Shown here piece by piece: positions 1-64,000 of a stretch of 64,000 nucleotides of DNA. The position numbers and the translations under genes are program-made. Within the stretch, counting starts at the first letter, position 1, and each line of letters begins with the position of its first letter. The stretch is taken from positions 124,001 through 188,000 of the forward strand of contig NZ_CP118181.1 in NCBI RefSeq assembly GCF_028748145.1, in the 5' to 3' direction. This stretch comes from Entomospira culicis. Its GTDB lineage: Bacteria; Spirochaetota; Spirochaetia; WRBN01. Under the pieces are notes generated by a model that searched no databases, had not been told where the DNA came from, and saw only the letters and a list, made by a program, of their open reading frames with translations.

Positions 1-1
1 C

Positions 2-319
2 GCAAATGACATCGAACTTGCTATTTCGGAGTGGTTTTTTGAGAAAGGCATCTTGGCTTTAAGTGAGCAGAACCCTATCGATCAGGTGGGGATAGAGCTT
101 GCGCAGTATATGGCTCAACAGATGGGTGCGAGCGCATTTATTCTCTGGAATGTAAGAAGTAATGGTGATTTTCTTTTGATGATGTATACAATTAATGGTC
201 AGCTTATTGGTGAAGTGAAGGAGTCTCTAAATGTGCGCGATACCGCAACGTTATCTCGCTTAATGAAGAGACTTGATCCTTTTTTAACCGAGCAGACTCG
301 TACGTTAGGCTTAGGATAG
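2..319 (+). CDS. C-terminal part of an unknown protein (cut by window start)
   Basis: The reading frame is open from base 2, so this is the 3' end of a longer gene that begins outside the window. The visible part is 105 residues. The internal TTG at 53 is not needed as a start. The segment has the pattern of a small alpha/beta domain (QMGASAFILWNVRSNGDFLL, then a TINGQLIGEV strand pair, then a helix ending in a short tail). This loosely resembles the CsgG/FlgO/LpoB-type fold, in which a helix precedes strands ending in a 'tG.iv' turn. That resemblance is by eye only and no function is claimed. It lies 36 nt before the SPOR-domain gene on the same strand and is probably co-transcribed with it. 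Confidence 0.6.
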   Translation, partial: ANDIELAISEWFFEKGILALSEQNPIDQVGIELAQYMAQQMGASAFILWNVRSNGDFLLMMYTINGQLIGEVKESLNVRDTATLSRLMKRLDPFLTEQTRTLGLG

Positions 320-355
320 AGAGACGAAAAATTGGCGCAAGAGTGTAAGGGTAAC

Positions 356-1834
356 ATGCAAATCAATGTCGAATGGGTACATATTAAACATTATCTAGCT
401 CTCTTGGGCTTGGGTTTTCTGCTCTTTGGTGGGTTTATGGTTCTCTCGGGACAGAGCCAAGAGGAAGAGGCGAGTTTTTATCCAAGATTTGTCGTGGCGC
501 GCCTAGCCTCTTTTGACTTTTTTGGTGAACCCGAGATTGAGGTGATTATTGAGGATGCCGAGGCGCGACCACCTGCAGGCAGTGATGAAGTTATTGACCC
601 CAATGAGGTGATTGATGAGATTGAGGAAGAGACGAAGGATAGGACATCTGATGAAGGTAATCCTTCTACAGATGATACTATAGAGGACACTACCCCAGAT
701 GCGGTTGATCCTCCCATAGAGAATCCCCTAACAGAGGATACTACCACACCGCCGGTTACTCCGCCTGTGGAGAATCCGCCCTTACCTGATAAGAATAACG
801 CCGATGCGGTTGTACGAGATAATCCCCAAGAGCGCACGATGACGGGAAGTCGTTGGTTTACTGAGGGCGATCGCACGAATACCGAGGAGCGCGTGCGTAG
901 TTGGAGCCGAAATCCAGGGCCGCGTCCGATTCCTGATGAAGGAGATGATAAGAGTGGAGATACGGGTGCAACAGATACGGAAAATTCTACGCCGACCGAT
1001 GAGCATTCGGATGATGGATCCTTGCCTTCTGCGGAAGCCAATGGTGCTCCCCAACGCTCCGATCCTAATAGTGTTGCGTTGATTACGCTAGTTCCATCGC
1101 CGGCCACAGGTGATTCTTCCGATGAGGAATGGGAGTATGATATCATTGATGGACCTCACTTAGATGGTGTAGATGGCACGGGGGAAGATCTCTTACCATC
1201 TGGTAGTGATAAGCCCAAGGACGACTGGCATCCTGTAGATGGACCTCACTTAGATGGTGTAGATGGCACGGGGGAAGATCTCTTACCATCTGGTAGTGAT
1301 AAGCCCAAGGACGACTGGCATCCTGTAGATGGGCCTCACTTAGATGGTGTAGATGGCAAGGATGAAGATCTCTTACCCTCGGGCAGTGGTAAGCCCAAGG
1401 ACGATTGGCATCCTGTAGATGGACCTCACTTGGATGGCGTAGATGGCAAGGATGAAGATATCTTACCCTCGGGCAGTGATAAGCCCAAAGATCCGATTAC
1501 CCCAGATCCTAAACCGATTCTGGATAATCCTTGGAGTACCTTGCCCCTGATTGATCAACAATTTTTAGCGCCTTATTGGCAAGCTGAACTGGAAGAGGGT
1601 TTTTATATTCAAGTCTTTGCGACGATTCAACCATTAAAGTTACGTGCCCAGATCGAGCGTCATCGCGCTAATTTACCGCTAGTGATCACCGGAACCTATG
1701 GACGACTTGGGATGATGAATCGTCTCTTAGTAGGACCCTTAAAAGCCGATGAGTTAGGAGCGGTGGAGCATCAACTGCGCTTAAATGGCGTGAGAGATTC
1801 CTTCTTAGTTTCGGTTAAGAGCCAGCGTTCTTAG
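356..1834 (+). CDS. membrane-anchored SPOR-domain protein with acidic repeat linker
   Basis: About 492 residues. An N-terminal hydrophobic segment (roughly residues 11-32) anchors it in the inner membrane. A long acidic, Pro/Thr-rich, low-complexity linker follows, containing four 30-residue repeats (see repeat feature). The C-terminal ~75 residues (GFYIQVFATI ... LVGPL ... ) look like a SPOR domain, a family that binds denuded septal peptidoglycan, so a division or wall role is likely. I chose ATG 356, with AGGG about 5 nt upstream, over TTG 332; the latter would add eight residues and has no clear Shine-Dalgarno. The stop is 9 nt before cdaA, indicating one operon. The long Ser-rich frame antisense to the linker is a composition shadow. 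Confidence 0.8.
   Translation: MQINVEWVHIKHYLALLGLGFLLFGGFMVLSGQSQEEEASFYPRFVVARLASFDFFGEPEIEVIIEDAEARPPAGSDEVIDPNEVIDEIEEETKDRTSDEGNPSTDDTIEDTTPDAVDPPIENPLTEDTTTPPVTPPVENPPLPDKNNADAVVRDNPQERTMTGSRWFTEGDRTNTEERVRSWSRNPGPRPIPDEGDDKSGDTGATDTENSTPTDEHSDDGSLPSAEANGAPQRSDPNSVALITLVPSPATGDSSDEEWEYDIIDGPHLDGVDGTGEDLLPSGSDKPKDDWHPVDGPHLDGVDGTGEDLLPSGSDKPKDDWHPVDGPHLDGVDGKDEDLLPSGSGKPKDDWHPVDGPHLDGVDGKDEDILPSGSDKPKDPITPDPKPILDNPWSTLPLIDQQFLAPYWQAELEEGFYIQVFATIQPLKLRAQIERHRANLPLVITGTYGRLGMMNRLLVGPLKADELGAVEHQLRLNGVRDSFLVSVKSQRS
1151..1490 (+). repeat. four tandem 90-bp repeats inside the SPOR protein gene
   Basis: Units start at 1151, 1241, 1331 and 1421; the last is partial at about 70 bp. Units 1 and 2 are identical base for base over 90 bp. 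Units 3 and 4 differ at a few positions (for example ACG GGG becomes AAG GAT). Each encodes a 30-residue acidic block starting GPHLDGVDG. The length is a multiple of three, so copy-number change keeps the frame. Confidence 0.95.
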
Positions 1835-1843
1835 GATATCCGC

Positions 1844-2656
1844 ATGGATAGTTGGCTTAATGAGACGCTCTTTTTTAGGAATTTTTTGCGTCCATTACTG
1901 GACATTGGTATCTTATCGGCAATATTTTATTACTTTTATCGATATGTTTTACGTAGCTATGGTCAATCTCTTTTTCGTGGAATTCGTGGTCCTTTGGCGA
2001 TATTTTTGGTGGCATACCTCTTTCAGCTAGAAACGTTGCTGTGGATTTATCGCCTGATTAGCCCTTTTCTAATTATTGCGGTGGCACTAATTTTTCAGCC
2101 GGAATTGCGAAAGATGTTGGCGAAGATTGGGCGTCAGGGGTGGAGTCGTCGTGAGCAGGAGGCCTCGGCGGAGAAGGTTGATATGATTTTCACTTCACTT
2201 GCTTCTCTGGCCGAACAACGACGTGGTGCTTTGGTGGTCTTTACGCGAACATTGACCTTACGCGACATTGCCGATACGGGCACGCGTTTAGAGGCGGAGG
2301 TATCCGGCGCGCTCTTAACGACAATTTTTGCGCATGATACGTTATTACACGATGGCGCGGTGATTATTCATCATGGACGGATTATGGCTGCGGGTTGCTT
2401 TTTGCCTTTAAGTAAGCAGGATAATTTACGTAAAAGTTTTGGTACGCGCCATCGGGCGGCGCTGGGCGTTAGTGAAGAGAGCGACGCACTTGTCTTAATT
2501 GTGAGTGAGGAGAGTGGGGCGATTAGTCTCGCCGTTGAGGGCGTACTTTATTATGATCGTAAAGTGGATGAGCTCAAAAATCTCGTTCGTTCTCTTTTGC
2601 AGAACCAAGCCAATGAGGATGATTTTCGTAACTTTTTTGTCGAAAGGCTTGAATAA
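1844..2656 (+). CDS. cdaA: diadenylate cyclase CdaA (c-di-AMP synthase)
   Basis: 270 residues. Three hydrophobic segments (about residues 16-36, 45-60 and 68-85) place it in the inner membrane, followed by a cytoplasmic DAC (DisA_N) domain at about 110-260. The two family signature motifs are present: DGA at 170-172 and GTRHRAA at 200-206, which bind metal and ATP. It condenses two ATP into cyclic di-AMP, which in other bacteria controls osmotic balance and wall homeostasis. The usual Firmicutes partners (CdaR, GlmM) are not adjacent. Here it sits between a SPOR wall-binding protein and hpt. AGGAT lies about 6 nt before the ATG. Length and architecture are typical of CdaA. Confidence 0.93.
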   Translation: MDSWLNETLFFRNFLRPLLDIGILSAIFYYFYRYVLRSYGQSLFRGIRGPLAIFLVAYLFQLETLLWIYRLISPFLIIAVALIFQPELRKMLAKIGRQGWSRREQEASAEKVDMIFTSLASLAEQRRGALVVFTRTLTLRDIADTGTRLEAEVSGALLTTIFAHDTLLHDGAVIIHHGRIMAAGCFLPLSKQDNLRKSFGTRHRAALGVSEESDALVLIVSEESGAISLAVEGVLYYDRKVDELKNLVRSLLQNQANEDDFRNFFVERLE

Positions 2657-2712
2657 AATGAAAAAAAAGGCTACACTAAACTCTTATTTATGATAGAATG
2701 TGAGGTAATAAC

Positions 2713-3243
2713 TTGTTTTTTGCACAAACAGAACCATTCATTACAGCTCCAACCTTAAAAAAACGTATTACCGAGTTAGGCGCAGAGCTGACACAACGCT
2801 ATAAAGAAGAGAAGGATTTAGTCATTATCTGCACACTTAAGGGATCAATTCTCTTTGTGGCAGATCTCATGCGCGAAATTGATTTACCTTTAGAGGTCGA
2901 TTTTATTAGCGTTGCTAGTTATCATGGTGGTCTCACCAGTGGGCAACTGCAGGTTGTGCATGGCATGACGACCCAGATTACGCATCGTCCGGTGTTAATT
3001 GTGGAGGATATTGTTGATACGGGGCGTACTCTAAAGAAGCTTAAAGAGATGATTAGCGAGGGCAATCCTAGGAGCATTGAAGTCTGTGCATTGCTGGATA
3101 AGCCTTCTCGCCGGTTGGTGGAGATTGAGGCGGATTATGTGGGCTTCACCATTGAGGATCTCTTTGTGGTGGGCTATGGGCTAGATTACCAGCAACGTTA
3201 TCGCAATTTACCTTATATTGGTGTCTTGAGCGATCCGCAGTGA
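2713..3243 (+). CDS. hpt: hypoxanthine phosphoribosyltransferase
   Basis: 176 residues, a normal length for bacterial Hpt. It transfers phosphoribose from PRPP to hypoxanthine or guanine in purine salvage. The PRPP-binding loop VEDIVDTGRTL is at about residues 97-107, and the early ICTLKGSILF segment matches the family's PPi loop. It starts with TTG at 2713, preceded by GTGAGGT about 7 nt upstream; no in-frame ATG lies near. Its TGA overlaps the GTG start of the next gene, so the two are translationally coupled. A TATGAT at 2689-2694 may be a -10 box, but no convincing -35 box sits 17 bp upstream. Confidence 0.93.
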   Translation: MFFAQTEPFITAPTLKKRITELGAELTQRYKEEKDLVIICTLKGSILFVADLMREIDLPLEVDFISVASYHGGLTSGQLQVVHGMTTQITHRPVLIVEDIVDTGRTLKKLKEMISEGNPRSIEVCALLDKPSRRLVEIEADYVGFTIEDLFVVGYGLDYQQRYRNLPYIGVLSDPQ

Positions 3244-4430
3244 GTCTTGATGAGCATGTATTGCCCGACTTAATCGAAGCCTTTGAGCGCGGATTTGGTA
3301 AAGCTGATCTCCTTTTTAAACGGCGTATCCGTCGCTATCATTTAACCAAAGAGGCAAGGTTTTTGGTCATGGATTATTTTTACCATTATCTACGCTATCG
3401 TATCTTACTGCAACAAGCTAGTCGAAGTATTGGTATGGATATTCTTACATTAATTGTTATGCACTATGAAGATAGCGTGGATGATGTTTATCGTTCTTGG
3501 TGGCAATCGTTAGAGAAACGCGAGCAACAACGCTTGCTTCTCTCGGTGGATGATTGGGGTTTTCGTCAGATTGAGGCAGTGTATAGTGAGCGTTTGGATG
3601 CATTGATTGATTATGTGCAGGGGCGCGCGCCGACGACGCTGTTGGTGCTTTTACGACGGAATGCGAGCGATGTCGTGAGAGAGCATTTAATAGAGCGTGG
3701 GGTGCAAGTTGATCCTTTGTTGATGTCAAGTGCGCTCTGGGTGCGCGGTAGAATCCGTGATGAGGCGGATATCTTTTTTGACGTGCAAGATCACTCTTCG
3801 CAATTGATGGCGCTTTTCGTTTCGCAACAAACCTCTAAAATTTTAGACTACTGTGCAGGCTACGGCGGAAAAGGTATTGCGATGGCAACGATCTGGCCGC
3901 ATATTGAACTCACTGCGAGTGATATTCGCCAAGAGCTTAAAGCGACCGTGGTTGAGCGTGCCAAGCGCGCTGGCATTAAGTTTCGCTGGAAGAGTCAAAA
4001 AGAGCTTGCGAAGAGTCTCTATCCGCTGGTAGTCGTTGACGCACCTTGCTCGGGCAGTGGCGTATGGCGACGCAACCCTGAAGATCGCTATCGTTTTGGG
4101 CAATCCCAAGTGAAAACCTTGAGCGATAAGCAACTCGATATTCTTTTGCAAGCGGGTAAATTGGTCGAGAGCGGAGGGGAGCTTCTCTATATTACTTGTA
4201 GCCTCTATCCTATCGAGAATGAGGATGTGATTGAACGCTTTTTAGCCAAAACTAGTCAATTTTCTATTGTTCCTGCAGAAAGACGATTAAGAGAAAATTG
4301 CCAAATCCTTGGTATCAATCATGAGGCTATCGAGCATCTTCTCATACCAGAAAGTTACCCGTATCTACGTATTGCTCCTCAAGTTAATGGCGGCGACCTC
4401 TTCTTTGCCTGCTTGCTCAAAAAGAGCTAA
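3240..4430 (+). CDS. RsmB/NOP-family RNA cytosine-C5 methyltransferase
   Basis: 396 residues. The N-terminal half is helical. The C-terminal half is a SAM-dependent Rossmann methyltransferase with motif I DYCAGYGGKG (about residue 202), motif IV DAPCSGSG and motif VI YITCSLYP. The two cysteines in motifs IV and VI are the release and catalytic residues of RNA m5C methyltransferases. The target (16S or 23S rRNA, or tRNA) cannot be read from the sequence, so no symbol is given. The GTG start at 3240 overlaps the hpt stop by four bases. It converges with the HAD gene 19 nt downstream. Confidence 0.85.
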   Translation: MSLDEHVLPDLIEAFERGFGKADLLFKRRIRRYHLTKEARFLVMDYFYHYLRYRILLQQASRSIGMDILTLIVMHYEDSVDDVYRSWWQSLEKREQQRLLLSVDDWGFRQIEAVYSERLDALIDYVQGRAPTTLLVLLRRNASDVVREHLIERGVQVDPLLMSSALWVRGRIRDEADIFFDVQDHSSQLMALFVSQQTSKILDYCAGYGGKGIAMATIWPHIELTASDIRQELKATVVERAKRAGIKFRWKSQKELAKSLYPLVVVDAPCSGSGVWRRNPEDRYRFGQSQVKTLSDKQLDILLQAGKLVESGGELLYITCSLYPIENEDVIERFLAKTSQFSIVPAERRLRENCQILGINHEAIEHLLIPESYPYLRIAPQVNGGDLFFACLLKKS

Positions 4431-4449
4431 CCTGCATCATGCTATGCGT

Positions 4450-5112
4450 TTAATGTGTTTCACAGTAGGTAAAGACCGTATCGATATCGAGGTTATGAGG
4501 CGTATCAAAGAGAAGGTCGGCGTTGTCGAAGGTATGCTGACTACTAAAGCGTGGGTCGGGGAGCATGAGCACGGGCATGTTGGCGTTTTGTGCGGCCATA
4601 TAACCGGGGTAGCTATCTTCTAGTACGAGGGCTTTGTCTGGGGATACTTGTAGAATTTTGGCTACGCGTAGGAAGAGATCGGGGGAAGGTTTTCCGGCGG
4701 GGTCGTCCTCAGAGGAGTAGTAGGCATCGCCAAAAATGGTATCGATACCAAAGAGCTTGGAGACTTTTTTTAGTAATGTGAGGTGCGAGCCACTGGCAAT
4801 GGCGATGGTATAGCCTCTTTCCTTGGCTTGTTTGGCAAGTGCGATGGTTTTTGGATAGGGATGGACGTGATTGGGTGCAATCTTCATGAAGGCATCTTCA
4901 AAGCGTTCGACCAGTTCTTCGATGGTGTGGGGTAATGATGGATGGGTGGCTTTGAGGGCTTGCAAGAAGTCGAGCAGACCTTTCCCGACAAAATTTCCAG
5001 CAGGAGCGCCCACGCTTAGGCTTTGAAGAAAGGCGTGGGTGGCTAAGGTGTGCGCCATCTCGGAGTCGACGAGTGTGCCATCAAAATCAAAAATAAGGGT
5101 GTTAATTGCCAT
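4450..5112 (-). CDS. HAD-superfamily phosphatase (beta-phosphoglucomutase-like)
   Basis: 220 residues. HAD motif I is DFDGTLVD near the N-terminus, with Asp9 as nucleophile and Asp11 as acid/base. Motif II is in IAIASGS, motif III is the Lys in GKPSPDLF, and motif IV is VLEDSYPG. An alpha-helical cap lies between motifs I and II, as in the HAD-IA subfamily (sugar-phosphate phosphatases and phosphoglycolate phosphatase relatives). The substrate is unknown. A GAGGAG Shine-Dalgarno lies inside the end of the upstream permease gene, and the two frames overlap by 11 nt, so they are coupled. Confidence 0.85.
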   Translation of the reverse strand: MAINTLIFDFDGTLVDSEMAHTLATHAFLQSLSVGAPAGNFVGKGLLDFLQALKATHPSLPHTIEELVERFEDAFMKIAPNHVHPYPKTIALAKQAKERGYTIAIASGSHLTLLKKVSKLFGIDTIFGDAYYSSEDDPAGKPSPDLFLRVAKILQVSPDKALVLEDSYPGYMAAQNANMPVLMLPDPRFSSQHTFDNADLLFDTPHNLDIDTVFTYCETH

Positions 5113-6226
5113 GCTTTGGCTCCTCTTTTGTTTCTATAATAATTTCTTGACGCTTAAGCCCCATGAGCTTGGCAAGATTACGGGTGCTATCAAATTTGTG
5201 GAGAATAATTTTGATAAGAACAGTGGCGGGAATACTCAAGAACATGCCAGGAATGCCCCAAATTGCGCCCCAAATCGAAAGACTAATAAGCACCAGAGAG
5301 GGGCTGATATCGAGTGATTTGCCTTGCATGCGTGGGTCGATGATGTTACCGAAGATGACTTGAATAAGAGGCATGGCGATAAGATTTGTAAAGAGCGGAA
5401 CGGGCATGCTATAAAATTGTAAAATCGATGCGAGGATAATACCGATAACCACCACTGCCGAACCGATGACAGGAATATAGTTGAGCAAGAAGCCAAGCAG
5501 ACCCCACATCATGGCAAATTTGAGACCAGTAATAGATGCGACAATGAAGATGGCAACCCCTGTCATGATACTTACTAGTGTTTTTACGTAAAGATAGCGC
5601 CCGATCTGTACGGAAATTTCCTCGCCAAGATCAGAAAAATTCTTGGCGGATTGGCTACCCATTACGTGAAGGACTACACTGGAAAAGTCATGGGATTCCA
5701 TCAAAAAGAAGACACTGAAGAGGGTGATCATAAAGACAGAGGAGAAGAAGGTAAGTCCAGAGTTGGTAAAGTTGAGAATCGTGGTGGAGAGTTCGCTAAT
5801 GAAACGATTGAGTAGCGCAGAGATGGAGAATGTTTGGCGTACTGCTTCTTGATCGATATTAAAGTGAGCTAGGGTGTTGGTTAAAAAGTCCGATTCTAAT
5901 AAGTCATTAATCATGATCGTAGCACGCGGAGTGAGGTTAGCAATATAGCTAAAAAACTCCGAGAGGCTGGCAATCACAATGAGGAGTAATAGGGCTATAA
6001 TAAGTAAAGAAATGCTTACTGCCAAAATGATAGCAAGGATGCGAGGAATTTTGATGGCAACCATCTTGCGCACGATTGGCTCTAAGAAGGCGGCAAAGAG
6101 TAGCGCTACAATAATCGGAATAAAGACAGAAGAGAGAAAGTGCAAGGTGTAGGCAACGGCCAATACTGCCAGTACAATTAACGAGATCGATCCTGATTTG
6201 GGCATTTTACCCGAAGGTGATAGCAT
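5102..6226 (-). CDS. AI-2E family transporter (polytopic membrane protein)
   Basis: 374 residues with about eight hydrophobic segments: two N-terminal helices, a hydrophilic periplasmic region around residues 95-150, and a C-terminal bundle containing the conserved NYIPVIG and PxxIQ-like patterns of the AI-2E/UPF0118 family. Known members act in AI-2 export or as Na+/H+ antiporters, so the substrate cannot be assigned. I moved the start to ATG 6226, where AGGAGG (6234-6239) sits 7 nt upstream. The longer frame to 6262 would place the Shine-Dalgarno inside the coding region. It is followed by the overlapping HAD gene. Confidence 0.82.
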   Translation of the reverse strand: MLSPSGKMPKSGSISLIVLAVLAVAYTLHFLSSVFIPIIVALLFAAFLEPIVRKMVAIKIPRILAIILAVSISLLIIALLLLIVIASLSEFFSYIANLTPRATIMINDLLESDFLTNTLAHFNIDQEAVRQTFSISALLNRFISELSTTILNFTNSGLTFFSSVFMITLFSVFFLMESHDFSSVVLHVMGSQSAKNFSDLGEEISVQIGRYLYVKTLVSIMTGVAIFIVASITGLKFAMMWGLLGFLLNYIPVIGSAVVVIGIILASILQFYSMPVPLFTNLIAMPLIQVIFGNIIDPRMQGKSLDISPSLVLISLSIWGAIWGIPGMFLSIPATVLIKIILHKFDSTRNLAKLMGLKRQEIIIETKEEPKHGN

Positions 6227-6316
6227 AAACAATCCTCCTATAGCTACCGTTGTGTTAGGCACTTCCTAGTATAAGCGTTAATGCTGATAAAAGCAAGTGA
6301 TTTTGGTCATCTTCTT

Positions 6317-7921
6317 TTACTGGTATAAACGAAGGAGCTCTTGCAACCGCGTTTTTCCTAGAGTGAAGAGAAAATTGATGAGTCTGGGACCTTTTTCTTG
6401 TCCTAGTAGGGCGCGATAAATGGTGGTAAACATGAGCGCGCTATCGATTTCCATCTCTTTGGCGATGTTGTAGAGTTTGATGCCAAAGGTCTCTTCGTTG
6501 TCGATATCGAGTGCGGGGAGAATGGCGATAAGACGGGTGAGGATGGCTTGTTCGACGCTATTTAATTGCCAGTCGGCGGGTTTGGTTGTTTGTAGGGTAA
6601 AGGTAAATTCGGCTGGAGCGCAATTTTGAATCCAGTTCCACGCGCAGATGGCACGGGTTTTTACCTTATCGCGCTGATGCACGGGGAGGTCGTGGAGGTG
6701 GGCGAGGGTCGCCTCGATGTCGCCTGCATGGATTTGTAAGAGGGTGGTGAGGTGGCGAAAGGGCACTTGATAGGGCATGGTGGCTTCGGGTTTATCCAGC
6801 TGGCTAAGCTCGTAAATGCGCGCTTCTTTCGCCCACTTTTTGAATTTTTTGTCCTCGAGGGAAGCAGGTTTTTGTTGATAGTAGCTACGCTCACAGCGGT
6901 CGTAATCCTCGTATATCTTAATAACGTCAAGATCGAAGCTGATAGCAAAAGAGGCGTTGGTACGCGTGCCTGCAAAGAGGTAGCGGACGATCTCGGGTTG
7001 ATAAATTTCTAGGCAGTCGCTTAGGTCGATGACCTCGCCTCCAGAGGAGGAAATTTTGCCGGTGCCTCCTTTAATGCTGACAAATTCGTACATAAAGGTT
7101 ACGGGCGCCGGCCAATTGTAGGTCTCTTGAGAGGTTAGGCGTGCGGTGTCGAAGCTCCCGCCTTCGCTGTGGTGATCTTTACCGGCGGGCTCGAAGTCGA
7201 CCTGTTCGTATGCCCAACGCATCGGCCAATCGATACGCCATGGCAGTTTGACGGAAGAGGAGGTGCGGATGTCGGTGGTGGCGTGATGGTTACAACTTTG
7301 GCAGGTGTAGGTGATATGATACTCGCCATCATAAGCCTCAACGGTGGTCTGATCGCGCTCACAAGCCTCGCAGAAGATGCTGATGGGAAACCATGCCTCT
7401 TCTAAATCATGCGTGCGGTGGGTGTTGAGTTGGGCGCGGATTGCCTCGCGCGCTTGCAGGGCGATACGCATCTGCTCGGCGTAGTGGTGGGCGCGGTACT
7501 TTTTGGATTGATAGAGGTATGTTGGATTGATGCCAACAAGCGGGAGGAGCTCCTCGACATAGACCTCATTGGCGCGGGCGTAGCTCTCTTCTTTGCCGTA
7601 GACGTCGGGGACGGCGTCGATAGGTTTGCGCAGATACTGGGCGAGAAGTTCCTGTTTAGGCATATTTTTGGGTACTTTACGAAAGACGTCGTAGTCGTCC
7701 CAGCTATAGAGGAATCGGGCGTCTTTGCCTAGATCTTTGAGGGCTTGGTAGACTAGCTGTGTGCTGATAATTTCTCTAAAGTTACCGATGTGGACAGTGC
7801 CACTGGGGGTGATACCCGAGGCGCAGGTGTATTGATCTTTTTCCCCACGTTCGCGTACAATACGATCGGCCCAAATGTCTGCCCAATGGCCGGCTAAGGT
7901 TCGTTCTTCTCGTGTCATCAT
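6317..7921 (-). CDS. lysS: class I lysyl-tRNA synthetase
   Basis: 534 residues. This is the class I (archaeal-type) LysRS, not the class II enzyme of most bacteria. The nucleotide-binding motif TPSGTVHIGN (about residues 28-37) and the KMSKS equivalent KISSS (GGTGKISSSGGEVI) are both present. It charges tRNA-Lys in the cytoplasm. This class is known from archaea, spirochaetes and some alphaproteobacteria, which is a strong taxonomic clue. The frame is open to 8314, but that stretch is antisense to lptD and does not look like protein. The first ATG of an ATG-ATG pair at 7921 fits the family's N-terminus. No Shine-Dalgarno is present, and a near-consensus promoter ends 7 nt before the ATG. Confidence 0.95.
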   Translation of the reverse strand: MMTREERTLAGHWADIWADRIVRERGEKDQYTCASGITPSGTVHIGNFREIISTQLVYQALKDLGKDARFLYSWDDYDVFRKVPKNMPKQELLAQYLRKPIDAVPDVYGKEESYARANEVYVEELLPLVGINPTYLYQSKKYRAHHYAEQMRIALQAREAIRAQLNTHRTHDLEEAWFPISIFCEACERDQTTVEAYDGEYHITYTCQSCNHHATTDIRTSSSVKLPWRIDWPMRWAYEQVDFEPAGKDHHSEGGSFDTARLTSQETYNWPAPVTFMYEFVSIKGGTGKISSSGGEVIDLSDCLEIYQPEIVRYLFAGTRTNASFAISFDLDVIKIYEDYDRCERSYYQQKPASLEDKKFKKWAKEARIYELSQLDKPEATMPYQVPFRHLTTLLQIHAGDIEATLAHLHDLPVHQRDKVKTRAICAWNWIQNCAPAEFTFTLQTTKPADWQLNSVEQAILTRLIAILPALDIDNEETFGIKLYNIAKEMEIDSALMFTTIYRALLGQEKGPRLINFLFTLGKTRLQELLRLYQ

Positions 7922-7928
7922 GGGAGTA

Positions 7929-7957
7929 ATTATAGCTAAAATTGCGTAAATTGACAA
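7929..7957 (-). promoter_or_regulatory. lysS promoter (probably leaderless transcript)
   Basis: On the minus strand: TTGTCA (7957-7952), a 17-bp spacer, then TATAAT (7934-7929). Only seven bases separate the -10 box from the ATG, so transcription should start at or within a base or two of the start codon. Confidence 0.7.
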
Positions 7958-7991
7958 GTAGTTTTGGGGGAAATCGACCGATGAGTAAGTT

Positions 7992-10900
7992 ATGAGGCGT
8001 AAGAAGTGGGGGCAGTGGATACATCTTGGCTTGATGCTCTTGATGGGTGTGAGTCTCTTTGGGCAGACAGCAGAAGATGCGATTGTCGAGGATGAGGCTT
8101 CTGATCCGCAGGCGGTGGTTGCAGATGAGGGCGAGCCGAGACGGCGTCGGGTAACCATTGAGCAAGCGCGAGAATTTTTTGCAGGCAAAATTGGCGAGTT
8201 GGCGCAGGAGGTTCTTGAGCTTCGCGGTGGCGTGGTCATCACGATTGAAGAGAATGGGGTGAGCCATACGATTCGTGCGGATCTGGTACGTATCAACAAA
8301 AGTGGTGGGCTCATTTTTGCATCGGGTAATGTGCAGTATGAGGTCGCAGGTGTGGGTATTACGCAGCGCTTTGAGGCGGAGCAGTTGCTCTTTGAGAGCG
8401 ATAATTTGACCGGTTTAGTAACGGGTGTTTGGAGTAGTTATGATGGCAGTGATATTAGTCTGTTTGATGAGATGCAGTTCTTCTATAAATCTTCCGCCAT
8501 CACCAAGAGCGCTAGTGGTAGTGTAACCATTGAGGATTTTCAGGTAGCTACGTCGCAATTAGACGATCCGTATTGGAGTTTGCGCGCACAGGCGGTCTGG
8601 GTCTTGGCGGATAATAGCTGGGTGGTGAAGAATCCGCTATTGTATATGGGGCGCGTGCCGATTCTCTACTTTCCGTACTATTATCACAACGATCAAATTC
8701 TCTTTTTTAACCCTGTCTTTGGCTACTCAAATATCCATGGTACGGTGATTAATACCACGACGCATCTGTGGGGAAAACCGCCAGAGGCTGCGAATTTGGG
8801 GATTTTCAGCTTTAACCTTACGGGAGAGGAGGAGAAGCACAAGCGTGCTGGCTACCTTTCGTTGATGGTGGATTATTATGGCCGTGATGGCGTGATGACG
8901 GGCTTGTGGGGTGGTTTTGACTGGGCAAATATTGAGTATAAAGTGGGCGTGGCTTTTACGCGTACGACATTTAATGATTTGACCGTGGCCGGCCCTGATG
9001 GGAAGACGTTGCGAGAGCATGGCTACTTTTTTGGGCGACGCGTGCCTTTTCGCTATGGTGCGCAGTTACAAGGCGAGGTGAGTAACCTGCGGTTTCGTTT
9101 CGATCTCTTTAGTGATCCGCGCTTTCGTACGGATTTTTTTATGTACCGTCGGGTGGGTGCGGATCTCTTTGGCTTTATCGCGCTCGGCTCTCAACCTTGG
9201 GATCTGGTGCCTCAAGCCAATGCGGTGAGTGAGACTTATTTACGTTATAGTCGTCGTTTTGCCATTGGTTTGACGGGCTTAGATGAGATCAATATTTTAT
9301 ATGCGAACAGTGAGTTGATTTTAGAACCTCGTTCCAATGCCGAAGCGCCCTCGGTATATGCGGCCTCGAGCCACTTTTACGCGTTGCGTACGCTTAATGC
9401 ATTTAACACTGGTGTGAGTGTGCGCGGAGAAGTGCCGATTCTCTCCAAAAACATGGAGAAGAGCAATATATGGCAGACGGAAGACGAGGAGGAGATGAGT
9501 GAAGAAGAGATCACGGAGGAGGGTGATGAGGAGAGTATTGATGAGGTAACCGAAGAGGATGAGGGTGAAGAGGCAGAGTCTTCAGCCAATGAGTCGAAGG
9601 TAGATTGGAAGAGTTATCGTTGGGATTTTTATTATAATGCGCGCGTAGAGGAGCGTCTCTTTGCGAGGCGTATTGATAATCGGTCGTCGATTCCGTTGGT
9701 CGACTGGAAAGCGCCGTTGACTTGGCAAAATCTCTTTTCCAATCGCAGTGAGGTGGGCTTTAAGTTTGATTGGGCAAGAAAGGTGATGCTTACTAGCGCC
9801 TTTACGCAAGATGCTACGCATCAGACCTTTGCCTTCACGGATGCGATAAGTGATGCCCAACAAGTACAGATGGAGCGTCTTACGCAGGTGCGACTGGGTA
9901 GCTTATGGCAGGTAAATTCGCGCCCGTTTGAGAGCGATACGTATTGGGGCAAGAGCAATGTTAGTTATCAGGCGCAGTTAGACTTTTTTGAGAATGTCTA
10001 CAATGTGGATCAGGGACAACGGACGAATCGTTGGCATGCCTCGTTTCGTAACCATCGCCTTAATGGTCTTCTGCAGTACGATACGGGACTTTATTGGGCG
10101 TATGCGAGCGTGCAGGGGCAACATATCTATCGCACAGTGAACCAACGCAATGAGTTGACCGGTGAGATTAAGGCAGGTGTTGGGGTCGACTGGTACGACT
10201 GGCGCACCGAGAGCTATTTTTATTTTAATGAGTTGGATTTGCAGGATAATCAGCGCTATGGTTGGGGTCTCAAGAGCCAGTATGAACCGTGGAAGTATGT
10301 GGGATTGTATGCCGATGTGCGGGTTGATTTTCGTAAAGGAATGGAGTATCTGGAGAGCGCGATTCGTCTTTTTGGTTTAAAGGTAGGGTTCATTTGGCAG
10401 GAGCGCGAACTCTTAACGTGGGATCAATCTAGCTATATTTGGCAGATGAATTTGGATGAGCAGGGACGGGCAGCGATTGCGTTTCAGCCGTCATATTTTT
10501 ATGCCAAGCTCGATCAACCTTTGTTGGGCTCTAATAACTATGGCTGGATGGAGCGTAATTTTACCTCGTGGGATCTCTCGGTGGTGGGGGAGTTGCGTTT
10601 AGACTTGGTAGAGTATACCGAGACCACCTTTGAGATTGGCCTGCGTTTAGATTGGCGCATCGCGGAACAGTTCACGCTTAGTTTATCGACGCTCTCCTAC
10701 AATATGGCGATGTATACCTACTTCAATTTTATGCGCGAGACGTTGGGCATCACCACGAAGCCGTCGTTTTGGCGAGATTTAGGCAACTCCTTTGCGTTTA
10801 GTAATACCGATCTGCGTCGACTATCGCCCTTTAAAATTGGCGTGGTGCAGGTGGGGTTCGCTTGGCAACTTCCCGATTGGACGATCACCATGAAGTACCG

Positions 10901-11057
10901 AGGTAATCCAGGGCAACTATATAGTAATACAGGAGTGTGGATGGCAGGCTGGCAACAACAGCTGGAGCTTGTCATTAAGTGGCGTCCGATTCCAGCAATT
11001 GCTCACGGTAGCCGGCTTGATGATCAAGGACGTTGGTCTAACTTTCCGCCGGACTAA
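7992..11057 (+). CDS. lptD: LptD/OstA-like outer-membrane beta-barrel protein
   Basis: 1021 residues. Residues 1-24 form a signal peptide ending near LFGQ. An OstA/LptA-like jelly-roll region (about 75-200, with repeated 'RADLVRI', 'FASGNVQY' and 'AEQLLFES' strands) precedes a long C-terminal beta-barrel rich in alternating aromatic strands. LptD inserts LPS in Gram-negatives. Some spirochaetes encode homologues although they lack classical LPS, so the lipid handled here is unknown. Residues about 496-535 form a very acidic insert (runs of Glu/Asp), probably a loop. The ATG at 7992 has only a weak purine stretch upstream. It is divergent from lysS with 70 bp between. Confidence 0.85.
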   Translation: MRRKKWGQWIHLGLMLLMGVSLFGQTAEDAIVEDEASDPQAVVADEGEPRRRRVTIEQAREFFAGKIGELAQEVLELRGGVVITIEENGVSHTIRADLVRINKSGGLIFASGNVQYEVAGVGITQRFEAEQLLFESDNLTGLVTGVWSSYDGSDISLFDEMQFFYKSSAITKSASGSVTIEDFQVATSQLDDPYWSLRAQAVWVLADNSWVVKNPLLYMGRVPILYFPYYYHNDQILFFNPVFGYSNIHGTVINTTTHLWGKPPEAANLGIFSFNLTGEEEKHKRAGYLSLMVDYYGRDGVMTGLWGGFDWANIEYKVGVAFTRTTFNDLTVAGPDGKTLREHGYFFGRRVPFRYGAQLQGEVSNLRFRFDLFSDPRFRTDFFMYRRVGADLFGFIALGSQPWDLVPQANAVSETYLRYSRRFAIGLTGLDEINILYANSELILEPRSNAEAPSVYAASSHFYALRTLNAFNTGVSVRGEVPILSKNMEKSNIWQTEDEEEMSEEEITEEGDEESIDEVTEEDEGEEAESSANESKVDWKSYRWDFYYNARVEERLFARRIDNRSSIPLVDWKAPLTWQNLFSNRSEVGFKFDWARKVMLTSAFTQDATHQTFAFTDAISDAQQVQMERLTQVRLGSLWQVNSRPFESDTYWGKSNVSYQAQLDFFENVYNVDQGQRTNRWHASFRNHRLNGLLQYDTGLYWAYASVQGQHIYRTVNQRNELTGEIKAGVGVDWYDWRTESYFYFNELDLQDNQRYGWGLKSQYEPWKYVGLYADVRVDFRKGMEYLESAIRLFGLKVGFIWQERELLTWDQSSYIWQMNLDEQGRAAIAFQPSYFYAKLDQPLLGSNNYGWMERNFTSWDLSVVGELRLDLVEYTETTFEIGLRLDWRIAEQFTLSLSTLSYNMAMYTYFNFMRETLGITTKPSFWRDLGNSFAFSNTDLRRLSPFKIGVVQVGFAWQLPDWTITMKYRGNPGQLYSNTGVWMAGWQQQLELVIKWRPIPAIAHGSRLDDQGRWSNFPPD

Positions 11058-11061
11058 ACTT

Positions 11062-11090
11062 TTGACAAAATAGGCATTCGGATGTATAAT
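11062..11090 (+). promoter_or_regulatory. sdaA promoter, perfect consensus
   Basis: TTGACA at 11062-11067, a 17-bp spacer, and TATAAT at 11085-11090: an exact match to the sigma-70 consensus, starting 4 bp after the lptD stop. Transcription would begin near 11097, leaving a leader of about 50 nt that contains a 10-codon ORF. Confidence 0.88.
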
Positions 11091-11111
11091 CAAACATAGG
11101 GATGTGGAAAC

Positions 11112-11144
11112 ATGAAACTTTTTAGAAGAAATGAGGGTAAGTAA
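11112..11144 (+). CDS. possible 10-residue leader peptide before sdaA
   Basis: ATG at 11112 opens MKLFRRNEGK and stops at 11144, three bases before the sdaA start. AGGG lies about 10 nt upstream. The likely Shine-Dalgarno of sdaA (GAGGG, 11133-11137) is inside this frame, so translating the mini-ORF would move ribosomes across the sdaA start region. It could be chance; nothing in the peptide names a function. Confidence 0.3.
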   Translation: MKLFRRNEGK

Positions 11145-11147
11145 ACG

Positions 11148-12359
11148 ATGGAATCGCTTAGAATTTTATATAAGATAGGGCCTGGGCCTTCGTCTAGTCA
11201 TACGATTGGCCCCATGCGCGCGAGTGAGAGCTTTTTGTCGCAGTACAGCAAGGCCGATAGTTATGCTGTGGAACTTTGGGGATCGTTGGCGGCGACAGGC
11301 AAGGGGCATCTTACGGATTATATTATCAAGAAGGTCTTTGAGGATGCGGGTCGTAGCATCGATGTCGAATTTAAGATGGACTATGTCCATCCCTTTCATC
11401 CTAACGGCATGCTCTTTAAGGCATATCAAGACGGGCAGGAGATTGGGCGCGAGCAGATCTTCTCGATTGGTGGGGGCAACCTTGCGCATGAGGGAGAGAG
11501 CAGTACGGCGGAGGTTTCGACCTATCCCTATCAAAATTTTGCCGAAATTCATCAGGATGCGCAAGAAAAAGGTGTGGAGCTTTGGCAGTTAGCGGTGGAG
11601 TATGAGGGGCAGGAGATCTTAACCTTTTTACGAGATAATGTCTGGAACGTGATGAAAGAGGCCGTGCATAGTGGGCTGGCAGCCGATGAGGTCTTACCAG
11701 GGTCGTTGCAGTTGAAGCGTCGCGCGAAGAAGTTTTTTGCCAAGAGTCAAGAGCAAAGTGGCGAGGTCAGAGAGCTTGGCGAACTCTTTGCCTATGGCCT
11801 TGCCGTGAGCGAGGAGAATGCCGCGGGTTCGTTTATTATCACTGCGCCAACGTGTGGGGCTGCGGGTTTATTACCGGGATTATTCTACTTTTTGCAGAAA
11901 AAGCATCAATTTAGCGACGAGGAGATGGCAAAAGCTCTCGCGGTGGCAGGGATGTTTGGGATTGTGATCAAGAAGAATGCCTCGGTGAGCGGGGCAGAGG
12001 CAGGGTGTCAGGCGGAGATTGGATCGGCAGCCTCGATGGCCGCTGCGGGAGCAACCTATCTTTTAAAGGGGACGATCGCACAACAGGAGTACGCCGCCGA
12101 GATTGGTATGGAGCATCACTTGGGGCTTACCTGTGATCCTGTGGATGGCTTGGTGCAGATTCCTTGTATTGAGCGCAATGCCGTGGGCGCGCGTCGTGCT
12201 TATGATGCTGCCTACTATGCGCTCTTTGCCGAAGATGGTCATCGGGTCTCTTTTGACACCGTGGTGGCAACCATGTGGGAGACTGGTCTTAACCTTCGCC
12301 CTGAATATCGCGAAACTTCGCAAGGAGGCTTGGCAAAGGCATTTTTACGCGGTTCCTAG
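11148..12359 (+). CDS. sdaA: L-serine dehydratase (single-chain, iron-sulfur type)
   Basis: 403 residues. It deaminates L-serine to pyruvate and ammonia using a [4Fe-4S] cluster. The N-terminal beta domain begins with the family signature KIGPGPSSSHTIGPM (residues 8-22). The alpha domain carries TAPTCGAAG and the three cluster cysteines expected from the E. coli enzyme: GCQAE, CDPVDG and IPCIERN. It is somewhat shorter than E. coli SdaA because the linker and N-terminal part are compact. It has its own very strong promoter and is followed by a structured intergenic region, so it is probably transcribed alone. It gives direct entry of serine carbon into pyruvate. Confidence 0.93.
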   Translation: MESLRILYKIGPGPSSSHTIGPMRASESFLSQYSKADSYAVELWGSLAATGKGHLTDYIIKKVFEDAGRSIDVEFKMDYVHPFHPNGMLFKAYQDGQEIGREQIFSIGGGNLAHEGESSTAEVSTYPYQNFAEIHQDAQEKGVELWQLAVEYEGQEILTFLRDNVWNVMKEAVHSGLAADEVLPGSLQLKRRAKKFFAKSQEQSGEVRELGELFAYGLAVSEENAAGSFIITAPTCGAAGLLPGLFYFLQKKHQFSDEEMAKALAVAGMFGIVIKKNASVSGAEAGCQAEIGSAASMAAAGATYLLKGTIAQQEYAAEIGMEHHLGLTCDPVDGLVQIPCIERNAVGARRAYDAAYYALFAEDGHRVSFDTVVATMWETGLNLRPEYRETSQGGLAKAFLRGS

Positions 12360-12394
12360 AGCCCTCCCTATACATAAATAGATAGACCCACTAG

Positions 12395-12460
12395 GCAAAA
12401 TCCCTTTTTTGTGCTAAAAAGATAGTTAGTGTACTATCTTTAGAGGCAAGGCGATTTTGC
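12395..12460 (+). promoter_or_regulatory. nested inverted repeats in the sdaA / 549-aa gene interval
   Basis: An outer perfect 8-bp pair, GCAAAATC (12395-12402) and GATTTTGC (12453-12460), encloses an inner perfect 9-bp hairpin, AAAGATAGT (12418-12426), loop TAGTGT, ACTATCTTT (12433-12441). The remainder of 12360-12542 shows no gene. The inner hairpin could end the sdaA transcript, but only a short TTT follows. The nested arrangement could instead be a structured 5' leader for the next gene. Confidence 0.5.
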
Positions 12461-12542
12461 TATGGTGGTTTTTACTTGTATCACAGATAGAAAAGAGTTA
12501 CTTTAATAGAACAACGTCGAGAGATGCGAAGGGAGATAAGAT

Positions 12543-14192
12543 ATGGATCTTGATGATATCATGAAAGATTTTGACGAATTTGGCGAGGATGCACCTCTGG
12601 ATGATGCGCTTCCTAAAGCCGTGCCTGAGTACAGCGAGCTTAGTCCTGCTAAGGAGATTCCCGAGGCGCTCAAGGTGGAGCTACGTAAGCGCGCGTTTAA
12701 TGAGATCACCGAATTTACCCGTCCGCCTGCGCCTTTATTCGACGACCCGCTCTACTACAAAACTGTGCTAAAAGATGAGGGCGACATTGCGGTGCGCTTA
12801 CATGATACGCTCACCAAGATGTTTAAGAGTACCGACGCTGGCGAGAAGCTTGAGTTAAAAAATCGTATCATCCCGATTTATTGGGAGCTTCATAAGCAGT
12901 TGATGTTGAAGTCGCTAGAAGATGGCGTACCAGAGCCTAAGCAACTGGCGGTGCGCTATGGTGCAGTCTTGCCAAATCTTATCGGTAAAGAGCATCGCGA
13001 GGTGTTGAGCGAGATTATCTGGGAGAACAACACCGGAGAGGCGGTCTGGTATTGCGATGAGTGGGTGAAGATGGTCGCCGAGGGTAAGGTGAATCGCCTT
13101 GCTACTGATGAAGAGGTTACCAGCCGTAAGGGCGATGTGGGGGTGGAGATTGCGCGTCTTAGAAGCAAACTTGATAAGTTGACTGGTACTAAGGATGCCA
13201 TGGCAGGCTTTATGCAGAATCTGGAGCGCGAGCGTCAAGAGATGATGGAGCAGTTTAACACGCTAAGCACTAAGCTTGCCGAACAGCACATTTCGCATCG
13301 GCTAGAGGGGGTGCACCTTCCCTTTGATGAGGAACAAAAAAGTGCTATCACCCAACTGGCTAGCGCGCTTAAGAACATTACGAATATGTCGAAGAATGTG
13401 GAGCTTAATTATAACAAATATCTTGAGCTTCTTGCCGATATTGACAAAGTAGAGAGCGACCTTGAGCGTTTAAGTAATGGTGCGCCCACGGTGGATAATA
13501 GCCTCGCTGAGAAAGAAGCCGGACAGATTGCTGTCTTGGCAAAGATGTGTACGGGGCGTCGGGGAAATCACTACCCGATCTTGGCAAGTCAGTTCTTTAT
13601 GGCGCGCATCGCCACGATTGCTACGCGGGAAAACGTTATCAAAACCATGGACGAGATTGAAAAGATCGATGTGGGCATCTTTCGCCGAGAATTTAGACGC
13701 CAAGTTAATCGTATTCCCCCTCATGTGATTATTATCCCTTCTTATGGTAATAGTGGTGTCTGTTGGGAGCCTTATGAGCGCAACAATAAGGCAACTAGTC
13801 GTGGTCGTATTGCCATTCCGATGTTTCCAGGCGACTTGCGCATGGCGGTTATCATTGCTTTGGGGGATCTACGTTGGCAACAGGCCAAAGAGATGGCGGC
13901 GCACTACTGGATGGAAGAGGGCTTAACGGGTGGGTTCTTTCAGTGGTTCTCGGGAGAGAAGATGCGTGGCGATGTGCGTATGACCTTTATCGAAAATTAT
14001 GTTTTGTGGATTAGCAAAGAGAGCGAGGGCATGCAAAAGCTTGAGCGTGAGGTGCGTGGTATTTTTTGGCGTAATATGCCCTTTAGCTTGGAGCGTCGTG
14101 AAAAATTAAAAGATCGAGGCTTTGTTTACAACCAGCTCTACATCAACGACCAAAATCGCCCCGGTGCTTTTGATCCTGTCTACCCCGATTAA
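12543..14192 (+). CDS. unknown 549-residue cytoplasmic protein
   Basis: I do not recognise this protein. It has no signal peptide and no membrane segment. The first ~60 residues are acidic and Pro-containing (probably disordered). Residues about 60-200 are helical. Residues about 200-320 have heptad-like leucine, glutamate and lysine spacing and probably form a coiled coil. The C-terminal ~230 residues are a mixed domain with a conserved-looking tryptophan-rich stretch (GDLRWQQAKEMAAHYW; EGLTGGFFQWFSGEK). AAGGGAG lies 8-9 nt before the ATG, and codon use matches the neighbours, so it is a genuine resident gene. It is flanked by its own intergenic regions and is probably monocistronic. Confidence 0.8.
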   Translation: MDLDDIMKDFDEFGEDAPLDDALPKAVPEYSELSPAKEIPEALKVELRKRAFNEITEFTRPPAPLFDDPLYYKTVLKDEGDIAVRLHDTLTKMFKSTDAGEKLELKNRIIPIYWELHKQLMLKSLEDGVPEPKQLAVRYGAVLPNLIGKEHREVLSEIIWENNTGEAVWYCDEWVKMVAEGKVNRLATDEEVTSRKGDVGVEIARLRSKLDKLTGTKDAMAGFMQNLERERQEMMEQFNTLSTKLAEQHISHRLEGVHLPFDEEQKSAITQLASALKNITNMSKNVELNYNKYLELLADIDKVESDLERLSNGAPTVDNSLAEKEAGQIAVLAKMCTGRRGNHYPILASQFFMARIATIATRENVIKTMDEIEKIDVGIFRREFRRQVNRIPPHVIIIPSYGNSGVCWEPYERNNKATSRGRIAIPMFPGDLRMAVIIALGDLRWQQAKEMAAHYWMEEGLTGGFFQWFSGEKMRGDVRMTFIENYVLWISKESEGMQKLEREVRGIFWRNMPFSLERREKLKDRGFVYNQLYINDQNRPGAFDPVYPD

Positions 14193-14199
14193 GTTTTGG

Positions 14200-14228
14200 T
14201 TGTATTTTTGTCAAAAGTAGAGTAAAAT
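14200..14228 (+). promoter_or_regulatory. promoter of the tandem dipeptidase genes
   Basis: TTGTAT (14200-14205), a 17-bp spacer, and TAAAAT (14223-14228), about 19 nt before ATG 14247, which is preceded by AGAGGGAG. Confidence 0.55.
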
Positions 14229-14246
14229 AAAGAGAGGGAGAATGAG

Positions 14247-15653
14247 ATGTACGCATTGGATTTTTTTAAGCGCTTAACAGAGGTGCCACGCCCGTCTTAT
14301 CATGAGGAGAAGGCGCGTCAGTTTTTTATCGACGAAGCAAAAGCTTTGGGTTATGACTATAAGGTTGATAGTGCGGGTAATCTCTTGATTCGTGTCGCAG
14401 GCGCTGGAACTACCAAAGATCATCCTGTGGTGGTCTTGCAGGGGCATATGGATATGGTCTGTGAGAAGAGTCCTGATGTGGTTATCGACTTTATGAACGA
14501 TCCGCTCTCCATCTATGAGGAGGATGGTTTTCTTAAAGCGCGAGGTACCACTTTGGGCGCGGATAATGGTGTGGGCGTTGCCTTGGCGTTCTACTGTGCT
14601 ACATTGGATAATCATCCGCCGTTGGAAATTTTGCTTACTGTCGACGAAGAGGTGGGTATGACTGGTGCCGATAAGATGCAGGCAGGCTTTTTCACCGGTA
14701 AGCGCCTTATCAATCTTGATAGTGGTCAAATTGGTGTCATTACTACTGGTTCCGCTGGTGGCGACGATGCGATTATCACCTTACCTATAACGACCGAATC
14801 TGCTTATCTGGCAACAATCGAATTAAGCATCGAGATTGTTGGGCTTAAGGGTGGGCACTCGGGTGGAAATATCGGACTTAATCGCCTCTCTGCTACGAAA
14901 ATTTTGGGCAATCTCTTAACGCAGTATCAAAAGGCAGGCTTCGACTTTCGTATCCAATCTATCGATGCGGGAGCGGCCGCAAATGCCATTGCCCGTGATG
15001 GTAAGATGGTTTTACTCTTTGCCGATGCAGAGCAAGCCAAAAGCGCGAGTGAGATCTCTTCTACCCTTAAGAGTGGCGATGGTGAACAGCTCACCTTAAA
15101 GCGCGAGCTTAAAACTGTCGGTGGTGCGCATCAGCCCTTTAGCGTCTCGATGCTCACCGACATCACGTATCTTCTTAGCGAACTTCCGCATGGCGTACGC
15201 GATTGGCAGGATGAGCAGGTCAAGCTTCCGCGCACTTCCTCTAATGTGGCGAGCATTAAGCTGGTTGATAATCAGATAAAGATCGTCGTTTCGTATCGCA
15301 GTTTTGATAATGCGATGTTGCCTATGATGAAGCAGACGATTACTGATATTGTGGCAAAGAGTTCTGCGCAGATGGTGAGTGCAGGTGACTATCCGGCTTG
15401 GCCTCCTAAAGAACAGAGCGAATTACGCGCAGTTTGTAGCCGTGTTTATGCGCATCTTTTTGGGCAAAAACCGCTCGAAGTAGCACGTCATGTGGGCTTG
15501 GAGTGTGGGTATTGGGAGCGTCTTAGCCCCGGTGTGGATGTGATCAGCATTGGCCCGAATCTCTTTGATCTGCATAGTCCTACCGAGCGCGTGGAGATTG
15601 CAACTATCGGACAGATGCAGTCGCTTTTGGCAGCGATGATGGCAGAGCTTTAA
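14247..15653 (+). CDS. pepD: M20C aminoacyl-histidine dipeptidase (PepD-type), copy 1
   Basis: 468 residues. A cytoplasmic two-zinc dipeptidase that splits Xaa-His and other unspecific dipeptides. The M20 zinc ligands are visible: H67 and D69 in LQGHMDMV, D106 in GTTLGADNGVG, the catalytic Glu-Glu in TVDEEVGM (134-135), Asp in LINLDSGQ, and a C-terminal His in FDLHSP. A dimerisation lid domain (about 185-380, starting KGGHSGGN) is inserted. The length is close to that of E. coli PepD. It is followed 45 nt later by a full-length paralogue with the same motif positions, so the pair came from tandem duplication. Both probably serve peptide nutrition. Confidence 0.92.
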   Translation: MYALDFFKRLTEVPRPSYHEEKARQFFIDEAKALGYDYKVDSAGNLLIRVAGAGTTKDHPVVVLQGHMDMVCEKSPDVVIDFMNDPLSIYEEDGFLKARGTTLGADNGVGVALAFYCATLDNHPPLEILLTVDEEVGMTGADKMQAGFFTGKRLINLDSGQIGVITTGSAGGDDAIITLPITTESAYLATIELSIEIVGLKGGHSGGNIGLNRLSATKILGNLLTQYQKAGFDFRIQSIDAGAAANAIARDGKMVLLFADAEQAKSASEISSTLKSGDGEQLTLKRELKTVGGAHQPFSVSMLTDITYLLSELPHGVRDWQDEQVKLPRTSSNVASIKLVDNQIKIVVSYRSFDNAMLPMMKQTITDIVAKSSAQMVSAGDYPAWPPKEQSELRAVCSRVYAHLFGQKPLEVARHVGLECGYWERLSPGVDVISIGPNLFDLHSPTERVEIATIGQMQSLLAAMMAEL

Positions 15654-15698
15654 TATAGCGTGCAAAAAGAAAAACGACAAAAGGATTGGTTTGGGTAG

Positions 15699-17105
15699 AT
15701 GTGGAGTTTAGATTTTTTTAAAGAGCTGGCTAAGGTGCCACGCCCGCCTTATCAAGAGGAGAAGGTAGCGCGATTTTTACGCGATTATGCATTGGCGCGT
15801 GGCTATCAGGTGGCAAGCGATGATGCGGGGAACTTGCTTATTCGTGTTGCAGGTGCGGGCGCGGGTCTTCATAAAGAGACGTTGGTGCTACAGGCACATA
15901 TGGATATGGTCTGTGTGAGTGAGCCGGGGCATCTTATTGACTTTGCCAATGAGGCTATCGAGATTTATGAAGAAGATGGCTTTTTGCATGCTAAGGGGAC
16001 AACCCTTGGAGCCGATAATGGGATAGGGATTGCTCTTGCGTTTTATTGCGCGCAATTGCCCCATCATCCGCCTCTGGAGATCTTGATTACCGTGCAAGAA
16101 GAGGTGGGGATGCATGGCGCAGCTGCGGTTCAGCGAGGTTTTTTTACGGGGCGTCGCCTCATTAATATCGACAACTCGGTAGAAGGGGCGCTGATTAATG
16201 GTTGTGCGGGGGGAAATACCCTAGAGCTTCGTTTACCTGTGGAACATGATACGGAATTTCGAGCAAAATTATTGGTTAAAGTGAGCGTGCAGGGACTTAC
16301 TGGTGGGCACTCGGGCATTGATATCCACTTGGGTCGCCTCTCGAGTAATAAGGTACTGCTTGATCTTCTTCAGCAATTGGAAGAGAGCGATATGGCGTAT
16401 CGTTTGGTGGAAATGCAAGCTGGTATGGCGCGAAATGCGATTGCGCGTGATGGCTATCTTGTTTTGGCATTGGCAAATGCTCTGGACAAAGAAGAGCTTC
16501 GCACGATGAAGAGTCGACTGGTGAGTGGCGAACAGGAGTATGTTGCATTTTTATTGGAAGAGCTAACGACACACACGCATCATCCTTTAACCAAGGCTAG
16601 CCAAGATGCGCTGATGACGCTTTTAAAAGAGACTCCGCATGGGGTGATGACTTGGGCAAATGAGGTAAGTGGCGAGGTACAGACCTCGAACAACTTGGCA
16701 CTTACCCAATACGATGGCAAAGCGTTTACTATCACGACTTTTCATCGAAGCTTTCTGCAACGCGATATTGAAGGTGTACAGCAGACAATGCGCGAACTTG
16801 CGGATAAGGTTGGCGCTGAGGTGAAGGATCTTGGCATGACGGCACCGTGGGCGCCTTTAGCCTCAAGTAGGATTACGGGGTTGATGGCTGATAGGTATCG
16901 GGCGCTTTATCCAGATGCCACGTTGCAGGTACATACGGTGCATGCGGGGTTGGAGTGTGGTTACTGGATGTTGCTAGATTCCGAAATGGATATGATTAGC
17001 ATTGGGCCAAACATTTACGATCTGCATAGTCCGCAAGAGAGGCTTGACCTTGCATCGTTAGCGCGTGTGGAGCGTTGGCTTGAAGAAGTCATGAATGTGT
17101 TATAG
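15699..17105 (+). CDS. pepD: M20C aminoacyl-histidine dipeptidase (PepD-type), copy 2
   Basis: 468 residues, the same length as copy 1. H67 and D69 (LQAHMDMV), D106 (GTTLGADNGIG), Glu-Glu in VQEEVGM, Asp in LINIDNS and His in YDLHSP are conserved, so this copy should be active too. The lid domain differs most between the copies (for example the 175-200 stretch and the region after 275), which hints at a different dipeptide preference. No promoter is evident in the 45-bp gap, so it is probably co-transcribed with copy 1. The start ATG is at 15699. Confidence 0.92.
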   Translation: MWSLDFFKELAKVPRPPYQEEKVARFLRDYALARGYQVASDDAGNLLIRVAGAGAGLHKETLVLQAHMDMVCVSEPGHLIDFANEAIEIYEEDGFLHAKGTTLGADNGIGIALAFYCAQLPHHPPLEILITVQEEVGMHGAAAVQRGFFTGRRLINIDNSVEGALINGCAGGNTLELRLPVEHDTEFRAKLLVKVSVQGLTGGHSGIDIHLGRLSSNKVLLDLLQQLEESDMAYRLVEMQAGMARNAIARDGYLVLALANALDKEELRTMKSRLVSGEQEYVAFLLEELTTHTHHPLTKASQDALMTLLKETPHGVMTWANEVSGEVQTSNNLALTQYDGKAFTITTFHRSFLQRDIEGVQQTMRELADKVGAEVKDLGMTAPWAPLASSRITGLMADRYRALYPDATLQVHTVHAGLECGYWMLLDSEMDMISIGPNIYDLHSPQERLDLASLARVERWLEEVMNVL

Positions 17106-17122
17106 TCAGAACCTAGGGGGGG

Positions 17123-17176
17123 ATGCATCTCGTGGTGGAGGTGAGCGTGCAGACGTGTAATCATGAGCTTTTCTAA
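17123..17176 (+). CDS. possible 17-codon leader ORF overlapping the dnaG start
   Basis: ATG 17123 follows a run of seven G's and reads [17 protein letters not shown] to a TAA at 17174-17176, overlapping the dnaG ATG (17163) in another frame. The dnaG ATG has no well-placed Shine-Dalgarno of its own (GGAGG at 17137-17141 is 21 nt away), so dnaG translation may depend on ribosomes ending here. This is inference. Confidence 0.3.
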   Translation: MHLVVEVSVQTCNHELF

Positions 17177-18965
17177 GGCGGTTGTTGCACAAATTGAAGA
17201 GCGATTAGACATCGTGGAGCTGATTGGATCTTATATCAGTGTTCAGTCCAAAAGCGGGCGATTTTGGGCATGCTGTCCTTTTCACCATGAGAAGACACCT
17301 AGCTTTAGCATCTCTCGAGAGTACCGCAGTTACCACTGTTTTGGCTGTGGGGCAAAGGGTGGTCTCTTTCAGTTTTATATGCAAATGGAGGGGGTCGACT
17401 TCCCCGAAGCGGTGCGTGTATTAGCGCAACGGGTGGGCATCGACCTCTCTCCAGAGCGCGAGGAGGTTCAGCGCGAGATTCTTCAACGTAAAACATTGCA
17501 AGAACTTTACCAGCGACTGACCAAGAGCTTTGAGCATTTGCTTTGGCATAGTGCGCGCGGGCAAGAGGCGTTGGCCTATTTGTATAAGCGGGGGCTTAGC
17601 GAGGAGAATATTCGCACATTTCGGGTGGGATATGGCATGAGTGGTTATCAGGAGTTGTATCAATTTCTGCTAAAACGTGGCTATAGTGAGCCCTTTTTAG
17701 CCGAGAGCGGACTCTTTTCTAAAAAGCATCCAATGTATAGTATTTTTCGTGATAGAATTATTTTTCCGTTGATAAATAGTGCTGGTGAGGTTGTCGCATA
17801 CAGTGGGCGCGCGATGCCCGATGCCAAAGCCGATGCTCCCAAGTATATCAATAGCCCCGAGACGGTGCTCTTTTCTAAGCGTAAGGAGCTCTATGGCATG
17901 GGGCAGGCCAAGGAGAGTATCCGCAAAGAGGAGCAATTTATCCTTTGCGAAGGCGCGATGGATGTGATGGCGTTGCATCAGATGGGCTATACACAGGCGG
18001 TGGCACCGTTGGGCTCAGCATTTACCTTGGAGCAGGCCGAATTGGTGCGACGCTTTGCTAGCAGTGCTCTTTTGTTGATGGATGGGGATGCTGCGGGGCA
18101 GAAGGCGATTCATCAATCGGCAATGATTTGCGAGGAGAGCGGTGTTAGTAGCTTACGCGCGGTGCGTCTACCGGCAAACAAAGATCCGAGCGAGTGCTTA
18201 GAGTACGGACAGGTGGATCTCTTGACAAAATCGATTAAACATGCTAGCCTATACTTTGATTTCTTGCTTCAAGAGCAGTTCAAGGAGATACCAAAAGATA
18301 ATATTGATCAACAAATGCGTGCCAGTTTGCCCATATTTAAGTATATTAGTATTGTACCCTCGCCGGTACGTCGCGAATCTTACCTCAAGATGCTCGCAGG
18401 AAAGCTCCATATTTCCGTCGATGCGGTTGTTGCCGAGTATACGCGCTTTAGTGAAGAGTCCTTTAGTAGCGTTAAATCGGATATGCCTAGGGATTTTTCT
18501 CTTGCGCCTCCATCTGGTGGGGTGGACAAAGAGGATGTCTTAGAGGTGTTAAGCGCGTCTCTTATGGATGCTCAACTTTATAAAGAGTATGAGGAATTTC
18601 TGGTGATGATGGATTTGTCGGCGTGGAATTTGGCAGAAATTTATCAATATTTGGTTGATACCCCCACAAATTTAGTGAATATGGATCATTTATTCGAAAC
18701 ATATTCCCTAGATGCGTCGATAAAAGAGCTATTAGAGCAGAAGAGATTGTCGATGAGCGATGCCCAAGATTCTTGGCAACAACGCGCAACACGTGCATGG
18801 GCGCGGATCTCTTTTCAAGAATTTACGCACCAGAGGGGTCGACTGTTGTTGGATTTAGCCAAGAGTGAGCAAGAGAAGGATGTCATGTTGATTAGTGAGT
18901 TGCAAGTGGAAGTCAATAGAATTAACCTCGATTTACACGAGGTCTGGGAGGGCATGCATGGATAA
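17163..18965 (+). CDS. dnaG: DNA primase
   Basis: 600 residues. It makes RNA primers at the replication fork. The N-terminal CHC2 zinc site is C38, H41, C59 and C62. The catalytic TOPRIM core has the conserved Glu in [11 protein letters not shown] and the DxD pair in LLMDGDAAG, and YSGRAM is present just before it. The C-terminal ~150 residues would bind the DnaB helicase; they are diverged but of normal length. The end of the gene overlaps the start of rpoD by 8 nt, the classical dnaG-rpoD part of the macromolecular-synthesis operon. There is no rpsU here. Confidence 0.95.
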
Positions 18966-20760
18966 AATAGAGTCGCACCCTGCGATCGAGAAGTTGCTGG
19001 AGTACACCAAGCTTAAAAAGCAGATTACTTACGATGAGCTTAATGAATTCTTACCGGCAGACTTGATCAGTGGTAGTAAAATTGATGACGTGCTTGCCTT
19101 TTTAGAAGAGAAGAATATCCGCATGGTTGAGGTGGAAGAGAGCGACGAGCTTGGCTTAGACGACGATCTTGCTGATGAAACGGAGTTGGGGCTTGAGGAT
19201 GAGGATGGCGAACATTTAGAAGTCTCTGTGGATAAGTATATCGATTTGAGTAAAACCAAAAAGAAGCTCATTGGTGGCGATAGCGACGGCGGACTTGATG
19301 ATCCTATCCGTCTTTACTTGCGCGAAATTGGTAAAGAGAAGCTCCTTACTGCTGAGGAGGAGATTACGCTCTCTAAGCAGATGGAAGAGGGTGAGACCAA
19401 AATTCGGGATGCTTTGCAAGGCAGTGGTGTGCTTATTTATGAATTTTATGAATTAGCACGTCGGGCGTTTGATAAGAGCGAGGAGAGCGAGGAGTTCTTA
19501 CTTAAAGAGAGCGTGGATGTGCTCGCTGAGCGTCGTCGCCTCAATCAGGCTTATCGTGATGTCTTAAAGCCAATGTTTGCTAATTTAAAGCAACATATGG
19601 ACTTGAAGACGAAAATTCTCACGCAAAGTGGGCAAGTTCTGCAAGATGATAAGCTTAAGTCGAGTCGTAAAAAGTTGCTTCAGGAGATTAGTAAAATTAA
19701 GATCCATCAAGAGGAGATCTTTAACTTTTCTGAGCATATTTTGGATGAGGCAAAAGAGATTCGTCGCTGTCGCATGGAGATCACGAAGATTCAAAAAGAG
19801 CTGATGGTGCAGAATATGCGTGAACTGCGTCTTTTGAGTCGCCAGTTGGCTAGCGCCCCTGAGCGCGCGCGTATGGAGCAACAGCTTGGGTTGAATGGCG
19901 ATGAAATTAAAGAGAAGATTCGTCATATTCAATTGACCGATAAAACCTTGCACGAAATCGAGATGCAGTATGAAGAGTCTGCGGATCGTATTTTGGAGAT
20001 GAGCGAGCAAATTTATGCTGGTCAGGCGTTGATGAAGAGTGCTAAAGATCGTCTTACCGAGGCTAACTTACGTCTTGTTGTCTCGATCGCCAAGAAGTAT
20101 ATCAACCGTGGATTGCACTTCTTCGATTTGGTGCAAGAGGGCAATATCGGGTTGATTAAAGCGGTGGAAAAGTATGAGTATCGTAAAGGATTCAAATTTT
20201 CTACTTATGCGACGTGGTGGATCCGTCAGGCGATTTCGCGATCGATTTCCGATCAGGCACGTACGATTCGTGTACCGGTTCATATGATTGAGCAGATTAA
20301 TAAAGTGATGCGTGAGACGCGTCAACTTACCCAAATTATGGGGCGGGAGCCTAGCGATGATGAGGTGGCTGAGCGCTTGGGTTGGACGGTGAGTCGGATT
20401 AAATCGGTGAAAAATGTTGCCCGCGAACCTATCAGTTTGGAGACGCCCATTGGTGAGGAAGAAGATAGTTTGTTGGGCGATTTTATCGACGATAAAGATG
20501 CGGAAAATCCTGCCAACCAAACCTCCTTCCGCATCCTACAAGAGGAGCTTGCCGAGACCCTTGAGGCGCTTAATGCGCGTGAGCGGGAGGTCTTGAAGAT
20601 GCGCTTTGGGTTGGATGGTGGCTATTCGTTGACGCTTGAAGAGGTGGGCTTATACTTTAATGTTACGCGAGAGCGGATTCGTCAGATTGAGGCGAAGGCA
20701 TTGCGTCGATTGAAAAATCCACGTCGAAGCAAGCGATTGAAAGAGTTTTTAGAGCAATAA
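18958..20760 (+). CDS. rpoD: primary sigma factor RpoD (sigma-70)
   Basis: 600 residues. Region 1.1 is acidic at the N-terminus. Region 1.2 starts at [11 protein letters not shown] (about 118). A long non-conserved region follows. Regions 2.1-2.4 include [12 protein letters not shown] and [16 protein letters not shown] (the -10 reading helix). Region 3 follows, and region 4.2 is [20 protein letters not shown] (the -35 helix-turn-helix). I chose ATG 18958, which overlaps the dnaG stop and follows GGGAGGG. The frame is open further upstream to 18895, but only inside dnaG. The near-consensus promoters across this window fit a standard sigma-70. Confidence 0.97.
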
Positions 20761-20799
20761 ATGACACAAAATTTAGTCGGGTTAAGGTGAGGAGAGAGC

Positions 20800-21648
20800 A
20801 TGCAAGAGGTATTTGAAAAGTTACAGCAATTACAAGAAGTGCTTGCGGAGCGATATGAGATTGAGCGCCATTTGAGTGCGATTCCTAAGCAATTGTCGAC
20901 GCAGTCGGATGTGGTTGCGCGCTTGCGTAAGAGTTATGGCGAGAAGGAACACGCGCATGCTGGTTTGTCTGAGATTGTCAGTCGTCTTCGTATTGATCTT
21001 GGCGATGCACAGATTGTGCGTGAGTCTGCAGAGCGTCGTATGGAGGCGGTGAAGACGCAACGTGAATTTGAGGCACTAGAGAAAGAGATTAATGATGCGG
21101 CGTTGGAGGAAGATCGTTTACGTCATGAGTTACGTAAGCATGATCAAGAGTTGCAGGCGCTCAATGAGGCGATGCAGAGTGAACTTGAGTTGATTCAAGA
21201 TCAGGAGCAGGAGCTCAATGATGTGGAGCGCAGTGTGCAAAAAGAGAGCGAAAAAGATGAACAACGTCTACGTGAGCTACTTATTGAGGAGCAACGTCTT
21301 ACCCCTGATTTGGATGTGAGTCTTTTGCATAAATTTGAGAGTATCATTAAGAATAAATTGGGTCTAGGTATTGTTGGTATCCGCTCGGGGGTCTGCAGTG
21401 GATGTCATATTGTTTTGCCGGCAAACTTTGTTAATGAAGTACGTATGGCGCACAAGGTGGAGTTTTGCCCATATTGTAGTCGGGTTCTTTACTTTGAGAA
21501 TGGCGATGTCGATGAATTCTTCACTGGGTATATCGACGCAGACGAGATGGGTGGCTTGATTGACTTGGTCGATGAGGATGATTTTGAAGAAGAAGAGCCT
21601 CCTACGTTGATTGATGATGAGATGGCTGGCGATTATGAAGATAATTAG
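20800..21648 (+). CDS. coiled-coil protein with C4 zinc ribbon
   Basis: 282 residues. Residues about 1-175 form a long alpha-helical coiled coil (Glu, Lys, Leu and Gln rich). A C4 zinc ribbon follows at about 195-230, with CSGCH then CPYCS. The C-terminal tail is extremely acidic. This is the widespread 'C4-type zinc ribbon domain' family (CT398-like); in Chlamydia a homologue interacts with sigma-54 and flagellar or secretion factors, but function is otherwise unsettled. Its place directly after rpoD and before rnpB agrees with a basic transcription-linked role, which is inference. Confidence 0.82.
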   Translation: MQEVFEKLQQLQEVLAERYEIERHLSAIPKQLSTQSDVVARLRKSYGEKEHAHAGLSEIVSRLRIDLGDAQIVRESAERRMEAVKTQREFEALEKEINDAALEEDRLRHELRKHDQELQALNEAMQSELELIQDQEQELNDVERSVQKESEKDEQRLRELLIEEQRLTPDLDVSLLHKFESIIKNKLGLGIVGIRSGVCSGCHIVLPANFVNEVRMAHKVEFCPYCSRVLYFENGDVDEFFTGYIDADEMGGLIDLVDEDDFEEEEPPTLIDDEMAGDYEDN

Positions 21649-21668
21649 CTGGCATAGTTAGAGAGTAA

Positions 21669-22010
21669 TAGGTAGATTCAGGCTGTCGCTCGTAAAGAGA
21701 GGAAAGTCCGGGCTTCATAGGGGAGAGCGCAGGCTAACGACCTGACGCGGTAGCAATACTGCGATGGAAAGTGCCACAGAAAAGATACCGCCGATACTTT
21801 ATGGTGTGGGTAAGGGTGAAAAGGTGAGGTAAGAGCTCACCGCACCACTGGCGACAGGGGTGGCAGGGAAAACCCCGCTCGAAGCAAGCCCAAATAGCAA
21901 GGAGATGCCCCGTCTATAACCTTGCGGGTAGGGTGCAAAGAGGTTGCTAGTAATAGTAGTCGAAGATAGATGACAGCGCGAAACAGAACCCGGCTTATGG
22001 GTCTACCTTT
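21669..22010 (+). ncRNA. rnpB: RNase P RNA (class A)
   Basis: The catalytic RNA that matures tRNA 5' ends. Recognisable conserved blocks in order are GAGGAAAGTCCGGGC (P4 and the CR-I region), the AGGGTGAAAAGGTG and GTAAGAGCTCACCGC stems, the AAACCCC and CAAATAG segments, GATAGATGACAG and ACAGAACCCGGCTTA (CR-V, pairing for P4). The ends are set by P1 pairing between AGGTAGA (about 21670) and TCTACCT (about 22002-22008). The T-run that follows should terminate transcription. The exact ends are uncertain by a few bases. Confidence 0.93.
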
Positions 22011-22035
22011 TTTATAGGGAGTGAATAGGGAGTAT

Positions 22036-22950
22036 ATGAGAAGAAGACTATTATCACGAACGAATATGTTTGGGTTATTTGTGGTGATGGTTTTTGTCAT
22101 TATCGGACTGGCTTTTTATGTGGGTGCTAGGGCGGTGCGCATCTATGTGGGTTCTTTGCGTGAGCGAGAAGATATTGTCGAACTGCTTAATGAGGGGAAT
22201 TTTTTACGCGTGCTCTTTTTGGCCGAAGATACGCTGGCGATGAATCCAGTGGATGCAAATGCGCGTGCGTTTGCCGGTATTGCGAGTTTTTATTTGGGGG
22301 TTTATAGCTATGAACCTCAGGAACGCACCCGTTATTTACGCGATGCGATTTATCATTTGCGTTTGGCGTTGGAGTTAGATAAGGATTTTGTTTTTCGCGC
22401 GCAGGTGCACTACGTGTTGGCACAAGCTTACTTGCATCTTAATGAGTATTATGCCAATGTAGCGGTGGAGCATTTGCTTTCTGCTAGAGAACTTGGCTAC
22501 GATGTGGCGCAAATTCATGAGCATTTAGGGGTGGCGTATATTCGCATGGGCGATGCTGAACGTGGGGTGGCGCATCTTCAACAGGTGCATGGCGAACGCA
22601 GTAGTCAGTATCATATTATATTGGGCGATGCTTATGCGATGAGTGGGAAATTTTTAGATGCGCGGGGCGAGTTTTTACGCGCGTTGGAGCTCAACCAAGA
22701 TGACAATGTGCGCGATCGTATCGAGATGAAATTGGCGAAGGTCTATTATGATATGGGTAATTTGACTGAGGCTAAGCAACTTTACTTGCTCTTATTGCGT
22801 CGCTTTCCCGACGATGCGCAAGCACATTTTATTTTAGGAAAGATTTATGAAGAAGAGGGTAACCTCAATCTTGCACGTGCAAGTTGGCGTCGATCGTTAC
22901 AGCTTAATCCACAAAATAGCGAGGCGTATGCCAAAATCTATGGAGAATAA
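22036..22950 (+). CDS. membrane-anchored TPR protein
   Basis: 304 residues. One N-terminal transmembrane helix (about residues 10-32) is followed by tetratricopeptide-type helix pairs over the rest (ALELNQDDNV, AHFILGKIYEEEGN and similar), so it is a scaffold on one face of the inner membrane. I chose ATG 22036, with AGGGAG just upstream, over GTG 22021, which would have no spaced Shine-Dalgarno. It lies between rnpB and mreB, and its TPR array could help assemble the elongasome encoded downstream. That role is inference from position. Confidence 0.8.
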   Translation: MRRRLLSRTNMFGLFVVMVFVIIGLAFYVGARAVRIYVGSLREREDIVELLNEGNFLRVLFLAEDTLAMNPVDANARAFAGIASFYLGVYSYEPQERTRYLRDAIYHLRLALELDKDFVFRAQVHYVLAQAYLHLNEYYANVAVEHLLSARELGYDVAQIHEHLGVAYIRMGDAERGVAHLQQVHGERSSQYHIILGDAYAMSGKFLDARGEFLRALELNQDDNVRDRIEMKLAKVYYDMGNLTEAKQLYLLLLRRFPDDAQAHFILGKIYEEEGNLNLARASWRRSLQLNPQNSEAYAKIYGE

Positions 22951-22975
22951 AGATGTGTAAGAATCAAAAAAGTTG

Positions 22976-23005
22976 TTGCTATCCACAAAGAAGATAGTGT
23001 ACAAT
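22976..23005 (+). promoter_or_regulatory. mreB operon promoter
   Basis: TTGCTA (22976-22981), an 18-bp spacer, and TACAAT (23000-23005), about 75 nt before the mreB ATG. Confidence 0.6.
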
Positions 23006-23080
23006 GAGTGTAAATGAAGGAAGAAAAGAGTGAATAATCAGGATTATCGGAAAAAAAGTGAAGGCAGGAGATAGAGGTAT

Positions 23081-24109
23081 ATGGCACTTTTTGGCATGTC
23101 GACAGATATTGGAATCGATTTAGGAACTTGTAACACGTTGGTTTACCTTCGCGGTAAGGGCATTGTTTTGGATGAGCCAACGGTCGTGGCGATGGAGCGT
23201 GGTACGCGTCAGATTCGGGCGGTGGGAACGGAAGCCAAGCGGATGCTTAGCCGTACGCCGGAGGACATTGTGGCGATTCGCCCGTTGCGTGATGGTGTAA
23301 TTAGCGATCTCCAGACGACAGAAAAGATGATTAGTTATTTTATCAAAAAGGTTGTACCAAACTCCTTTATGGTGAAACCGCGCATGGTGATTGGTGTGCC
23401 TTCGTGTATTACTGAAGTAGAGGCGCAGGCGGTGCACGAGAGTGCATATAAGGCAGGCGCGCGTTTCGTCAAGGTTATCCATGAGAGCTTTGCTGCTGCC
23501 CTTGGCGCTAATATTCCCGTTTTTGAGCCAGCTGGGCACATGATTTGTGATATTGGTGGTGGTACGACGGAGGTGTCGGTTATCTCTTTGGGCGGAACGG
23601 TGGTTAGCAATGCGGTGCGTATTGGTGGCGATGAGTTTGATGAGGCGATTGTCAAGCATGTGCGCACGGTGCATAATGTGATTATTGGTGATCAGACTGC
23701 CGAAGATCTCAAAATTAAGATAGGTAATGCGGTGCCTGATAAGACGATCGAGAAGATGGAAATTAAAGGAACGGATGCGATTACGGGTTTACCCAAGCGC
23801 CTTGAGGTTGACTCGGTGGAGATCCGTGAGGCTTTGCAAGATCCTATCAATGTGATTATTGAAGAGGTTAAGCGTACGTTGAGCAAGACTCCACCTGAAT
23901 TGGCTGCTGATATTTTGGAGCGTGGCATCGTGATGACCGGTGGTGGGTCGAACTTGAAGGGGCTTTACAAACTGCTTGCTAAGGAGACGGGTGTGCCGGT
24001 GATTCTGGCAGAAAATCCGCTCTTGTGTGTGGTGTTGGGCGCGGGCAAGTACTTTGACTACATTGGCAAGAATGGTAATCGCAGTATTTACGACACACTA
24101 GGAAATTAA
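23081..24109 (+). CDS. mreB: rod-shape actin homologue MreB
   Basis: 342 residues. It forms actin-like filaments under the inner membrane that direct lateral wall synthesis. The actin-fold phosphate-1 loop DLGTCNT (about 10-16), phosphate-2 loop [12 protein letters not shown] (about 157-168) and the adenosine motif [10 protein letters not shown] are all intact. An AGGAGATAGAGG Shine-Dalgarno precedes the ATG. It is the first gene of mreB-mreC-mreD-mrdA-rodA, the complete elongasome cluster, and the genes that follow are close or overlapping. Confidence 0.97.
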
Positions 24110-24125
24110 ATAATATCGAGGAATT

Positions 24126-25109
24126 ATGTTTAGAGGAATTCTCACACGTAATAATGTCGCTATGCTCTTTTACTTAACGCTCACCTCCTTAATGATTCTC
24201 GCTAGAAGCAGTGGTTTTAGCGAGAGCATTCGTTATGGAGGCGGTACGGCGTTAGGGGCGATACAGTCTGGTCTTAGTGGCGGGGTGGGGTCGGTGCGAC
24301 AGCTGGGCAGTGATTTTATTCGGCTGTGGCGCATGAATATTCACTATAAAAAGATGCAGCAGCATATCCAGCAGTACAGCTATTACGAGATGGAATTTCA
24401 TCGGCTTAACCTAGAGAATGAACGGTTGCGTCGTCGTTTGGGTATTCCTGCATTGATGGGATATCAGCAAGTGCATGCACAGGTGGTGGCGCGCGATGCG
24501 AGTAATTTGTCTAATGTTTTTTCCATCAATAAGGGTTCGGCTGCGGGTATCAAACCGAAGATGCTAGTGATGGCTTATAGTCCTGAACAAGAGCTTTATG
24601 GGGTGGTTGGTCGTGTGCAAGAGGTCTTTGCCTATCGTTCTACGGTGGTGCCTCTTACGCAAAGTAACACGTTTTTGGCGGCACAATTGATTCCTTCGGG
24701 CTATGAGGGGTTGATTACGGGTGGAAGTTGGAGTGGCGATGAATTATTGCTCAATTATATCTCGCGTAACGCACTCAATAATATTGCGATTGGCGACTTG
24801 GTGGTGACGAGCGCGATTATGCAACAACAGTCTGAAGAGAGCGAGATTATCTCGGATCTGTATATTGGCGAAGTTGTTGAGGTGATTAATGATCCAACGC
24901 AGGTCTCTTTGCAGATTCGTCTTAAGAGTATTATCGATTTAGGTAGGCTTGATTATGTCTTTGTCTTGATTGCCGAGGAGTCGACGCAATGGCGCTTAGA
25001 GAGCGAGTTGCAGGCGATGGAAGTTGGGCGTGTCTACCAAGATTATTATGACGAGCAGGCAGCCAGTGGCTTGGCATATCAGGCTATTGATGGGGAGGAT
25101 ATGCCATGA
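24126..25109 (+). CDS. mreC: rod-shape-determining protein MreC
   Basis: 327 residues. An N-terminal transmembrane helix (about 12-30), a coiled coil (about 75-105, with NLENERLRRRLG) and then two beta-barrel domains in the periplasm (from about 115). It bridges MreB and MreD to the penicillin-binding protein. Conserved features include VVARDASNLSNVFSINKGS and a GVVGRV turn. It starts 17 nt after mreB and overlaps mreD by 4 nt, so the three are translationally linked. Confidence 0.92.
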   Translation: MFRGILTRNNVAMLFYLTLTSLMILARSSGFSESIRYGGGTALGAIQSGLSGGVGSVRQLGSDFIRLWRMNIHYKKMQQHIQQYSYYEMEFHRLNLENERLRRRLGIPALMGYQQVHAQVVARDASNLSNVFSINKGSAAGIKPKMLVMAYSPEQELYGVVGRVQEVFAYRSTVVPLTQSNTFLAAQLIPSGYEGLITGGSWSGDELLLNYISRNALNNIAIGDLVVTSAIMQQQSEESEIISDLYIGEVVEVINDPTQVSLQIRLKSIIDLGRLDYVFVLIAEESTQWRLESELQAMEVGRVYQDYYDEQAASGLAYQAIDGEDMP

Positions 25110-25624
25110 GACGATTTTTCATTCTCTTCTCACTCTTATCGGTGGTAAGTTTAGTGCAGGGAATTCTTAAAGGGATTGTCGTTTTTAATGGCATTGCGAT
25201 TTTTCCCGATATTGCATTGATTATTTTGGTGCTCTTTTCGGTGGAATTTGGGCGCGGGGTGGGTCAGAGTGCTGGCTGGCTGGGTGGTATCTTGGAGGAT
25301 TTTGCACTAGCGCAACCGTTAGGTGTCAATGCAATGGTGAAGATGTTGATGGGCACAACCTTTGGCGCACTTAAAGGGCGCTTTGTGGTGGGTGCGGTGT
25401 TGGTGGCGTTGTTTACGGTGGGCGTGGCTACGATCTTTAAGTATGCGGTTACGTGGCTGATTGCACGTATTTTTGGTCTGGAGATCTATTCGCTTTTTGG
25501 TATGATGATGAATATGTTGGTGGAGTTGGCACTTAACTTGCTGATAACCTTACCCATCTTTTGGTTGGTGCGCCGTATTCTTAAGGCGGTAGCAGACTTT
25601 ATTCGCTGGGAGCAGAAGATTTAA
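25106..25624 (+). CDS. mreD: rod-shape-determining protein MreD
   Basis: 172 residues with about five hydrophobic helices, the usual size and topology for MreD. It overlaps mreC by 4 nt (ATGA type) and mrdA by 1 nt. Sequence conservation in this family is low, so the call rests mainly on position and membrane profile, plus the FPDIALIILV segment and the conserved-type GGxLED turn after helix 3. Confidence 0.88.
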   Translation: MRRFFILFSLLSVVSLVQGILKGIVVFNGIAIFPDIALIILVLFSVEFGRGVGQSAGWLGGILEDFALAQPLGVNAMVKMLMGTTFGALKGRFVVGAVLVALFTVGVATIFKYAVTWLIARIFGLEIYSLFGMMMNMLVELALNLLITLPIFWLVRRILKAVADFIRWEQKI

Positions 25625-27555
25625 TGGAAGATAAGTTCTTGAGTAAAGAGAGAATTTTTGCGTTGATGGCATTGGTGGTGATCTTATTGAGCATCTTTAT
25701 GCTACGCGTGTTCCATTTACAGATTAAGCGTGGCAATAAATTTTCCGAAGTATCGGAAACGATCTCGACGAGTTCTCGTCTTATTCCGCCACGTCGGGGG
25801 TTTATTTATGATCGTAATGGGGTACCGCTGGTTTTTCATGAGAATTTTTTTACATTGAAAGTGATTCCTGCCGAGGTGGGTGGTGAGCTTGAGTTGCAAC
25901 AACTAAAGGAGCGATTAGCGTATCGACTTAATGTGTCGCCTGCCTTTTTGAATCGAAGATTGCCTGATACACTCTATCGCAGCTACGATCCTGTTTTAAT
26001 TCGAGAAGATGTTGATTTTACCCAAATTGCCTATTTTGCCGAGAATAAGGAGAGCTTTCCGGGGTTAATTTGGGAGGCGCAGGCTAAGCGTATCTACTCA
26101 GAAGAGGCCGGAATTGCGCATATTTTGGGCTATGTTGCCGAAATTAGCGAAGATGAGTTACAAATTCTCTATAATGAGGGGTATCGACGTGGGGATAAGA
26201 TTGGTAAGACGGGCGTAGAGAAGAGTTACGATAAGTTTCTGCGCGGTACAGCGGGGCGACAATTTTTTATGGTGGATGCGCGCGGTCGACCGGTACGTGA
26301 GTTGGAAGAGGAGCGCAAGTTGCCCCAAAATGGATCGGATATTTATCTAACGATTGATATGCGTGTGCAGAAGCTTGCCTACGACGCGATGGCTGGCAGG
26401 CGTGGATCAGTGGTGGTCTTAAAGCCGGCAACTGGTGAGATCTTGGCGATGGTGAGCAATCCGGTCTTTAACGCCAATACTTTCAGCGAGTCGGGTGAGC
26501 GTGGGTTTGCCGCCCAGATATCAAACCCCAATTTTCCTTTTATCAATCGTGCCATCTCTGCGGTCTATCCGCCTGCTTCTACCTTTAAGATTGTTACGCA
26601 TGCTACAATTATAGAGAAGACGAATGTTTCGCCTGATTTTCGCGTGCACTGCAGTGGCTTTTTGACTTTAGGCAATATGCGTTTTAATGATCACCCGCAC
26701 CACAAAGGGGGCATGCAGAATTTGCGTGAGGCGCTGGGCAATAGCTGTAATGTGTACTTTTGGACGATTGCACGCGATTATTTAGGCAAAGATAGTCGGG
26801 GTAATCATGACCCGGCGATGATATCCGAGGTGGCGCGAGATTTTGGTCTAGGTGCCTCTACTGATATCGATTTACCCAATGAGAAGAGCGGTATGGTGCC
26901 AGACAAGGCTTGGAAAGAGGATATCTTTAATAGTGCTTGGGTTGGTGGTGATACGCTTAATATGGCGATTGGACAGGGATTTTTACAGGTAACTCCCTTA
27001 CAAGTGGCAAATGTGGGTGCGATGGTGGCAAATACGGGAGTTATTTATAAACCGCGGATTGTGAAGCGTATTCACAATGAGGAGAGTGGTTTTAGCGATG
27101 AACACCGTCCACATGTGTTGCACGAGGCGAGCATCTCTTCGCAGACATGGCAACGTCTAGCAGAGGATATGCGCTGGGTCGTAACGGATGGTACGGGTCG
27201 GCTGCTTACGCGTGTGGTCACGGCTGCGGGCAAGACGGGAACCGGTGAGACGGGTATTGCGGGGCACTATCACGACTGGTTTGTCGCGTATGCCCCTTAT
27301 CAGACTGATGACCCAACCGAACGGATTGTGGTGGTGGTACAGATTGAGGCAAATGATAATTATGAGTGGTGGTCTACCAAGATAACTGATTTGATTATTC
27401 AGGGGTATTTTGCCGAGCAAGATTATCATGATGTATTGCGCACCTTGCGTCCGTGGTACATGAATTGGCGTGCGATTACGGGAGACTCTTACGTAATGCC
27501 ATCGCGCCCATTGCCGGCGACCGCAGAGGTGTTAGCACAATTGGAGGGAGCTTAG
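25624..27555 (+). CDS. mrdA: penicillin-binding protein 2 (elongasome transpeptidase)
   Basis: 643 residues. One N-terminal transmembrane helix, a pedestal/dimerisation domain (RGFIYDRNG motif), then a class B transpeptidase domain. The three active-site motifs are intact: SxxK as STFK (YPPASTFKIVT), SxN as SCN (GNSCNVYF) and KTG as AGKTGTGE. It crosslinks peptidoglycan for side-wall growth together with RodA, encoded next. The C-terminus extends a little past the catalytic domain (WYMNWRAITG...). It starts on the last base of the mreD stop. Confidence 0.96.
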   Translation: MEDKFLSKERIFALMALVVILLSIFMLRVFHLQIKRGNKFSEVSETISTSSRLIPPRRGFIYDRNGVPLVFHENFFTLKVIPAEVGGELELQQLKERLAYRLNVSPAFLNRRLPDTLYRSYDPVLIREDVDFTQIAYFAENKESFPGLIWEAQAKRIYSEEAGIAHILGYVAEISEDELQILYNEGYRRGDKIGKTGVEKSYDKFLRGTAGRQFFMVDARGRPVRELEEERKLPQNGSDIYLTIDMRVQKLAYDAMAGRRGSVVVLKPATGEILAMVSNPVFNANTFSESGERGFAAQISNPNFPFINRAISAVYPPASTFKIVTHATIIEKTNVSPDFRVHCSGFLTLGNMRFNDHPHHKGGMQNLREALGNSCNVYFWTIARDYLGKDSRGNHDPAMISEVARDFGLGASTDIDLPNEKSGMVPDKAWKEDIFNSAWVGGDTLNMAIGQGFLQVTPLQVANVGAMVANTGVIYKPRIVKRIHNEESGFSDEHRPHVLHEASISSQTWQRLAEDMRWVVTDGTGRLLTRVVTAAGKTGTGETGIAGHYHDWFVAYAPYQTDDPTERIVVVVQIEANDNYEWWSTKITDLIIQGYFAEQDYHDVLRTLRPWYMNWRAITGDSYVMPSRPLPATAEVLAQLEGA

Positions 27556-28869
27556 ATGCGGTCTATTGTCGAATTTTTAAAGCGATTTGACTATCTGCTC
27601 TTCATACCGATTATCGTTTTGTTGACATTTAGTATTTTTTATGTATACTCGGCTGGGGTCAACGCGCAAGGCGTATTGATTAATAATGAGTGGAAGAAGC
27701 AATTACTCTTTGCGACGGTGGGATTGGCGATCTTTTTCGCATTAACGGCGACAGATTATCAGCGATTTCGTGATGTTGCGCCATTGATTTATGCGATTAA
27801 TATTCTCTTGTTGATTGCGGTGTTGATTTTTGGCGTGAAAATTTCAGGCGCTCGACGTTGGTTAGGAATTGGGCCTTTGGGTGGTCAGCCTGCAGAATTT
27901 GCCAAGATCGGCTTTATCTTGATGGTGGCACGCTATTTAAGTGCGTATGGACGTAATCCGCGTCATGCGACAACGCTTTTGATCTCGGGGTTGATTTTGC
28001 TTATCCCCATGGCGCTCACGTTAAGACAACCAGATTTTGGTACGGCGATGGTCTTTGTGGGCATTTTGGGGATGATGTTCTTTATCGCCGGTGGTAGCGC
28101 GATGCTCTTGACCTTCTTTGTGGTTGCGTTGATTTGGTTTTTAATTATGATTTTTGTGCCTCTTTATTATGACTTAATCCGTGAGCAGGATACGTGGCTT
28201 ACCACAATTTTTACCTCTAAAGAGTGGCTGGCGAGGGTTCTTTTACTCTCGGGAGGGTTGCTTGGCTTGAGCGTGATTGGTTGGCTGACATATCGTAAAG
28301 ATGCTTACGTGCTCTCTAGTTATGTGTTATCTACCTTTGGGTTTGGCGTAGGACTTACCTGGTTGGCGCACAACTACTTTCGTCCTTATCAATGGGATCG
28401 TTTGCGGGTTTTCATCAATCCTGATATCGATCCGTTGGGGGCGGGTTGGCATATTTTACAGTCTTTAACTGCTATCGGATCGGGTGGAATGTATGGACGA
28501 GGTTACCTAGGTGGTACGCACTCGCACAATCAATTTCTCCCTGAGCAGAGCACCGACTTTATCTTTTCGATTATTATGGAGGAACGGGGCTTTATCGGTG
28601 CGATCATTTTGTTGAGCGCCTATAGCATTTTGCTCCTAAGATTATTATTTTTAACACTCAAGGCGCAAGATCGTTTTAGTATGTTAGTGAGCGGTGGCAT
28701 CTTTTCTCTCTTATTGATTCATGTTTGGGTTAATGTGGGGATGGTGATTGGGTTAATGCCGATTAAGGGCGTACCACTCTTCTTGCTCTCGTATGGTGGT
28801 TCTTCGGTTTTAACGATGATGATATTACTGGGTATGGTCAGTAGCATTAGTCTACGCCAGTACCGTTAG
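27556..28869 (+). CDS. rodA: SEDS glycosyltransferase RodA
   Basis: 437 residues with about ten or more transmembrane helices. SEDS-family peptidoglycan polymerase that works with PBP2. Typical segments include GARRWLGIGPLGGQPAEFAK, RQPDFGTAMV, the GAGWHILQSLTAIGSGG loop with GTHSHNQFLPEQSTDFIFS, and the final PLFLLSYGGSSVL. It starts directly after the mrdA stop. It is longer than most RodA proteins owing to an extra stretch around residues 205-255. Confidence 0.96.
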   Translation: MRSIVEFLKRFDYLLFIPIIVLLTFSIFYVYSAGVNAQGVLINNEWKKQLLFATVGLAIFFALTATDYQRFRDVAPLIYAINILLLIAVLIFGVKISGARRWLGIGPLGGQPAEFAKIGFILMVARYLSAYGRNPRHATTLLISGLILLIPMALTLRQPDFGTAMVFVGILGMMFFIAGGSAMLLTFFVVALIWFLIMIFVPLYYDLIREQDTWLTTIFTSKEWLARVLLLSGGLLGLSVIGWLTYRKDAYVLSSYVLSTFGFGVGLTWLAHNYFRPYQWDRLRVFINPDIDPLGAGWHILQSLTAIGSGGMYGRGYLGGTHSHNQFLPEQSTDFIFSIIMEERGFIGAIILLSAYSILLLRLLFLTLKAQDRFSMLVSGGIFSLLLIHVWVNVGMVIGLMPIKGVPLFLLSYGGSSVLTMMILLGMVSSISLRQYR

Positions 28870-28879
28870 GAGAGTAGCG

Positions 28880-29515
28880 ATGATAGTAGCAATTGATGGG
28901 CCTGCTGGTGGCGGTAAGAGTGCGTTGGCGAAGTTAATAGCCGAGCGGATGGACTTTTTTCTATTGAACTCGGGATACTTTTATCGTGCGGTAACACTCT
29001 ATGGTTTGCGCGCGCAGAGCATGGATGAAGGGGCGTGGATTACTATTGCACAGTCGATTGATTTTAGCATCGCCGATGGTGCGCTTCTGGTAAATGGGGT
29101 TGCCTTATCCGGCGATCTCCACAGTGATGTCATTGATGCGTGGGTACCAAAAGTCTCTTCTGTAGTGGCGGTGCGTACGATCTTAAACGAAAAAATGCGT
29201 TCTCTGGTCGCCAACAGAGACGTGGTTTGCGAGGGTAGGGATATGACGAGCGTTGTCTTTCCCGATGCGCAATTGAAAATTTATCTTGATGCTTCGGTAG
29301 AAATTCGTGCAAAAAGACGATTTCAGCAAGAATATAGCACTTTGAGTCTTGACGAAATTCAAAAAAGCATTCAAAATAGAGATGAGATCGATAGAACAAA
29401 GTCGGTGGGTGCATTGCAGATTGTACCAGAGGCTTGGTATATCGACTCGTCGGACAAATCATTAGAGGATGTCTATGCGATGATTCAAACCAAAATCGCA
29501 GACATCAGAGTATAG
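28880..29515 (+). CDS. cmk: cytidylate kinase
   Basis: 211 residues. It phosphorylates CMP/dCMP with ATP. The Walker A motif is DGPAGGGKSAL (about 5-15), the CMP-binding region is LLNSGYFYRAV, the conserved EGRDM precedes the Asp strand, and the LID contains AKRRFQQEY. Slightly shorter than E. coli Cmk. GTTAGGAGAG lies 6-9 nt before the ATG. It stands immediately upstream of rpsA, the same cmk-rpsA order as in many bacteria. Confidence 0.95.
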   Translation: MIVAIDGPAGGGKSALAKLIAERMDFFLLNSGYFYRAVTLYGLRAQSMDEGAWITIAQSIDFSIADGALLVNGVALSGDLHSDVIDAWVPKVSSVVAVRTILNEKMRSLVANRDVVCEGRDMTSVVFPDAQLKIYLDASVEIRAKRRFQQEYSTLSLDEIQKSIQNRDEIDRTKSVGALQIVPEAWYIDSSDKSLEDVYAMIQTKIADIRV

Positions 29516-29529
29516 GAGCGGTTTAGCAG

Positions 29530-31212
29530 ATGAGCGAAAGAGAAACATCTAACCAGATGGCCCAGTGGCACCAAGCCATAACAGACACAGAGCATCCCAA
29601 AAAAGGTGATGTGATTGAAGGTATTGTAGTGAAAGTGGATGAGGAGGTTGTCTATTTGGACTTCGGTTTAAAAAGCGAAGTTAGAGTTTCTCTTGACGAA
29701 TTCACAACGCCTCCTAAGTTAGGCGATAAAGAGCGCGTTGTCGTGCTTGATGCCGATAAAATGCGCGTATCCAAGCGCGAGGCCGAGAAAGAGAACGTCA
29801 AGAAGATGCTTGAAGAGGCCTTTGCCCAGAAGCGTCCTATCGACGGTCTTATTAAGAAAGCAACCACCGGTGGATTTAGCGTTGAGTTAGGTGGCGGTAT
29901 TACGGCCTTTCTTCCGATCTCTAAGGTTGATACGCATCGTGTAGAGGATAGCGCTAAGTATGTTGGCATGCGCACGCAATTTCTTATCGATCGGCTTCAG
30001 CATCCAGAACATGGCGATCGCCTTAATGTGGTGGTTACCCGTAAAGAGCTTTTGCAGGCAGAGAATGAGGCTAAGCGTGAAGAGTTCTTTAAGAGTACCC
30101 AAATCGGCGACAATGTGACCGGTGTGGTTAAGAGCTTTACCAGTTTTGGTGCTTTTATCGACCTAGGTGGCTTTGATGGTCTTCTCCATCTTAATGATAT
30201 GAGTTGGGGACATGCAGCGCGTCCAAGAGATTACGTGCAAAAAGATCAAACCATTGAGCTTAAAGTTGCGCGCCTTGATCCTGAAAACAAGCGTATCAAC
30301 CTTAGCCTCAAACACTTTAGCAACGATCCTTGGCTTGGCTTTGAGGAGCGCTATGGTGTGGACGATATCGTGGAGGGTAAGGTTACCAAACTTACTGATT
30401 TTGGTGCTTTTGTAGAGCTTGAGGAGGGCATTGAGGGCTTGGTGCATATCTCCGACTTAAGCTGGAGCAAGCGCATTAAGCACCCTAAAGAAGTGCTTTC
30501 GGTTGGCGATGTGGTGAAGGTTGCTATCCTTGGTTACGATACCGAAGCCGAGAAGATCTCCCTTGGATTAAAACATACGATGGAGAATCCTTGGATTAAA
30601 TTTGTCGAGACGAACCCCGTTGGCACCAAGTTTATTCGCGCCATCAAAAAAGTTACCTTCAGCGGTGCAGTTATCGAGCTAGAAGAGGGCGTAGAAGGCT
30701 TCTTACATATTGATGACATCTCTTGGCAAAAGCGTCCACGCAGTGCCCAAGCGTTGCTTAAAGAAGGGCAAGAAGTGGAAGTTCTTATCCTTGAGATTGA
30801 CTCCGAGCATATGCGCATCGCCCTTGGTATGAAGCAACTACAAGTTGATCCATGGGAGAGTCTCTATGAGCACTATAAGCGCGGTGAGCCTGTCGAGGGT
30901 GAGGTTATCAGCAAGACAGACTTTGGTCTCTTTGTGCGTGTTCCCGGTGAGATTGATGGCTTAATTCATAAGAGTCAGTTGAGCGAGGATCGTAATGCCA
31001 ATGCTGAAGAGTTGATGGAGCGTATTGAGATTGGGCAGAAGCTCAAGGCGTTGATTATCGAATTTGCTCCGGAAAATCGCCGTCTTGCCCTCTCGATCCG
31101 TGAGTTGAGCCGTGCGCAGAATCGTCAGGAGATGAATAAGTACATCGCCGAAGGCAATGACACAGACGACAGTAGCGGTGCAACCTTTGCAGATTTTTTT
31201 GACAAAGAATAG
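29530..31212 (+). CDS. rpsA: 30S ribosomal protein S1
   Basis: 560 residues, close to the E. coli length. About six S1 OB-fold repeats can be followed by the recurring 'G.V....FGAF(I/V)(D/E)L..G..GL(L/V)H..D(M/L)SW' pattern (for example near residues 200, 285 and 375); the first two are the diverged ribosome-binding repeats. It binds mRNA leaders during initiation. This bears on the leaderless-looking genes in this window, which would not need S1 or Shine-Dalgarno contacts. AGGAG occurs 15 nt upstream of the ATG. Confidence 0.95.
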   Translation: MSERETSNQMAQWHQAITDTEHPKKGDVIEGIVVKVDEEVVYLDFGLKSEVRVSLDEFTTPPKLGDKERVVVLDADKMRVSKREAEKENVKKMLEEAFAQKRPIDGLIKKATTGGFSVELGGGITAFLPISKVDTHRVEDSAKYVGMRTQFLIDRLQHPEHGDRLNVVVTRKELLQAENEAKREEFFKSTQIGDNVTGVVKSFTSFGAFIDLGGFDGLLHLNDMSWGHAARPRDYVQKDQTIELKVARLDPENKRINLSLKHFSNDPWLGFEERYGVDDIVEGKVTKLTDFGAFVELEEGIEGLVHISDLSWSKRIKHPKEVLSVGDVVKVAILGYDTEAEKISLGLKHTMENPWIKFVETNPVGTKFIRAIKKVTFSGAVIELEEGVEGFLHIDDISWQKRPRSAQALLKEGQEVEVLILEIDSEHMRIALGMKQLQVDPWESLYEHYKRGEPVEGEVISKTDFGLFVRVPGEIDGLIHKSQLSEDRNANAEELMERIEIGQKLKALIIEFAPENRRLALSIRELSRAQNRQEMNKYIAEGNDTDDSSGATFADFFDKE

Positions 31213-31232
31213 GGCAGTAGGATAGAAGCAAA

Positions 31233-31886
31233 ATGGAGAAAACAAAAAGAGCTAAAGTAAAGAGTCGCTTTATTTTTGGCGTGCTTGGCTTATCCATCGT
31301 ATTAGTGGCGGGAGTAATTTTCGCCACTAATCAGTGGTTTGCGTATCGCGATGAGCAAGTGGCGCGCATTGATCGGGTGATTGCTTCGGCAAATGCCTCG
31401 CCAGAAAATATTGTTGTGCTTACCGCACAGCAACAGGCGGAGTTAGAGGCGTTGCGCACCAGTTCTGTCAAGTATGTACGTAATGCTGCCACGATGCTCC
31501 TTGCCCAGTACGCCCACTTGGAGGGCAATACCGCCGAGGCACTTGCCCTTTATCAGGTAGTGGCAAAGCAGAAACGTAATTATATGGCACCTAAGGCGCA
31601 GTTAAATGTTGCTTATATGCATCTTGCATTGGGTGAGCGCGAAGAGGCGTTGAACGCATTGAGTGAGCTCTTGCGTAGCCATGATGTGATGACTATCGAT
31701 ATGCAGTATGAAGCAGAAGTTTTGCAAGCTTATCTTTGGGAGGGCGATGATATCGAACATGCTATCTCTTTGTATCGTAATATTTTGTCGATGCTGGATA
31801 GGGAAAATGTTTGGTATATGATTGCGCAAGCAAGATTGATGCACTTTGATGCGTTACCAGAAGTTGAATCAAGTGAGCTTCTGTAG
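31233..31886 (+). CDS. membrane-anchored TPR protein (YfgM-like layout)
   Basis: 217 residues. A transmembrane helix at about 14-33 and then periplasmic helical repeats resembling TPRs (YAHLEGNTAEALALYQVV, APKAQLNVAYMHLALGEREE). The layout resembles YfgM-type chaperone-associated proteins, but homology is not shown. It follows rpsA by 20 nt and is probably part of the same transcript. Confidence 0.72.
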   Translation: MEKTKRAKVKSRFIFGVLGLSIVLVAGVIFATNQWFAYRDEQVARIDRVIASANASPENIVVLTAQQQAELEALRTSSVKYVRNAATMLLAQYAHLEGNTAEALALYQVVAKQKRNYMAPKAQLNVAYMHLALGEREEALNALSELLRSHDVMTIDMQYEAEVLQAYLWEGDDIEHAISLYRNILSMLDRENVWYMIAQARLMHFDALPEVESSELL

Positions 31887-31892
31887 CTACGC

Positions 31893-32480
31893 ATGATAAA
31901 AAAGATTACTTTTGCATTTTTTTTATTAGGAGTGAGTGGGTGTGGGTTGCCGACGCAGATTTTGGTAGCTCCGCCCGCTGTTCTCTCCCGTAATGGGGCG
32001 TTGGTAACCTTTGAGCTAGAAAAGAGCAATGGATTTGTGCTATATTATAAGGTCTACTCTCCGGATGTAGACTTTGATCAAAATCTCTCCGAGTCAGGGT
32101 ACTCTCGAGAGGAGGATATCTTTCGGCACTTTGGCTATCATAAGAGCTTTCCAAGTGTTGCAAATTCGGTGGTAAAGCCACGCTTTATTTGGCAACCAAT
32201 GGCTGGTCAAGCCCCTCCATATATTGTTGAACTCAATACGACAACGGGTCAAATTTTTGTTAAGAATGGTGGTGGACAAATTCTCTTTCAAGATGAGCTT
32301 ATCCGCGTAAACCTATTGCCTTTCAGCGCAATGGAGCGTGCACACAATGATGTTGGCTCTCAAAGCAATACCGGGCAGTTGGTATGGGCTGGTCTTAACA
32401 CGGAGTTAGATATTCAAACAATGACGCTTCAACTATCTAAGCCGGTCTTTTTACACTATAGTGTGATCAATTTGGATTAA
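31893..32480 (+). CDS. lipoprotein of unknown function
   Basis: 195 residues. The N-terminus MIKKITFAFFLLGVSGC has a classic lipobox with Cys17 as the lipidation site. The rest is beta-rich and unrecognised. No Shine-Dalgarno is seen, but it starts 6 nt after the TPR gene stop, so translation may be coupled. Its stop overlaps by 4 nt the stop of the convergent DUF192 gene. Confidence 0.75.
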   Translation: MIKKITFAFFLLGVSGCGLPTQILVAPPAVLSRNGALVTFELEKSNGFVLYYKVYSPDVDFDQNLSESGYSREEDIFRHFGYHKSFPSVANSVVKPRFIWQPMAGQAPPYIVELNTTTGQIFVKNGGGQILFQDELIRVNLLPFSAMERAHNDVGSQSNTGQLVWAGLNTELDIQTMTLQLSKPVFLHYSVINLD

Positions 32481-32914
32481 TTGGGGCTAGCTGGTGGTAG
32501 GTTATGCACCTTCATTCCTGCGGTAATATTAAGTTGTTTGAAGAGTCCCTGATTGACTTCTAATGCGTACATGACGGCATAGCGACTAGGCACCGAGCGT
32601 AGCTCATGTGGTTGCATATCATAAATTTCCATAATGATACCATCAGCGCTGATATAGGCGATAGAGAGTGGAATAAAGGTGTTTTTCATATAGAAAGAGC
32701 GGCGTTCGCTATCAGGAAAGACGAAGAGCATCCCACGCAACGGATCAAGCTGGGTACGATACATTAGCCCTTGTGCGCGGGTGGATGGATTGTCGGCCAG
32801 TTCAACAATGAAGGTCTGTCCATTGATCTGTAGAGAACGTTCGGTAAGGTTGGTGCTTGCACTTAATGGCAGAAGTGTAGTAATGAGAATAAGTAGGTAG
32901 ATAAGCCGTTTCAT
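32477..32914 (-). CDS. DUF192 family exported protein
   Basis: 145 residues with a signal peptide (about 1-20, ending LSASTN). The core shows the DUF192 pattern: 'R.QGLMYR..L....GMLF.F......SF.MKNT.IPL.I.YI...G.I.EIYDM.P' and then 'YALEVNQG' and 'AG'. Members are small periplasmic proteins of unsettled function; an archaeal relative has a beta-fold with a shallow groove. It is the last gene of a three-gene minus-strand operon and starts on the stop codon of the preceding gene (TAATG overlap). Confidence 0.85.
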   Translation of the reverse strand: MKRLIYLLILITTLLPLSASTNLTERSLQINGQTFIVELADNPSTRAQGLMYRTQLDPLRGMLFVFPDSERRSFYMKNTFIPLSIAYISADGIIMEIYDMQPHELRSVPSRYAVMYALEVNQGLFKQLNITAGMKVHNLPPASPN

Positions 32915-33459
32915 TAGAGTTGCTCCAAGAAGCGATCGCGACTTCGGTCGAGGGCGGATTTGTCGGTGTTGCTTCGATCTAAGAGTTTATTAAAGGTGGT
33001 CTTGTCGAGGTACTTGAGGGTGGCAGGTTGCTCTAAAGAGAGGCGCGTCGTCTCGTTCTCCCAGACGGAGTGTTTGGGGTTGATCGCTTGGGGATCGCCA
33101 TAACGCTCTTGTAGCGTGCGCCAGAGGGTAAAATAGTCGAGGCGCGCCTCATGGAGAACGATGCTCATGCTGTAGAGTTGATCTTCATAGAAGGTGAAGA
33201 AGCCTCGGTAGACGAAGCCAGCGCCACGCACTTCAATGGTGGTACGATCGAGGGGATCGAGCATGGAGACATCGGGGCGACCGCGATAGATAAAGTAGCT
33301 ACTCTCGGCCAGAGCATCAAGAAGGGCGTCGTAGGACATCCCTAGGGAGAGGTTGTCGAAGGCGCGGGGTGGATCGCTTGATTCATTGTCGCTTGCTTGC
33401 GCAAATAAGAACATAGGGAGTAAGAAGATAAGGAATAAATAGCGTGCTTTATGATTCAA
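32914..33459 (-). CDS. exported protein of unknown function
   Basis: 181 residues from TTG at 33459. GGAGG sits 9 nt upstream, inside the end of the preceding gene, and the N-terminus then becomes a clear signal peptide (KARYLFLIFLLPMFLFAQA). The frame is open further to 33696, but that extension is Pro/Ser/Thr-rich antisense-like noise within the DUF2259 gene. The mature part (NLSLGMSYDALLDAL, YRGFFTFYEDQLYSMS, LWRTLQERYGDP) resembles small periplasmic proteins whose 'G.s...v...l' and 'F....L' pattern handles envelope ligands, but I cannot name a family. Confidence 0.72.
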   Translation of the reverse strand: MNHKARYLFLIFLLPMFLFAQASDNESSDPPRAFDNLSLGMSYDALLDALAESSYFIYRGRPDVSMLDPLDRTTIEVRGAGFVYRGFFTFYEDQLYSMSIVLHEARLDYFTLWRTLQERYGDPQAINPKHSVWENETTRLSLEQPATLKYLDKTTFNKLLDRSNTDKSALDRSRDRFLEQL

Positions 33460-34159
33460 TTTGGATAGCCTCCACCATATAGCGAACATTGGGGGTACCT
33501 TGCGCATTGGGCATGCGCATGGCGACGATAAAGATAAGGGATTTGCCGTTGGGACTGACGATAATCCGATCGATTTCGTAGTGGGAGACGTGGCGTTGGA
33601 TATCGGGGTGTCCGACGGTGTAGGAGTGTTTGGTGTTGTTGGCATGGGTGATGGTGAAGGTGATGGCGAAGGTGGATTTTTGTGGGTTGGCGACATTTTG
33701 GTTGAGGGTTACGTTAAAGGTGCGATTGGCTTCAAAGTCGCGAAATTGGAGGGATTCGGAGCTTTTTGATTGGGCGGTACGGGCGCTTTCGCGCATCACC
33801 GAGCTGGCATAGATGATACGTCCTTTGAGGGCGTAGTTGATCTTATATTTTTTACGGATAGTGGCGAGTTGCTCGATGAGTTCGAGGAAGGCGCCGTCCA
33901 TAATATCGCCTGATTGAGGATTGCTCGCGAGGGTGCGCTGATGAAAGCCATCTTTGGTGTAGTCGTTTTTTTCGATATCGACAAAGATAGCTTGCGCGTA
34001 AACTTGACGTTTACTCTCGTCGTAGCCATATTGACCGAAGAGGAAGAAGCGCGCGTCGTCGCTAAAGCCCATGTTGACAAAGGTGGCGACATCGCCAGCC
34101 CAAGAGGTAAAGGCGGTTAGGCAGAGGAGAAGTAAGATATAGGAAAATTGCTTTATCAT
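33449..34159 (-). CDS. DUF2259-type secreted protein
   Basis: 236 residues with a signal peptide (MIKQFSYILLLLCLTAFTSWA). The sequence after it (FVNMGFSDDARFFLFGQYGYDE...QAIFVDIEKN) matches my memory of the DUF2259 'predicted secreted protein' family, in which a beta-propeller-like strand set senses or binds envelope material. The function is unknown. The ATG at 34159 has AAGGATG about 10 nt upstream. It is the first gene of the minus-strand trio and overlaps the next gene by 11 nt. Confidence 0.7.
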   Translation of the reverse strand: MIKQFSYILLLLCLTAFTSWAGDVATFVNMGFSDDARFFLFGQYGYDESKRQVYAQAIFVDIEKNDYTKDGFHQRTLASNPQSGDIMDGAFLELIEQLATIRKKYKINYALKGRIIYASSVMRESARTAQSKSSESLQFRDFEANRTFNVTLNQNVANPQKSTFAITFTITHANNTKHSYTVGHPDIQRHVSHYEIDRIIVSPNGKSLIFIVAMRMPNAQGTPNVRYMVEAIQIES

Positions 34160-34290
34160 GCTAATATTTCATCCTTATAGGGTCTCGCTACTGGTAGATA
34201 TCGACATTTTTTGGCTAATCCTAAAGAGTTTACGCGTGGATAGTTGTAAGGGATGGCTATTTTATGATAGATTGGGAAGGGGGTGATCGG

Positions 34291-35286
34291 GTGAGTGATA
34301 AAGAGGTGTATGCGCTGTTGGGGTTGGAGAATGGGCTTAAGCTGGAGTATCTGCAGAAGTTGAAGGCCAAGGCGATGAAGCGCGCCGGCGGGTTGGAGGT
34401 GCATCGATTTTATGGGCACGAGCTGGAAGAGACGCGGATTTTGGGGTTGTTGCAGAGCCCATCGCTCTTTGGGGATCTGCCATGGATCGAGGTGATGATG
34501 GCAGAAGCGATTAAGAAGGGGGAGCTTAAGGGGCTTATCAACTTTATAAAGAAGGGCGTGGGCAGTGGCTACCTAATTTTTATCAGTGATGAGGAGCGTT
34601 TAGATAAGAGCTTGGAGGCGGTGGTACCTTCGGCGCAGAAGAAGGTTTTTAAGGCGCTTAGCGAGGAGGAGTTGGAAGCGTTTGTGCATAGTTATCTGGC
34701 GCAACGATCGGGCAAGATTGAGGAAGAGGCGTTGCATCTTCTGCTTTCACGTTTGCTGAGTGATAGTCAGGCGATTAAGCGAACCTTGGATTTTTTGTTG
34801 CAAGGGCAGAGTGATCTTCCAGAGCCAATGATTACCCTAAATGCGGTGCGCGATTTCGTGGAGCAGACCAAAGAGATCACGGTGCATGATCTCTTTTTTT
34901 CGTTGGCAAAGCGTAATTTACCCGAGGCCTTAGATCAAGTAGAGCAGTTGATGCACAGTAAAGATGGCTTGAGCGTGATGACGTTGATTGTTTTGAATCG
35001 AAGCTTTAAGGGGGTAATCGACTATAACGCGCTGGTGGCAAATGGCTATAGTGGACAGCAGGCGCTTAAGGAGTTGAAGATCTTTTATCAGCGGGCGCAG
35101 TCGACCCAACTTGCTCATAAGTTTTACACGGATGAAGAGTTGGATGCGATTATGGTCTTTGCCTCGCAGTACGATTTGGCCGCGCGCGATAGCAATAAAG
35201 AGATCATCCGCCAAGTGATTGTCAGCTACGTGGTGAGCTGTTGCACCGCACCCTTTAGCCTGTATGACACGCTATCCCCTAGCTGA
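34291..35286 (+). CDS. holA: DNA polymerase III delta subunit (clamp loader)
   Basis: 331 residues from GTG 34291. The bases before it (34277-34288) nearly reproduce the full anti-16S sequence AAGGAGGTGATC, with one G for A, so this start is better than ATG 34264. The fold pattern is delta-like: a short N-terminal strand (YALLGLENGLK), a central pseudo-ATPase region (LPWIEVMMAEA, GYLIFISDEERLDKS) and a helical C-terminal collar (VHDLFFSLAKRNLPEALDQ, the typical delta hinge). The delta wrench opens the beta clamp. Divergent sequence; the call rests on layout and these segments. Confidence 0.72.
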   Translation: MSDKEVYALLGLENGLKLEYLQKLKAKAMKRAGGLEVHRFYGHELEETRILGLLQSPSLFGDLPWIEVMMAEAIKKGELKGLINFIKKGVGSGYLIFISDEERLDKSLEAVVPSAQKKVFKALSEEELEAFVHSYLAQRSGKIEEEALHLLLSRLLSDSQAIKRTLDFLLQGQSDLPEPMITLNAVRDFVEQTKEITVHDLFFSLAKRNLPEALDQVEQLMHSKDGLSVMTLIVLNRSFKGVIDYNALVANGYSGQQALKELKIFYQRAQSTQLAHKFYTDEELDAIMVFASQYDLAARDSNKEIIRQVIVSYVVSCCTAPFSLYDTLSPS

Positions 35287-35336
35287 TTGACATGAGCTTT
35301 ATTTTTATTTTTTCCTTTAAAAACTAAATGAGAACG

Positions 35337-35365
35337 TTGACATTATGTTCTATAATGAATATACT
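35337..35365 (+). promoter_or_regulatory. promoter of lipoprotein gene 35399
   Basis: TTGACA (35337-35342), a 17-bp spacer, and TATACT (35360-35365). AAAGGAGT (35383-35390) is the Shine-Dalgarno. Confidence 0.8.
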
Positions 35366-35398
35366 ATTTCTACTTTTTAGTAAAAGGAGTTTTAATTG

Positions 35399-36019
35399 AT
35401 GAAAATGAAAAAAGCTGTATTATGGCTATTTCCTCTATTGATGTTGGCCTGTTCCCCCAAAATTGACCGAACCAATGTGGTTGGACTAGGATCAGGGTTG
35501 CCTAACTACCTAAATGCGGGAAAGGTCTTTTTCTTGGTAGATTCGGACGAGGATCCCTTGGGGCATCGTCCTTATAATATGTCTAGCTCGCTAACCGCAT
35601 CGCAATATCGAGAAGATTTTGGAAGGGCTAGTATTGTGGGTAATATTCATGACACTGGTTCATACATCTGGCCTACGGATATTCGTGATGCATTAATTTT
35701 AGTTTATGATCGCGGGTATGGGCAGAGTGACCAAATTGAACTCGATTATGTTACAGGTGAGGCTTGGACTATCGATAAAGATGGGGAAAAGAGTACGGTA
35801 AGCCAAGGTTTTGTGAAAAGAGAAGCGGCTGGGAAAAGATTTAATGAATGGAGTGTTAATGATCCTGAGATTATAAAACTTAATGAAAAATTAGTGGCTA
35901 AAGGCAGACCAGCACTTAAAGCTGGTGATAGAATATCGGTTAAATTTGTCTTTATGCTTGATCATATTGTTACTACGCATATTTTACACTTTACAACACA
36001 GACGTATGCGTTAAAATAG
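35399..36019 (+). CDS. lipoprotein of unknown function
   Basis: 206 residues. The lipobox is in MKMKKAVLWLFPLLMLAC, with Cys18 as the lipidation site. I chose ATG 35399, 8 nt after AAAGGAGT; the TTG just before it is poorly spaced. The mature part is unrecognised: it has aromatic and Asp-rich strands (NAGKVFFLVDSDEDP, YIWPTDIRDALILVYDRGYG) and a C-terminal beta hairpin (KFVFMLDHIVTTHILHF). The codon mix is more A/T-rich than the neighbours. It has its own promoter and two downstream hairpins, so it is a monocistronic unit, possibly acquired. Confidence 0.72.
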   Translation: MKMKKAVLWLFPLLMLACSPKIDRTNVVGLGSGLPNYLNAGKVFFLVDSDEDPLGHRPYNMSSSLTASQYREDFGRASIVGNIHDTGSYIWPTDIRDALILVYDRGYGQSDQIELDYVTGEAWTIDKDGEKSTVSQGFVKREAAGKRFNEWSVNDPEIIKLNEKLVAKGRPALKAGDRISVKFVFMLDHIVTTHILHFTTQTYALK

Positions 36020-36042
36020 TCTTGGTTTTGTTTCTGTTGCGT

Positions 36043-36103
36043 AAAAAACCTCCTGAAATGGGGGTTTTGTCTATTTTTAAGCTCTATATGTGTGTTATAG
36101 AGC
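36043..36103 (+). terminator. double hairpin terminator after lipoprotein 35399
   Basis: First hairpin: AAAACCTCC (36045-36053), loop TGAAAT, GGGGGTTTT (36060-36068), 9 bp with one U-G pair, followed by a T-rich stretch. Second hairpin: GCTCTATA (36081-36088), 7-nt loop, TATAGAGC (36096-36103), followed by AATTTTTATT. The pair looks like a tandem terminator. Confidence 0.75.
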
Positions 36104-36270
36104 AATTTTTATTGGCATATATTTGGGTGGATAATGGATTTTCGCATCAATTTGTATATATAAATGACGATAAGATTGGTCAGGTGGGGCTTGTTTGGTT
36201 GCATACGATGGATAACGACTTTTTGTATGAGCTTGATCTCTTTTACGATTTATCTTATACTAATTTCTAA
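36088..36270 (+). other. weak 60-codon ORF in the 36020-36346 interval
   Basis: The interval 36020-36346 holds the terminator pair and a promoter for the next gene. The only coding hint is this ORF, which starts inside the second terminator hairpin and reads plausible protein (FSHQFVYINDDKIGQVGLVW...). It has no Shine-Dalgarno, and the promoter at 36233-36261 lies inside its 3' end. It may be a decayed gene remnant or chance. Confidence 0.2.
36233..36261 (+). promoter_or_regulatory. promoter of outer-membrane protein gene 36347
   Basis: TTGATC (36233-36238), a 17-bp spacer, and TATACT (36256-36261). Transcription would start about 80 nt before the GTG start. Confidence 0.65.
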
Positions 36271-36346
36271 GTGATGAAGGTTTATTAGTGATGGAGTATA
36301 AGTATCGTGTGATAACATAGCAGATGGTTGGCACAAGGAAATCATC

Positions 36347-37882
36347 GTGATTAAATATAGGATATGGATCGGCGTCGTGTGGCTGGTGTTGAGCATCCAT
36401 GGGAGCTGGGCGCAGGAGGAGGATATTCTCGATCCTGAAGATCGGCAGGAGGTGGATGAAGATGCTCCACCTAGAGAGCCGGTGCATGCGTTTTTTATGT
36501 ACGGACACGTAGACATGCGCGGTTGGGCAGGGCCGCGCTTAACGTCGCCTAGCTCGGTGAGTGGGCAGAATATCTTTCCGGGGGGATTACCTCGCCCCGA
36601 TCGTCCGCAAGTGGGTGATTTGTACGGCGGTGCGCGGGTGATCAATACCTTTTTGGGGTTGGAGTATCTCTATGAAACCTTCTTCGGCACGGTACTAGAA
36701 CTCAATTTTGAGGGGAACATGGCCGATTTTTCGCTCTTTTTTGATCAGGATACGGTGAGTGTTCGGCGTGCTTATGGTTGGATTGATGTGTTGCGTTGGC
36801 TCAATCGGGATAAGGATATTGGATTAAAATTTTGGGTGGGTCAACTTAGTTTTGAGGAGGAACCCGCCTTTACTGCTCCACATCGCTTGGGCGGTAGCGC
36901 GACGAATTTTCGTCTATCCACCCAGTTGGAGCTCTTTCGGGCGGCGATGTTTGACACCCTACTCTGGCGTATCGATATGCCGGTGTATGCGGTGCAGGAT
37001 TATGTGGATTTGAGCTTTACGGTTACCAGTGATCTCGATTTTAGTCGCGCGCACAATGGCTGGACGATTATGGGGGAGGTTACGGCGAATCGTATTCGTC
37101 TGGGCTCGGTGGCGACGGTGGGTATTAATATGTATTATCACCACTGGCAGGGTGGCGATCCTAAAAACCCCGATGAACTTTGGGTAGCCGAAAGTGGCAA
37201 TACGCGTCATAATAATTTTAGCGGACGCGGGCTCTTTGGCAGTCATCTGGTGGGGACGAGCGCCAATATTACGTTTCATTTGCCCCAACGCATGCGTGTT
37301 AATATCGGTTTCATGGGCGACTATCAGTGGTATTTTGGCGACTATTTGATTCAACGCTTCGAGGAAAATTTCAATGTGGTGGAGACCAATGGCCGACTGG
37401 ATACCTACTTTGGTCAACGTAAAGGATCGGTAGCCTTTCAGACGGGAGTTCACTTTGTCCACCCCGATTGGGTGAGTATATGGGCGGGTTGGATCAATCG
37501 CGCGACGGATATGCTGGGTTTTAGCCACGATGAAGGCGTGATTGGCATGCGATCGAATGGGTATCTTGCGTTGCGTTTAGACTTTTTAATGTTCGACGCG
37601 GCGCATGGCTTGAGTTTTTACAATGGAATTGCTATTGGTCTCACCGAGGCTCGCCCTGGCGCGTGGGATCAAATGGGGCGTATCGGTTATGATATCGGGT
37701 TAGCCTATCGGCCTGTAGATGGGTTTTTAGTGCGTACCGGCTGGCATGCGGGGTCGTGGTTTTTAGGCCAAATCGTCGCGCCCGGTAATAGCCCCTCTCG
37801 CAGTAGAGACGGGCAATTCTATATTCGTATCCAATGGGCCATGCGCGCCCAGCTTTGGAGTAGTGAAAAGGCTGAAAATTAA
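36347..37882 (+). CDS. outer-membrane beta-barrel protein, paralogue A
   Basis: 511 residues. Signal peptide (about 1-22, ending SWAQ), an acidic spacer of about 25 residues, then amphipathic strands typical of an outer-membrane barrel, closing with an aromatic strand (GQFYIRIQWAM). It shares landmarks in the same order with the protein at 38843: RGWAGPR, SDLDFSR, YHHWQGGDP, FGSHLVG, YQWYFGDY, GQRKGS and RTGWHAGSWFLG. The start is GTG 36347, with AAGGA 7 nt upstream. Probably a porin or surface protein; no family name is certain. Confidence 0.78.
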   Translation: MIKYRIWIGVVWLVLSIHGSWAQEEDILDPEDRQEVDEDAPPREPVHAFFMYGHVDMRGWAGPRLTSPSSVSGQNIFPGGLPRPDRPQVGDLYGGARVINTFLGLEYLYETFFGTVLELNFEGNMADFSLFFDQDTVSVRRAYGWIDVLRWLNRDKDIGLKFWVGQLSFEEEPAFTAPHRLGGSATNFRLSTQLELFRAAMFDTLLWRIDMPVYAVQDYVDLSFTVTSDLDFSRAHNGWTIMGEVTANRIRLGSVATVGINMYYHHWQGGDPKNPDELWVAESGNTRHNNFSGRGLFGSHLVGTSANITFHLPQRMRVNIGFMGDYQWYFGDYLIQRFEENFNVVETNGRLDTYFGQRKGSVAFQTGVHFVHPDWVSIWAGWINRATDMLGFSHDEGVIGMRSNGYLALRLDFLMFDAAHGLSFYNGIAIGLTEARPGAWDQMGRIGYDIGLAYRPVDGFLVRTGWHAGSWFLGQIVAPGNSPSRSRDGQFYIRIQWAMRAQLWSSEKAEN

Positions 37883-37936
37883 TGTTCTTATAATAAATAT
37901 ATGGCTGTAGGTACGAAAATTTTTCTAAAAAAATGC

Positions 37937-37965
37937 TTGACAGCCATAAATAAGCATTGTATGAT
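37937..37965 (+). promoter_or_regulatory. promoter of the 38009-40297 pair
   Basis: TTGACA (37937-37942), a 17-bp spacer, and TATGAT (37960-37965), near consensus. TAGGAGG (37996-38002) is 6 nt before the ATG at 38009. Confidence 0.82.
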
Positions 37966-38008
37966 TAAGGTATATACAATCTGTAGTATAATGACTAGGA
38001 GGAATAGA

Positions 38009-38806
38009 ATGAAGAAAAAATTACTCGCTTTGATGTTATTGTTGACATCTTTTACCCTTTGGGCAGAAGAGCCAACGCTCAACCCCACCAGCGAAGAGCT
38101 AAAGGCAGCGGGACAGCGTATTTTTCAGAATGAGACTGGCGGGAAAAAAGAGTTGCTGGTGCATTGGAATGTGGGCGAAGATTTTCCTTCGTTGGGCATT
38201 GGACACTTTATTTGGTTTAAGCGTGGCGCGAACGAACCTTTTACCGAGAGTTTTCCTGGCTTAGTGAAGGCGTATCTGGATAATGGCTATAAGTCTAGCG
38301 ATTTGCCTAAGATTATGACGGCAACCCCTTATGCACCATGGAATAGTCGGGAGGAATTTCTCGCAAAGAAAGAGGCTAACGATAAGGATATCTTAGCATT
38401 AATCGACTTTCTTTATGAACACCAAGAGGTACAAGTTCGTTATATTATGGATAGATTGGTGGCTGCCTTACCTTTAATGATGGAGGCAAGTAGCCGTCCT
38501 GATCATGTGAAGCAACAATTTTATCGGGTTGCCCAGAGTCCTGGTGGTTTTTATCCGTTAATTGACTATGTCAATTTTAAGGGGGAGGGCATTAATCCGA
38601 ACGAACGCTACAAAAATGTGGGCTGGGGATTGTTGCAGGTATTGGAGACGATGAAAGGCACCAAGACCGGTAAGCCTGCGTTGAAAGATTTCTCTAGTGC
38701 AGCGGCAAAGGTACTCAACCAACGCATCAAGCTCTCTCCTATCGAACGCGGGGAAGATCGTTGGCGCGAAGGATGGATGGCACGTGTACGCACTTATGCG
38801 CAGTAG
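38009..38806 (+). CDS. secreted protein with a lysozyme-like motif
   Basis: 265 residues from ATG 38009 (TAGGAGG 6 nt upstream; the open frame to 37901 runs through the promoter and is rejected). Signal peptide about 1-19 (SFTLWA). Residues 42-66 place a Glu (NETGG), a Trp/Asp stretch and then SLGIGHF, which resembles the Glu ... TIGIGH active-site arrangement of phage-type (T4) lysozymes. The rest is helical. If the resemblance is real it would cut peptidoglycan in the periplasm. I know similar 'GIGHF' hypothetical proteins in other bacteria, but not a proven activity. It is followed by the second barrel protein, with only 36 nt between. Confidence 0.7.
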   Translation: MKKKLLALMLLLTSFTLWAEEPTLNPTSEELKAAGQRIFQNETGGKKELLVHWNVGEDFPSLGIGHFIWFKRGANEPFTESFPGLVKAYLDNGYKSSDLPKIMTATPYAPWNSREEFLAKKEANDKDILALIDFLYEHQEVQVRYIMDRLVAALPLMMEASSRPDHVKQQFYRVAQSPGGFYPLIDYVNFKGEGINPNERYKNVGWGLLQVLETMKGTKTGKPALKDFSSAAAKVLNQRIKLSPIERGEDRWREGWMARVRTYAQ

Positions 38807-38842
38807 GTAGGTGCTGGTTGGCTTAATAAGGAGAGAAAAGTG

Positions 38843-40297
38843 ATGAAAAAGTGGATACAATTTGCAATGACGGGGGCGCTAAGCATTTTAAGCTTTGGTC
38901 AGCTCTATGCGCAAAGTCATACCTTTACCGTTGTGGCTGGGGTGGATGCACGTGGCTGGGTAGGCCCTCGGGTTACAGGTCCAGATACACTCTTTGGTCT
39001 ACGGGGTAAAGAGGGCGACTTAGTGGGTGGGGCGAATTTGGTCTCTACCTATTTGGGATTTAACTATATGTATGGGCCTTTTGCCGGTGCAACCATTCAG
39101 CTTAACTTACAGGGTGTGGGTACTAACTTCTATATGAATAACCCTAACTCTATCGGTGTGGGTGTACGTCGAGCTTTTGGTTGGGTGGATCCTTTAGGCT
39201 TGTTGGGGAAAAATGAGGCGATTGGCTTGAAGTTCTCTGCGGGATACCTGCACTTTGAGGCTTGGGAAGGATTGAATGCGCCCAGTTGGCAGGGAGGTCC
39301 TGCGACGGCCTTTGAGATGGGAACGAGTGCGGTGATGACGCGCGCGTTTCAGTTGGATCAGTTAGCTTGGCGCTTGGATATGCCGATTAATGCGATTCGT
39401 GATTTTAAATTGAATTTTGCCGCGGTGAGCGACTTGGATTTTAGTCGTAATGGCTATGGTTGGTCTATGCTTGGCGAGGTAACAGCCTCTGATATTCGCT
39501 TTGGCATGTGGGGGCAGATGGGCATAAATGCGCACTATCACCATTGGCAGGGAGGCGATCCACGTCTTGGTAAGGGCGAAGAGTGGAAGCCAATGATGAC
39601 CGAGCAGTTGGAGGATTCCAATAACGTAATGGCAACGCAAATCGGTAGTCACTTTCGTGGTGGTGAAGGCATTTTTGGTAGCCATTTGGTAGGCGGAAGC
39701 TTCAATTTTAAATTCTTCTTGCCTGAAAACGCCACCATTACCGTGGGTATGATTACGGATTATCAGTGGTACTATGGTAGCTATCGTTTATTACGCTACA
39801 AAGAAGATTTTGATATGAACCTAGAGAGTGGCTTAGTGGATACGGATGCGGTGTACTTTGGAGAACGTAAGGGGAGTTTATCTTATGAGGCTGGTATCAA
39901 TGTGCATGTTCCTGAGTGGGTTACCATTAACGCTGCGTGGGTGGCACGTGTCTTTGGAAGCTTTGGATTTACGCCAGATGAAGGGATCATGGGTAGACGC
40001 CCCAATACATTTGTCTCCTTACGCACCGATTGGCATGTGATGGAGGGCTTCTCTCGTATCACCCCCTTTGCAGGAATTTCCGTAGGTGTGCAAGAGGCAC
40101 GTACTGGGTTCTGGGATCAAGTAGGGCGCATCGGCTATGAGGTGGGTCTCTCCTACAAGCCTATCGATAAGATTAATATTCGTACGGGATGGCATGCAGG
40201 ATCTAACTTTTTGGGTGCCATCGCCGACCCTGGTTTGGTTAAGAGCCGAAATGGACACTTCTATTTACGCTTTAACTGGGCAATGAATACCTATTAG
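38843..40297 (+). CDS. outer-membrane beta-barrel protein, paralogue B
   Basis: 484 residues from ATG 38843 (AAGGAGAG 7 nt upstream). Signal peptide (about 1-23, QLYAQS), then a barrel with the landmarks listed for paralogue A: RGWVGPR, SDLDFSR, YHHWQGGDP, FGSHLVGG, YQWYYGSY, GERKGS and RTGWHAGSNFLG. It lacks the acidic N-terminal spacer of A. The last strand (GHFYLRFNWAMNTY) ends in aromatic residues, as required for barrel assembly. It has no promoter of its own and is probably transcribed with the lysozyme-like gene. Confidence 0.78.
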   Translation: MKKWIQFAMTGALSILSFGQLYAQSHTFTVVAGVDARGWVGPRVTGPDTLFGLRGKEGDLVGGANLVSTYLGFNYMYGPFAGATIQLNLQGVGTNFYMNNPNSIGVGVRRAFGWVDPLGLLGKNEAIGLKFSAGYLHFEAWEGLNAPSWQGGPATAFEMGTSAVMTRAFQLDQLAWRLDMPINAIRDFKLNFAAVSDLDFSRNGYGWSMLGEVTASDIRFGMWGQMGINAHYHHWQGGDPRLGKGEEWKPMMTEQLEDSNNVMATQIGSHFRGGEGIFGSHLVGGSFNFKFFLPENATITVGMITDYQWYYGSYRLLRYKEDFDMNLESGLVDTDAVYFGERKGSLSYEAGINVHVPEWVTINAAWVARVFGSFGFTPDEGIMGRRPNTFVSLRTDWHVMEGFSRITPFAGISVGVQEARTGFWDQVGRIGYEVGLSYKPIDKINIRTGWHAGSNFLGAIADPGLVKSRNGHFYLRFNWAMNTY

Positions 40298-40331
40298 TTG
40301 TTGTTTTAACGAAAAAAGAGAGCAGAGGTAC

Positions 40332-40361
40332 TTGACAAAGTATCTCTCTTTCGTTTATACT
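40332..40361 (+). promoter_or_regulatory. promoter of tRNA-Pro(UGG)
   Basis: TTGACA (40332-40337), an 18-bp spacer, and TATACT (40356-40361), 11 nt before the tRNA 5' end. Confidence 0.8.
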
Positions 40362-40372
40362 ATTGAGGAAAT

Positions 40373-40445
40373 CGGGGTGTCGCCTAGCGGCTATGGCGCC
40401 TGCTTTGGGAGCAGGATATCGCAGGTTCGAGTCCTGCCATCCCGA
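40373..40445 (+). tRNA. tRNA-Pro, anticodon UGG
   Basis: The acceptor stem CGGGGTG pairs with CATCCCG (one G-U pair). The anticodon arm is CCTGC-TTTGGGA-GCAGG, with anticodon TGG. The T arm is GCAGG-TTCGAGT-CCTGC. The 3' CCA is not encoded (the next bases are CTT). It reads CCA and CCG codons, and with wobble all Pro codons. Confidence 0.95.
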
Positions 40446-40483
40446 CTTATCAATCACGAAGAAAGTGATTATTAATGGAAAGC

Positions 40484-40515
40484 AAAAAGATCTCTATATG
40501 AAGAGATCTTTTTCT
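40484..40515 (+). terminator. terminator after tRNA-Pro(UGG)
   Basis: A perfect 12-bp stem, AAAAAGATCTCT (40484-40495), loop ATATGA, AGAGATCTTTTT (40502-40513). The A/U-rich symmetry means it can work in both directions. A smaller 6-bp hairpin (AATCAC / GTGATT) lies between it and the tRNA. Confidence 0.9.
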
Positions 40516-40593
40516 CTTTAAATCGTAGCAATACCCACTAGTAATAATCAGTAAAATGCGTTATACTAAAGAGGTGGAGAAGGGGCGAGAAGC

Positions 40594-40941
40594 ATGCAAG
40601 CATCGAACTATTTTTTAAGCAAAGTTAAGCAGGCGCATAAGCATCAACGAGAGGATGCCACCTTTGACGTTGAGGCATCGATTGCTGATTACTTTGTGCG
40701 TATTGTGGGGCTTCCAGAACCTATGGCTAGAGAGCTCTATGACGCGCATGCTACCTCGCCAGAGCAACTGGCTTGTGTGATTGACTTTTTTCATAATGAA
40801 CTAGAAAAGAGTGCGCACGAGCAATTGAGTGATGGGCAGTGGCAAGAGATTGTCGAGATGATCGATCGCTACGCCAAGCGACATGAAATTGATCATCTTC
40901 AAGAGCTAATGCAGTATCTATTGGATATTGGTCAACTGTAG
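40594..40941 (+). CDS. unknown 115-residue protein
   Basis: 115 residues, predicted all-helical and cytoplasmic, with many His, Glu and Gln (ASIADYFVRIVGLPEPMARELYDAHATSPEQL). AGAAGGGG lies upstream of the ATG, and a TATACT at about 40563 could be a -10 box. It is 19 nt upstream of the P-loop/Asp23 gene and probably cotranscribed. No family recognised. Confidence 0.65.
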   Translation: MQASNYFLSKVKQAHKHQREDATFDVEASIADYFVRIVGLPEPMARELYDAHATSPEQLACVIDFFHNELEKSAHEQLSDGQWQEIVEMIDRYAKRHEIDHLQELMQYLLDIGQL

Positions 40942-40960
40942 GCAAGAGAGAGCGAAACCG

Positions 40961-41869
40961 ATGGCGAACAAAGATGATGCAAGCTTTGGCGCTAAGGTCA
41001 TAAACCAGATTACAAATATTCGCTGGATACTAAAAGGTGTCAAGGTTTATGCCTTGGTGGGAAAGAGCGGGACAGGCAAGAGTTTTAGGGCAAAGTTGAT
41101 TGCCGAGAAGCATGACATCGATATTATTGTCGATGATGGGCTCTTGATCTTGCGTAATAAAATCCTTGCCGGCAAGAGCGCTAAGAATGAGCGCTACTCG
41201 CTTAATGCGGTGCGTACAGCGATTTTTGATGAGGCTTTACACCGTCAAGAGGCGATTACTGCGCTAGAGAGTGTCAAATTTAAGAAGATTCTCTTGCTTG
41301 GCACTAGCGACCGCATGGTAGAGAAGATTGCCGAACGGCTCAATTTGCCTGAAATTTTCAAAATTATCCGTATTGAAGAGATCTCTACCCCCGAGGAGAT
41401 CGCCATTGCGCGGCGTAACCGTAGTGAGGGTAAGCACGTTATTCCCGTGCCTGTAGTGGAGATTCAACAGCGTTTGCCTCATCTTATTTATGATAGGATT
41501 AGTCTCTTTTTTAAGGGATCGAAGGGATTTTTTAAAAAAAAGACCAATCAAGAGGTGGAAAAAACGGTGGTACGCCCGCAATTTCAGGATGGTAAACGCG
41601 GTGCAGTTACCATTAGTGAAGCGGCGATTAGTCAGATGGTGCTTCACTGTGTGCAGGAGTTTGATGGCTCGATTCGTCCAGAAAAAGTGCGTATTCGTCG
41701 CACTAATGGCGATCAATTTATCGTGCGTCTGACCATTGCCACGACCTACAAAGCCCAGATGAGTCAGACGCTTTATGACCTGCAGACCTTTATTGTACGG
41801 GGTATCGAGAAGTATACGGGCGTAATTTTAAAAGAAGTCCATATCTCGGTAGGTAAAATGATTAAATAA
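40961..41869 (+). CDS. P-loop NTPase fused to an Asp23-like domain
   Basis: 302 residues from ATG 40961. The N-terminal ~180 residues are a P-loop domain with Walker A GKSGTGKS (34-41) and a Walker B-like IIVDD (55-59). A basic linker follows (FFKGSKGFFKKK). The C-terminal part (about 212-300) has the Asp23/Gls24 pattern: 'ISEAAISQMVLHCVQEFDG', then two strands and 'LQ.FI.RGIEKYTGV...EVHISVGKM'. Asp23 proteins are membrane-associated envelope stress factors in Firmicutes. The fusion suggests an ATP-dependent envelope or RNA-linked role. No close named family comes to mind. Only GAGAGAG is seen as Shine-Dalgarno. Confidence 0.72.
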   Translation: MANKDDASFGAKVINQITNIRWILKGVKVYALVGKSGTGKSFRAKLIAEKHDIDIIVDDGLLILRNKILAGKSAKNERYSLNAVRTAIFDEALHRQEAITALESVKFKKILLLGTSDRMVEKIAERLNLPEIFKIIRIEEISTPEEIAIARRNRSEGKHVIPVPVVEIQQRLPHLIYDRISLFFKGSKGFFKKKTNQEVEKTVVRPQFQDGKRGAVTISEAAISQMVLHCVQEFDGSIRPEKVRIRRTNGDQFIVRLTIATTYKAQMSQTLYDLQTFIVRGIEKYTGVILKEVHISVGKMIK

Positions 41870-41968
41870 GGCAATTTTTTGCTGGTCAATCATAATTTTT
41901 AGAGGATTTTACCGATAGGTTAAGAGAGAGTCAATAATTTTTTGCGATAACGAGGAAAGAAGAGAGCA

Positions 41969-43453
41969 ATGATGAGCGTACGTCGACTTTTAGTCATATT
42001 AGTATTTCTGCCATGGACAATAAATGCACAGGAGCTGGAGGCAGATGCGCCTTTAGCCGATAATATCCCTGCGCAAAGTTCTCCTACCCCCATTGAAAAC
42101 GTCTTGCCTACCTCCGAGGATATGCCTAAAGAAGGTTTTAGAGAGAGTGTTTATCCCGATATTCCAGCATTTTTTGTCCCCAAAACAGTCATTTACCAAA
42201 TTTACAACGGACAAACCAACGACTTATTGCAGACGCCTGAAGCGCAATCTTTAATGCAAAATCTTACGACTTACGCTAAATACTATCAGGCGCCGTGGTA
42301 CTTTTTGAATTTTACCCAAATTCTTGGAGAGAGGCATCCCTTTAAGGTTCGTTATTTTACCAAACAAGAGGATTTTCAGTCGGCACTAGTTGCCCTTAGT
42401 GGCGATGAGAGTTTTCATCAGCGCACAGATTTTATCACCGTGCAAGAGGCTGATGGTGAGGTCGTTCTCTACCTTTATGGGGTTACTAATCCTTTACGCA
42501 GAGAGCAATTATTAAGACGTCAAGGGTTTATTCAATTCGCCACGATCGCAATGCCCACCCTGCCTATGCTCTTGCGTGATGGCTTTTCCCTTTACTTTGA
42601 GGATATCCACCTGCACATTGATATTCGCCAGATTATCCGCAACCGCACTTTCTATAAAAATATCACGAGCGTTCCTGCTCTTTACACCTTAAGCACCGAT
42701 GAGAGGGGTGAGGAGTATTACACTTTTAGTGATGATGCGCGCTATGCTTGGCTGCTTATTCATTATCTTTATAGTGCCTATTCGCTAGAGAAAGATGCAC
42801 TGCCTGATGTAAGCTGGGAATTTCAGTACTTATTGACAGAGCTTGAGTATATTGTGCCTGAAGAGGAGACGTTATTGGCGGTGATTCAAGCCAACAATGC
42901 GCTTTTGGCCGAGCGCTTGGATGGGTTTTTTGCGCAGGACATTCAGATTGTTTTGCGTGAGCATTTAGGCAATACGAAGAATCATCATCAAGCTTATCTT
43001 GCGGGTATGCAACTCTTTGAGCAAGAAGATTTTATCGGTGCGCGAAAACTCTTTTTGGAGGCTGCCTTTAGTCTTGAAGAGTATTATCAACCTCGCTATG
43101 CAATTGCGCGTATCGCTTTGTATGATTTAGCGTCGCTTAGAACGCAGGAGCAAGCACTTAGAGAGGAACTAGAGAGCTTTGTTGATCCAAAACCAGCGGA
43201 GCTTCAATCTAAATTAGAGGCGTTAGAAGAGCAAATTGCCCGTCAAACCTTAGAGGCGCGCTACTATTTAAATGAAGCAAAAATCTTGATTGAACACCAT
43301 TTAAAGTACGGCGATATCAGTGATACTGTGCGTCAAGAGATGGAAGAATTTCATGCACGCATCCTGCGCTTCTATGAAACGGATGCCACCCTGTCGCCAG
43401 AGAGTGCTTATGGGGCGATGCCTAGTGGCGATGAAGGTAGCGATCGCTACTAG
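41969..43453 (+). CDS. secreted degenerate-peptidase-like protein, copy 1
   Basis: 494 residues with a signal peptide (about 1-20, WTINAQ). Residues 183-212 (LRRQGFIQFATIAMPTLPMLLRDGFSLYFED) align by eye with the gluzincin pattern 'HExxH ... LxEGxAxYxE', but the HExxH is missing (RQGFIQF instead). The C-terminal half contains a helical repeat region (ARKLFLEAAFSLEEYYQPRYA, coiled coil 393-430). It is followed 61 nt later by a shorter paralogue. Probably a non-catalytic binding module on the periplasmic side. GAGGAAAGAAGAGAG is the Shine-Dalgarno. Confidence 0.62.
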   Translation: MMSVRRLLVILVFLPWTINAQELEADAPLADNIPAQSSPTPIENVLPTSEDMPKEGFRESVYPDIPAFFVPKTVIYQIYNGQTNDLLQTPEAQSLMQNLTTYAKYYQAPWYFLNFTQILGERHPFKVRYFTKQEDFQSALVALSGDESFHQRTDFITVQEADGEVVLYLYGVTNPLRREQLLRRQGFIQFATIAMPTLPMLLRDGFSLYFEDIHLHIDIRQIIRNRTFYKNITSVPALYTLSTDERGEEYYTFSDDARYAWLLIHYLYSAYSLEKDALPDVSWEFQYLLTELEYIVPEEETLLAVIQANNALLAERLDGFFAQDIQIVLREHLGNTKNHHQAYLAGMQLFEQEDFIGARKLFLEAAFSLEEYYQPRYAIARIALYDLASLRTQEQALREELESFVDPKPAELQSKLEALEEQIARQTLEARYYLNEAKILIEHHLKYGDISDTVRQEMEEFHARILRFYETDATLSPESAYGAMPSGDEGSDRY

Positions 43454-43514
43454 CATGAGAGTTAAATTTTTGATATAATTCAATAGAGAGATAGAGGACG
43501 GAGGCATCAACAGA

Positions 43515-44675
43515 ATGAAAAAAGTATTATTAATTATCCTAGCCATGGGCTTTGGTTGGTCGGCAACGGCGCAAACCTCGGTGCCTCGTGGGCGCATCAC
43601 CCAATCAAGTCAATCCTACCAACTAGAAAGCGATCTTGATGAGAGTCAAACCAGCGCGATTGCCGTGCAGTTGGAGGCGAGTTTACGCCTCTTTCAACAA
43701 TATTTTGACAATGAAACTGCCGACTGGCCTTTTCGCGTACGTATCTTTGCCAATCATAGTAGCTACTTAGCGGCCTTGTCCACTTTTCCTGCTGAATTTG
43801 ATTTGAGCAATCGAGAGGATTTTCTCTTTTTACTCAACGCTAAGCGCCCAGAGATGAGCGTGCTTTTTGTCTACCCGCGTGCCGATGAGGATGCGATGCG
43901 CGCCTCTCTTTTGAAGAATGGCTTTTTGCAGTACCTTTTTGCGGTAGCTCCGGAGATGTCGAGCTGGCTACGAGAAGGATTAGCGCTCTACTTTGAGATT
44001 GCCACACTTAGCGAGGATGGTTCGGGTTTTGCGGTGCGTGAAAATCATCTTTATCTCGATCGCTTACAGTTAGTACGTACCGATCGCGCGCTTACGTTGA
44101 GCGAACTTTTGTCTTTAGACGATGAGGCCTTTGAGGATAATTTAGAGAGCGCCTTGGCGCACTCTTGGGCCGTGGTCAACTATCTCATGAACGAGCATAA
44201 CGCCACGATGCGGATGATCATTACGCGTGAGTTGACGGGGCGTGGCAATAATCATAGTGAACTTATCGGGTTGACGAGCGACATCGAGCAATACTTTAGC
44301 CGTCCGGGCTTCAATCTCTTAATGGAGCAAGGGCGCGATGCCATTGCACAGGAGGATTATGCAGGAGCTTTGGAGCTCTTTACGCAAGCCTCTAAGGTGA
44401 TGCCCAATTTATGGAGCGCCTATTACTATATGGGGTTGGTCTCCTTTCATTTAGAAGACTTTGATCGTGCATTGGAATTTTATAATGAATCTTTAGCGCT
44501 GGGTGCTTCCGAAGCGCTGATTAATTATGCATTAGGAATGTTGGCGATGGAGCAAGAAGATTACGGATTAGCGCAGAGTTATTTCGATTTAGCCGAAGAG
44601 GGCGATCGCGCGCGATTTGGGCGTCATGTTGCCGAGCAACGCCGTAAGATGGAGAGCATGCAGGAGCTTCAATAA
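43515..44675 (+). CDS. secreted degenerate-peptidase-like TPR protein, copy 2
   Basis: 386 residues, with a signal peptide (about 1-20, GWSATAQ). Residues 135-161 (NGFLQYLFAVAPEMSSWLREGLALYFE) keep the 'W.REG.A.YFE' motif of membrane-anchored gluzincins, but the usual HExxH is replaced by NGFLQYLF. From about 270 on it carries TPR-like repeats (YAGALELFTQASKVMPNLWSAYYYMGLVSF). AGGACGGAGG precedes the ATG, and a TATAAT-like -10 box lies at about 43475. Its stop overlaps the start of the next gene, so the two are coupled. Confidence 0.65.
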   Translation: MKKVLLIILAMGFGWSATAQTSVPRGRITQSSQSYQLESDLDESQTSAIAVQLEASLRLFQQYFDNETADWPFRVRIFANHSSYLAALSTFPAEFDLSNREDFLFLLNAKRPEMSVLFVYPRADEDAMRASLLKNGFLQYLFAVAPEMSSWLREGLALYFEIATLSEDGSGFAVRENHLYLDRLQLVRTDRALTLSELLSLDDEAFEDNLESALAHSWAVVNYLMNEHNATMRMIITRELTGRGNNHSELIGLTSDIEQYFSRPGFNLLMEQGRDAIAQEDYAGALELFTQASKVMPNLWSAYYYMGLVSFHLEDFDRALEFYNESLALGASEALINYALGMLAMEQEDYGLAQSYFDLAEEGDRARFGRHVAEQRRKMESMQELQ

Positions 44676-46651
44676 TGATACAGAGAACCGTAGGCAGTAG
44701 ATTTCGCTCTTTTTTTGTAGTGGGTATTCCGCTTGTCTATTTGATGGGTGGATTGCTTTTAGGGTGGATTATTTGGCAACAGCACGATCGCCTTTTTGCG
44801 GTGCGTATGGGCAACTTTTTGGTGCAGGGGCGCTGGCATAGCGACGAGATGTTGCGCGATTTAGCCGATTTACGCATTGACTCGCGTTATGGCTACTTTC
44901 CCCTAGGCGAACCTCAGGCGGTGCGTATTGTTGATACGAATGGGGTGGAGCACTTTCCTAGCGTTTTAAGCTATAAAGAGGTGGATGTGGAGCAATTTGT
45001 TGTCTACCTTTCGCAGGGGTTAGAGCTTCACTTCTTTTCGTTTGACGAGGGATTTGCGCTGGATGTGGAGCACAGCGAGATGCCCTATCAGGCGCAGATG
45101 GTGAGTTTACGTTTTGTGCCTCATGCTGATGTAAGTATTGTGGATGATGGCCTTGGCGTGCGCTTTCAGCTTGGTGCGCAAAATTATGCCGTAGAAGGTG
45201 ATTTTGAGATAAGCACGTTTAACTTTGAGCAAAATGAGATGCAGTTGATCTGGATGGACGAGATCGGTTTTGATCGGCTTCAAATTAGCAGTAATCTTTT
45301 TGGGCAACCAAAGGAATTTAGTCAATGGCTGGAAGAGGCACAAGATCTTCTTAGCTTTGAGCGCTATGATAGTGTGGTGCAACGGTATTTGAGCCGAGCA
45401 CTTCCTTTCTTTGAACAGCGGTATAATCCACAAAATGGTCTGTGGAGAGATGGGGAAAATCGCGAGGTGTTTAATCTTGAGGCAACGCTAACCCAGCTTT
45501 GGCAGGCACAATCTCGTAATCGCGTGGGGCAGTTTTGGGATAATACTAGGTCGCAAAATCTCCTTAGTGCCAACGAATTTCCGCTCTGGCTCACCCCGAT
45601 GAGCGGTGATATGGTGGCGATCTGGGCGAAAAATCAACGTACGTTTGCCGTACAAGAGCGCGCTTGGCAACAAGTGCTGGGCGATAGTAGTAAGTTGTTT
45701 GTTGACAAACATCTCTATACCGAGATGGCGCTTAAGGCTCCGTTGCTTCTTAATAGGACTACGGTACTCGCGCGTACGGTTAATGTGAATGATACCCCTA
45801 ATGTTATTTTAAATAAGATTGACTTTTTGATGGGCGCGCTCACCAATCAGTCGACGAATGAGAATCTTTTAGCAATACAGCGACAGTTAGAGGCGCTCGA
45901 GAAACATTTGGTCTTTTTGAAGAAGGGCATCTATCTCCTCCACAATGATACACTCTTATTGGGTGCGATGCTGGAGTATGCCGATGTTTTGAGACGCTTG
46001 GAGCAGTTAAATGTCAATATGAATTACCTTAAAAATCGTCCTATTCAGCAGATGCGCGAGAGCTTAATTTTTGGTGCGTTAGATTTTGCCAATAGCAATG
46101 GCGAGATTCCGACGTTGGCGCTATGGCAAGAGGGTCGACCGCAGGTGGGTGAGGTGTATTGGGGTTTGGAGCACTTTTTTGGTCTCTTTTATGACACCTT
46201 TGCCTTACCGCAGGTTCATTTAGTGGCGGTGGGACGTGAGCAACGGATCCTTTCGATTGCCGATGATGCGACGTTACGCACGATGAGTGACACGCTCTTA
46301 CAGTTGACTGTTCAATATAAAGGGCGCGACACGCATTACTTGGTACTTACGCATTTGGTGCGTCCTGTTTTAGGGGTAAGCTTGGGTGGACAGCGATTGA
46401 ATCTGAGTTCGAACTTAAATGGTGTGAACAGTGGGTATTTTTATGACGCGGTCAACCGTTTGCTTTTTGTTAAATTGAAGCAATCTAATGATGTAGAGAC
46501 ATTGCGTATTGAGATTGAAGCGCCACCACCGCCACCACCTAAGGTGGTCGAGAGTCCTTCGGTTAATACGCCTGCGGAGGCTACGCCAGAGGAGGTTATT
46601 CCGATTGTTGCACCGATTGAGCCTGAGAACTCTAAAAAGAAACGGCGCTAG
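44675..46651 (+). CDS. large membrane protein of unknown function
   Basis: 658 residues. One N-terminal transmembrane helix (about 13-33) and a large extracytoplasmic part that is mixed alpha/beta. The C-terminal tail (from about 610) is Pro-rich (PPPPPPK), then acidic, and ends in Lys/Arg (KKKRR). No family recognised. It starts one base into the stop of the TPR gene, so this is one operon with 41969-44675 and possibly the MBL gene behind it. Confidence 0.65.
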   Translation: MIQRTVGSRFRSFFVVGIPLVYLMGGLLLGWIIWQQHDRLFAVRMGNFLVQGRWHSDEMLRDLADLRIDSRYGYFPLGEPQAVRIVDTNGVEHFPSVLSYKEVDVEQFVVYLSQGLELHFFSFDEGFALDVEHSEMPYQAQMVSLRFVPHADVSIVDDGLGVRFQLGAQNYAVEGDFEISTFNFEQNEMQLIWMDEIGFDRLQISSNLFGQPKEFSQWLEEAQDLLSFERYDSVVQRYLSRALPFFEQRYNPQNGLWRDGENREVFNLEATLTQLWQAQSRNRVGQFWDNTRSQNLLSANEFPLWLTPMSGDMVAIWAKNQRTFAVQERAWQQVLGDSSKLFVDKHLYTEMALKAPLLLNRTTVLARTVNVNDTPNVILNKIDFLMGALTNQSTNENLLAIQRQLEALEKHLVFLKKGIYLLHNDTLLLGAMLEYADVLRRLEQLNVNMNYLKNRPIQQMRESLIFGALDFANSNGEIPTLALWQEGRPQVGEVYWGLEHFFGLFYDTFALPQVHLVAVGREQRILSIADDATLRTMSDTLLQLTVQYKGRDTHYLVLTHLVRPVLGVSLGGQRLNLSSNLNGVNSGYFYDAVNRLLFVKLKQSNDVETLRIEIEAPPPPPPKVVESPSVNTPAEATPEEVIPIVAPIEPENSKKKRR

Positions 46652-47470
46652 GTGTGTATCGAAGGAATTACGCAGGCGCAACGATCTGGGGTGCCTCATG
46701 CGGTTTGTTATGCGGTGTTGGGCTCGGGCAGTAGTGGTAACGCGTATGCATTTGAGACGCAAGGGCATCTCTTTTTGGTAGATGCGGGGTTTAAGGCGAA
46801 GGTTATTATCGAACGATTGCAGATGCTTGGCTTTTCGCTCTTTAAACCAACGACGATTTTCTGTACGCATACGCATCAGGATCATCTTTTGGGAGTGGGG
46901 GAGCTTGCCTCACATTTGGATGCCTTGGTGGTTGGAGCGCCGATTTTGCTGGAGAATTTGTTGGATAAATTTCCGCAATTGCGCAGTTGGAGTATCGCTT
47001 TGGATGCAAACTATTCGTTGAGTGAGGGCGGATTTTCTACCTTTGCTACCTCACACGATGCGCCGGAGAGTTTGAGTTATCTGTTAGAGCTGGAGGGGAT
47101 TCGTTTTATGGTGCTTACCGACACTGGGGTAATTTTACCACCAATGTATCGTATGGCATATTATAGCCATGTGCTCTTTTTGGAGGCAAACTATAATGAG
47201 GAATTATTACAGGCGGGGCGTTATCCCCCCTTTCTTAAGCGTCGTATTAGTGGGCGTAAGGGGCATCTTTCTAATGAGCAGGCAGTGCAATTTTTACAAA
47301 AGATTGCGCATAGTCCGCATTTGAAGCAACTCTTTTTATGCCATCTCTCTAAAGATAACAATCGGGTGGAGCTGGTAAGGGATGAGGTGGCGCAAGCTCA
47401 TGCAGGGCGTTGGCAAAGTCATGTGTGTGCACACGCGCAGGCGAGCGCGGTGTATCGTGGTTTGGCGTAA
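46652..47470 (+). CDS. MBL-fold hydrolase, YycJ/WalJ-like
   Basis: 272 residues. Metallo-beta-lactamase fold with the metal-binding motif HTHQDH (about 74-79), preceded by GSGSSGNAY, which is characteristic of YycJ-type proteins, and followed by LTDTG and HLSKDNN. YycJ homologues act in DNA processing or wall regulation near WalK-WalR in Firmicutes; no two-component system is present here. The GTG start directly follows the previous stop without a clear Shine-Dalgarno. A later in-frame GTG (46691) just before the conserved core is possible. Confidence 0.8.
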   Translation: MCIEGITQAQRSGVPHAVCYAVLGSGSSGNAYAFETQGHLFLVDAGFKAKVIIERLQMLGFSLFKPTTIFCTHTHQDHLLGVGELASHLDALVVGAPILLENLLDKFPQLRSWSIALDANYSLSEGGFSTFATSHDAPESLSYLLELEGIRFMVLTDTGVILPPMYRMAYYSHVLFLEANYNEELLQAGRYPPFLKRRISGRKGHLSNEQAVQFLQKIAHSPHLKQLFLCHLSKDNNRVELVRDEVAQAHAGRWQSHVCAHAQASAVYRGLA

Positions 47471-47539
47471 TATTTGGACAAAAAACGAGAGAGGAGGAGT
47501 CGTATTTTGGAGAATTTCGCGTAAATGTATCAAATTTAC

Positions 47540-47568
47540 TTGATTAAAATCCAGAGTATTGATAGACT
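47540..47568 (+). promoter_or_regulatory. promoter of calcium-loop protein, leaderless layout
   Basis: TTGATT (47540-47545), a 17-bp spacer, and TAGACT (47563-47568). Six bases separate the -10 box from ATG 47575, and there is no Shine-Dalgarno. Confidence 0.5.
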
Positions 47569-47574
47569 AAGCGT

Positions 47575-47907
47575 ATGATGAAGAGAAGCGTATGGGGATT
47601 TTTATTCATTCTATCAACAATGAGTTTGCTTGGAGCAAATCAACAGCCAGAGACACAAGGCTATGAGGAGCGTAGAACCAATAACGGTACATTGCAGTAC
47701 AAAGCGATTGATTCTAACGGTGATGGTCAATTTGACACGTTCTACTACTATGATGCGAAAGGTTTGCTCGAGCGTCAAGAGATTGATAGCGATCATGATG
47801 GACGTATCGATATCATTATTCATTACCTTGATGGCGTCTATATCGTGATGATAGAACGAGATGTCGATGGCGATGGCACCTTTAGAGAGAAGCGACGCTT
47901 TAATTAG
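47575..47907 (+). CDS. small exported protein with three calcium-type loops
   Basis: 110 residues with a signal peptide (about 1-20, SLLGA). The mature part carries three DxDxDG-type loops: DSNGDGQFD, DSDHDGRID and DVDGDGTF, spaced about 26 residues apart. These resemble the calcium loops of EF-hand or dockerin-like and thrombospondin type 3 repeats. It probably binds Ca2+ in the periplasm or at the surface. It could also act as a small adhesin fragment. No family name is certain. The promoter places the transcription start at or next to the ATG. Confidence 0.68.
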   Translation: MMKRSVWGFLFILSTMSLLGANQQPETQGYEERRTNNGTLQYKAIDSNGDGQFDTFYYYDAKGLLERQEIDSDHDGRIDIIIHYLDGVYIVMIERDVDGDGTFREKRRFN

Positions 47908-47913
47908 GTCTAC

Positions 47914-47942
47914 TTGCAATTTTTGTCAAATAGCACTATAAT
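47914..47942 (+). promoter_or_regulatory. ferredoxin gene promoter
   Basis: TTGCAA (47914-47919), a 17-bp spacer, and TATAAT (47937-47942), about 41 nt before the start codon. Confidence 0.78.
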
Positions 47943-47983
47943 TAAGGCAGTAGAAAAATTTTTAAAGTAAAGGAGAAGAAGCT

Positions 47984-48157
47984 ATGCCACGTTTAGTAAA
48001 CAAAGATACATGCATCAATTGCGGTGCTTGTGAGCCAGTTTGCCCTGTAGATGCGATTAGCGAAGTTGATAACGCTCGCTATATTGATCCTGCAATCTGC
48101 ATCGACTGTGGAGCTTGTGAAGGCGTTTGCCCAACCACAGCTATCAGTCCTGAGTAG
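47984..48157 (+). CDS. 2[4Fe-4S] ferredoxin
   Basis: 57 residues, shorter than the usual ORF cut-off. It has two CxxCxxCxxxCP clusters: CINCGACEPVCP (residues 10-21) and CIDCGACEGVCP (39-50), the pattern of clostridial-type ferredoxins. It carries electrons in anaerobic metabolism, for example with pyruvate:ferredoxin oxidoreductase. AAAGGAGAAG precedes ATG 47984. It is monocistronic: its own strong promoter lies upstream and a hairpin terminator downstream. Confidence 0.95.
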   Translation: MPRLVNKDTCINCGACEPVCPVDAISEVDNARYIDPAICIDCGACEGVCPTTAISPE

Positions 48158-48168
48158 TTAGTTACATT

Positions 48169-48216
48169 AAGTGCGTAGCAACTTTTATTAAATAAGAGTT
48201 ACCACGCACTTTTGTT
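48169..48216. terminator. hairpin between ferredoxin and tRNA-Gln
   Basis: AAGTGCGT (48169-48176) pairs with ACGCACTT (48204-48211), with additional inner AAC/GTT pairing. A T-rich stretch follows on the plus strand. It lies between two converging transcripts and may end both. Confidence 0.75.
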
Positions 48217-48228
48217 TGGTTTAAAGAG

Positions 48229-48300
48229 CTTGGGCGGAAGGATTCGAACCTCCGAATGACTGATTCAGAGTCAGTTGACTTACCACTTGTCGACGCCCAA
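48229..48300 (-). tRNA. tRNA-Gln, anticodon CUG
   Basis: On the minus strand the acceptor TTGGGCG pairs with CGCCCAA, with discriminator G. The anticodon arm is ACTGA-CTCTGAA-TCAGT, giving anticodon CTG. The T arm is GGAGG-TTCGAAT-CCTTC. CCA is not encoded. It reads CAG. Confidence 0.95.
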
Positions 48301-48310
48301 CTGTTCTTTC

Positions 48311-48339
48311 ATCCTATCGTATTTTGATAAAAAAGTCAA
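48311..48339 (-). promoter_or_regulatory. tRNA-Gln promoter
   Basis: On the minus strand: TTGACT (48339-48334), a 17-bp spacer, and TAGGAT (48316-48311), 10 nt before the tRNA 5' end. Confidence 0.7.
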
Positions 48340-48368
48340 TCGTTTTTTTATACCAAGGAGAAAAAATT

Positions 48369-48914
48369 ATGTCTAAGAAGCTATTAGCTTTGGTTTTATT
48401 GATGGTTCCTGTTGTTGTATTTGCTGGCATAAAACAACGCACGGTACGCAGTAGTAGTGGTGATTGGGTGCAAGAGACGTATCTGGAGATTGCCGAATTT
48501 GAGATGGAGCGCAGTAATCCTGAACTCTCCATGGATATTCACCTTGGGCACAGCACCAACGACAACGGCGAGAAGAGCTATTGGGTAGAGATCGAGAGTG
48601 AAATTGAGTATCGCCGTGGTACGGTTACCAATCAGGAGCTTCAAAATATTGCTTTAGGCGTACGTTCTCTTATGCTTAATGGTGTGCATATCGAGAGTAC
48701 CTCGGCTAACACGACTATCGAAGAGCGCATGAAAGATGGCAAAGAGAAGAAAGAGTATATTCGCATCACCATTACCCGCGAGCAGATGGAGCAGATTGTG
48801 CGCGGCAATCAGTGGAACGGGACAATTACTGCCGACTTTTTAGGTAACCGCGAGCGTAATCTCCAAATGAAGCGTCGCAATCGTATTGAGTTTGACTTAC
48901 AACGCTTGTTGTAG
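48369..48914 (+). CDS. exported protein of unknown function
   Basis: 181 residues from ATG 48369, with AAGGAG about 9 nt upstream; the open frame to 48324 overlaps the tRNA-Gln promoter region and is rejected. Signal peptide about 1-18 (LLMVPVVVFAG), no lipobox. The mature part is charged and beta-rich (SYWVEIESEIEYRRG) and ends with many Arg residues. No family recognised. The interval 48915-49096 downstream has no gene; it holds an 18-bp tandem repeat at its right edge. Confidence 0.72.
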   Translation: MSKKLLALVLLMVPVVVFAGIKQRTVRSSSGDWVQETYLEIAEFEMERSNPELSMDIHLGHSTNDNGEKSYWVEIESEIEYRRGTVTNQELQNIALGVRSLMLNGVHIESTSANTTIEERMKDGKEKKEYIRITITREQMEQIVRGNQWNGTITADFLGNRERNLQMKRRNRIEFDLQRLL

Positions 48915-49062
48915 AGCGGTAGCTTCTTGACTCTTCTATGTTGTTTTTCATAATCATGTATCTTATGTAAGGAATGAAGCGCAGGAGCAAAAGGGTTCTT
49001 TTTTGAGATGATTCGGCGCATTAATTCTCTTTACATCAGGCTGCCGGATCAACTTTTAATAT

Positions 49063-49098
49063 AATTGTTGATTGTATTCTAATTGTTGATTGTATTCT
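49063..49098 (+). repeat. 18-bp tandem repeat reaching the methyltransferase stop
   Basis: Two exact copies of AATTGTTGATTGTATTCT (49063-49080 and 49081-49098), followed by a diverged start of a third (AATTGATGATG). The second copy contains most of the stop codon of the minus-strand methyltransferase gene. Confidence 0.9.
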
Positions 49099-50050
49099 AA
49101 TTGATGATGCGTTTATTGAGCGCTTTTTTTATCTCTTGCGCAATCGCATGAATGACGCTAACCACTACAGAGTTTCCTGCTTGTGTGTAGAGTTTACTCT
49201 GTGCAATGAGAGGAAGCCTAAACTCTTTAGGAAACCCTTGGAGGTTAAAGCACTCTCTTGGCGTAAGCTTTCGGATGCCTAATGGGGTCTTAACAAGAGG
49301 AACATTATGCCCACCAGTGCCCATATTAGCCGTAAGCGTGGGACATAATCCTGATTTATTTTCACGCACATACTGACGACGCCATTGATAAAGTGTATCA
49401 ATACGTTGCATTTCTGCTTCTAAAATAGGGTAAAAGTCATTCTTCTCGCTGGTGTAGTAATACTTCTCGTCAACCTTATCTTGATAGTTGATAAGATCGC
49501 TAAGTTGCGTGGTCAGTTCCTGTGGTTTGGGAAAGTCAAAGTGAAAGTAATGGTCTTTTTTTCTAAATGCTACGATGTAAATACGCTCTCTATTTTGGGG
49601 GATATTTCCGTAATGCGCCGCATTAAGCACTTGATATTTAACAAAATAACCATTAATCTCTAAAGCATCAATGATGATACGAAAGGTTTTGCCCTGATCA
49701 TGTCCTACAAGATTTTTCACATTCTCTAAAAAGAGAATAGAAGGCTTTTTTGCTTCAATGATTTTTAAAAGATCAAAGAAGAGGTTGCCACGTTCATCGT
49801 AGAAGCCTTTTCGGTAACCAGCAACAGAAAAAGCTTGACAAGGAAAGCCAGCTAATAAAATATCAGCATCGGGAATCGTCTCTATGTCTAGGGTGCGGAT
49901 ATCTGCTTGAATGAGTGGATTCGTGAAGTTTGCACGATAGGTTTGGGCTGCATAGCCGTCGATCTCATTTGCCCAGATGGCTTGAAATCCGGCTTGTTCA
50001 AAGGCTAAGTCTATGCCTCCGACGCCTGCAAAAAAACTGATGGTAGTCAT
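49097..50050 (-). CDS. DNA (cytosine-5) methyltransferase
   Basis: 317 residues. C5-cytosine methyltransferase with motif I FFAGVGGIDLAFEQAGF, motif IV PCQAFS (catalytic Cys), motif VI ENVKN, motif VIII QNRERIYIVAF, motif IX RKLTPRECFNLQGFP and motif X QAGNSVVVS. The target-recognition region lies between VIII and IX (about residues 185-255). I chose ATG 50050, 8 nt after AAAGG; GTG 50059 is less well spaced. No restriction nuclease adjoins it, so it may be an orphan. It looks more A/T-rich than its neighbours, lies between tRNA genes (Gln and Pro) and ends in a tandem repeat, all consistent with acquisition. Confidence 0.93.
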   Translation of the reverse strand: MTTISFFAGVGGIDLAFEQAGFQAIWANEIDGYAAQTYRANFTNPLIQADIRTLDIETIPDADILLAGFPCQAFSVAGYRKGFYDERGNLFFDLLKIIEAKKPSILFLENVKNLVGHDQGKTFRIIIDALEINGYFVKYQVLNAAHYGNIPQNRERIYIVAFRKKDHYFHFDFPKPQELTTQLSDLINYQDKVDEKYYYTSEKNDFYPILEAEMQRIDTLYQWRRQYVRENKSGLCPTLTANMGTGGHNVPLVKTPLGIRKLTPRECFNLQGFPKEFRLPLIAQSKLYTQAGNSVVVSVIHAIAQEIKKALNKRIIN

Positions 50051-50134
50051 CGCCTGCACCTTTACGTTTTACAAAAAAGGTTTTATGACATGCTGATATT
50101 GTCAACTGGCTAAGGGGTGGGAGTACATAAAAAA

Positions 50135-50208
50135 TCGGGTTGGGGGGATTCGAACCCCCGACCCTCAGTCCCCCAGACTGATACCCTAGACCACTGGGCT
50201 ACAACCCG
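50135..50208 (-). tRNA. tRNA-Pro, anticodon GGG
   Basis: On the minus strand the acceptor CGGGTTG pairs with CAACCCG, with discriminator A. The anticodon arm is TCAGT-CTGGGGG-ACTGA, giving anticodon GGG. The T arm is GGGGG-TTCGAAT-CCCCC. CCA is not encoded. It reads CCC and CCU, so the window holds two Pro isoacceptors. Confidence 0.95.
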
Positions 50209-50219
50209 ATATGCTTGTT

Positions 50220-50248
50220 ATTTTACCCTTAAATGGAAAAAAAGTCAA
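50220..50248 (-). promoter_or_regulatory. tRNA-Pro(GGG) promoter
   Basis: On the minus strand: TTGACT (50248-50243), a 17-bp spacer, and TAAAAT (50225-50220), 11 nt before the tRNA. The -35 box touches the stop codon of the Lon-like gene. Confidence 0.7.
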
Positions 50249-52552
50249 CTAGCTAGAGAAGCGTTTGAGCTCTTCTTCAACAAGGTGAAAGAAGCTGCCT
50301 TTGGGGTAGCGATGTTTGGCATCGGGCGGGCTTACGTTGAGGTCGCTAAGCAGGGCGATGGCTTGGTGGATATGGGTGCAGGGCCAGAGGTGGAAGCGTT
50401 TTTCGGTGATGGCTTGGATAATTTCGGAAGAGAGTAGCAGGTGTTGGATGTTTTGCGCAGGCAGAATGACACCCTGTTCGCCGGTGAGTCCGCGCTGTTG
50501 GCAGAGGGTAAAGAAGCCTTCGATCTTTTGGGAGATACCACCGATGGCTTGGAGTTCGCCATGTTGGTTCATGCTTCCGGTAATGCCGATGCTCTGTTTG
50601 AGCGGGATGTTACCGATAGCGGAGAGGATGGTAGCGACTTCAGCGGCGGTGGCAGAGTCGCCCTCTACGCCATCGTAGGTCTGCTCAAAGGCAAGGCTAG
50701 CGCTTACGCTCAAGCTGGTGTAGCGCCCAAGTTGTTGACGGATATAGGCATCCGCGATGAAGGCCCCCTTGTCGTGGATTTCGCCAGAGAGACCCGCCTC
50801 ACGCTCAATGTTGATCAATCCATCTTTGCCGGCGGCGGCGGTGGCACTAAGCAGGGTGGGTAGCCCATAGCTCTCTTGGGCAATATCGATAACAACCAGC
50901 GCGACAACCTTACCCACAGCCATGCCTTGCGTGGGGATGTGGACACTTTCAAATTCGATCTCTTGAAGCATTTGTCGCCATAAATGAGCCTTCTGTTGAC
51001 GATCCCAGAGAATGGCCTGCTGGATGCTCTCTGGGGTGAGTGGTGGGTTAAAGAGCGTGAGATAATGTTGTATCGGTTGCAGTAGATCGAATTCGGTGCT
51101 GATGGTTTTACGATTCTCGCTGATGTGGATAAAGTGGCGTATTAACGGCTCGGTAATGGCGCTATCGATGATTGCCTGTGGGGCGTAGCTAGAAAGTTGC
51201 TGGGTAAGCCAGTGTTGGTAGGTGCCGAGGATGGTTGGCGTGTGGAGCACTTCGCTTTGCCATAGAATAAAGATAGGAAAGAGGCGTTGGAGATCGGCAT
51301 CTTGGTAGAGGATGGTTTCGTAGAGCAGGGGAGGGGCAATTAGCACGATACGCGAAGTAAGCGGGGTGAGGATGGTGGGGAACGTGGCTTGCTCGGCGAC
51401 GAGGGAGAGGCTCTGGCTATGGAGCATCTCTTTAAAGGAGAGCCACGTATCGTTTTGACGTAAGAGGTCTGGGAGTTGTATGAAAACGACACTTTGTGGA
51501 TGACGCAAGAGGAGTCCGGGTTCCAGTTGTAATCCACTCTCTTTGATGTCGTAGCTTCCCCATAGGTTGTGGATGTCGTCATAGGCAACCCACAGTGAGG
51601 CTTGATTTCGGCTATGAATGCATTGCACTTGGATGGGGTGGGGCATCGCCTCAAAGAGGGTGAGATGATTGGGGGATGGGGTGAAGTGTAGTGTGTGGAC
51701 AAGGGCTTCTTGCACCCGTGTAAGAAAGTTGAGGAGATCGGTTTGCTGGAGAGTGTCGGTAAACGTATGAAAGTGCTGATTAATTTGATTGATGCTATAT
51801 TGACGGATGTGTTGATGAAAGCGCTCTTCCCAAGTTAGCTCTTGTTGACGAATGACTTTAATCGCCTCTTGCCAGCGATGAAGAATCGCACTATATTGTT
51901 GTTGAATGCTCTGCCACTCGCTGGTGGTGAGCTCTTTTTGGTAGTAAAGATGGTCAATCTCTTCAAGGCTGTAGAGGTTCTCTTGGTGCATGACTTGAAA
52001 TTTAGGAAAGGCTTTGAAGCGTAAATTCTCTTCTTCGACAATGTAGAGCTGGAAATTTTTCGCCAAAGATTTGATGGGGGTGAGCAATTGTTGCTCTAGC
52101 CGTAGAAGATCTTTGGTGTAATTTTCCTCTTGTTGAAGAATAGAGCTCTGTTGCGGGATATTGAGGATGAGCGTTTGCAGGCTCTGGGTGAAGAGGCGCA
52201 CATCGGTTAGGAGGCGCTCGGCCTGATTTTGGGGAAGACGCAGAAGCGTGGGTGCTTGCATCGGGGTAGGCGCAAGCGGAAACGCTGGGTAGGTGAAGAT
52301 AAGATAGCTGATGGTCTCTTGGTTTGTGTGGGGAATTTCATTGGTTAGAAAGGATTGATAGCCCGCCGTAGGTGGGGCAACGAGGAGAAAGGGATGGCGA
52401 GGAGGTTGTTTTAGCCATGCATGAAAGGTGGGGAGAAGCGAAGGTTGTGTAAGAGCGATCGGGTGCGCGGTTTCGCTGTGATCGACGATAGGGAGGGCAA
52501 AGGAGGCTTGCTCAGGGCTAAGGGCTTGGGGTATTGGGTTGGTATTGTTCAT
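50249..52552 (-). CDS. Lon-like protease without a Walker A motif (LonC-like)
   Basis: 767 residues. The C-terminal ~190 residues are a Lon-type protease domain with the catalytic dyad Ser633 (VEGDSATAAE) and Lys676 (GGISQKIEG), 43 residues apart, exactly as in E. coli Lon. The N-terminal region resembles the AAA_32-type Lon-family domain, but the Walker A site reads APPTAGYQS (59-67) with no GK[ST]. I also see no clear Walker B, so ATP binding seems lost, as reported for LonC enzymes. A long helical insert (about 120-280) fits the LonC type. No classical Lon N-domain is present. It probably degrades unfolded proteins without ATP. The ATG at 52552 has no Shine-Dalgarno. Confidence 0.82.
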   Translation of the reverse strand: MNNTNPIPQALSPEQASFALPIVDHSETAHPIALTQPSLLPTFHAWLKQPPRHPFLLVAPPTAGYQSFLTNEIPHTNQETISYLIFTYPAFPLAPTPMQAPTLLRLPQNQAERLLTDVRLFTQSLQTLILNIPQQSSILQQEENYTKDLLRLEQQLLTPIKSLAKNFQLYIVEEENLRFKAFPKFQVMHQENLYSLEEIDHLYYQKELTTSEWQSIQQQYSAILHRWQEAIKVIRQQELTWEERFHQHIRQYSINQINQHFHTFTDTLQQTDLLNFLTRVQEALVHTLHFTPSPNHLTLFEAMPHPIQVQCIHSRNQASLWVAYDDIHNLWGSYDIKESGLQLEPGLLLRHPQSVVFIQLPDLLRQNDTWLSFKEMLHSQSLSLVAEQATFPTILTPLTSRIVLIAPPLLYETILYQDADLQRLFPIFILWQSEVLHTPTILGTYQHWLTQQLSSYAPQAIIDSAITEPLIRHFIHISENRKTISTEFDLLQPIQHYLTLFNPPLTPESIQQAILWDRQQKAHLWRQMLQEIEFESVHIPTQGMAVGKVVALVVIDIAQESYGLPTLLSATAAAGKDGLINIEREAGLSGEIHDKGAFIADAYIRQQLGRYTSLSVSASLAFEQTYDGVEGDSATAAEVATILSAIGNIPLKQSIGITGSMNQHGELQAIGGISQKIEGFFTLCQQRGLTGEQGVILPAQNIQHLLLSSEIIQAITEKRFHLWPCTHIHQAIALLSDLNVSPPDAKHRYPKGSFFHLVEEELKRFSS

Positions 52553-52562
52553 ATTATCATCT

Positions 52563-52630
52563 AGTATAAAGGAAAATTCCGCTTATGGCAAGGGTCAAAA
52601 CTTGACAAAAGTGGGCAATCCTTTTATCAT
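52563..52630. promoter_or_regulatory. back-to-back promoters of Lon-like and acyltransferase genes
   Basis: Minus strand: TTGCCA (52591-52586), a 17-bp spacer, and TATACT (52568-52563), 10 nt before ATG 52552. Plus strand: TTGACA (52602-52607), a 17-bp spacer, and TATCAT (52625-52630), 6 nt before ATG 52637. Neither start codon has a Shine-Dalgarno sequence. Confidence 0.72.
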
Positions 52631-52636
52631 AAAAGA

Positions 52637-53563
52637 ATGAAAGAACAAGAAGAGCAATTGGCAAGCGTGGAGAATAAGTTATATGGATTTTTCCGCGCAA
52701 CGAGTGTAGAGCAGACAGAGAAGCTACTGAGCCTTCTGCCTGAAGATGTAACCGAGGTGGTTACGCCAGAGACCGTCTATCGTGCGGGGAATCCTGAGGC
52801 TAGAGAGACTGCCGATCTATTAGCGCGCGGGCTTATCTTGCCTGGGAGTAAGATTATCGATGCGCACCATTTGGCGGAGAGTTGGAAGTTGGCACAGTCG
52901 GGAAAGTCGGTGCTGGTGCTCTCGGAGCACTTCTCCAACTTCGATCTCACAAATATCACGTACCTCGCCGATAACGATCCTGCGATTGGGAAGGGCTTTG
53001 CCGACAATCTTATCGCTATGGCTGGGGTCAAGTTAAGCCGTGATAGCGATCGGTTTATTGCAGCCTTTATCCAAGTGTACAATCGCATTGTAATTATGCC
53101 CTCGCGTTCGTTGGATAAGCTCTCGGGTGAGGAGCTCAACGAGTACAAGAAGATGAACCTCTCGGCCATTAAAGAGATGACCAAGCGTAAAAATAGCGGA
53201 CATCCTATCTTGGTCTTTCCTACCGGTACGCGTACGCGCCCCAATCAACCCGATACGGCTAAGGCTATCCCCGAGATGTACAGCTATATGCGTGGTTTTG
53301 ACTATATTCAATTTTTGAGCTTAAATGGCTTAGTTCTCAAGGTAAGCGATATCTCGATGAGTGCTGATGAGCCTCAACCTAACGTGGTGATGATGGGCGC
53401 TGCTAAACCGATTAGTTCGCAAGAATTTATGGAGAACGCCGAAAAGAATTGCCCGCAAGGCATGGAGATGCGCGACTTTGTGCCTATCTATCTCATGCAA
53501 CAGCTCCACAGCTTGCACGATTATGTAGAACCGATGCGTCTTGCCGTAGATGGCGCGTTTTAA
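52637..53563 (+). CDS. glycerolipid acyltransferase (PlsC/GPAT-like)
   Basis: 308 residues. The acyltransferase HxxxxD motif is H98-FSNF-D103 (SEHFSNFD), and the second motif is FPTGTRTR (about 194-201), replacing the usual FPEGTRS. No strong transmembrane helix is visible, unlike PlsC, so a soluble or peripheral glycerol-3-phosphate-type acyltransferase is likely. It acylates glycerol-phosphate or lysophosphatidate in membrane lipid synthesis. The promoter puts the transcript start at the ATG itself. A TTG (about 52658) preceded by GAAGAG is an alternative, but ATG 52637 keeps the whole helical N-terminus. Confidence 0.78.
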   Translation: MKEQEEQLASVENKLYGFFRATSVEQTEKLLSLLPEDVTEVVTPETVYRAGNPEARETADLLARGLILPGSKIIDAHHLAESWKLAQSGKSVLVLSEHFSNFDLTNITYLADNDPAIGKGFADNLIAMAGVKLSRDSDRFIAAFIQVYNRIVIMPSRSLDKLSGEELNEYKKMNLSAIKEMTKRKNSGHPILVFPTGTRTRPNQPDTAKAIPEMYSYMRGFDYIQFLSLNGLVLKVSDISMSADEPQPNVVMMGAAKPISSQEFMENAEKNCPQGMEMRDFVPIYLMQQLHSLHDYVEPMRLAVDGAF

Positions 53564-53589
53564 GGACTTATTTTAGATAGCTTTTCAAT

Positions 53590-53622
53590 AAATCAGAGGG
53601 AGTTATCCCTCTGATTTAATTT
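53590..53622 (+). terminator. terminator after the acyltransferase gene
   Basis: An 11-bp perfect stem, AAATCAGAGGG (53590-53600), loop AGTTAT, CCCTCTGATTT (53607-53617), followed by AATTTT. It can also serve the converging minus-strand nuclease gene. Confidence 0.88.
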
Positions 53623-53638
53623 TACGGGATGGGGTAGA

Positions 53639-54736
53639 TTACTTTTGGTAAAATTGAATAGTCTCAAGCATTGTTTCTTTGTGGTGCTTGATATCGTTGA
53701 TAGACTTGATAGTCATTTTAGAGTCTGTTTTTTCCCCAGTTTCTTTATTAATGGGGAAAAGAGTGATACTTTTCTCCCCGTTATATGCGGATGAACTTTC
53801 GGATATGAAATGGACTATCGGCTGTCTACGGTTATCTTGCCATAAAATAGAAAATTGTCCTACAGCATCGCGGTATGCAATATCTTTTGCACTTACTTCG
53901 TCTTTAAGTAAGTTGACAACTTTTTTATAGAAAGCTAACTCTTCTTCAGTGGTTTCAATACCCTTTTTTTCGGTTGTAGATCCTTGAATTGGATCAGTGT
54001 CGGGCATGGTAGCCCTCGCGATACGAGCATTAAAATTTTCATTCAACAATTGAATCCATGCCGTTTTCACTAGCTCCGTATAACCTGGTAGGCGCTTGTC
54101 TGTAACCTTGGGGCCTTTAATTCTCGTGTAGAGAATAGAGACAAAATCCTTTTCTGGATTCTCAAAGTCATTTTTAATTTTTTCTTTGAGCAAGGCAAGA
54201 TATTTAGAGCGCTCGGCATACTCGATGAGTTCATCCTGATTAAAGGCATCTTTACGAAATCGTTTAAGATCATTGATCACATCATCGTTGAGCTTTGTGA
54301 TATCAGCGAGTAAAAAATGCCCAGTATCCATTTTGTTATCTTCATCTAAATCACTAAAAAAACGATATTCCTTACCATTTGTTAGTAACGCAAATTTTGC
54401 TTTTTCTGTTGAGAAGTAGCGATATAATTGACCACTATGTTTGCCAAGGTTGGCATCTGCTTTTTTACATTCTATTAACAAAATTGGAGAGAAATTATGC
54501 ATAATAGCAAAGTCAACTTTCTCTCCTTTTTTATCTGGAGTATCCGCCGTGTACTCGGGCATTACCTCCAGAGGATTTGCAGTATCGTAGCCTAATACTT
54601 TGATAAAGGGGCGAATAATTGCCGCTTTTACGGCTTCCTCGTGAGGTAAAACTTTCATAATACCCTCTTTTCCACCGGCTTCTTCGTACTCTTGGTATTT
54701 TTTGCCTAGCGCATATAAATCTTCACTAAATCCCAT
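53639..54736 (-). CDS. solitary type I restriction HsdR-N-like nuclease domain protein
   Basis: 365 residues. The N-terminal ~170 residues match the HsdR_N pattern: a helical start, then a PD-(D/E)XK-type nuclease core with KVDFAIM (Asp) and LLIECKKA (Glu-x-Lys), followed by QLYRYF and FALLTNGKEYRFF. There is no helicase motor, so it is not a full HsdR. The C-terminal half (KLLKDEVSAKDIAYRD..) has no family I know. AAGGAG lies 8 nt before ATG 54736. The sequence is A/T-rich, like the methyltransferase, and could be acquired. Similar lone genes are common and often annotated as type I restriction enzyme. Confidence 0.75.
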   Translation of the reverse strand: MGFSEDLYALGKKYQEYEEAGGKEGIMKVLPHEEAVKAAIIRPFIKVLGYDTANPLEVMPEYTADTPDKKGEKVDFAIMHNFSPILLIECKKADANLGKHSGQLYRYFSTEKAKFALLTNGKEYRFFSDLDEDNKMDTGHFLLADITKLNDDVINDLKRFRKDAFNQDELIEYAERSKYLALLKEKIKNDFENPEKDFVSILYTRIKGPKVTDKRLPGYTELVKTAWIQLLNENFNARIARATMPDTDPIQGSTTEKKGIETTEEELAFYKKVVNLLKDEVSAKDIAYRDAVGQFSILWQDNRRQPIVHFISESSSAYNGEKSITLFPINKETGEKTDSKMTIKSINDIKHHKETMLETIQFYQK

Positions 54737-54822
54737 TAAAACCTTACTCCTTTTTGCGTGTGTAATAATACACTATTATAGCACATTACAGAATATTATT
54801 CAATACAAAAAAGTATTTTTAT

Positions 54823-54861
54823 TACTAGAAAGAGAGCGATTTGTTGGCTCTCTTTCTAGTA
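54823..54861 (-). terminator. terminator after aspS
   Basis: A perfect 15-bp inverted repeat, TACTAGAAAGAGAGC (54823-54837) and GCTCTCTTTCTAGTA (54847-54861), with a 9-nt loop. On the minus strand it follows the aspS stop by 2 nt and leads into an A/T-rich tail. Confidence 0.88.
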
Positions 54862-54863
54862 GC

Positions 54864-56642
54864 TTAATTAGGTTTTTTCAAGATAAGATGGAGCTCTTCC
54901 AACTGTGTCTCTTCGAGGGGGGCGGGTGCTTCCTCTAGTGGGGCAAAGCCGGCGGTATTCTTAGGATACGCAATGACTTCACGAATGGTCTCTTCGCCAC
55001 ACATTAACATGACAAGGCGGTCGATACCGGCAGCCACCCCACCATGGGGGGGCGCACCATACTCAAAGGCATCGAGCATAAAGCCAAAGCGCTCGGCAGC
55101 CACCTCTTTGGCGTAGCCGATAAGGGCGAAGATGCGCTCTTGAATGGTACGGTCGTGGATACGGATAGACCCTGATGCCAATTCATAGCCATTGAGGACA
55201 AGGTCGTAGAGGTCGCCCAAGACTTCCGCAGGATTCTTCTCAAAGTTTTCTATGAAGCGATCTTGGGGACTGGAGAACATGTGGTGCATGGGTTGCCACA
55301 TTTGACGCTCTTCATCAAACGCAAAGAGGGGAAAGTCTACCACCCAGCAGAAGGCGAACTGGCTCTTATCGATGAGGTTAAGTTCGTTGCCGAGCTTGGT
55401 GCGGATGTTACCCAATGCCGTACAGACCTTTGCCCAATCACCCACGGCGATAAGCACCACTTCGTCAGGTTGAAGAGAAAATTCTTTTGTGAGATCGGCA
55501 AATGTGTTGGCAAAGAACTTCGATGCACCGCCTTCAAAGCCAGTGTCGGTAACTTTGAGCCAAGCAAGCCCAGATAGCCCAGCCTTTTTTGCGATATTTT
55601 CGAGTTCGCTGGCCACTTTACGGCTCATGGTGGGGGCATAGTGGGCGATGCGTAACATTTTTGCGCTATTTTTGGCATCTTTAAGCGCCTCGTGCATAAA
55701 GGTAGCCTCGCTGGCTTGGACAAACTTGGTAGCATCCTCAAGCTCTAGGGCAAAGCGAATATCGGGCTTGTCGCAACCAAAGCGGTTCATCGACTCATGA
55801 TAGCTAAAGCGCGGGAAAGGCGTGGCAACCTGATAGTTTAAGACATCTTGCATGACGGTGCTAAAGAGATGTTCTGCCATCTGGAGAACGTCGTCGCGTT
55901 GAACGAAGCTCATTTCGATATCAATTTGGGTAAATTCAGGTTGACGGTCGCCACGAGGATCTTCATCGCGGAAACAACGGGCAATCTGAAAGTAGCGATC
56001 GTAACCGCCAACCATCAAGATTTGCTTATGGATCTGCGGGCTTTGGGGTAGAGCGAAAAATTGATTGGGGTAGATACGGCTAGGCACCACGTAGTCGCGC
56101 GCGCCCTCTGGAGTGCTCTTGATGAGGAGGGGCGTCTCGATTTCGTAAAAATCCATCTTGCTTAGCGTATTGCGGATCGAGAGATTCACCTCATGACGAA
56201 TGCGTAAATTGCGTTGCATGCGCCCCGATCGCATATCTAAATAGCGATACTTTAAGCGTAGATCTTCCTTGGCGGGGCTGGCATCTTCGCTAATAATGAA
56301 GGGAGGCGTGAGGGAGGTATTGAGAATTTCGATGGATGTTACGATAATCTCTATATCGCCACCAGCCATGTTGGTATTGATCATGGCATCGGGGCGCGCC
56401 TGTACAGTGCCGGTAATGGCGATACAATACTCATTGTGCAGGCTTTTAGCGAGGGTTTTGACATCTTGCGGAGCGTTATCCTCCAGTAGACACTGGGCGA
56501 TGCCGTAGCGATCGCGCAAGTTGATAAAAATAAGCGACCCTTGGTCGCGTAGACGGTGAACCCATCCATTAAGGGTAATGGTTTGCCCGACTAGCGATTG
56601 ATTAAGCTGGGCGATGGTATGCGTGCGTTGGCTAAAGTGCAT
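54864..56642 (-). CDS. aspS: aspartyl-tRNA synthetase (bacterial type)
   Basis: 592 residues, typical length for the bacterial enzyme with its inserted GAD domain. The N-terminal OB-fold anticodon-binding domain (GWVHRLRDQGSLIFINLRDR) is followed by the class II catalytic core: motif 1 around SKMDFYEIETP, motif 2 FRDEDPRGDRQPEFTQIDIE and motif 3 GVAAGIDRLVML. It charges tRNA-Asp, possibly tRNA-Asn as well if the cell lacks AsnRS; this cannot be judged from the window. AGGAGAG precedes the ATG. Confidence 0.96.
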   Translation of the reverse strand: MHFSQRTHTIAQLNQSLVGQTITLNGWVHRLRDQGSLIFINLRDRYGIAQCLLEDNAPQDVKTLAKSLHNEYCIAITGTVQARPDAMINTNMAGGDIEIIVTSIEILNTSLTPPFIISEDASPAKEDLRLKYRYLDMRSGRMQRNLRIRHEVNLSIRNTLSKMDFYEIETPLLIKSTPEGARDYVVPSRIYPNQFFALPQSPQIHKQILMVGGYDRYFQIARCFRDEDPRGDRQPEFTQIDIEMSFVQRDDVLQMAEHLFSTVMQDVLNYQVATPFPRFSYHESMNRFGCDKPDIRFALELEDATKFVQASEATFMHEALKDAKNSAKMLRIAHYAPTMSRKVASELENIAKKAGLSGLAWLKVTDTGFEGGASKFFANTFADLTKEFSLQPDEVVLIAVGDWAKVCTALGNIRTKLGNELNLIDKSQFAFCWVVDFPLFAFDEERQMWQPMHHMFSSPQDRFIENFEKNPAEVLGDLYDLVLNGYELASGSIRIHDRTIQERIFALIGYAKEVAAERFGFMLDAFEYGAPPHGGVAAGIDRLVMLMCGEETIREVIAYPKNTAGFAPLEEAPAPLEETQLEELHLILKKPN

Positions 56643-56729
56643 AGGTATCTCTCCTGTAAGACAATCAATGTTAAGGCTATTTTACGCTTAATCTTGGTAA
56701 TTAATCAAGTGCTTTATGACGATAAATCC

Positions 56730-56758
56730 TTGACGAATGCGAAAAAGTCGTGCAAAAT
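56730..56758 (+). promoter_or_regulatory. promoter of the HPr gene
   Basis: TTGACG (56730-56735), a 17-bp spacer, and CAAAAT (56753-56758), leading into a leader of about 58 nt. Confidence 0.55.
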
Positions 56759-56821
56759 AGTATAAGGAGAGCATCAAGAAAGTCGATGTTTTTTCACTCT
56801 AAAGAATAAGGAATGAGCATA

Positions 56822-57145
56822 ATGATATCAAAAACCATCACTATTACCAGCCCCATCGGGCTACACTCGCGTTTGGCAGCCGGCTTTGTGGAGCAAGCAA
56901 AGCGATTTCACTCGGAAATCAAAATGCAACGAGGCGAAATTTTTTGCAATGCCAAAGAATTTTTAAAGGTTCTCAAGCTTAGCGTTACCCAAGATAGCCA
57001 AGTTACGCTCTGGGTAGAGGGCGATGACGAAGAGGACGCATTGGCACAGCTGAGCCACTACCTAGAGACCCTCACTGACCAAGAGATACCCATGCTCGAC
57101 GACGACGAAGCGGCACTTCTACTACAAAATGCAAAAAAATCATAG
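56822..57145 (+). CDS. HPr-like phosphocarrier protein with Glu at position 46
   Basis: 107 residues, about 20 longer than normal HPr. The phosphorylated His15 is in GLHSRLAAG, with Arg17 kept but Pro18 replaced by Leu. At the position of the regulatory Ser46 it has Glu (CNAKEFLKVLKL), so HPr kinase could not phosphorylate it. The C-terminal extension is acidic (MLDDDEAALLLQNAKKS). It receives phosphate from EI and passes it to EIIA proteins. I chose ATG 56822, about 9 nt after AAGGA. ATG 56813 would leave no spacer. A fused HPr domain also exists in the 60666 gene. Confidence 0.85.
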   Translation: MISKTITITSPIGLHSRLAAGFVEQAKRFHSEIKMQRGEIFCNAKEFLKVLKLSVTQDSQVTLWVEGDDEEDALAQLSHYLETLTDQEIPMLDDDEAALLLQNAKKS

Positions 57146-57166
57146 AGCGCTTTACTTTGTTGGCTC

Positions 57167-57195
57167 TTGTAATTATTATGAAAATATGGGATAAT
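57167..57195 (+). promoter_or_regulatory. promoter of the S41 protease gene, leaderless layout
   Basis: TTGTAA (57167-57172), a 17-bp spacer, and GATAAT (57190-57195). The -10 box ends 8 nt before ATG 57204, and no Shine-Dalgarno is seen. Confidence 0.55.
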
Positions 57196-57203
57196 AACAA
57201 CGC

Positions 57204-58628
57204 ATGAATCCAAAGAAACAAGAGTCACCGTTACGTTTTAGTAATGAACAAATTCTTTTCCTCTCGATTATCGCCGTACTGCTGGTTGTGATTCTGCTTT
57301 TGGGCATTACCATTACTCGCAATGAGTTTGCCTTTAAGCCTGCCTCCACACTAGAGGAGCGCCGTCGTGAGCGACAGGTGAAGAAATTTGAAACTGTCTA
57401 TAATTATATCCTTGCTACCTACGTGGAAGAGGTGGATGATTACGAGCTCTTATCGGCTGCGCTCTTGGGCATGGCAAACTATCTTAACGATCCATACGCT
57501 GATTACGCTCTCAATGAGGATGCCATGCATCTGCAAGAGAGCGTGCAAGGTGATTATGGTGGCATTGGTTTGGAGCTTCGCTATCTTCACGCTAACTCCA
57601 GTGTCGTGGTGGTCTCTACTATTTACGACAACGGCGTTGCTAAGCGCGCTGGCGCTATGGTGGGTGATCACCTCCTTATGATTAATGGTCAGCCGATCAC
57701 GGGCAAGAGCCTTGATGAGATAACCTACCTCTTGCGTGGGGCGGTGGGCAGTCAGCTGGAGCTTTCGCTTTTACGCGATGAGCAACTACTCTCCTTACGC
57801 ATGAAGCGCGAGAAGGTAGAAGTGCCTACGGTCTTTTTTGATTTTATTGATGAGGGGTTGGGCTATGTTAAAATCACCCAATTTACACCCAAAACCGCGC
57901 AAGCATTGGAACACGCGCTTCTATCGCTTAACCGCAAAGGTCTGCGCCACTTGATTCTCGATTTACGGGACAATCAGGGCGGGGAGCTTGAATCTGCCAT
58001 CCATGCTAGCGATCTCTTTTTATCAGAAGGCACAATCGTGGAGACCCGTTCACGTGCCAAAGCGCAGACGCGTCTTTATAAGGCAAATAGCGCCATCTCG
58101 ATTGCCTCTGATGTGCCGATTGTGATCCTTATCAATCAAAATACTGCCTCTGCTGCCGAGGTTATGGCTGGCGCTTTACAAGATTTAGGACGAGCAACCA
58201 TTTATGGTCGAGGTAGTTATGGGAAGTCGAGCGTGCAGGCAGTTTTGGTTTTGGATAGCCAACCTAGCGAGTACTTCACCTTAACCGTTGCGCATTACTA
58301 TACGGCCAGCGGGCGCAACATCAGCGTAGATGGCATTATTCCCGACTATCGCATCCCATCGCCCTTTCCCCTTACTCAAGGGCAAGTCAATGCCTATAAT
58401 CAATTGATCTTAGAGCCTAGCTATCAGGCGCTTTTGAGCTCCTTAGATGAGGAGGAGTTTGATCTCAATGTGGTGAGATTAGCGCGAGAGTGGCTTCTCC
58501 CTGTAGACTTCTTGCTGTGGGATATTCGCTATAAACAGGCGCTACAGGAACTTCCTCAACCGCTTTATCATCTTACTTATGACTACGCGCTTGCCACGGT
58601 TGTAAAGACGCTACAGAGTGCGCCTTAA
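57204..58628 (+). CDS. ctpA: S41 carboxyl-terminal processing protease (CtpA-like)
   Basis: 474 residues. One N-terminal transmembrane helix (about 18-38), then a PDZ domain (about 115-200, GGIGLELRY and NGQPITG) and an S41 catalytic domain. The dyad is Ser316 (NTASAAEV) and Lys341 (GSYGKSSVQ), 25 residues apart as in CtpA. It trims or degrades periplasmic proteins and wall hydrolases. It is the first gene of an operon: rsmE starts on its stop codon, then the glycosyltransferase and a small membrane protein. Confidence 0.92.
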   Translation: MNPKKQESPLRFSNEQILFLSIIAVLLVVILLLGITITRNEFAFKPASTLEERRRERQVKKFETVYNYILATYVEEVDDYELLSAALLGMANYLNDPYADYALNEDAMHLQESVQGDYGGIGLELRYLHANSSVVVVSTIYDNGVAKRAGAMVGDHLLMINGQPITGKSLDEITYLLRGAVGSQLELSLLRDEQLLSLRMKREKVEVPTVFFDFIDEGLGYVKITQFTPKTAQALEHALLSLNRKGLRHLILDLRDNQGGELESAIHASDLFLSEGTIVETRSRAKAQTRLYKANSAISIASDVPIVILINQNTASAAEVMAGALQDLGRATIYGRGSYGKSSVQAVLVLDSQPSEYFTLTVAHYYTASGRNISVDGIIPDYRIPSPFPLTQGQVNAYNQLILEPSYQALLSSLDEEEFDLNVVRLAREWLLPVDFLLWDIRYKQALQELPQPLYHLTYDYALATVVKTLQSAP

Positions 58629-59371
58629 TGCGTTTGCTTTGGATAGAGAAGCCGTTGGTTGTTGGCGAGCCTCTTCTACTGGATGAAGTGCACGTGCGTC
58701 ATTTGCGCGATGTTTTGCGTATGCGTGTGGGTGCGAAGTTACAAGCGCGATCGCCTTATCTTCCTTATCATCTTGCCGAAATTGTGGTAACTAGAATCGA
58801 GAAGCGTAGCCTTGAGGTAGAGGTACTTCAGATTCAGGCAATTATGCCACCTGCTGTGGAGATTACGTTGGTTCAATCCTATCCTAAGGCGAGCAAATTC
58901 GACGACATCTTACGCATGGCAATTGAGGCGGGGGTGAGCGCGGTCAGACCTGTCATCTCCGAACATAGCGACTTTAAAGAGCGTGGACAAAAAACCGAGC
59001 GTTGGGGACGAATTGCCCGCGAGGCTATTGAGCAATCGGGCAACTTAGTATACAATAAGATAGAGCAAGTTTGCTTATTGGGGGAGCTTTTGCAGAGAGC
59101 AGATGATGCATTAGAGATCGTCTGTCATCCAGCAAGTGCGCCAACGTTAGAGCAAGATCTCTTGGTGTTATCTGTACAACAGTTGCAATCGGCAAAGCAG
59201 ATACGTATTTTTGTTGGGCCAGAGGGGGGCTTCTCTTTGCAGGAGGTGGAGGCGTTCCTTGCGCGCGGGGCATATTTTTATCATTTTGGTGAGACCATTT
59301 TGCGCACCGAGCATGCAGGGCTTTATGCTTTAGGGGCTATCAATACATTATTGCGGTATAAAGGGGTATAA
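58628..59371 (+). CDS. rsmE: 16S rRNA m3U1498 methyltransferase RsmE
   Basis: 247 residues, the typical length. SPOUT-class methyltransferase with a PUA-like N-terminal domain (HVRHLRDVLRMRVG) and the trefoil-knot C-terminal motifs IFVGPEGGFSLQEVE and LRTEHAG(L)YALGAINTLL. It methylates U1498 in the decoding region of 16S rRNA. It starts on the last base of the ctpA stop. Confidence 0.94.
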   Translation: MRLLWIEKPLVVGEPLLLDEVHVRHLRDVLRMRVGAKLQARSPYLPYHLAEIVVTRIEKRSLEVEVLQIQAIMPPAVEITLVQSYPKASKFDDILRMAIEAGVSAVRPVISEHSDFKERGQKTERWGRIAREAIEQSGNLVYNKIEQVCLLGELLQRADDALEIVCHPASAPTLEQDLLVLSVQQLQSAKQIRIFVGPEGGFSLQEVEAFLARGAYFYHFGETILRTEHAGLYALGAINTLLRYKGV

Positions 59372-59378
59372 GATTTTC

Positions 59379-60122
59379 ATGGAACAGAGAGGAAGGCGCA
59401 GGCTCAGATTACTGGGTGTGCCAGTAGATACGTTTGACTCGGTGCAAGAGTTGCGCGAATATGTTGTCTCGTTGATTAATAATGGAGAGAGCAATCAAGT
59501 AATTTTTTTAACGCATAATATGTTGTTTAGAGCAAGAAGAAAGCGCGAGACCATGCAAATGCTCGAGCAATCAGCTTTGGTATTACCGGCTGAACCCAGT
59601 ATTATTAAGGGATTATCCTTTGTCTATCGCGAGGCGCTTACCTCTTTGGTTAGCATTGAGGTGGTCTTAAGCATTCTTGGTGCGCTAGAGGGCGTGCGTA
59701 ATACTAGCGTCTATGTACTGGGTGGCAAGCAGAAGCGTACGGTGCGGGTTTATCAAAATCTTCGGGCAAGCTACCCCCATATGCTCTTTGTGGGCTATCA
59801 TCCTGGTGGCTTAAAGGCAGAGCAGGAAGCCAGTGTGATTGAGGCTATCCGTAAGGCCTCGCCAACGTTACTCCTTACCTCCAAGGGACTTCCCAAGCAG
59901 GAGCGTTGGCTCTATCACTATAAAAACGAATTTAAACCGGGGATTACGCTCTATTGTCGCGATTGTTTTGATGTTTTTATTGGTAAGAAGAAGCGTCCTA
60001 TGCAAAAAGAGTTGCATCAACGAGGTGGATTTAAGCTCTCACGGTTATTGGTCTATCCTATTTACGGTATCATGTTGATGAGTAATCGTATGAAGCTAAA
60101 GAGGATGGTTGTAGATGAATAG
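59379..60122 (+). CDS. WecG/TagA/CpsF-family glycosyltransferase
   Basis: 247 residues. Family marks are the N-terminal LLGVPVDTFDSVQEL and the later 'FVGYHPGG', 'LLLTSKGLPKQERWL' and 'CFDVFIGKKKRP' segments, which match the UDP-sugar-binding core of GT26 enzymes. The usual 'PDG' around the acceptor region is not obvious (LPAEPS appears instead), so the acceptor or sugar may differ. It probably transfers a sugar to a lipid-linked acceptor at the inner-membrane face for an envelope glycan. It overlaps the next gene by 8 nt. Confidence 0.82.
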   Translation: MEQRGRRRLRLLGVPVDTFDSVQELREYVVSLINNGESNQVIFLTHNMLFRARRKRETMQMLEQSALVLPAEPSIIKGLSFVYREALTSLVSIEVVLSILGALEGVRNTSVYVLGGKQKRTVRVYQNLRASYPHMLFVGYHPGGLKAEQEASVIEAIRKASPTLLLTSKGLPKQERWLYHYKNEFKPGITLYCRDCFDVFIGKKKRPMQKELHQRGGFKLSRLLVYPIYGIMLMSNRMKLKRMVVDE

Positions 60123-60573
60123 ATTTGCCCTTTTTTTGAGCGAGATTTTTCTCCATGCGAAGCAACGTCAGGCATTTTTGGAATGGATGCTCTTTTTATC
60201 GCTCTTCTTTTTGGCAGATTTTATGCTCAATTGGTATCTTTTGAGATATATTGATATGCTTAACTTAGTAGTAATTGTTTTGGTGAGCCACTTGCTTTAC
60301 TTTATCTGGCTAGTGGTACTTTTGGTTGAAGATGGAAGTCGTTTACGGGCGATGCTTCATCAGGGGCAATATCGCGCCCGTACGTTTCAAATTTTTTTTT
60401 CAAGGCTTATTCCGATCTTTTTTCTCCTTTCCCCTGGCATTGGCGCGGTAGGCTTGGGATTTCTCTTTGTCTTTCTCCTCTCTCGCCCCATCGGCTGGCT
60501 AATGAGTCGACGTGCAAAGATCGACTGGGAGAGCGTCTATGAACTGTTACGTTTAGAAGAGGAGCGACTTTAG
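60115..60573 (+). CDS. small membrane protein (FxsA-like by layout)
   Basis: 152 residues with about four hydrophobic segments. The stretch LSPGIGAVGLGFLFVFLL-SRP resembles the 'PG..TD..G' turn of FxsA-type proteins, but the Asp is missing, so homology is uncertain. The C-terminus is cytoplasmic and charged. It is translationally coupled to the glycosyltransferase gene (8-nt overlap) and could assist it or anchor it. No other family recognised. Confidence 0.6.
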   Translation: MNRFALFLSEIFLHAKQRQAFLEWMLFLSLFFLADFMLNWYLLRYIDMLNLVVIVLVSHLLYFIWLVVLLVEDGSRLRAMLHQGQYRARTFQIFFSRLIPIFFLLSPGIGAVGLGFLFVFLLSRPIGWLMSRRAKIDWESVYELLRLEEERL

Positions 60574-60617
60574 TTCTTTTTTTGTATGATTTAGCAATAA
60601 ATGGTAAATAAAAGATC

Positions 60618-60645
60618 GGGGAGTCATGACTGACTCCCCTTCTTA
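60618..60645. terminator. bidirectional hairpin between converging genes
   Basis: GGGGAGTCA (60618-60626), 4-nt loop, TGACTCCCC (60631-60639). A 9-bp perfect stem followed by TTCTTATTT on the plus strand and by a T-rich run on the minus strand, placed between the 60115 gene and the PTS fusion. Confidence 0.85.
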
Positions 60646-60665
60646 TTTCTATCTTTCTGAAAAAT

Positions 60666-63227
60666 TTAGAGTTGAAGGGCTTGGGTAACCACGTGTTTGA
60701 CTTCCTCTTCGGTCTCACAGGCGAGGGCTTTTTGCGCCACGGCCTGTAGCTCTTTGAGGGAGTGTTTGCGCATGAGCGCCTTGATTTGTGGCACTGATAC
60801 GCCCGAACAGGCTAGCTCATCGACACCAAGACCAATAAAAACGGCCGCGGTGATGGGGTCAGAGGCAGCTCCTCCACAGACGGCGACATGCGTATTATGC
60901 TTTTTCGCACCTTCGCATAAGAGGCGGATTTGGTGCAGAACCGCAGGGTTTGCGGCGCTCGCCTCGGAGGCAAGGCGTGAGTGGGTGCGATCCATCGCCA
61001 TGGTGTATTGGGTGAGGTCGTTGCTTCCCACACTAAAGAAGTCGACATGACGGGCGAATTGCTCGCTCATCGCACAGACGGCAGGAGTTTCCGCCATGAT
61101 ACCAAGCTTAGGTAAATCGTTTGTGTTGATGCCGAGTTTTTTTGCCTCATCGTGCATAATTTCACGCACCATGTCTACCTCTTTCATGACGGCAATCATT
61201 GGAATCATGATGTGTAATTTATTGTAGGGTTTACACTTGAGTAACGCGCGAAGTTGGGTGCGAAGGAGATCTTCATTATCGATAAAGAGGCGTACGCCAC
61301 GAATACCAAGGAGCGGATTCTCCTCAGGAGCGGCGCGTACATAGGAGATGGGCTTATCGCCACCAGCATCGAGCAGGCGAACTACCGCGTGATGACCTTC
61401 ACCCGTAACATCGAGGATGGGTTGGTAGATAGCGATCTGCTCTTCTTCGGAGGGAGCTTTGGCGCGATCGTGAAAGAGAAACTCACTGCGCACGAGTCCA
61501 AAGCCTTCAGCTCCGCGCTCGATAGCAATTTTCGCTTCGGATACGTCGGAGATATTACCCGAAATTTGGACGGTATGTCTGTCGGTGGTGGTAGCTGGTT
61601 GGTGCGCATTCGCAAGATTTTGCTCACGGATTTGCGCGCTCTTGGTGGCCTCGTCTTTGTAGCGATTCAGCGTTTCTGGGGATGGATCGACAATGAGCTC
61701 GCCCTTTTGCGCATCGATGATGATGGTTGTGCCATTTTTAATCGAGGTGAGGCTCTTGGGCGCACCATAAAGGCTAGGAATACCACGGTTACGCATCATG
61801 ATGGCAGCATGACCGGTGGGCGTACCAAGGATGGTGGTGGTGCCGATGACGTTGGCGGTCATACGACCGATATCGCTGGGGAAGAACTCTTCGGTGAGGA
61901 CGATGGCATTCTCTGGATAGACCACTTGCTCGTCATCACCAAGAATAAGGGTGAGCACGCGTCTAGCGACATCCTTTACATCGGCAGCACGGGCGGCCAA
62001 GTACTCGTTTTCGCTGGCGGCGAGCTCTTTGGCGTTCTTCTCGGTAATTTGATGCCAACTCCAAGCGGCATTTTTTCCCGTAGCGATAAGCTCTTCGGTC
62101 TCATCGACAAAAGAGGGATCGGTGAGGAAGGCGAGGTGCGCTTCGAGGATCTCTTTGCCTTCGCTGTCGGCTTCTGCCATTTCGGCTTGAATATTTGCTT
62201 CTGATTTTTTTAGTGCATTGCGTAAAAATTGAACCTCTTCCTCCACCGAGCCGATGATATTTGGCTCAAGCCCTAAATCTTCGTGCTTGAGGATAAAGGC
62301 ATTGCCGATGGCAAGACCTGGGCTGGCGATGTGTAGCGATAATTTACTCTCGCCTGAGGTTTTGATCGCTTGTTGGCTGGTGTCAAAGTCTTGCTTGACG
62401 AGCGCGGGCTCTTCTTTGTGTGCAGGCGCGGTGTTGGTTTTAGATGCGCCGCCAAAACCACTAATATCTTCACCAAGACCTGCATTGATTGCATCAATCA
62501 TTGGTTTAAAATCAGCTTCACTGGGAGCTTGGATACGGATTTTATCGCCCGATGCAACGCCTAAGCCCATGATGGCGGTGGTTGATTTCCCGTCGGCAGA
62601 TTTGCCTTTTTCATGCTCGATGACGACCGATCCCGTTACTTGCTGGGCGAGATTGACCAAACGAGCGGTGGGGCGCGCGTGTAGACCCGTAGGATTTTTG
62701 ACGACAATCCAGTCGGAAGTTACCAATGGCGCATCGCTAGTCGCACTCTCCTGTTGGGCGAGGGCGGCCGATTCTTCGATGGAGAAGAGCGGACTTTCTG
62801 CTTTGACCGAGCCATTAGAGAGATCTTTAACGACAGCTTTGGGGCGATTGATGACAATGATCATGATGTAGTCGGAGAGTTGACGCGAGCGAATGAGATC
62901 GTAGTTTACGACAATGAGCGGTTGTCCTGCCTTGACGACCGAACCCTCTTTGATGCGTTTGGTTTTAAAGCCTTTACCCTGAAGCGAGACGGTGTCGACA
63001 CCGATGTGTACGAGAACCTCAAGGCCTGTTTGAAAGTCTTCGATGGTGAAGGCGTGCAGGCTGGGATTGAGCGTCTTGATGGTGCCACTAATGGGAGAGC
63101 AGACTTCGCCTTTCTTGCCATCGGGCACAATAATGATGCCATCGCCAAGCATTTTGTTGGCAAAAACAGGGTCGGGAGCGTCTTTGATAGGTAAAACTTT
63201 ACCGGTTGCGGGTGCTAAAAAAATCAT
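60666..63227 (-). CDS. EIIA-HPr-EI fusion (PTS phosphoenolpyruvate phosphotransferase)
   Basis: 853 residues from ATG 63227 (GGAGGA 4-5 nt upstream). The domain order is EIIA-Glc (1-~150, active His74 in VLVHIG and partner His58), HPr (~170-255, His183 in GLHARPTA and a Ser at the Ser46 position, Ser216 in GKSTTA), then Enzyme I (~298-853, His473 in GTPTGHAAI, with VRLLDAGGDK, the PEP-binding TETPAVC-like MAETPAVCAM, and VCGGAASDP). It passes phosphate from PEP through its own HPr to EIIA domains. A single protein carries three PTS steps, so no separate EI or HPr gene is required. Preceded by its own promoter and leader hairpins. Confidence 0.92.
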   Translation of the reverse strand: MIFLAPATGKVLPIKDAPDPVFANKMLGDGIIIVPDGKKGEVCSPISGTIKTLNPSLHAFTIEDFQTGLEVLVHIGVDTVSLQGKGFKTKRIKEGSVVKAGQPLIVVNYDLIRSRQLSDYIMIIVINRPKAVVKDLSNGSVKAESPLFSIEESAALAQQESATSDAPLVTSDWIVVKNPTGLHARPTARLVNLAQQVTGSVVIEHEKGKSADGKSTTAIMGLGVASGDKIRIQAPSEADFKPMIDAINAGLGEDISGFGGASKTNTAPAHKEEPALVKQDFDTSQQAIKTSGESKLSLHIASPGLAIGNAFILKHEDLGLEPNIIGSVEEEVQFLRNALKKSEANIQAEMAEADSEGKEILEAHLAFLTDPSFVDETEELIATGKNAAWSWHQITEKNAKELAASENEYLAARAADVKDVARRVLTLILGDDEQVVYPENAIVLTEEFFPSDIGRMTANVIGTTTILGTPTGHAAIMMRNRGIPSLYGAPKSLTSIKNGTTIIIDAQKGELIVDPSPETLNRYKDEATKSAQIREQNLANAHQPATTTDRHTVQISGNISDVSEAKIAIERGAEGFGLVRSEFLFHDRAKAPSEEEQIAIYQPILDVTGEGHHAVVRLLDAGGDKPISYVRAAPEENPLLGIRGVRLFIDNEDLLRTQLRALLKCKPYNKLHIMIPMIAVMKEVDMVREIMHDEAKKLGINTNDLPKLGIMAETPAVCAMSEQFARHVDFFSVGSNDLTQYTMAMDRTHSRLASEASAANPAVLHQIRLLCEGAKKHNTHVAVCGGAASDPITAAVFIGLGVDELACSGVSVPQIKALMRKHSLKELQAVAQKALACETEEEVKHVVTQALQL

Positions 63228-63234
63228 ATATCCT

Positions 63235-63275
63235 CCAACGGTTGGCTCTATGAACCCCAAAAGAACTCATAGAGC
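63235..63275 (-). promoter_or_regulatory. competing hairpins in the leader of the PTS fusion gene
   Basis: A perfect 9-bp pair, GCTCTATGA (63245-63253) and TCATAGAGC (63267-63275), with a 13-nt loop. Next to it, CCAAC (63235-63239) and GTTGG (63241-63245) can form a small hairpin that covers part of the Shine-Dalgarno (63231-63236). Base 63245 belongs to both, so they are partly exclusive. Confidence 0.45.
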
Positions 63276-63344
63276 ACCATTATTTATTTAAAATAAATTT
63301 ATCAACATCTACTTTTAGGCACAAAACGATACATACTCATGTAG

Positions 63345-63374
63345 AGTATACCGCAAAAGGGGGTATTTAGTCAA
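63345..63374 (-). promoter_or_regulatory. promoter of the PTS fusion gene
   Basis: On the minus strand: TTGACT (63374-63369), an 18-bp spacer, and TATACT (63350-63345), giving a leader of about 110 nt. Confidence 0.7.
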
Positions 63375-63403
63375 ATCATCTATTATACAAAAGCGTGAAT
63401 GTA

Positions 63404-63434
63404 CTCTTTTTAAGGATGATCGATCTAAAAAGAG
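63404..63434 (-). terminator. hairpin after the EIIA gene
   Basis: CTCTTTTTA (63404-63412), 13-nt loop, TAAAAAGAG (63426-63434): a perfect 9-bp stem just beyond the stop of the EIIA gene. No long T-run follows on the minus strand, so it is only a possible terminator or processing site. Confidence 0.4.
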
Positions 63435-63439
63435 ACCTT

Positions 63440-63895
63440 TTAACGTACGCTGTAGAGGAGATCTTGATGAGTTACGGTACGGTAGGGCGTGGGGGCAAAG
63501 ACCATCTCTTTGGTGGTGTTGGTGATGATGACAAAGACGGTGTTGTCGGTGGCGTAGGCTTTGATGTATTTAAAATCTACCTCCATAAGGGGTTGCCCGA
63601 CCTCTACATTCTCCCCGGCTTTGCAGAGCATTTTGAAGCCCTCGCCGTTGAGATCGACAGTATCAACGCCCACATGTACTAAGACATCCAAGCCATCTTC
63701 GGAGGTGATGGCAAGTGCGTGATTTTGCCCATTAACTACGGCGATGCGTCCGGTTACGGGGGAGTGAATGATCTTTGCTTGTTTATCGGGTTCAATGGCG
63801 TAACCATCACCTAACATCTTTTCGGAAAAAACGGGGTCAACGGTATCTTCTAGCGCTAAGGCCTTACCACTGACAGGTGCATACACTGATTTCAT
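63440..63895 (-). CDS. crr: EIIA-Glc-type PTS protein
   Basis: 151 residues, a single EIIA-Glc domain without EIIB or EIIC. The active-site His74 is in VLVHVGVDTV and partner His59 in NHALAI, at the spacing of E. coli IIA-Glc (75/90). It can take phosphate from HPr and either feed a sugar permease or act as a regulator. GAGGAGACATT precedes the ATG. It lies 27 nt downstream of another EIIA gene, so EIIA genes occur in tandem, beside a third EIIA domain in the fusion protein. Confidence 0.88.
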   Translation of the reverse strand: MKSVYAPVSGKALALEDTVDPVFSEKMLGDGYAIEPDKQAKIIHSPVTGRIAVVNGQNHALAITSEDGLDVLVHVGVDTVDLNGEGFKMLCKAGENVEVGQPLMEVDFKYIKAYATDNTVFVIITNTTKEMVFAPTPYRTVTHQDLLYSVR

Positions 63896-63922
63896 AATGT
63901 CTCCTCTTCCTCACTTTTTTAT

Positions 63923-64000
63923 TTATTCCACAGTAAATAATAGATCGCCAGATTTTACTCCCTCTCGATGAGACGCGGGCGTAAAGACCATCGTATCGCT
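63923..64000 (-). CDS. second EIIA-type PTS protein (cut by window end)
   Basis: Only the last 25 residues are present: SDTMVFTPASHREGVKSGDL, then LFTVE. They align with the end of the neighbouring EIIA (TTKEMVFAPTPYRTV...QDLLYSVR), so this is a tandem EIIA paralogue whose start lies beyond the window. It is too short to appear as a normal ORF. Confidence 0.75.
   Translation of the reverse strand, partial: SDTMVFTPASHREGVKSGDLLFTVE

Follow-up and report, generated by a model that had tools for sequence, protein, structure and literature searches.

The minus-strand gene at 50249-52552 of the 64,000-nucleotide stretch of Entomospira culicis DNA that we analysed (the window) encodes a LonC-type protease that, by homology, would be ATP-independent, and whose vestigial AAA+ half would be drifting under strand-biased mutation; we give this reading a probability of roughly 80%. 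Judged from its sequence, this is one gene with two halves that evolve at very different rates. The presence of LonC is in itself ordinary, and what is new here is the depth of the loss in its N-terminal half; no publication title in the literature searched (titles only) names erosion of a LonC N-half. The features concerned are as follows, L005 being the sister protein in the tree described below.

50249..52552, minus strand: lonC, an open reading frame of 767 amino acids with an ATG start and no internal stop
52563..52591, minus strand: predicted lonC promoter, TTGCCA-17-TATACT (10/12 consensus matches; -10 box 10 nt before the ATG)
50948..52552, minus strand: eroded AAA-like N-half, residues 1-535 (from column counts, identity, composition and branch lengths)
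52352..52378, minus strand: putative Walker A counterpart APPTAGYQS, residues 59-67 (register set by hand)
51638..52252, minus strand: helical insertion between the Walker regions, approximately residues 101-305 (common to most of the family)
51467..51496, minus strand: Walker B counterpart QSVVFIQLPD, residues 353-362 (from alignment)
50333..50947, minus strand: Lon protease domain, residues 536-740 (117/205 identical to L005; 49/55 conserved columns kept)
50654..50656, minus strand: codon of catalytic Ser633 in EGDSA (invariant in alignments A1 and A2)
50525..50527, minus strand: codon of catalytic Lys676 (invariant in alignments A1 and A2)
50480..50503, minus strand: LonC-specific insertion 1, CQQRGLTG, residues 684-691 (fits CX3GLX[G/E]; consensus from excerpts of PMC3391209)
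50408..50422, minus strand: LonC-specific insertion 2, IIQAI, residues 711-715 (fits phi-X2-A-phi; consensus from the same excerpts)

The first-pass annotation of this DNA had proposed a LonC-type protease without a recognisable nucleotide site, and the motifs, the protease insertions, the tree clade and the model fold all agree with it. The LonC subfamily dates from 2012 (PMC3391209, excerpts). The solved structures closest to the E. culicis protein are those of MtaLonC, which phmmer matched to it at 4.6e-56 and which a profile of alignment A1 matched with an E-value of 6.4e-142. Two Pfam models scored over their curated cut-offs, AAA_32 (4.3e-6) at residues 342-427 and Lon_C (8.9e-7) at residues 630-731. 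The dyad spacing of 43 residues between Ser633 and Lys676 that had been read from the letters was confirmed, and it is identical to that of S582 and K625 in MtaLonC, where K625 is the catalytic Lys (PMC3391209, excerpts) and S582 was taken from structure entry titles. In excerpts of PMC3391209, CX3GLX(G/E) and phi-X2-A-phi are given as two protease insertions unique to LonC, the latter sitting in helix alpha-5. The alignment against LonC and LonB proteins that the annotation had suggested as a check bore the assignment out, since both insertions share alignment columns with those of MtaLonC. The insertion after the catalytic Lys was present in 27/27 LonC rows shown in the 36-row protease alignment (in variant form in L072 and L106) and in 0/9 rows of LonA, LonB and spore Lon.

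A tree of these 36 protease domains, to which 10 of the 26 same-class rows and 15 of the 80 named rows contributed, placed the E. culicis protein inside the LonC clade with MtaLonC (support 100/100), with L005 as its sister (100/99) and the LonA of the same genome (L001) in a separate clade (100/99). Membership of LonA was rejected on this separation, on the lack of LonC insertions in LonA, and on Asp632, which precedes Ser633: according to excerpts of PMC9569914, Asp precedes the catalytic Ser in LonB and LonC, and Pro does so in LonA. LonB was likewise rejected, as the protein has no intact Walker A or B and its clade is that of MtaLonC. LonC membership is therefore supported for each feature examined, namely the dyad, the insertions, the loss of AAA+ motifs, the clade and the predicted fold.

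The annotation had also held that such an enzyme would be unusual in a spirochaete, which proved incorrect: a LonC match was found in 30 of 41 same-class genomes, E. culicis included (threshold 1e-5). From these 30, the motif and rate tables omit E. culicis LonC itself (L004), L012 and L022, whose genera are already represented by L010 and L018, and L028, for which a wrong ORF start had been chosen, leaving 26 same-class relatives. The scan of named genomes gave at least 582 relatives from the first 590 candidate stretches; the 80 named loci kept come from many bacterial phyla and include two archaea (L050, L107), and alignments A2 and A3 took 55 of these 80 rows. Among the 80 named loci, the best hit was a named spirochaete (L036, L065 or L093) for 24 of the 26 same-class relatives, the exceptions being L027 and L032, and that of E. 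culicis LonC was a Desulfobacterales protein with 29% identity. In the window, lonC is flanked on one side by a C-5 cytosine DNA methylase (49097-50059) and on the other by a separate protein with an HsdR N-terminal domain (53639-54736; both by Pfam). Neighbouring genes offered no clue to function: within 17 kb of G001, the genome of L005, no ORF save lonC matched window proteins (L144). A homologue (40-41% identity) of the gene at 12543-14189 lies at most ~6 kb from lonC in all four other same-class genomes compared (L145, L146, L147 and L148); in the window this gene sits 36 kb from lonC, and the 17 kb around the G001 lonC (L144) hold no homologue.

The central observation of the first pass, that the Walker A region reads APPTAGYQS without Gly-Lys-Ser/Thr, was confirmed at residues 59-67, where relatives have a P-loop. 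We infer that APPTAGYQS is the Walker A counterpart from a register set by hand against G-x-x-G-T-G-R-x-T, using as a ruler the distance to the QP that comes after Gly in relatives (by hand count 23 residues in E. culicis LonC and 24 in most relatives); MAFFT offered an alternative register with NEIPHTNQE under the P-loop column, and a P-loop profile left residues 1-98 unaligned. A pattern search of all 767 residues found neither [AG]x4GK[ST] nor a loop of the G-x(2-5)-G[KR] type, so a nucleotide site elsewhere in the protein, which had been named as a counter-indication, was rejected. Residues 1-535 contain just five glycines (at 64, 332, 340, 346 and 443). At the Walker B position stand Gln359-Leu360 and no acidic pair.

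In the 108-row alignment the P-loop column is present in 101 of 107 relatives, and the remaining six are outside the Walker A counts. In these 101, the first Gly is found in all 101, the second in 92 and the third in 94, and the Lys place holds a basic residue in 98 (57 Arg, 41 Lys), the other three having Leu (2) or Gln (1); the strict pattern [AG]x4GK[ST] is met by 18. Where Walker B is expected (GG followed by four hydrophobic residues), 0/107 rows have an acidic pair: Asp comes directly after the hydrophobics in 25 rows and Glu in 5, and one place further on no row has an acidic residue. Many relatives do carry an acidic pair two residues past this position, and ATP independence is therefore only putative across the wider family. 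Loss of the canonical Walker B thus looks family-wide, with loss of the P-loop as the distinction of the E. culicis protein. Damaged P-loops in other rows (GPSAPEREE in L029, GEDSSARHH in L031, GDESTARMS in L093) indicate that P-loop erosion is recurrent among relatives, if less deep than in E. culicis LonC, which we expect to be without nucleotide binding.

The loss reaches much further. At 33 N-half columns conserved at 90%, E. culicis LonC keeps 10, as compared with a median of 32 and a minimum of 21 (L029) in the 101 other rows and with 23 in MtaLonC; N-half alignment is uncertain at such divergence, and misalignment depresses these counts somewhat. In the protease, 49 of 55 such columns are kept, as against 44 in MtaLonC and a median of 54. 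Identity to L005 is 9/75 over residues 1-100, 21/201 over 101-305, 22/128 over 306-435 and 11/99 over 436-535 (10-17% in the N-half), against 57% in the protease; for the tail it is 10/27. Over residues 306-435 the mean identity to other rows is 0.199, and the lowest other row has 0.327. When branch lengths were fitted to the protease topology for 34 of the 108 rows (L029 omitted), the terminal branch of E. culicis LonC measured 0.41 in the protease and 3.46 in residues 306-535. The latter is the longest of the 34, followed by that of MtaLonC (1.85), and the ratio of 8.4 is the highest (median 2.6; the 6.1 of L019 comes from a very short branch). By these measures, the extra loss extends beyond Walker A and spans the whole N-terminal half. 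The long insert noted at first pass is real (approximately residues 101-305) and is not special, since most rows of A1 and MtaLonC have one; it is mostly missing in L011, L013, L014, L019, L020, L029 and L031.

The composition of the N-half has shifted as well. In tables restricted to N-halves of at least 350 residues, a filter that removed L029 and other short rows, the E. culicis N-half is the poorest in Gly of 104 rows, with 0.9% against 3.0% in the next row and a median of 5.3%, and the richest in both Gln (11.0%; the runner-up has 7.7%) and His (4.9%). The plus strand is G-rich in 16/16 4-kb bins of the window (GC skew 0.09 to 0.29), which places lonC on the C-rich strand. The third codon positions of minus-strand window genes are C-rich. 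At codon positions 1, 2 and 3, the GC skew is -0.37, -0.35 and -0.38 in the N-half and +0.17, -0.08 and -0.52 in the protease. A negative first-position skew in the N-half was found in E. culicis LonC alone among 103 rows (next +0.02), and the nine other rows with protease third-position skew below -0.3 all have a first-position N-half skew of at least +0.16. Genome-wide composition was rejected as the cause: over the whole gene the first-position skew of lonC is -0.21, the lowest of 42 window ORFs of at least 200 aa (next -0.13), a mechanical list that likely includes spurious ones. The skew would thus be mutation bias showing where protein selection is weak. Composition-matched shuffling of the N-half produced 19.8 stops on average, or 11.6 with codon positions kept, and zero stops in 0/2000 shuffles of each kind; the frame would be kept open because an upstream stop would remove the downstream protease.

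An adaptive origin of these changes is possible but unlikely. It would have positive selection rebuild the N-half as a glycine-poor, Gln/Pro/His-rich collar for substrate recognition, which would suit the extreme Gln and His contents, a length unchanged relative to L005 and the confident helices predicted across most of residues 110-290 and 400-535. What speaks against it is that the C-over-G skew of the N-half is alike at the three codon positions, as mutation bias predicts, and that the protease of the same gene lacks this skew at position 1. Drift under mutation bias is the reading that we prefer.

Far less probable is replacement of the N-half by unrelated DNA, a frame-shift, or sequence errors. 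The low N-half identity to L005 and the unmatched P-loop profile would be expected in these cases, but the N-halves of relatives match lonC in the same frame (best 1.23e-21), which led us to reject replacement and frame-shift; other frames gave 12 short, weak hits (best E 0.032), AAA_32 is recognised within this half, and the model matches the LonC fold over its full length.

The AlphaFold model (mean pLDDT 81.1, pTM 0.67), which leans on the alignment of relatives, has 4fwd (MtaLonC) as its best match (Z 40.5, 515 residues aligned, 3.1 A); full-length LonC 8k8v gave Z 36.6 (660 aligned, 4.0 A) and TonLonB 3k1j Z 25.9. It also bears on whether ATP is still bound, and needed, through a rearranged site, which we consider highly improbable. 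The MtaLonC hexamer still binds six nucleotides although its loop is partly degenerate (PMC3391209, excerpts), and in E. culicis LonC Gly64 and Ser67 stand at plausible loop places, but this protein has no P-loop pattern, its Walker B place is Gln359-Leu360, and near the putative Walker A site residues 52-62 have pLDDT below 50 (37-70 for the blocks from 21 to 110). A control model of L036 from the same 56-row set reached 81-96 for the blocks spanning 81-140, with the strand-loop-helix of the P-loop visible. The low values in E. culicis LonC agree with a lost pocket and may reflect divergence alone. A dying gene, in which the protease too is becoming a pseudogene, would explain the extreme N-half divergence but is scarcely credible, given an intact dyad, more conserved protease columns than in MtaLonC, an ordinary protease branch and a frame open across 767 codons.

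As to expression, the leaderless start claimed at first pass is plausible for E. culicis lonC, with a predicted -10 box 10 nt from the ATG and no Shine-Dalgarno sequence, but it is absent in L005. The latter carries AGAGGAAA before its ATG, which means that the feature is not common to the nearest relative. The divergent neighbour, an acyltransferase-like gene (52637-53563), has TTGACA-17-TATCAT 6 nt before its ATG and equally lacks a Shine-Dalgarno sequence, which a simple pattern finds at 25 of the 35 window starts examined. Five promoter-like sites were found in the searched stretch, where 2.5 were expected. Both messages diverging from the gap at 52563-52630 may be leaderless, given promoter-like sites very near their ATGs. 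The starts at 47575 and 57204 lack a Shine-Dalgarno pattern and have -10-like boxes (TAGACT and GATAAT, the latter by eye) ~6-9 nt upstream of the ATG.

By analogy with MtaLonC, E. culicis LonC would assemble a ring-shaped, passive chamber in which the Ser633-Lys676 dyad would cut unfolded or unstructured polypeptides without ATP. The AAA-like half would, in this lineage, have lost the last features of its nucleotide pocket together with most residues conserved elsewhere, and would probably serve the chamber just as scaffold or collar, drifting under the C-over-G mutational bias of its strand and kept in frame by the protease encoded downstream. The near-equal lengths of E. culicis LonC (767 aa) and L005 (766 aa) suggest that the N-half is still needed. 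At even odds, this would be a second stage of motor loss, in which ATP hydrolysis was lost first, in the family, and the nucleotide site afterwards, leaving a near sequence-free scaffold beside a fully constrained protease. If true, a LonC chamber would require neither ATP nor a nucleotide-stabilised ring. This touches on why LonC retains an ATPase fold once ATP hydrolysis is gone: MtaLonC binds nucleotide (PMC3391209, excerpts), and taken alone it leaves a structural role for nucleotide possible. With the pocket lost and the protease and length kept, E. culicis LonC would, if it assembles and cuts, show nucleotide and the conserved AAA residues to be dispensable.

Compared with known systems, the LonA of the same genome shares the Ser-Lys Lon protease domain, but it has Pro before the Ser, lacks the LonC insertions and falls in a separate clade. 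Archaeal LonB (TonLonB, 3k1j) shares the Asp before the catalytic Ser (PMC9569914, excerpts) and a related predicted fold, whereas its Walker motifs are intact (PMC3391209, excerpts) and the 7-residue insertion that follows the catalytic Lys in LonC is missing from LonB rows. L005, from the only other genome of the order compared (G001; the order is thus represented by two genomes), is the tree sister, 57% identical in the protease and of nearly the same length, yet it keeps GSNGLGKQT, its first 540 residues contain 5.4% Gly, and its first-position skew is +0.39. The closest counterpart is MtaLonC (the TTC1975 peptidase, MEROPS S16.007; 4fwd, 8k8v), which according to excerpts of PMC3391209 forms a ring without ATPase activity and cuts unfolded substrates whether or not ATP is present, leaving folded ones uncut. 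It has both LonC insertions, the dyad spacing of 43, the Asp before the Ser, a degenerate AAA-like half with a helical insertion and, by the model, the same overall fold; it differs in retaining GPPSLGKHE, with Gly and Lys, and 23/33 N-half columns, where E. culicis LonC has APPTAGYQS and 10/33.
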